A program made the translations under genes and the position numbers. Shown piece after piece: positions 1 through 20,863 of a DNA stretch of 20,863 nt. Under the pieces are notes generated by a model, which saw only the letters and a program-made list of their open reading frames with translations, did not search any database and had not been told where the DNA came from. The first letter of the stretch is position 1; the number at the start of each line of letters is the position of its first letter. This DNA is from a virus: IMG/VR virus record IMGVR_UViG_3300024518_000916, positions 1 to 20,863 of that record. One strand, given 5' to 3'.

Positions 1-33
1 ACCGCACCTACCGCAGCTTATCCTACTAGCTAG
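1..33 (+). CDS. C-terminal end of an upstream gene (partial)
   Basis: Frame 1 is open from the left edge and encodes TAPTAAYPTS before a TAG at 31-33. That stop shares its G with the GTG start of the terminase gene (TAGTG), the same tight junction used by several gene pairs further along. This supports a real upstream gene in the same operon. Its position directly before the terminase large subunit fits a terminase small subunit, but ten residues cannot identify a family. It could also be chance open frame. Confidence 0.45.
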   Translation, partial: TAPTAAYPTS

Positions 34-1367
34 TGGAGATTTTCCTACATGACAAGCAGAGTATCATCGACGCCGATAACCACCGATTCCAAGTCGTTGC
101 TGCTGGACGACGGTTCGGTAAGTCTTTCTACGCTGCGTACCGTCTATTCGAAGCAGCTACTCATACCCACAAAGAAAGATCAGATGGCTCCATCATCGAC
201 ATCTCAGCAGAGATTGTCTACTACGTAGGACCGACATTTAAGCAAGCTAGAGAGAACCTCTGGGAAGTATGTATGCAACTAGGGCAGGGGCTCATTGCAG
301 GAGTACGACAGAATGAAGGTGAAATCAAACTTACTAATGGCCGTACAATCCGCTTTAAGGGGGCTGACGATCCTGATAGTCTTCGTGGTGTGGGTGTATC
401 TTTCGTTGTTCTTGACGAATACGCCTTTATGAAGCCCAACGTGTGGGAATACATCATACGTCCCATGCTCATGTTATCAGAAGGTGGTGCCCTATTCATC
501 GGTACTCCGGCTGGTAAGAACCACTTCTACGACATGTGGACCGCTGCCAGCAAAGGCCGTGACCCCATGACGGACAACGAGAGTAAGCATTGGAAGGCTT
601 TCCAGTTCCGCAGTGACGACAACCCGTACTACACGAATACTGAGATAGAGGACATTGTAGCTGGGCTGTCTGACGACGCCCGTAAGCAGGAGCTAGAGGC
701 TTCCTTCGAGGCTACTGGCGGTAAGGTCTTCTCATACGACATGTTCCCAATACTAGAGAACATCCAGTCAGGGTCCTATGTGATAGCTATTGACTTAGCT
801 GGCTTCTCAGGAGGCGGACGTAACACACAGAAGAGTATCCTTGACGACCACGCTATGGCTGTGGCTAAGATCACAGAGAATGGCTGGCACATCGAGCGCA
901 TCTACCACGGACAGTGGGACGTCAGAGAGACTGCTCTACGCATCATACGAGCGTGGAGAGACTACGGCCAGTGCCCAGTGGGCATTGAGCGTGGCATGGC
1001 AAAGAACGCAGTATGTGGTGAGGATGGCAAGGGAGGCTACCTCGGGGAGCTCATGCACAAGTATGGGTACTTCGACGTCATTCCGCTGACTCACGGCAAC
1101 CAACGCAAGGAAGATCGCATTAAGTGGGCCCTACAGGGCCGAGCAGAGAAAGGACAGATCACGCTGGAGCCCGATGACGGTCTCTCGCAAGACAGCAAGT
1201 GGGTAGGTAAGTTCCAAAGCCAAGCGGTTGACTTCCCTAACCAACTCGCACACGATGATCTGCTGGATGCGGTTGCATATATAGATCAATTAGCGGAGAA
1301 GGCGTCTTCATGGGACATTCAACTCGAAGACAACTGGTATCCCCACGACTTAGAGGTAGGCTACTAA
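33..1367 (+). CDS. terL: terminase large subunit (packaging ATPase-nuclease)
   Basis: This is the DNA-packaging motor: the ATPase drives phage DNA through the portal into the prohead and the C-terminal nuclease cuts it. The N-terminal domain has a Walker A loop, AAGRRFGKS, at residues 23-31 and a Walker B motif, FVVLDE, ending in D128-E129. The nuclease half shows the spaced acidic residues of the RNase H-like terminase fold: D254 in YVIAIDLAG, an acidic IERG segment in the middle, and HDDLLDAVAY at 407-416. The length of 444 residues fits a compact podoviral or siphoviral TerL. The start is GTG at 33. An in-frame TAG at 27-29 rules out anything further upstream, and the stop of the preceding frame overlaps it by one base. 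No strong ribosome site is visible, so translation may depend on coupling to the upstream gene. The portal gene follows with no gap. Confidence 0.95.
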   Translation: MEIFLHDKQSIIDADNHRFQVVAAGRRFGKSFYAAYRLFEAATHTHKERSDGSIIDISAEIVYYVGPTFKQARENLWEVCMQLGQGLIAGVRQNEGEIKLTNGRTIRFKGADDPDSLRGVGVSFVVLDEYAFMKPNVWEYIIRPMLMLSEGGALFIGTPAGKNHFYDMWTAASKGRDPMTDNESKHWKAFQFRSDDNPYYTNTEIEDIVAGLSDDARKQELEASFEATGGKVFSYDMFPILENIQSGSYVIAIDLAGFSGGGRNTQKSILDDHAMAVAKITENGWHIERIYHGQWDVRETALRIIRAWRDYGQCPVGIERGMAKNAVCGEDGKGGYLGELMHKYGYFDVIPLTHGNQRKEDRIKWALQGRAEKGQITLEPDDGLSQDSKWVGKFQSQAVDFPNQLAHDDLLDAVAYIDQLAEKASSWDIQLEDNWYPHDLEVGY

Positions 1368-3317
1368 ATGGCTAGTATCAACATAGATGAACCGGGTAAT
1401 GCCAATGTCACGAAGAAGCTAGGGGGCTATGGCACATTACTAGCCCATGTCATGCATATTGTCCGTGAGAACCGACGAGTGCGTGACCGTGTCTACAAGG
1501 CTAAGTGGGATGCCTACGAGAGGACCTTCAGAGGCCTCTACACGGGCGCTGACAAGACCCGAGAGGGTGAGCGCTCTAAGCTCGTTGCGCCTGCTCTGGC
1601 GGCTGCTATTGAGTCTACGGCTGCTACCATGGAAGATGCTATCTTCTCTAGGGAGCGCTGGTTCGATGTGTCTGATGACGTTGCTGACCAGAAGCCTGAG
1701 GACATCCAACAGGCTCACAGGAACCTAGAAGAGGACTTCGACCTCGCTGGAGTACCTGAAGCTATCGCTAAGACGGTCCTCAATGGCTGTCTGTATGGCA
1801 CAGGCATTGCCAAGATCAACGTCACACGGCGTGAGATCAGGAAAGTAGAAGACGGTAAGATCAAGAAGGACTTCCGTCCTCTGGTTACCCTAGAGTCTAT
1901 TCCGCCTTGGGAGTTCGTTATTGACTCTCAGGCACGAGACATCGCTAGCGCGTACTTCGTGGCACACGAGACTAACGTCCCGCGTAATGTCGTCTGGTCG
2001 CGCCAGAAGTCAGGAGTCTACCGCAAGGTGCCTCTGATGGGTAATACAGCCTCCACTACGACCACCCCGGCTGGGGAAGAGACCCCGGATGGCATGCGTA
2101 AGTCAGAAGAGCATGATGGTTCTGTGTTCGTCACAGAGTACTATGGCCTAGTGCCTGCCTCTATGCTAAAGGGCGTAACAGAAGTAACGGCTGACGACAT
2201 ACAAGGCAATGGTCACGTGGAAGTGATCGTTACTATAGGCAACGAACTGGAGGTCCTCAGGGCAGTGGTTAACCCATTTGCTACGAAGGATCGTCCTATC
2301 ATCGCATACCAACACTCTGTTGTTCCCGGCAAGTTCTGGGGACGGGGAGTGGCTGAGAAGGGCTGGAACGCGCAAAGGGCCCTCGACGCAGAGCTTCGTG
2401 CAAGGATGGACGCTCTAGGCCTTTTGACAAGTCCTATGATGGGAGCCGACATCACACGGCTTCCCCGCAACCCCGACATGCGCGTGCGTCCCGGAAAGGT
2501 CTGGCTGACTCGGGGACGTCCTAGTGAGGTCCTCGAGCCCGTCATTCTCGGTCAGATAGACCCGAACACCTTCAACCAATCCTCGGAGATGGAGCGACTG
2601 GTACAGGTAGGTACGGGGGCTATCGAGTCCAATGCACCCCTCAACAGTGACCGACGCAACGAGACGGCTTCTGGTATCTCTATGATCCAGAGTTCAGCCC
2701 TCAAGCGTATGCGCCGCACCATGTGGAACATCGAGCGTCAGTTCCTCAATCCACTCGTTCGTAAGAGCATGCACCGCTATATGCAGTTCTCTCCACAACG
2801 CTACCCGGTAGATGTGGACTTCACTGTCCGTGGCACCATGGGCATCGTTGCACGAGAGTTCGAGCAGGCACAGCTTACTGGTCTCCTGAGTAACATCGGG
2901 CCTGACCAGCCTCAGCACAACCTGATCCTACGGGCTATCATGGAACTCTCGAGCTCACCTAAGCGTGATGAGATACTCCAGCAACTGGACGAGCTGAATA
3001 AGCCTGACCCAGAGCAACAGAAGATGCAACAAGAGCAACAGATGATTCAGATGGAGATGGCTAGGGAAGGCCTCAAAGAGCAGCAGTACGAGAACCAGAA
3101 GACGTTGGAAGAGATCAAACTCATCCAAGCAGAGACTGCCCACCAGCTTAAGATGACTGAGTTAGAGGACGAGAAGGTAGAAATCCAAGCTGCTAATACC
3201 GCCCTCGGCAAGATGAAGGTAGACGCTCAGCGGGAGGCCACTCGGGTCAACCGTGAGAAGAACCAGCTAGACGCGGCAGCTAAGAAGGCTGCAGCGAGGA
3301 AGAGCACCACTAAATAG
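1368..3317 (+). CDS. portal (head-tail connector) protein
   Basis: Predicted portal, the dodecameric ring at one capsid vertex through which DNA is packaged and ejected and to which the tail attaches. Support comes from its position directly after terL and before scaffold and capsid, its length of 649 residues, and an overall pattern I recognise from podoviral portals: an N-terminal helical region, a central KINVTRRE/TLESIPPWEFVID stretch, and a segment around residues 420-440 (NAPLNSDRRNETASGIS) resembling the conserved portal stem region. From about residue 540 to the end the protein is rich in Gln, Glu and Lys with heptad-like spacing, so it is probably a long coiled coil or C-terminal barrel. 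The ATG at 1368 directly follows the terL stop and is preceded by the purine-rich AGAGGTAGG inside the end of terL. No frame disruption is seen. Confidence 0.9.
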   Translation: MASINIDEPGNANVTKKLGGYGTLLAHVMHIVRENRRVRDRVYKAKWDAYERTFRGLYTGADKTREGERSKLVAPALAAAIESTAATMEDAIFSRERWFDVSDDVADQKPEDIQQAHRNLEEDFDLAGVPEAIAKTVLNGCLYGTGIAKINVTRREIRKVEDGKIKKDFRPLVTLESIPPWEFVIDSQARDIASAYFVAHETNVPRNVVWSRQKSGVYRKVPLMGNTASTTTTPAGEETPDGMRKSEEHDGSVFVTEYYGLVPASMLKGVTEVTADDIQGNGHVEVIVTIGNELEVLRAVVNPFATKDRPIIAYQHSVVPGKFWGRGVAEKGWNAQRALDAELRARMDALGLLTSPMMGADITRLPRNPDMRVRPGKVWLTRGRPSEVLEPVILGQIDPNTFNQSSEMERLVQVGTGAIESNAPLNSDRRNETASGISMIQSSALKRMRRTMWNIERQFLNPLVRKSMHRYMQFSPQRYPVDVDFTVRGTMGIVAREFEQAQLTGLLSNIGPDQPQHNLILRAIMELSSSPKRDEILQQLDELNKPDPEQQKMQQEQQMIQMEMAREGLKEQQYENQKTLEEIKLIQAETAHQLKMTELEDEKVEIQAANTALGKMKVDAQREATRVNREKNQLDAAAKKAAARKSTTK

Positions 3318-3325
3318 GGGACAGC

Positions 3326-3553
3326 ATGAACTACCAAGAGATAGATGAAGATATCCTTACTCTGACCGGGACTAAGGAATGGAAGACACTGGTATCGCTG
3401 CTTGAGGCTGAGAACGCCGCAGCGACCCAGAACCAGCTAGAGGCCATGGACTGGGACATGGTGAACTACCAGAAAGGATATAGAGAAGCATTGTTATTCG
3501 TCTTTAACGTAAGAGAGACTACCAAGACTCTGATCGAGCAGGCCGATGCCTGA
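3326..3553 (+). CDS. small unknown head-module protein
   Basis: A 75-residue acidic protein that I do not recognise. It contains no cysteine, signal peptide or membrane segment and looks mainly helical (ILTLTGTKEWKTLVSLLEAE, then a Gln/Glu-rich stretch and KGYREALLFVFNV). The ATG at 3326 follows GGGGACAGC, a moderate ribosome site, and its stop lies inside the first codons of the zinc-ribbon gene (8-base overlap), so it is certainly part of the head operon. Small helical proteins between portal and scaffold occur in many podoviruses, usually without known function. A role in head assembly is inferred from position alone. Confidence 0.75.
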   Translation: MNYQEIDEDILTLTGTKEWKTLVSLLEAENAAATQNQLEAMDWDMVNYQKGYREALLFVFNVRETTKTLIEQADA

Positions 3554-3860
3554 CTACGATTACAAGTGCGAAGAGCACGGATACTTTGAACAAGCACACT
3601 CAATCGCTGACCGTGACAAGGGCGTATGCCCCACGTGTGACGGACCTGCGAAGAAAGTAATGCTGAGTGCCCCTAAGTTAATGGTTGAGGCAATGGCGGA
3701 CAACGGGTTTCCCGGTGCTCTCCATACAAGCGGAGACCGCATGACTAAGAGGCATCAACAAGCTGGGCAGTACCACACCTCTACGAAGGAGCAAGCGGCT
3801 GCTAACGCAGACCACGAGACTAACCTTCACAAGGATATGGGTATAACCTCAGCACAATAA
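3546..3860 (+). CDS. FmdB-type zinc-ribbon protein
   Basis: A 104-residue protein with an N-terminal zinc ribbon. It begins MPDYDYKCEEHG, with C8 and H11 as one ligand pair, and C28-P-T-C31 as the second, matching the short regulatory-type FmdB/CxxC_CxxC ribbon whose usual start is MPxYxYxC. The rest (about residues 45-104) is polar, His- and Gln-rich and probably disordered. The ATG at 3546 lies within the preceding gene, giving an 8-base overlap and likely translational coupling. FmdB-like ribbons are seen between portal and capsid genes in various podoviruses, but I know of no settled role. Candidate roles are a minor head component, a transcriptional effector or an assembly helper. The first ligand is Cys-x2-His rather than Cys-x2-Cys. 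Confidence 0.82.
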   Translation: MPDYDYKCEEHGYFEQAHSIADRDKGVCPTCDGPAKKVMLSAPKLMVEAMADNGFPGALHTSGDRMTKRHQQAGQYHTSTKEQAAANADHETNLHKDMGITSAQ

Positions 3861-3861
3861 C

Positions 3862-3892
3862 CCAGCCCTACACCCTTCCTCGGGCGGGCTGG
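3862..3892 (+). other. 7-bp hairpin in the gap before the scaffold gene
   Basis: CCAGCCC at 3862-3868 pairs perfectly with GGGCTGG at 3886-3892 across a 17-base loop. No T-run follows (the next bases are AAACTAAC), so it does not look like an efficient intrinsic terminator. It may be an RNA processing site, an mRNA stabiliser for the scaffold/capsid message, or a weak attenuator. It lies in the 89-base gap between the zinc-ribbon gene and the scaffold, one of the largest gaps in the window. Confidence 0.45.
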
Positions 3893-3916
3893 AAACTAAC
3901 GTACTGTACACCCTTC
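3869..3916 (+). repeat. direct repeat TACACCCTTC, two copies
   Basis: TACACCCTTC occurs at 3869-3878 and again at 3907-3916, exactly 38 bases apart. Partly similar G-rich sequence follows each copy (CTCGGGCGGG and GTGGGAGCAG). The first copy forms part of the loop of the 3862-3892 hairpin. A pair of short repeats just upstream of the scaffold and capsid genes could be a protein-binding or promoter element, or a local duplication. No sigma-70 -10/-35 pair is evident here. Confidence 0.5.
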
Positions 3917-3949
3917 GTGGGAGCAGGACAACAATGAGGAGTCATAGAC

Positions 3950-4729
3950 ATGGCTAAATATGAAGACTACCTACCCAAACCGGATGGTATTCCCGCAGGC
4001 GGGATAGATGCAGAGATTGGTGACGCACAAGGTCAACAGGCGGCGCGTATAGATAACGCTACACCGAACATTGACTGGGAAGAGCGTTACAAGCACCTCG
4101 AACAGATGAACAGCCGTCAGGCTCAGACTCTGGGAGACTACCGCAAGACAATCGACGACTTCATCTCCAACCCTACACCTGCACAAGCCGCCCCTACGGA
4201 CGAGCCACCTGCGAAGTTCTCGCTTGATGACTTTTACGAGGACCCCGATGCTGCAATGAATGCTGCAATAGCATCACATCCTGCAATTCTAGAGGCGCAG
4301 GGCATGAAGACACAGATGATTAACGACCAACGTCAGAGAGACTTGGATTCATTTGCTGTTCGACACCCTGATTGGACCGAAGTTGGTACGACTCCTGAGT
4401 TCCAGAACTGGGTCGCTGAAAACCCTACTCGAGTGGACTTGTTCCAACGAGGGGATCAGTATGACTTCAGTGCTGCGGATGCACTTTTCAGTCTGTACAA
4501 GGCAGAGAAAGGATTAACCCAAGTCAACAACGCTGCAGAGATAGCACAAGCCGAGCTTGTCTCATCGTCTGGAGAGTTGGCTCCACAAGAACCAGCCGTG
4601 TATAGTCGCTCCGAGTATATCAACAAGCTCAAGCGATCTAAGCAAGGCGACCTCGACGCGGAAGACTGGGTGAAGACTCACGCTGCTAACTATCGTATGG
4701 CACTGACTAGTGGAAATGTCCGTGACTAA
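3950..4729 (+). CDS. capsid scaffolding protein
   Basis: Predicted scaffold that directs coat assembly into a prohead and is removed before or during packaging. The evidence is its position directly before the major capsid gene, its length (259 residues), its acidic and hydrophilic composition with no cysteine, and a helical or coiled-coil segment near residues 45-75 (ERYKHLEQMNSRQAQTLGDY). A Pro/Ala-rich linker (NPTPAQAAPTDEPPA) follows, then a segment with DFYEDPDAAMNAAI, resembling the part of T7-like scaffold proteins that precedes their helical C-terminus. The C-terminus contains a basic helix-prone patch (INKLKRSKQGD) of the kind that contacts coat protein in other phages. The ATG at 3950 is preceded by GAGGAG at 3936-3941. 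Sequence conservation of scaffolds is weak, so the call is largely positional. Confidence 0.82.
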   Translation: MAKYEDYLPKPDGIPAGGIDAEIGDAQGQQAARIDNATPNIDWEERYKHLEQMNSRQAQTLGDYRKTIDDFISNPTPAQAAPTDEPPAKFSLDDFYEDPDAAMNAAIASHPAILEAQGMKTQMINDQRQRDLDSFAVRHPDWTEVGTTPEFQNWVAENPTRVDLFQRGDQYDFSAADALFSLYKAEKGLTQVNNAAEIAQAELVSSSGELAPQEPAVYSRSEYINKLKRSKQGDLDAEDWVKTHAANYRMALTSGNVRD

Positions 4730-4772
4730 AACATAGTTGTTCTTTTAACCACCACGCAAGAGGTAGAATATA

Positions 4773-5729
4773 ATGTCTACATTATACGCGCCTGATACCG
4801 CGACAAACCCCACTACAGTTACCACTGCTGCTAATTTTATTAAGGAGCTGTGGTCTGATGAGGTTATCGCCGTATACAAGGCAAACACCGTTATGGTGCC
4901 ACTCGTCGGTTCTATGCCCTTCTCGGGACAGAAAGGCGATACGGTACACATTCCTAAGCCTACTCGCGGCTCCGTTAATGCTAAAGCAGCAGGTACGGGT
5001 GTCACGATCAACGTTGAGACTGCTGGAGTGTTCGATTTCACCGTCGACCAACACTTCGAGTATTCTCGTTTGATCGAGGACATCGCCAAGATTCAGGCAC
5101 TCGACTCCATGCGCGCATATTACACTGATGACGCTGGATACGCTCACGCTCTCTCACTCGATAGTGCTCTCCACACGGAAGCAGCTAAGCTTGGCAACGG
5201 CAGCACGACTGCTGGTGCGACTTACAGCAAGGCAGTTATCGGTGGTGATGGCTCAACGACTTGGGTACAGACTGGTTCCGGTAACGGTACTGCTCTGACT
5301 GACGCTGGCATCCGCCGGGTCATCCAGTCTCTCGATGACGCTAACGTCCCGGCTCGCCAACGCGCGCTGATCGTTCCGCCTGTTGAGAAACGTCGTTTGA
5401 TGGGCATTGCACGCTTCACTGAGCAGGCATTTGTTGGAGAGGTTGGTTCGTCCAACACGATCCGCAACGGCTTGATCGGTGATATCTACGGCATCCCGGT
5501 ATACGTTTCAACGAACGTACCGACTGTGGATTCTTCTGACTGTACGAGCTACCGCCCGTGCTTGCTGCTCCAGCGTGAGGCTATTGTCCTCGCTGAGCAA
5601 CTCGCTCCTCGCGCGCAGTCTCAGTACAAGCAGGAGTTCCTCGCCGACCTGTTCACCGTTGATACTATCTATGGTCTGGGTACGCCCCGTCCAGAAGCTG
5701 GTACGGCGATCATGGTTCCGGCAGCCTAA
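4773..5729 (+). CDS. major capsid protein
   Basis: Predicted coat protein of 318 residues, which would form the icosahedral shell, most likely with the HK97 fold. Features typical of podoviral coats include an early ELWSDEVIAVYKANTVMVP segment, GDTVHIPKP (a strand that usually opens the extended loop), VDQHFEYSRLIEDIAKIQ (spine-helix region), VPARQRALIVPP, a late GLIGDIYGIPVYVSTNVP motif near residues 233-250, and a C-terminal YGLGTPRPEAGTAIMVP strand. The ATG at 4773 has AAGAGGT upstream at 4758-4764. A 43-base gap separates it from the scaffold gene. Codon use is even and GC-rich compared with the scaffold, as expected for a very highly expressed product. A strong terminator lies 8 bases after its stop. 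Confidence 0.92.
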   Translation: MSTLYAPDTATNPTTVTTAANFIKELWSDEVIAVYKANTVMVPLVGSMPFSGQKGDTVHIPKPTRGSVNAKAAGTGVTINVETAGVFDFTVDQHFEYSRLIEDIAKIQALDSMRAYYTDDAGYAHALSLDSALHTEAAKLGNGSTTAGATYSKAVIGGDGSTTWVQTGSGNGTALTDAGIRRVIQSLDDANVPARQRALIVPPVEKRRLMGIARFTEQAFVGEVGSSNTIRNGLIGDIYGIPVYVSTNVPTVDSSDCTSYRPCLLLQREAIVLAEQLAPRAQSQYKQEFLADLFTVDTIYGLGTPRPEAGTAIMVPAA

Positions 5730-5736
5730 TTGAGTT

Positions 5737-5764
5737 GGGGCCGTAAGGCCCCTCTCTTTCCTTT
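5737..5764 (+). terminator. intrinsic terminator after the capsid gene
   Basis: GGGGCC (5737-5742) and GGCCCC (5747-5752) form a perfect 6-bp GC stem closed by the GNRA tetraloop GTAA (5743-5746), followed by the pyrimidine/T-rich tract TCTCTTTCCTTT. It begins 8 bases after the capsid stop. This is the clearest terminator in the window. The downstream tail genes have no obvious promoter of their own, so it probably ends only a share of transcripts and keeps capsid mRNA in excess over tail mRNA. Confidence 0.78.
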
Positions 5765-5770
5765 AGGAGG
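5765..5770 (+). promoter_or_regulatory. consensus ribosome-binding site of the small head-fibre gene
   Basis: AGGAGG, the full Shine-Dalgarno core, sits 6 bases upstream of the ATG at 5777 and starts directly after the terminator T-tract. It is among the strongest ribosome sites in the window and is the main reason the 53-codon frame downstream is called as a real gene. Confidence 0.8.
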
Positions 5771-5776
5771 AAGATC

Positions 5777-5938
5777 ATGAGCAGATTATCACAAGGCGTA
5801 GCAGCGGATGACAATGCCCCTGCCGCCATCACGGATGTATCGGTAACTGGCACATATGCCACTGACGACACTCCGATTGAAACGGCTATTAACTCGATTC
5901 TCGCAGCACTGCGGGACGCGGGTGTAATCAAGACGTAA
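5777..5938 (+). CDS. small head-fibre/decoration-like protein (53 aa)
   Basis: A short frame, ATG at 5777 to TAA at 5936-5938, coding 53 residues. A perfect AGGAGG six bases upstream, continuous late-gene-like codons and placement directly behind the capsid gene support it. The C-terminal half (TYATDDTPIETAINSILAAL, then RDAGVIKT) follows the pattern of a helix ending in LLAALRxAGxI. I recognise this from the N-terminal capsid-binding part of phage head-fibre and head-decoration proteins, including those grouped with the phi29 head fibre. Here only that module is present, without an extended fibre, so it may simply decorate or stabilise the shell, or anchor a separate fibre. The gene stands alone between two hairpins. 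Function is inferred; existence as a gene is well supported. Confidence 0.78.
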   Translation: MSRLSQGVAADDNAPAAITDVSVTGTYATDDTPIETAINSILAALRDAGVIKT

Positions 5939-5945
5939 GGTTTCC

Positions 5946-5974
5946 GGGGGCCCCTCAATGCCCCCACCTCATTT
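5946..5974 (+). terminator. possible weak terminator hairpin
   Basis: GGGGGC (5946-5951) pairs with GCCCCC (5960-5965) around an 8-base loop, followed by ACCTCATTT, which is only weakly T-rich. It lies 7 bases after the stop of the 53-residue gene and 20 bases before the fibre start. It may be a leaky terminator or an mRNA 3-prime protector. An alternative self-complementary GGGGCCCC core within the same bases could compete with it. Confidence 0.45.
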
Positions 5975-5985
5975 AAGGACAGACG

Positions 5986-8181
5986 ATGTCAGAAAGACGA
6001 TACGCACTTATTGGGCATAGCCATACCGCCACCTCAGAGGTTAATGACCTCTCAGCGTCGGTAACATGGGCCAATATACCAGATGCGAACGTCCCTCAAT
6101 CGGCTGTTACTCAACACCAAGCCGCCCTCACGATTACAGAGTCACAGATTAGTGACCTCAATCACCCAGCGGTAGGGCCCTTTAGTGGGCTGTCAGACGT
6201 AACTATCACTGCGATAGGCGCTGGTGAACTACCTAAATGGTCAGGCTCAGCATGGATCAATAACACACTAGCTGAAGCAGGCATAGCAGCAGCATCGCAT
6301 ACCCATGTGATAGCTGACGTTACGGACTTCACAGACAACAGCGCTAACTGGGACACAGCGTATGGGTGGGGTGATCACTCTGGTGTGTACTTGCCGCTAG
6401 CTGGTGGCACTATGACGGGTCAGCTCACCATGTCTGGTGCCGACATCTACGTCAATACTCGGGCAATACTTGGTGTCAATGGTCACGGTGATGCTGATAC
6501 CGCAATGGTATCTCAGTACGGTGGAATAAACTTATATCGTTTAGCATCTACGGCAGCTAACATTCCAGCCTCTGCAAGCAATGCGAATGGCCTCTTGTCC
6601 TTCAGTACGCATGGAGGCACTGGCGTAGGCTACGGTCATCAACTGTACTTCAACAGTAATGGCTCGATAGGACATCGGGTAGCAGGTAATGGCACGTTCG
6701 GTAGTTGGTATACGCTACATACGTCAGCTGATTTCACAGACAACAGTTCCAACTGGGATACTGCATACGGTTGGGGCGACTGGGCAGCCACGGTTGCACT
6801 GAAGATCAACACAACCTCAGTGAATTGGCCCGACTACGCTGGCGACATGGACATCAACTTCAGTCGTGGTAACTACCGTGTCAACAATACAGCAACCAAT
6901 CAACCTGTAGCTGGACAGTACTACGCTACGATGGGCTACGGCAACGGCGGCAATGTTTCTGGACAACTCGCTACGCATTTTACGTCTGGTGACACGTACG
7001 TCAGAGCTTACAACACTGTATGGTCCTCATGGGAGAAGTTGCTCACTGACGCTGACATATCCAACTATGCTAACAATGCCAACTGGGATACCGCATACGG
7101 TTGGGGTGATCATGCAGGCAACTATCTATCTGACTCTGGTCTGATCACGTACAGTGGAAACCAAGCTCACCTGTCCTCTCTCGCACCATTCTTGGTGATC
7201 AACGAGACAGACGTAACTGGTACTCCTGCATGGTGGTTGGGTGGTGACGGTGGTTCATTCTCCCTGCGTCTCAACAACGCTGGACCGTACCCGCTCCGCA
7301 TCGACACGAATGCTGCTAATGATACGATCACCTCAATGCTACTGATCGCTCCAACGATTAGCATGACGGGTAACGCGACTGTCTCTGGTACGGTAACGTG
7401 GTCTGGTGGTAGTAGTGGAAACGCTAACACAGCGTACGGTTGGGGCGATCATGCTTCAGGTGGATACGCTCCACTAGCAAGCCCAGACTTTACAGGGTTT
7501 ACATCTTTCGGCGGTAACACCGTTGGTGGCATGGAAGCACTCACTGGTGGCTTCGGTTCCGTTCAATGTAATGGCGCACAAGTTGGTGGTTGGGAAGGAT
7601 ACAACATCGCAGCTCGCGGTGTATTCATGTGGCACCCCACAGAAGAACGTGGCGGTATTTACGATGACGTAAATAACAGATGGGCACTGCAATGGAATAC
7701 TGCTAACGCAACGGCTAACGAGCAGCTAGACTTGCACGCGGGCACTGGCGTCATGGCAAGGACGCAGGTCAACAGTTTGACAGGCAACACGTCCTCGTTT
7801 GAGATTGTTGATCACGGCGGCACCATGCGGGACGCGGGCTTTAACATACTGCCCACGTTCAACTTCAACGCGTCCGACACGCTAGAAGCGCAGCACTGTG
7901 GTCACATGACCGGCAAGACCAACACTACTGCATACACGCTCACTGGACCAACGTCCTCGGACGTAGACTTCCCGGTTGGCGGAATGTGCAGCATTATGAA
8001 CACAGGAGCCTCTGGCCTCTACACGCTTAACGATACGGCTACGTGTACCATGTACGTGATGACTGGCTCGGCGGTGAACGATATCGTCGGCGTCGCTACG
8101 ATAGCACCGGGCGGCATCGTCAACCTCTACAGATACTCCACGACTGCAATCTACTTGTGGGGCACGGGGCTAACGGAATGA
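5986..8181 (+). CDS. large repeat-containing tail fibre / receptor-binding protein
   Basis: A 731-residue protein, Gly, Thr, Asn and Ala rich, with the composition of trimeric beta-rich phage fibres. Fibre-type signatures are GHSHTATSEVNDLSA at the N-terminus, PLAGGTMTGQLTMSGA near 136-151 (a common phage fibre motif) and SWEKLLTDADIS. Four degenerate copies of a DNSANWDTAYGWGDH-type repeat lie at about residues 114-135, 249-270, 359-380 and 481-494. The C-terminal 150 residues are a different, strand-rich region likely to form the tip (FPVGGMCSIMNTGASGLYTL near 660). The ATG at 5986 is preceded by TTAAGGACAGACG. Its stop overlaps the next start (ATGA). A role in host recognition is inferred from composition and motifs. 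It lies upstream of the tail-tube genes instead of downstream as in T7. Confidence 0.85.
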   Translation: MSERRYALIGHSHTATSEVNDLSASVTWANIPDANVPQSAVTQHQAALTITESQISDLNHPAVGPFSGLSDVTITAIGAGELPKWSGSAWINNTLAEAGIAAASHTHVIADVTDFTDNSANWDTAYGWGDHSGVYLPLAGGTMTGQLTMSGADIYVNTRAILGVNGHGDADTAMVSQYGGINLYRLASTAANIPASASNANGLLSFSTHGGTGVGYGHQLYFNSNGSIGHRVAGNGTFGSWYTLHTSADFTDNSSNWDTAYGWGDWAATVALKINTTSVNWPDYAGDMDINFSRGNYRVNNTATNQPVAGQYYATMGYGNGGNVSGQLATHFTSGDTYVRAYNTVWSSWEKLLTDADISNYANNANWDTAYGWGDHAGNYLSDSGLITYSGNQAHLSSLAPFLVINETDVTGTPAWWLGGDGGSFSLRLNNAGPYPLRIDTNAANDTITSMLLIAPTISMTGNATVSGTVTWSGGSSGNANTAYGWGDHASGGYAPLASPDFTGFTSFGGNTVGGMEALTGGFGSVQCNGAQVGGWEGYNIAARGVFMWHPTEERGGIYDDVNNRWALQWNTANATANEQLDLHAGTGVMARTQVNSLTGNTSSFEIVDHGGTMRDAGFNILPTFNFNASDTLEAQHCGHMTGKTNTTAYTLTGPTSSDVDFPVGGMCSIMNTGASGLYTLNDTATCTMYVMTGSAVNDIVGVATIAPGGIVNLYRYSTTAIYLWGTGLTE
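6325..7467 (+). repeat. four copies of a YGWGDH coding repeat within the fibre gene
   Basis: Copies lie at 6325-6390, 6730-6795, 7060-7125 and 7426-7467. Each encodes a version of NWDTAYGWGDHxGxY. The first two share DFTDNS(A/S)NWDTAYGWGD over 22 codons, the third replaces the lead-in with SNYANNA, and the fourth keeps only NTAYGWGDHASGGY. They are separated by 135, 110 and 115 residues of unrelated sequence. Third-codon positions differ between copies (for example tatgggtgg versus tacggttgg), so these are old repeats kept by protein selection and not recent DNA duplications. Confidence 0.85.
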
Positions 8182-8648
8182 GCGTAAGCGCAATGGTTAA
8201 CGCCAACTTCGCTTCGTCGGGTGCGCAGCGCCTATCTACTACCATCACCAGTGCGTCACTGCTATGGAAGAAGGGAAAGAAAGAGTATGAGTTCCTAGGC
8301 TTCGACGCAGGAACAGACATCAAAGGTCTGTCTAGCTTCGGTAGTATTGCTAGCGGCTCCTACACAGACGGACTAGGCACTGGTCGCATCATCAGAGCGT
8401 TCTATGAGAACGATCATGGCGGCACGAACCCGCAGTCATGGTGGATATGCATAAGTACTACACCGGGCGATGCGGACACTACGTTCACAAAGTTGATCCT
8501 AGACGGCAACGAGCTACAACGTGCCGACGCAGATGCTACTGGAACAGTAAGTACTATTCGCTGGTGGCGCTGGGACTCTCCGGGTCCGGCAGACTCAATG
8601 ACCTTTGCTGGTGCTAATCCTGATGACTTTGAGTTGTGGTCTACATGA
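8178..8648 (+). CDS. fibre-associated small beta-rich protein
   Basis: A 156-residue protein. The ATG at 8178 overlaps the stop of the large fibre gene (ATGA), the usual coupled junction in this operon. The frame is open further upstream, but that region is the fibre gene in another frame. The sequence is rich in Gly, Ser, Thr and aromatic residues (PQSWWICISTTPGDADTTF, STIRWWRWDSPGPAD), with no signal peptide or membrane segment. The C-terminal two-thirds resembles short strand-rich domains found at the ends of phage fibres (DxxFTKLxLDGxEL followed by WRWDS and FxLW), so it may be a separately encoded fibre tip, chaperone or accessory adhesin. I cannot name a family. It ends by overlapping the sulfotransferase start, again ATGA. 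Confidence 0.8.
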   Translation: MSVSAMVNANFASSGAQRLSTTITSASLLWKKGKKEYEFLGFDAGTDIKGLSSFGSIASGSYTDGLGTGRIIRAFYENDHGGTNPQSWWICISTTPGDADTTFTKLILDGNELQRADADATGTVSTIRWWRWDSPGPADSMTFAGANPDDFELWST

Positions 8649-9295
8649 TAATCTCACACAGACTCAAGTTTGCATTCTTCAGAGTACCCAAGACAGGAAC
8701 CACCACTGCACAGTTCTTCTTGAGATGCTCGGGGGCGTTTGACGAAGAGGACATTCTGTCAGGCATGGGAGAGCACGGCTTTGCTCCCACTGATGGACTG
8801 CTCACAGAACCACGAGACATAGTGACACAGGCTCATTACACTCCTGCACAGGCAGTGGAGCATGGGCTTATAACACTGGAGCAGCTACGAGAATACAAGA
8901 CTGTATCCTTCATACGCAACCCATACGATAGACAGCTATCAGCCTACATACACGGCGTGGGTATTGTATGTGACCCAACCTACATCAAGCGTCTTATAAA
9001 GGATGCCCCACGTAGGGGGATACTACAAGCACAGCAGTCTGATTGGTTCTATATTGATGGCGAGCTAGTGGTCGAGCCAATGTTATTCAACGACTACGAG
9101 AGTCATCTACGAGAGCTGCTTGCCTACGTTGGTGGAATAGACTTCCCTATTATCCCACCTATGAACGCTAGGAACGCAGCCAAGAAAGAATACACGATGG
9201 AAGAGTGGATGAACCCAGAGTTCATGGCCTTCATTGAAGACAAGTACGCACGAGATATCGAGCTATATGAGGACACTAAATGGCAACGCAACTAA
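8645..9295 (+). CDS. PAPS-dependent sulfotransferase
   Basis: A 216-residue protein with the full set of sulfotransferase landmarks. It would move a sulfuryl group from PAPS to an acceptor hydroxyl, as carbohydrate and protein sulfotransferases do. The 5-prime-phosphosulfate loop is FFRVPKTGTTT at residues 11-21 (K16 key). The 3-prime-phosphate site is FIRNPYDRQLSAY at 89-101, with R91 and S99 at the expected spacing. H64 in TQAHYTP sits where the 2-O-sulfotransferase-like group has its catalytic His. The C-terminus (FIEDKYARDIELYED) matches the usual end of Sulfotransfer_2-type enzymes. No signal peptide or membrane anchor is seen, so it should act in the cytoplasm. I chose ATG at 8645 (ATGA overlap) over a GTG three codons upstream. 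It overlaps the following tail gene by 16 bases. The acceptor is unknown. Confidence 0.87.
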   Translation: MIISHRLKFAFFRVPKTGTTTAQFFLRCSGAFDEEDILSGMGEHGFAPTDGLLTEPRDIVTQAHYTPAQAVEHGLITLEQLREYKTVSFIRNPYDRQLSAYIHGVGIVCDPTYIKRLIKDAPRRGILQAQQSDWFYIDGELVVEPMLFNDYESHLRELLAYVGGIDFPIIPPMNARNAAKKEYTMEEWMNPEFMAFIEDKYARDIELYEDTKWQRN

Positions 9296-10011
9296 CAATA
9301 GTCAACAGCATACTACGCAGGCTCAGAGAAGATGAGGTTGTCTCAGTAGCAGACAATGTCTACTCTAAGCTCATTGCTCAGTTTGTCAACGACGCCAAGG
9401 CCGACATGGAAGACATCAACCATGAGTGGTCTGTGTACGTTACAGAGATTGATACCACAGTACTCAATGACGGCACACGGACTTACGACCTCACTGGTAC
9501 GACGGACAGGTCTTGGCTCCTAAGGGATACCGAGTCTGACCAGATACCTGCGGCGTATGACATCACATCTAATGAGGTAGGTCAGTTGTTCGACTGCCCC
9601 CTCAAGACGCTCAAGAAGGAACGAGCGCTCACGAATAACATACTGGATGTGAACCAGCCCAAGGTATTCGCGGTAACCTCAGACGCTGACGGACGAGGCT
9701 TCACACTGGAGTTGCTCTGGGGCCTGTTGAGCACAGAGAGCAATCGCTCATGGCGTACCTACTGGTACGTGCCTCAGGCTGACCTTGCACTGGATGGCAC
9801 AGACAACACCACAGAGATTAAGCTGCCAGCACGCCCAGTGGAACTCAAGGCTACCTACTACGCGCTCAACGAGCGTGGCGAGGAGATGGGACAGCCCGGA
9901 GGCATAGCAGCTATACGAGCACAGACGGCTATCTCTGCTGCACTAGAGACAGACATGCAGGTGCAGAAGAAGTCAGACCAGATCGACATAACTAACAAAG
10001 AGAACATCTAA
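9280..10011 (+). CDS. tail tube / adaptor protein (T7 gp11-like)
   Basis: A 243-residue protein resembling the podoviral tail tubular protein A/head-tail adaptor that forms the ring below the portal. The opening TIVNSILRRLREDEVVSVAD, followed by a helical KLIAQFVNDAKADMEDINHEW, matches the conserved start of this family (a short N-terminal helix, a small variable loop, then VNxAKxxVExxxxW). The end, ELKATYYALNERGEEMGQPG with helical IRAQTAISAALETDMQ, also fits. Start at ATG 9280, inside the sulfotransferase gene (16-base overlap). Its stop shares bases with the next ATG (TAATG). Its place directly before the nozzle-like gene reproduces the gp11-gp12 order of T7-like phages. Confidence 0.82.
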   Translation: MATQLTIVNSILRRLREDEVVSVADNVYSKLIAQFVNDAKADMEDINHEWSVYVTEIDTTVLNDGTRTYDLTGTTDRSWLLRDTESDQIPAAYDITSNEVGQLFDCPLKTLKKERALTNNILDVNQPKVFAVTSDADGRGFTLELLWGLLSTESNRSWRTYWYVPQADLALDGTDNTTEIKLPARPVELKATYYALNERGEEMGQPGGIAAIRAQTAISAALETDMQVQKKSDQIDITNKENI

Positions 10012-11630
10012 TGCCAACTCCTGCCTTTACCCCCGGCGCGCAGCTTATACCACTGACGTTTGCTCACCCCGGATTCAAGGGGCTTAACACGGAGCAAGGC
10101 GGTGGCATCCTCCCCCAAGAGTGGGCCACCAAGCTAGAGAACGCAGTCTTTGATGAGAACGGACGGCTAAGCTCACGGGCTGGCTGGACCTCAGTGACCA
10201 CCACTCCGGGGTCTGGAGTCGTCAAACGTATCTTTGAGTACTACACGGCGGCTGGTGCATCTGAGGCCATTGCCTCTACTGACGCCAACATCTATGACGG
10301 GCTCACTGGTACGGCCACGGCTATCGAGGGCACGCTCACGATTACTAATGGGAACATCAAGTTCGTCAACTTCAACGATAAAGTCATCGGGCTTGGCATA
10401 GGCACTGCCGCCCTGCCCGCAGTACGTACGTCAGGTAACTTTGCTGACGTCACTATCGCCTCTCAGGCTCCCACCGCTGTAGACCCAGAAGGTACTATCG
10501 GCACTGCAGCCTTTGGACGAGTCTGGATAGCAAGTGCGGATGGCAAGACACTACGTTACTCTGCTCTCTTAGATGAGACTCGCTGGGCTACTGCTGACGG
10601 CGGCGGAGCTATCGACTTCAATAAGGTCTGGCCCTCTGGTCAGGATAACATAGTAGCAGTAGAAGAGTTTGGGGGTGACCTCATAGTCTTTGGTTCTAAC
10701 AATACGATAGTCATGACTGACGGATCGGGCTCGGCGCTGGGTATTGACCCCACGGCCATGTACGTGTCAGACACGCTACCGGGTGTAGGTGCTGTATCTC
10801 AGTTCGCACTGACACGAGCAGCAGGTGACCTCTGGTTCCTGTCGCCCTTCGGCATTGTGGCTCTTCGGAGAGAGCTTGTGCAGAAGTCTACTCCATTCAA
10901 CAACCTCTCCAAGAACGTGCAGTCCGGTGTAACTGGCGCAGCAGACGCTGAGGCCACCAAGGACAACATCACGCTCACGTACAACCCACATAAGTCTATG
11001 GTTATAGCGATCTTCCCGTCCACTGATACGGCCTATGCGTTCGATACTCGTTCGCCACTAGAAGATGGCTCTTACCGTGCTACCACATGGGACACCACAC
11101 TCCAGACGGCTGCCTACATACGCGGTGTGGAGAACTGGTACGGCTCGCTCACTGGCACTGTCGGTGAGGTCTGTTCCTACAGTGGGTTCACTGATGATGG
11201 CACCAACTTCTTCTTCGACTATGAGTCGGGATGGTTAGACCTAGGTAATGAGCAGAACCTCTTACTGAAGTTTGTGAAGCGTATGACTTCCTTTGTCTTC
11301 GTCACAGCCAACGTGACAGTGACCCATAAAGTGCAGTATGACTTTACCAATAAGACGTTCTCGCTAGACAAGGCTGCCGGGGGTAGCTCCATTACTGAGT
11401 ACAACGCATTCGGAGCTGTAGTAGCTGGCTCTACACAGGGTGAGTACGCCTCGTTCGGCGCAGCCGAGTCCATCGAGTACGGTGGTGGCGTATCCCTCAG
11501 AACACTTGACGCATCAGTAGGGGGCAGTGGTCAGTACATTAAGATAGGCTTACGCCTCAACACTAATGCTGGCTCATTCGTATTACAACAGATTAACTTA
11601 TTCGCTAAGATCGGGAGGCTCGCAACCTAA
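10011..11630 (+). CDS. tail nozzle-like structural protein (T7 gp12 / tail tubular B analogue)
   Basis: A 539-residue, strand-rich protein with no signal peptide or membrane span. The N-terminal FKGLNTEQGGGILPQEWATK, followed by LENAVFDENGRLSSRAGWTS, is a pattern I recognise from podoviral nozzle/tail proteins: each begins with an N-terminal strand and an NxxxxxxGxLxxRxGW motif. Blade-like motifs recur (VWIASADGKTLRYSAL, LIVFGSNNTIVMTDGSG, LWFLSPFGIVALRR), consistent with a beta-propeller. The C-terminus is different and ends FVLQQINLFAKIGRLAT. Its position after the tail adaptor supports a hexameric nozzle closing the tail tube. It starts by overlapping the adaptor stop (TAATG) and ends with the same junction to the next gene. 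Confidence 0.75.
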   Translation: MPTPAFTPGAQLIPLTFAHPGFKGLNTEQGGGILPQEWATKLENAVFDENGRLSSRAGWTSVTTTPGSGVVKRIFEYYTAAGASEAIASTDANIYDGLTGTATAIEGTLTITNGNIKFVNFNDKVIGLGIGTAALPAVRTSGNFADVTIASQAPTAVDPEGTIGTAAFGRVWIASADGKTLRYSALLDETRWATADGGGAIDFNKVWPSGQDNIVAVEEFGGDLIVFGSNNTIVMTDGSGSALGIDPTAMYVSDTLPGVGAVSQFALTRAAGDLWFLSPFGIVALRRELVQKSTPFNNLSKNVQSGVTGAADAEATKDNITLTYNPHKSMVIAIFPSTDTAYAFDTRSPLEDGSYRATTWDTTLQTAAYIRGVENWYGSLTGTVGEVCSYSGFTDDGTNFFFDYESGWLDLGNEQNLLLKFVKRMTSFVFVTANVTVTHKVQYDFTNKTFSLDKAAGGSSITEYNAFGAVVAGSTQGEYASFGAAESIEYGGGVSLRTLDASVGGSGQYIKIGLRLNTNAGSFVLQQINLFAKIGRLAT

Positions 11631-12697
11631 TGTCTGACTATACCCTACAAGCAACATGGTCCACCAAAGATGCACTGGCTACTAATCAGGCTCTCAAGGC
11701 TATCTCAGCCACGGAGCTAGGCACAGAGTTCAGTGCTATTGCCACGGCCTCCGCCACCAAGTATGACTCCGCTGACCTGTCTTCGAAAGAACAGGCGGAG
11801 GGGCTGACGCTAGACACAGTGCTCATCACCCCACACTCACTCAACGATGTGCTTATAGACAATGGAGGCATCGCCAAGGACTTACAGCAGCTAGCTAACC
11901 CCGGTGCTGACACTATATTTGGTTGGGATAACGACGTCACAGCAGCCATCGCCTACACACTGGGTGAGGGCATCACGTCCACCACCACAGACATCCACCT
12001 AGACCTGAGTGAGATAGGCACGGTAGCCATAGCGGCTGCTGACACGCTCATCTTCAGGGATGTGTCAGGCGGAGTCAATGGTAAGACTACGGTCACTCTC
12101 TTAGAGGCTGGCCTGCAGATGGCTAACATGGTTGACTACGTAGCTGACGAGTTTGTTGCCCACTCCGGTGTGACGCTGACCGCTGGTGCTGGTATGACTG
12201 GTGGAGGCACCATAGCCGCCAGTAGGACATTCAACGTCATAGCAGGTGATGGTATCACGGTCAATGCAGACGACGTACAGGTAGACATCTCTGCACTCAG
12301 CGCACTCAACTCAGAGACGATAGCAGTAGCAGATACCTTCTACGTTGACGACGGTGGCGCTGGCACTGGTAAGAAGATCGCCTTCCAAGACATGGGCCCT
12401 ATTGTAATAGAGTCCTCAAGTAAGACACTGGCTGCTACAGACGGCAACAACATGTTTGTCAACACTGGCGCGGTAGAAGACACCATCACTATCCCCCTCG
12501 ATGCAGCAGACGACCTCAACATTGGCTTCCAAGTAGGCATCCTATGTCAAGGTTCCGCAGCAGTACTAGTAGCTGCGGGTGGCACGACTGTAGAGTCACT
12601 AGATGGCAACATGCAAGTCAAGGCCAACGGTGGTGGAGCATACCTCATCAAGACTGGTGCTAATATCTGGCAGTTAGTCGGCGATCTGGAAGCATAA
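11630..12697 (+). CDS. second tail fibre protein
   Basis: A 355-residue fibre-type protein. The N-terminal SDYTLQATWSTKDALATNQA with LGTEFSAIATA resembles the virion-attachment end of several podoviral fibres. The centre carries LTAGAGMTGGGTIAASRTF and IAGDGITVNADDVQVDIS around residues 182-220, a motif widespread in phage tail fibres and collar-type proteins. The C-terminus (NNMFVNTGAVEDTITIPL and onward to GANIWQLVGDLEA) matches a short beta module often found at fibre ends. Composition is Gly, Ala, Thr and Asp rich with one Cys. Starts within the nozzle stop (TAATG); its own stop overlaps the next ATG in the same way. A trimeric shaft with receptor-binding or collar role is inferred. Confidence 0.8.
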   Translation: MSDYTLQATWSTKDALATNQALKAISATELGTEFSAIATASATKYDSADLSSKEQAEGLTLDTVLITPHSLNDVLIDNGGIAKDLQQLANPGADTIFGWDNDVTAAIAYTLGEGITSTTTDIHLDLSEIGTVAIAAADTLIFRDVSGGVNGKTTVTLLEAGLQMANMVDYVADEFVAHSGVTLTAGAGMTGGGTIAASRTFNVIAGDGITVNADDVQVDISALSALNSETIAVADTFYVDDGGAGTGKKIAFQDMGPIVIESSSKTLAATDGNNMFVNTGAVEDTITIPLDAADDLNIGFQVGILCQGSAAVLVAAGGTTVESLDGNMQVKANGGGAYLIKTGANIWQLVGDLEA

Positions 12698-13143
12698 TGA
12701 ATCCACTCATGTATTTGATGGCTGGCTCTCACGGGCATGTCACACTCACACTGACAGGTGCCACGGCTAACTCTCTGGACATCTCGGCCCCCAAGACAGC
12801 GGGGGCTGGCTTCTCGTTCAATATGGACGGGACTGTTGATGACTGGGACAGGAACACGGGCACCACACAGATATCCACTGCAACTGACTGGATCATACCT
12901 AACGGGTCTGCCAGCAGTGACTACCAGATGGCGTATACCTCATTTTCAGGTTCCGCACTGACTACCGATGAGTTTGGTGGAGCAGACACATGGGTTGCTA
13001 TGTCAGAGAACAGAGAGGTCCGCATCATCACTGACACGGACCCAGAAGTGCTCTCCTGTACGTTTACCATGCAGGTACGAAGAGGCACGGGGCCAGTACT
13101 CTCGTCAGCCGTGTACACAATCAACGCCGAGAACGGGTCATAA
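12697..13143 (+). CDS. small beta-rich tail/fibre protein
   Basis: A 148-residue protein starting MNPLMYLMAG at a TAATG junction. It is strand-rich (HGHVTLTLTGATANSLDI, AGFSFNMDGTVDDWDRNTG, EVLSCTFTMQVRRGTG), with a single Cys and no convincing signal peptide. The FNMDGTVDDW stretch resembles short phage virion proteins in which a GxxFxxDGxVxxW motif precedes an immunoglobulin-like sandwich, so a fibre tip or minor tail protein is plausible. It is the last gene of the tail block, and its end touches a clear ribosome site (AAGGAGA, 13142-13148) for the lysis genes. I cannot assign a family. Confidence 0.7.
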   Translation: MNPLMYLMAGSHGHVTLTLTGATANSLDISAPKTAGAGFSFNMDGTVDDWDRNTGTTQISTATDWIIPNGSASSDYQMAYTSFSGSALTTDEFGGADTWVAMSENREVRIITDTDPEVLSCTFTMQVRRGTGPVLSSAVYTINAENGS

Positions 13144-13155
13144 GGAGACACTCTA

Positions 13156-13296
13156 GTGGACGCAGGACATGTAGCAGCAGTACTTATAGTGGTAGCCCTT
13201 GTGGTCTACGCAGTAGCTAAGGTCGTCAAGGGTAATAGAAAGGAACGCACCGCACCAGTAAAGTCGGACGATGACGACGGACGCGGGCATAAGTGA
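13156..13296 (+). CDS. tiny single-span membrane protein of the lysis segment
   Basis: A 46-residue frame with GTG start at 13156 and TGA at 13294-13296. AAGGAGA ends 7 bases before the GTG, and the stop overlaps the next ATG by one base (TGATG), so both edges look like those of a real gene. Residues 6-24 (VAAVLIVVALVVYAVAKVV) form one membrane segment, followed by a basic (KGNRKERTAPVK) and then acidic (SDDDDG) tail. This suggests N-out, C-in topology by the positive-inside rule. It could be a holin partner, an antiholin or a minor membrane protein. It is much shorter than known inner-membrane spanins and lacks a coiled coil. The function call comes from location. Confidence 0.72.
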   Translation: MDAGHVAAVLIVVALVVYAVAKVVKGNRKERTAPVKSDDDDGRGHK

Positions 13297-13493
13297 TGGA
13301 GAATGTACAGACAATGATTGACGCGAAGGCACTAACAGGGACGTTGATGACAATGACCGCCGCCACCGGATCGTGGCTGGACGTGGCAGAACCTATTGTA
13401 ACCATGACGGTTACGATACTAGTAGGCGGTGCTACGTTATGGTACACCATCGAACGAGCACTTAAATTACGCAAAGAGAGGAAGGACAAATGA
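13296..13493 (+). CDS. putative holin
   Basis: A 65-residue protein with a hydrophobic centre, a single clear span around residues 32-52 (IVTMTVTILVGGATLWYTI) and a short, weakly hydrophobic stretch before it, ending in a strongly basic tail, RALKLRKERKDK. This resembles small class II holins such as T7 gp17.5, which also end in a Lys-rich tail after a Tyr/Trp-containing span. It would form the inner-membrane lesion that lets the endolysin reach the wall. I use ATG at 13296 (overlaps the previous stop as TGATG); a GTG one codon earlier is also in frame. Its stop overlaps the next gene (ATGA). The endolysin is encoded 6.5 kb downstream, so the lysis genes are split. Confidence 0.6.
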   Translation: MENVQTMIDAKALTGTLMTMTAATGSWLDVAEPIVTMTVTILVGGATLWYTIERALKLRKERKDK

Positions 13494-14692
13494 AACCATT
13501 CAAAGGCCCAGCTAAGCAACGAGGCTTCGTCGGAGCACTGCTTCAGGGGGCTAGCGCTCTTGGCGGACTCTTCGGGGCACGCAACGACGTCAACGCAGCA
13601 CGAGAAGACATACGCAACCTCCCCGGCATGCAGGGACCGCCTAGCCTGTCAGGTAACTTCGGCACATCGGAGGGAGGCAACTTCCAGCTTAACCCAGAGC
13701 TACAGGGGCTACAGACTGGCGTAGCAGGTGGAGCACAGAACATGCTGAGTGGTGGTCAGTTCAATGATCCACGCTTCCAGCAGGCCTTCCAAAACAACGA
13801 CATAGCAGGTGCATTCCAAAGCCAGCAGGGTCTACTGAACCAACAGCTAGGTAACAACGTCTTTGGCGGCGGACAGCAGGCATTTAATACCTCTACTGGC
13901 TTGGCCCAAGGCTTTGCTAATCAGGTAGCAGGTGGTCCACAGGACTTCAGCGGTGGCCTCCAGCAGGGCCTGTTCAACCAAGGCTTCCAGAACCAACTGG
14001 CAGCAGGCGACCAGAGAGCACTGTTCGATCAGTCACTAGCACAGCAGCGCGCAGCATTTGCACCAGAAGCGGCTCGTCAGCAGCAGTCCGTAGAGCAAAG
14101 TCTCTTCAGTAAGGGCATGTTGGGCGCAGGTAGTACAAACACTGGTGATGCCTTCCGTGGCCTCTTTGAGGCACAGGGAGCGCAGGACTTCGCCTTCCAA
14201 GACAGAGCAAACGACTTAGCCTTCCAGCAGCAGAACTTCTTAGGTAACCTAGGCAGTCAGCAGCTTGGTCAAGGCCAGAACTTCCTTGGACAGAACCTCG
14301 GACAGTTCAACCAGAACGTACAGAACTTCCAAGGTCTACAGGGCCTAGCGCAGGGCATGGAGGGTCAACAGTTCGGACAGAACTTACAGGCTCTTGGGCA
14401 TAACCAGAGAGCAGGGCAGCAGAGGCTGGCTGACTCTCTCGGACTGTTCCAGCAAGGCAGTGACCTGTTCAACCAGAGCTTCGGACTTGGACTACAGGGC
14501 GCAGGCGCAGGACTCGACTTCGGAAGGTTCGGACTAGAGGGCGCTGGTATGCCGTTCAACTTGCAAGCTAACCTCCTAGAGGGCAGCAGCGGGTCGGCAC
14601 AAGCACTCAACCAAGCGGGACAGAACAGCGCATCAGCAACAGGTAATCTGTTCAGCGGTGTAGGCAGTGCCCTTGGCAAGATATTCGGTTAA
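13490..14692 (+). CDS. Gln/Gly-rich internal virion (ejection) protein
   Basis: A 400-residue low-complexity protein with about 66 glutamines by my count (roughly one in six residues), many Gly, Phe and Asn, and no cysteine. Repeated LGQxxNFLG/FQ-type segments (for example LGQGQNFLGQNLGQFNQ) suggest long helices or a disordered polar chain. Both ends carry a glycine-spaced amphipathic stretch: FVGALLQGASALGGLFG at residues 13-29 and ATGNLFSGVGSALGKIFG at 383-400, the sort seen in podoviral ejection proteins that insert into the host envelope. Position directly before two large internal proteins matches the small-medium-large order of T7 gp14-15-16 and P22 gp7-20-16. It starts at an ATGA overlap. 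Homology is not clear from sequence alone. Confidence 0.75.
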   Translation: MKPFKGPAKQRGFVGALLQGASALGGLFGARNDVNAAREDIRNLPGMQGPPSLSGNFGTSEGGNFQLNPELQGLQTGVAGGAQNMLSGGQFNDPRFQQAFQNNDIAGAFQSQQGLLNQQLGNNVFGGGQQAFNTSTGLAQGFANQVAGGPQDFSGGLQQGLFNQGFQNQLAAGDQRALFDQSLAQQRAAFAPEAARQQQSVEQSLFSKGMLGAGSTNTGDAFRGLFEAQGAQDFAFQDRANDLAFQQQNFLGNLGSQQLGQGQNFLGQNLGQFNQNVQNFQGLQGLAQGMEGQQFGQNLQALGHNQRAGQQRLADSLGLFQQGSDLFNQSFGLGLQGAGAGLDFGRFGLEGAGMPFNLQANLLEGSSGSAQALNQAGQNSASATGNLFSGVGSALGKIFG

Positions 14693-14707
14693 TAGGAGTA
14701 GTATTAC

Positions 14708-16306
14708 ATGGCTGAGAACGCAGGTTTCTTAGAACAACTCACTGGCACAGCAGTGGACGAGAGGGCGCAAGTGGACGCCAAGCTCCAAGAGGACGCCGGT
14801 ACTGGTGGTCGCCTCGGGGCTATGTTTAACTCGCTGGGCCAACAGGCAGGTGCTGGACTCGGCATCGCTGGGGCAGGGCTCATGAGTGGGCTCTCCGGTG
14901 GTCGCTTTGGTGGCACTAAAGGGGCAGGCTTCAAGTCTAACTTCGCTTCTGCTGCTGAAGAGGCTGAGACTAAGTTCGTGGCTGCTGGTGTAGGCATACA
15001 ACCAGAGGAGCTACAGGCTCGCAGAGCTATTCGTGAGCAACTGGCTGACATGCCTGACGACGGCACACACCAGTCACGCATCAAGATGGCGGAGAGAGCA
15101 ATAGAAATCTCCAACTCATTCGGTGACGCTGCTGGCGTGGCACGTGGGCTGGAGCAACTGCAGGCACTCAAGAAAGAGAAGCTGGAGTTCGACAAGCTAG
15201 GCTCACAGGCTAAGAAAGCCGAGGCTGACGCTACCGAGGCAGGCATCGTAAACGGCTACAACTCAGACGGTACTCCCGCTACTGGTATCTTGGGCATCAA
15301 GGATGGGTCGGCTGGTATCTTCACAGAAGAGAATGGAAAGCTAACACATAAGGCATTCAATAAAGGCTTCTCAATGGTTGAGCCGGGTGACACCGTAGGC
15401 ATCAAGCCTTTCGAGATAGCTAGCCAGATCAAGAAGAACAACGGCGTAGCTTACGTAGGCAAGATCAAGGGCCTAGCCTCTAGTGCCAACACAGCACTGG
15501 CTAAGACTGACCGCGTACTGAGCACACTGACTGACCTCTTCGACGAGGGCGGTGTAGAGTCTGTGATCGGTTTCTCAGGTGGCCTAATCACTGGCGTGGA
15601 CAACCTCGTCCGCAACGTCAGCGGCACGATCAACGCCTTTGCAGGACCCGGACAAGCTATTGACAGCAAGGCAGGCACCAACAAGGACGGCTCGGTACGT
15701 ACGTTTGACGGACGGTCAGGGTTGGCTAAGTTTGCGGCTGACGCTAGCAACTCATTCTCCTCACTCATTCAACTGCCAGCAGGGGTAGAACGTACCTCCG
15801 CAGCAGCCCAGCAGCACAGAGCAGCAGTCATGGAGATGGCCTACATGGCCGCCCGACTGGCTGAGCCCTCTAACCGTGGTCTGTCCGATAACGATATCAA
15901 GAACGCATTGGCTCGTATCGCAGGCGACACCTCCAACCCGCAGGTCATGATGAGGCGGTTCTTGGAGATGCAGGTAGATGCTGCCAACGAACTAGACTTC
16001 GAGCTCAGGCTCAGTCATGGCTCACTGGGGGCCAATGTATCTGACGACGCCATCAACACGGCGCTGGTAGGTAAGGGGTACGGAGAGTACAAGGCTCGTA
16101 AGGATGCACTGTTCGAGAAGTTCAACGTCACCGAACAGCAGGACGGCAGGGTTACGTTCGCTGAAGGCACTCTGATTGGTTCGGACGTCCAACCGGGCGA
16201 AGGCACTGGCCCGGTACAACAACCTGTGGACATAGACACTGCCACAGACGCAGAGGTACTAGCTGGGTTCGGGTTCGGGACGGATAAAGTTAAGGAAGAA
16301 GAATAA
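14708..16306 (+). CDS. internal virion / ejection protein, medium
   Basis: A 532-residue protein, second of a three-gene ejection-protein run. The N-terminal 85 residues are Gly/Ala rich (FNSLGQQAGAGLGIAGAGLM, then SGLSGGRFGGTKG), a possible membrane-active glycine-zipper region. Residues about 90-175 look like a long charged helix or coiled coil (ARRAIREQLADMPDD to EQLQALKKEKLEFDKL). A segment at about 355-430 (RTSAAAQQHRAAVMEMAYMA, then RGLSDNDIKNALARIAGD) resembles helical parts of other phage internal virion proteins. No enzymatic motif is seen. The ATG at 14708 follows TAGGAG (14693-14698), and the stop is one base from the next start. A role in forming the conduit for genome entry is inferred from gene order and composition. 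Confidence 0.75.
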   Translation: MAENAGFLEQLTGTAVDERAQVDAKLQEDAGTGGRLGAMFNSLGQQAGAGLGIAGAGLMSGLSGGRFGGTKGAGFKSNFASAAEEAETKFVAAGVGIQPEELQARRAIREQLADMPDDGTHQSRIKMAERAIEISNSFGDAAGVARGLEQLQALKKEKLEFDKLGSQAKKAEADATEAGIVNGYNSDGTPATGILGIKDGSAGIFTEENGKLTHKAFNKGFSMVEPGDTVGIKPFEIASQIKKNNGVAYVGKIKGLASSANTALAKTDRVLSTLTDLFDEGGVESVIGFSGGLITGVDNLVRNVSGTINAFAGPGQAIDSKAGTNKDGSVRTFDGRSGLAKFAADASNSFSSLIQLPAGVERTSAAAQQHRAAVMEMAYMAARLAEPSNRGLSDNDIKNALARIAGDTSNPQVMMRRFLEMQVDAANELDFELRLSHGSLGANVSDDAINTALVGKGYGEYKARKDALFEKFNVTEQQDGRVTFAEGTLIGSDVQPGEGTGPVQQPVDIDTATDAEVLAGFGFGTDKVKEEE

Positions 16307-16307
16307 T

Positions 16308-19300
16308 ATGGCAGTACAAGACAGACAGCGTAGACGAGCCGAAGAGCTACGGGCAGGTAGGGTACCTCAGACCTCAGACGAGGGTCATAGGGTCAACGCT
16401 ACTGTAGCCAAGCAGTCCTATCCGATACGGGATGTACCATTAGGTCCGGGCGGAGGCCCCGGTGTGGATGCACCACTGAATGCAGAGATGCTCAACCAAC
16501 AGGCTGACGCAGCGCAGGCTATCAGCGCCACGGGCGCACCTGTACAGCCAATAGACTTAATGACTATCCCTGACGCCAAGACGGCGATGCGTATAGCTAC
16601 CATAGCTAACGATCAGGGACGTGAGGGTATGGGAGACGCAGACTACGAGCGTGCTATTCTCATGTTGAAGAACTTTGAGAAGGCTAACCCCGGAGTTGCT
16701 CAGGCATTTCGTGAGAATGAGGCCATCAACAAGTGGTACGACGACAACCTTGACGTCACACCCCACCGATCCAGCCGTGTACAGAACGCACAGGGAGCAG
16801 CCATCAGGCAGCGACCAGTAGGCACTGCACGTGGTCCGGGTCGTATCAACACAGACGTGGGCTTCATCCCACAGACCATAGCTGACCTAGACCCAGTACC
16901 CGGTGACTCACGTGAGGCTGTCATAGATCGCCTTGAGAGTGAGGGCGTAGACACTACGTCAGGTGCTGGTGGGTTCTGGGATAACGTGGGCTTCGCTATT
17001 AAGCTCAACGACTCCGGTGCACAGGCCAAGGCCATCACTGGTGTAGCAATGGACAACCTAGCAGAAGCAGGCATCGTACTCCCAGAGGGGGTACGTCCCA
17101 TCACAGTCAACCAAGACCTCGGACAGCTAGAGGTACTCATGCCTACCTCCGACGGTAAGGTACGTCGTACCCTAGTAGAGCCAGAGGTGCTTAACCTAGC
17201 TAGTGCTGGCAGGCTCGCTGACCTAGAAGAACTCATGGCTGGTGTATACGCAGCTACTGCTACCATACGTGGTGGTCCTAGCTCCAAGCACCCCTTCGTA
17301 CGTGAGCTAGTAGGTGACTTCGCTGGTAGGAACGTAGGCATCATGCTTGAGTCCATTATCAGTGGACTACAGGGCGAGGCTGACCTGCAAGACATGGTCA
17401 ATGCCTTCAAGTTTGCTGACAATGTTACAGAGTCAGGGCTCAACACCCTTGCCTCTCGTGGGCTTGTGCGTACTGGTAACCTCATAGGACGTGGAAGGAA
17501 GGCCTTCGGTGACAAGTTCGCCAGTGGGTCCGAGACTGCAGAGGTCATCAACAGGAACATAGACGAAGCTGCTGACATAGTAGAGGACGTTAATGCTCTG
17601 GTAGGTGATGGCGCAGACGTACTCCCGTTCACTGTAGAGACAGGTAGTCTTAGCCAGAAGTCAGCACAGAATGTCAATGCTCGAGTCAACACGCTGAACA
17701 ACACCAAGGCTGACGCCATTGAGCTGACACGCCGTGAGAGAGTCAAGACACTAGCTGAGGCCAACCGTAGAGTAGCGGAGAGACACTCCCCTGCGGATGG
17801 TGTGGCAGGGTACGACCCACATGACCTAGCCAAGGACTCTGCGGGCACAGTCAACACCGCCCGACAGGTTGCGGTAGACGCACAACGATCTAAGCTAGGA
17901 CAGGTGAGTGTACGTACTAACCCTGACACTGGGCTCACACGCTATAGCTTCCGAGGGGAAGTAGACGCCACTACGGCAGGCTCGGGCTCACAGATGGGGG
18001 AGCACGGCATAGATGTAGCCTTCTCCGACGACGCGGTGCATATAGTCAACGCCTTCGCTGGGGAGAAGTTCGACGGAGTGACTGGCAAGCTATTCAATGA
18101 GATACTTGCGGAAGCAGGGGATCGTCCCATCACTTTAGGCGACAGTGTGTCGGCCTCTGCCAGAAAGGCAGTGGAAGGTATGCGTCGTAGAGGATGGGTT
18201 ATAGAGCAGAATCCTAGAGCCTCAATAGACAAGAAGGATGGTGTGATGACTGCCGTCAGCGAGGACGGCTTCCTAGAGCCAGTGTACACTATCACTGCAA
18301 GGCCCGGAGAGATCGTAGCACCTAAGCTCATAGCTGACGCTACCTTTGACCGTGAGGTCACAGAGGCCACCGTAGAGGGCATAGAGGAGCTACTCCCTAT
18401 TGCACAGGCTCGCACAGACGATGCCAACTTCCTGCTGAAGCAACAGATAGGATGGTCGGAGCAGACACAGCGCTCTAACTTCTACCTAGAGAACAGCAGA
18501 GCCTCTGGTCTAAGCCAGCAGGTACGTCGACTCCAAGCTAAGGTGCGCACCGCCCTGACAGGCGTTGAGGCATCCGAAGCTGACAAGGCACTAGCCATTG
18601 CTGTACGTCGTGAGACTACAGAGGATGGGGATGTACTTATCACTGGGCTGTACGACGACCAGCTAGACATAGGCAACCTACTCAACTCCCGTGCCAAGCT
18701 CAACCAGATAGCCGAGGCTACTGGGGACGCCGACATGGCTGCTATCGTGAACACCATAGACAACCTGCTCAAGAGCAAGCCATACATCAACAAGGCCACG
18801 AACAGGGCTAGGCCAGCACAGACAGCAGGCATACGTGAGTCGTACCAACGAGCACGTCAGATGTCAGCAGAGATGGATGAGATCAGTGCAGTCGTAGATG
18901 CCAGCAAGATATTCAAGCGCAACGCTGACGGTGAGCTTATCAACACAGACCTTACTGCGATAGGGCGTGTGCTTGCTAACGGCAGTGCCTTCATGCAACA
19001 CATGATGCCTGTCATTAAGCGGGGACCTGAGCTAGCTACACAGACACGTGGCGCTATCGCTGACTTGTACCGCAAGGAAGTACTGGACTCAGCCCGTGGC
19101 TGGTCTGCAACGTCTCACAAGAGGTTCCTAGATAAGTATGGGGTGGCTATTGATGCCTTGTACGGCGCAGAGGAGCAGCAGATATGGAAGTCGTTCAGGC
19201 CACCGTCTGGTGAAGTACTCAACAGAGCACAGAGGGCCAACCAAATCATAGAGACCAAGTTCAACAGGCTTGTGGCCAAGTATGCTCCTGACCCGGAGAC

Positions 19301-20021
19301 TGTGAAGTGGACTAACCCACGTGACATCGTAGCATCGGTGAACACTATGGGTGCTCGCAAGGGTGGCGCGTTCATGGATGAGCTCAAGCGGCTTGACCCT
19401 AGCTTGCATGCCTCTGTGCAGAAGCAGTCCATAGACCAGACCAGAAAGAACCTACATGAGCTGTTCTTCGATCCTAACCGTGACGCAGGGAACCTGCAGA
19501 CCGGGGTACAGATGAGGAAGTGGTTCAATGACCGTAAGGATGCACTCAAGGCTCTACACGGTGACCAGTACGTCACTGACCTAGAGACTGTGGTACGTGG
19601 AGCTGAGCTAGACGCCAAGAGGCTTGTACTCCGAGGCTCTGCACCAGCGACACAGCATGACCTTATCAGGGTTACACGCTCAATCCTAGGCCCGTTGTCT
19701 AAGCCACAACGTCAAATCTCGGCAGGCAACTACATCAACAACAAGAGACTTGCCGCTAGAGTCATGGACATCTACAGTGACCCCGATATGCTCAGAGCAC
19801 TCAAGCAGAGCAAGGGTGTGAGTGTACGAAGCCAAGCAGGTATCGCATTGTTTGTGCGCCTAGGACTGGCTGAGGCTATGGGTATCCCTGCTCCAGAGAA
19901 TGTCAACCGACCTGACACATGGTCACCTGAGTTCAAGGCACAGATATCTGCGGCGTACGAGGCCATAGACTTCTGGTCCAAGGACGGAGAGGATGAGCAC
20001 TTAGATGAGACTGGGAACTAA
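16308..20021 (+). CDS. large internal virion / ejection protein
   Basis: The largest gene, 1237 residues, almost free of cysteine and mostly helical. Its size and position make it the counterpart of T7 gp16-type ejection proteins, which leave the virion and help carry DNA across the host envelope. I see no lytic transglycosylase or peptidase motif. Residues about 185-300 contain a segment with PITVNQDLGQLEVLMPTSDG that I associate with large phage virion proteins. Residues about 542-666 look like a degenerate acetyltransferase-type (GNAT-like) fold as found in phage polyvalent proteins: FDGVTGKLFNEIL, then ITLGDSVSASARKAVEGM and RRRGWVIEQNP. The remainder to the C-terminus is charged helical sequence, with a DELKRLDPSLHASVQKQS-type region near 1020-1040. 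The ATG at 16308 lies one base after the previous stop. Confidence 0.8.
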   Translation: MAVQDRQRRRAEELRAGRVPQTSDEGHRVNATVAKQSYPIRDVPLGPGGGPGVDAPLNAEMLNQQADAAQAISATGAPVQPIDLMTIPDAKTAMRIATIANDQGREGMGDADYERAILMLKNFEKANPGVAQAFRENEAINKWYDDNLDVTPHRSSRVQNAQGAAIRQRPVGTARGPGRINTDVGFIPQTIADLDPVPGDSREAVIDRLESEGVDTTSGAGGFWDNVGFAIKLNDSGAQAKAITGVAMDNLAEAGIVLPEGVRPITVNQDLGQLEVLMPTSDGKVRRTLVEPEVLNLASAGRLADLEELMAGVYAATATIRGGPSSKHPFVRELVGDFAGRNVGIMLESIISGLQGEADLQDMVNAFKFADNVTESGLNTLASRGLVRTGNLIGRGRKAFGDKFASGSETAEVINRNIDEAADIVEDVNALVGDGADVLPFTVETGSLSQKSAQNVNARVNTLNNTKADAIELTRRERVKTLAEANRRVAERHSPADGVAGYDPHDLAKDSAGTVNTARQVAVDAQRSKLGQVSVRTNPDTGLTRYSFRGEVDATTAGSGSQMGEHGIDVAFSDDAVHIVNAFAGEKFDGVTGKLFNEILAEAGDRPITLGDSVSASARKAVEGMRRRGWVIEQNPRASIDKKDGVMTAVSEDGFLEPVYTITARPGEIVAPKLIADATFDREVTEATVEGIEELLPIAQARTDDANFLLKQQIGWSEQTQRSNFYLENSRASGLSQQVRRLQAKVRTALTGVEASEADKALAIAVRRETTEDGDVLITGLYDDQLDIGNLLNSRAKLNQIAEATGDADMAAIVNTIDNLLKSKPYINKATNRARPAQTAGIRESYQRARQMSAEMDEISAVVDASKIFKRNADGELINTDLTAIGRVLANGSAFMQHMMPVIKRGPELATQTRGAIADLYRKEVLDSARGWSATSHKRFLDKYGVAIDALYGAEEQQIWKSFRPPSGEVLNRAQRANQIIETKFNRLVAKYAPDPETVKWTNPRDIVASVNTMGARKGGAFMDELKRLDPSLHASVQKQSIDQTRKNLHELFFDPNRDAGNLQTGVQMRKWFNDRKDALKALHGDQYVTDLETVVRGAELDAKRLVLRGSAPATQHDLIRVTRSILGPLSKPQRQISAGNYINNKRLAARVMDIYSDPDMLRALKQSKGVSVRSQAGIALFVRLGLAEAMGIPAPENVNRPDTWSPEFKAQISAAYEAIDFWSKDGEDEHLDETGN

Positions 20022-20313
20022 ACAAGAACTATTCGCACAGCTACTGGGTGAACACCTAGTGTGGTTGTATGAACAAGGGTACAAGGTACGCATGGGCGAT
20101 GTATGGGCCACGGACGGGCACAAGGTAAACAGCAACCACTACCTTAAGCTAGCCGCTGACCTCAATCTCTTCTACGGTGGGAAGTATCTCACTGACACAG
20201 AAGACCACAGGAAGTCTGGGGAGAAGTGGGAAACAAGACACTCTCTCTGCAGATGGGGTGGGCGCTTTCAGGATGGCAACCACTACTCACTGATACATTA
20301 TGGGAGGATGTAG
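20005..20313 (+). CDS. endolysin, M15-type (D-Ala-D-Ala carboxypeptidase/VanY-like) peptidase
   Basis: A 102-residue wall-degrading peptidase. The pattern matches phage M15 peptidases: an N-terminal helix KQELFAQLLGEHLVWLYEQG, then SNHYLKLAADLNLF, giving ligands H45 and D52 in the family form SxHxxxxAxD, then YLTDTEDHRKSGEKWE, and WGGRFQDGNHYSLIH with H93 as third ligand and D90 in the acid-x-x-His position. It would cut peptide cross-links in peptidoglycan. No signal peptide is present, so export should depend on a holin, for which 13296-13493 is the candidate. At 102 residues it is a little shorter than relatives I know (about 120-140), mainly in the segment before the first His. The ATG at 20005 overlaps the end of the ejection gene by 17 bases, with GGAGAGGATGAG just upstream. 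Its stop overlaps the next start (TAGTG). Confidence 0.85.
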   Translation: MRLGTKQELFAQLLGEHLVWLYEQGYKVRMGDVWATDGHKVNSNHYLKLAADLNLFYGGKYLTDTEDHRKSGEKWETRHSLCRWGGRFQDGNHYSLIHYGRM

Positions 20314-20702
20314 TGTCTAGCAAACTATGGATAGGACTAGCCTTATTACTAACAACTATTACGTCGGCTGAAGAGACAATGGTACCGTCTCCTCTTGAGT
20401 TTGCATGCGAGTGGCTAGACCTTGACTGCACTGGTATCGAACAGCCCACAGTAGTATACACTAATATAATGGGAGACATGGGGCTCTACGGAGCGTACTT
20501 CCCCGGAGAGTCTATAGTAGTCATAGACCCCCACGCCCCTGCACACACTGTGGTGCATGAGGTCACGCACTACGTACTACATGAAGCTGGCTTCACCGAC
20601 TTGGATAGATGCCTCAGTGAGGAGGTCGCGCGCAGAGTAGGGGATGCATGGGCCAAGCAGGCCTATACCACCGGCTGGAAGAAGAAATACGGGTGTGTCT
20701 AA
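20313..20702 (+). CDS. small exported HExxH zinc metallopeptidase
   Basis: A 129-residue protein with GTG start at 20313, overlapping the endolysin stop (TAGTG), and GGGAGG at 20302-20307 as ribosome site. An upstream in-frame ATG at 20226 would place 29 residues ahead of the signal peptide and is less likely. Residues 1-19 (SSKLWIGLALLLTTITSA) form a Sec signal peptide with a probable signal-peptidase I site after T-S-A19. The zinc motif HEVTH at 82-86 (ligands H82, H86; catalytic E83) is followed 17-18 residues on by SEEVARRVGDAW, giving E103 or E104 as third ligand, as in gluzincins. Four cysteines (C32, C39, C100, C128) could form disulfides in the periplasm. The rest is short and I recognise no named family. 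Coupling to the endolysin suggests a lysis-time role. Confidence 0.82.
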   Translation: MSSKLWIGLALLLTTITSAEETMVPSPLEFACEWLDLDCTGIEQPTVVYTNIMGDMGLYGAYFPGESIVVIDPHAPAHTVVHEVTHYVLHEAGFTDLDRCLSEEVARRVGDAWAKQAYTTGWKKKYGCV

Positions 20703-20729
20703 GGAATGATATACAAGATGTATGAGCTT

Positions 20730-20743
20730 TTCACACGTGTGAA
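20730..20743. promoter_or_regulatory. perfect 14-bp palindrome TTCACACGTGTGAA
   Basis: The sequence TTCACACGTGTGAA is identical to its reverse complement. It lies in the 55-base gap between the peptidase and the last, truncated gene, just before the ribosome site (AAGGAGAG, 20745-20752). It could be an operator for a dimeric regulator, or a short hairpin affecting the next gene. No promoter boxes are obvious next to it. A 19-codon frame (20706-20765) runs through it but has poor ribosome spacing and is not called. Confidence 0.5.
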
Positions 20744-20757
20744 GAAGGAGAGTACCG

Positions 20758-20863
20758 ATGTCTAAGAATCTATCAATACCACATGGTCGTAATGGCAACC
20801 CCATGACGCTCGATCCCTTATTGATAGAGATGGGTTGCTATGAGGGCATTTCACGAATGTCCA
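20758..20863 (+). CDS. start of a truncated unknown gene
   Basis: ATG at 20758, preceded by AAGGAGAG at 20745-20752, opens a frame that stays open to the right edge (35 codons, beginning MSKNLSIPHGRNGNPMTLD). The strong ribosome site and lack of stops support a real gene. Nothing in the visible residues identifies a family. A terminase small subunit or another late gene is possible but not shown by the sequence. Confidence 0.65.
   Translation, partial: MSKNLSIPHGRNGNPMTLDPLLIEMGCYEGISRMS

Follow-up and report, generated by a model that had tools for sequence, protein, structure and literature searches.

In the Kongari survey of spanins, no candidate was detected in about one in seven phages of Gram-negative bacteria (91 of 677; PMC6139136). 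The locus studied here lies near the end of a viral DNA stretch of 20,863 nucleotides (the window), where a short open reading frame with an HExxH motif follows directly on an endolysin gene. The locus raises the question whether the encoded protein is an exported zinc peptidase, whether it belongs to lysis, and whether it could do the job of spanins.

The zincin ORF (20313-20702, 129 aa; window features are on the plus strand unless marked otherwise) starts with a GTG codon at 20313-20315, which shares one G with the TAG stop codon of the endolysin at 20311-20313, so that the junction reads TAGTG (20311-20315). The Shine-Dalgarno sequence GGGAGG (20302-20307) is located 5 nt upstream of this GTG. 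A longer form of 158 aa, starting at the GTG at 20226, was rejected, because the ribosome site is the one at 20302 and the signal peptides of the family begin at the shorter form. The N-terminus reads VSSKLWIGLALLLTTITSA followed by EE and shows a short basic n-region and a hydrophobic core, which together with the hydropathy points to a Sec-type signal peptide of residues 1-19 (20313-20369) with probable cleavage after A19 (between TSA and EE). The mature part contains the motif HEVTH (residues 82-86, 20556-20570) and the sequence LSEE (residues 101-104), in which E103 (20619-20621), three residues past Cys100, is the candidate third zinc ligand. Four cysteines are present: Cys32 (20406-20408), Cys39 (20427-20429), Cys100 (20610-20612) and Cys128 (20694-20696). 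The original prediction of a 129-residue ORF with a Sec-like signal, HEVTH, SEE and four cysteines, starting inside the endolysin stop codon, was thus borne out in every element.

The window zincin had no convincing match in cultured phages, Pfam, NCBIfam or viral contigs when these were searched directly. Therefore, the major capsid protein was used as a route to related viral contigs; it matched many of them, and the records behind 20 were searched for the zincin. Four homologues were found in three of these records (two in G002, one each in G003 and G005). An alignment search added the zincins of L188, L190 and L193, that of G007 was spotted by reading cassettes, and those of L121 and L156 were identified by a profile search. 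The family comprises eleven members including the window protein, ten of them from records of related phages. The L188 zincin shares 54% aligned identity with the window protein (57% by tblastn). The ten aligned members share H82, E83, H86, E103, A106, Y126 and the four cysteines without exception; the L156 zincin is truncated at the contig end, with the first three cysteines visible. Comparison of the window and L188 zincins resulted in a pN/pS of 0.40, with pS, at 0.76, near saturation, which indicates purifying selection. Judged from this ratio and from the invariant motif, glutamate and cysteines, the zincin ORF is a genuine gene and no chance ORF.

No family member was found among 50,697 cultured-phage records. 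Weak tblastn matches in phages and plasmids were unconvincing with the exception of gp16 of the Pelagibacter phage HTVC112P, which the family profile confirmed as a relative (2.8e-7) and which has no export signal. The match in L002 was discarded: it is a chance match of 13 residues, and the longer protein that contains it resembles a cytosine methyltransferase. Two scans of bacterial genome contigs confirmed no relatives; since strict patterns were used, absence from bacteria is not established by these scans. A weaker relative is present in L225, an unrelated viral contig of 67 kb (L225:4632-5195); this HExxH protein is anchored by a TM segment and is possibly a further envelope zincin. In the L193 member (L193:1547-2437) the zincin is fused, behind the signal peptide, to a GNAT acetyltransferase domain (PF00583, 5.9e-7), which is odd for an exported protein and is possibly an assembly or frameshift artefact; a viral scan for similar copies returned L193 itself as the sole match.

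The fold of the window zincin was predicted with AlphaFold using the ten-sequence family alignment, which superseded a poor single-sequence model (pLDDT 54.5). The resulting model has a pTM of 0.79 and a pLDDT of 90.2, which rises to 95-98 across the greater part of the mature domain. The predicted strands 46-49, 60-62 and 68-71 form a beta-sheet upstream of the helix that carries HExxH (78-91), which is followed by a helix with the candidate third-ligand glutamate (99-113), as expected for a gluzincin or minigluzincin. Top PDB matches in Foldseek were IrrE/PprI, a SprT-like DPC protease and selecase, none with an E-value below 0.001, and VIA-align returned lugdulysin, ERAP1 and IrrE with Z at most 7; these leading matches are HExxH proteins. 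The best match among viral models was an IrrE-like phage protein (3e-4). The family profile matches IrrE at 0.017, and other family members match Peptidase M78 (best 3.5e-8) and phrog_87 (best 1.1e-7), while the window zincin itself matched no Pfam family, M78 included, up to an E-value of 10. The model thus supports a minigluzincin fold (IrrE/PprI, SprT) with gluzincin-type active-site residues. A model lacking a metzincin- or gluzincin-type active site would have counted against the original proposal, and this case did not arise. The site is gluzincin-like, with HExxH and the downstream glutamate; the metzincin reading was dropped because HExxHxxGxxH is absent.

The same residues bear on the possibility that the protein is structural, for example an envelope binder or a plug built on a zincin fold with no peptidase activity. 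Both histidines, the catalytic glutamate and the candidate third-ligand glutamate are invariant in ten aligned proteins that are mostly only 20-40% identical, and a purely structural role is considered very improbable.

Peptidase M78 (IrrE/ImmA) is a cytosolic enzyme that acts on an HTH repressor. The zincin family shares with the IrrE/PprI N-terminal domain and with phage minigluzincins (phrog_87, phrog_1233, DUF6782) the strand core, the HExxH helix and the following glutamate helix. In contrast to M78/IrrE, however, its members are exported, carry four invariant cysteines, have no HTH domain and occur in lysis cassettes; the window zincin has an export-type N-terminus, and no HTH gene was seen on reading the ORFs beside the lysis-cassette zincins. 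SprT-like proteases share the HExxH minigluzincin fold as well, but the SprT-like protein of G018 lacks both an export signal and the four-cysteine pattern. This G018 protein (PF10263, 1.2e-12; G018:22084-22428 on the minus strand, equal to L209:2084-2428, minus strand) is flanked by a GH24-type endolysin on one side and a membrane protein on the other.

Export could be judged from hydropathy and motifs, which indicated a Sec or lipoprotein signal in all eleven members. The N-terminal hydropathy was 2.1-3.3 in the 11 zincins (window, 2.14) compared to -0.08 to 0.95 in 14 cytosolic relatives, and a value of 2.1 was reached by only 6-7 of the 59-66 genes called in three related genomes, zincins included. 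The G007 zincin contains the lipobox LAGC (MKTMILLCLSLAGC followed by TT) and is a lipoprotein. Since these proteins are exported, their four invariant cysteines point to two disulfides, which would probably stabilise the zincin. Export, the cysteines and endolysin coupling set this family apart from the common late-operon phage minigluzincins. The window protein is very probably an exported zinc peptidase.

To place the protein in lysis, the gene neighbourhoods were compared. The window endolysin (20005-20313, 102 aa) is of M15 type; it matches PF13539 (Peptidase_M15_4) with an E-value of 4e-4, below the curated cut-off, and the endolysin family phrog_1768 with 1e-3. In the window and in G002, G003, G005, G007, L188 and L156 the zincin ORF begins before the endolysin ORF ends, and in L190 both are part of the same cassette with two more genes between them. 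Eight of the eleven zincins are thus found in lysis cassettes behind differing endolysins. These are M15_4-like in the window and G003, of a second M15 type in G002, G005 and G007, and of the GH24/Phage_lysozyme type in L188 and L190 (4e-10 and 3e-12, respectively); the L156 endolysin is another M15-like protein by motif, with no Pfam match. The endolysin type varies and the zincin is constant, which suggests that the endolysin was exchanged while the zincin stayed. The zincin is also present in all seven records read that extend as far as the endolysin and contain homologues of the virion genes at 14708-16306 or 16308-20021. Gene order therefore supports a conserved tie of the zincin to lysis cassettes, whether the endolysin is of an M15 type or of GH24.

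Further genes recur in these neighbourhoods: a small WGDAFID protein, a phrog_8198 or phrog_5335 protein and the membrane protein phrog_2524, which has no annotated function and may be a holin. The short conserved WGDAFID protein is found in five lysis cassettes, those of L188 (L188:5217-5471), G002, G003, G005 and G007. The gene that starts at 20758 in the window and is cut by the record end (20758-20863) resembles the phrog_8198 gene behind the L193 zincin, and phrog_8198 is also present in the G003 cassette. A holin candidate in the window is a 66-aa protein with one hydrophobic segment (13293-13493), which is weakly conserved in G007. In the L190 cassette the putative holin is separated from the zincin by an SPFH/Band 7 domain protein (L190:3339-3851, 2e-20). 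Elsewhere in the window, a sulfotransferase-family protein (8636-9295; PF03567, 8e-10) is encoded between fibre-like and tail-tube-like genes, and a 412-aa frame (16700-17938, minus strand) is open antisense to a 1237-aa virion gene, probably as a compositional effect.

Three members (G002b, L121 and L193) do not adjoin an endolysin, and the neighbourhood of the L121 zincin contains none. The second zincin of G002 (L185:1402-1905, minus strand) is exported, divergent and far from the lysis genes of the same genome. Both cases would fit a protease whose work in the envelope concerns the infected cell and not lysis (superinfection exclusion, inactivation of a periplasmic defence or removal of receptors against re-adsorption by progeny), with its gene placed in the late operon by convenience; phage minigluzincins are indeed found in many settings. 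However, a change of endolysin type leaves the zincin gene in its place next to the endolysin, and such a function is regarded as improbable. Position in the late operon is by itself weak evidence, and the chief argument against the lysis reading is that phage minigluzincins are frequent there: cytosolic zincins also occur near endolysins, in L012, L013 and L017 directly behind an Rz/Rz1-like pair, and so does the SprT-like protein of G018. Taken together, an exported zincin of lysis cassettes is well supported, and a role at lysis is probable.

It was then asked whether spanins accompany the zincin. The claim that the window contains no spanins carries little weight, because the record is a fragment of 20.9 kb and absence from the whole genome cannot be judged from the window alone. 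ORFs on both strands were scanned for lipoboxes with a procedure that recovers lambda Rz1, lambda Bor and the T7 o-spanin. In seven zincin-bearing records (G002, G003, G005, G007, G050, G051 and G052, possibly incomplete) no credible o-spanin or u-spanin was found; the only candidates had no o-spanin features, apart from the G007 zincin itself. The zincin does not qualify as a spanin either. With regard to two-component spanins (an o-spanin with a lipobox and an i-spanin with an N-terminal TM segment and a coiled coil), the window zincin has no lipobox and consists of a single globular domain, and of the lipobox and C-terminal TM segment of unimolecular spanins the window protein has neither and the G007 copy the lipobox only.

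Among relatives that lack the zincin, G013 has a clear Rz1-like gene and G011 and G014 have other lipoproteins, but the scan of G017, G018 and G019 gave no spanin-like lipoprotein. The absence of spanins thus fits replacement by the zincin and is not specific for it. The proposal of an exported zincin as a spanin alternative is partly supported, by its fold, export and tie to lysis cassettes. Of 34 loci with the endolysin type of the window, 12 have a nearby lipobox ORF, eight of which are Rz1-like by reading; the exported zincin was absent from the 28 records of these loci that were searched, with a query that does match elsewhere. Spanin-like genes therefore lie near the endolysin in 8 of 34 M15 loci versus 0 of 7 zincin cassettes, numbers too small for proof.

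The T7-like contig G052/L193 bears on the question by gene order. It encodes a fibre-like protein, a holin-like protein, TerS (phrog_891, 1.3e-11), small genes, the zincin, a phrog_8198 protein and TerL (phrog_38, 6.7e-95), and T7 has the order fibre, holin, TerS, two Rz-like spanins and TerL. By this alignment of gene orders, the L193 zincin lies where T7 has its spanins, the terminase of this phage being of another type; the arrangement is seen in one contig. The zincin could also be an accessory peptidase of lysis that trims wall-linked proteins or cleaves the holin or another membrane protein of the cassette and so speeds lysis, while rupture of the outer membrane falls to physical stress or to a spanin that escaped recognition. 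The synteny of the cassettes fits this equally, spanin genes are frequently overlooked or miscalled in annotation (PMC6139136), and beside the G002 cassette a protein with a TM segment and a helix (24877-25248), which has no visible partner, could be an i-spanin. The lack of a credible o-spanin or u-spanin candidate in the zincin-bearing records and the T7 spanin slot of the L193 zincin argue against an accessory role, which is considered unlikely.

The reading preferred here, given about an even chance, is that of a small exported zinc endopeptidase of minigluzincin fold that acts on the envelope at lysis, possibly in a spanin-like job. Translation of the zincin would be coupled to that of the endolysin; the protein would be exported by Sec or, as in G007, anchored by a lipid, and would fold under the oxidising conditions of the periplasm and be able to bind zinc there. 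Its most likely job would be to cut proteins that connect the layers of the envelope (outer membrane, wall and inner membrane), for instance proteins of the outer membrane or proteins linked to the wall; with the wall cut by the endolysin, the envelope would then open. Proteolysis would in this way achieve what spanins achieve by membrane fusion. Replacement of spanins by the zincin is plausible; that it actually does their job is conceivable, at somewhat less than even chances, and the general notion of a proteolytic spanin alternative, in which an exported zinc endopeptidase of a phage would open a Gram-negative envelope by cutting envelope proteins, is put forward tentatively.

In the literature searched, no zincin was described as a lysis component, and combinations of spanin with HExxH and of phage zincin with lysis gave nothing. 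The zincin fold is already known; the exported, cysteine-bearing and endolysin-coupled form appears to be new. With its gene overlapping those of several differing endolysins, this conserved exported protease is a concrete, testable candidate, and a proteolytic alternative, if true, would account for some of the phages in which no spanin is recognised. Judged by the papers searched, confirmation would make it the first zinc protease of a lysis system, and it would also be a possible partner of endolysins against Gram-negative cells.

Compared with known systems, the zincin shares its position in the lysis cassette with two-component spanins (lambda Rz/Rz1, T7 gp18.5/18.7), and its location between TerS and TerL in L193 and the lipoprotein form in G007 add to this likeness. 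In contrast to them, it is a single globular, enzyme-like domain with neither a coiled-coil inner-membrane subunit nor a proline-rich lipoprotein. Like unimolecular spanins it is a single-gene envelope component of the lysis cassette, with a lipobox in the G007 copy, but it has an enzyme-type fold and no C-terminal TM segment. Disruptins are cationic-peptide lysis proteins, and LysB is a mycolyl-arabinogalactan esterase with a fold unrelated to that of the zincin; unlike disruptins, the zincin would be a folded zinc enzyme and not a cationic peptide. With the disruptins (named in PMC9239132) it would share a non-spanin route to outer-membrane disruption, and like mycobacteriophage LysB, an extra lysis-cassette enzyme for the outer envelope layer (PMC5707550), it is proposed to add an enzyme for that layer to the lysis cassette.
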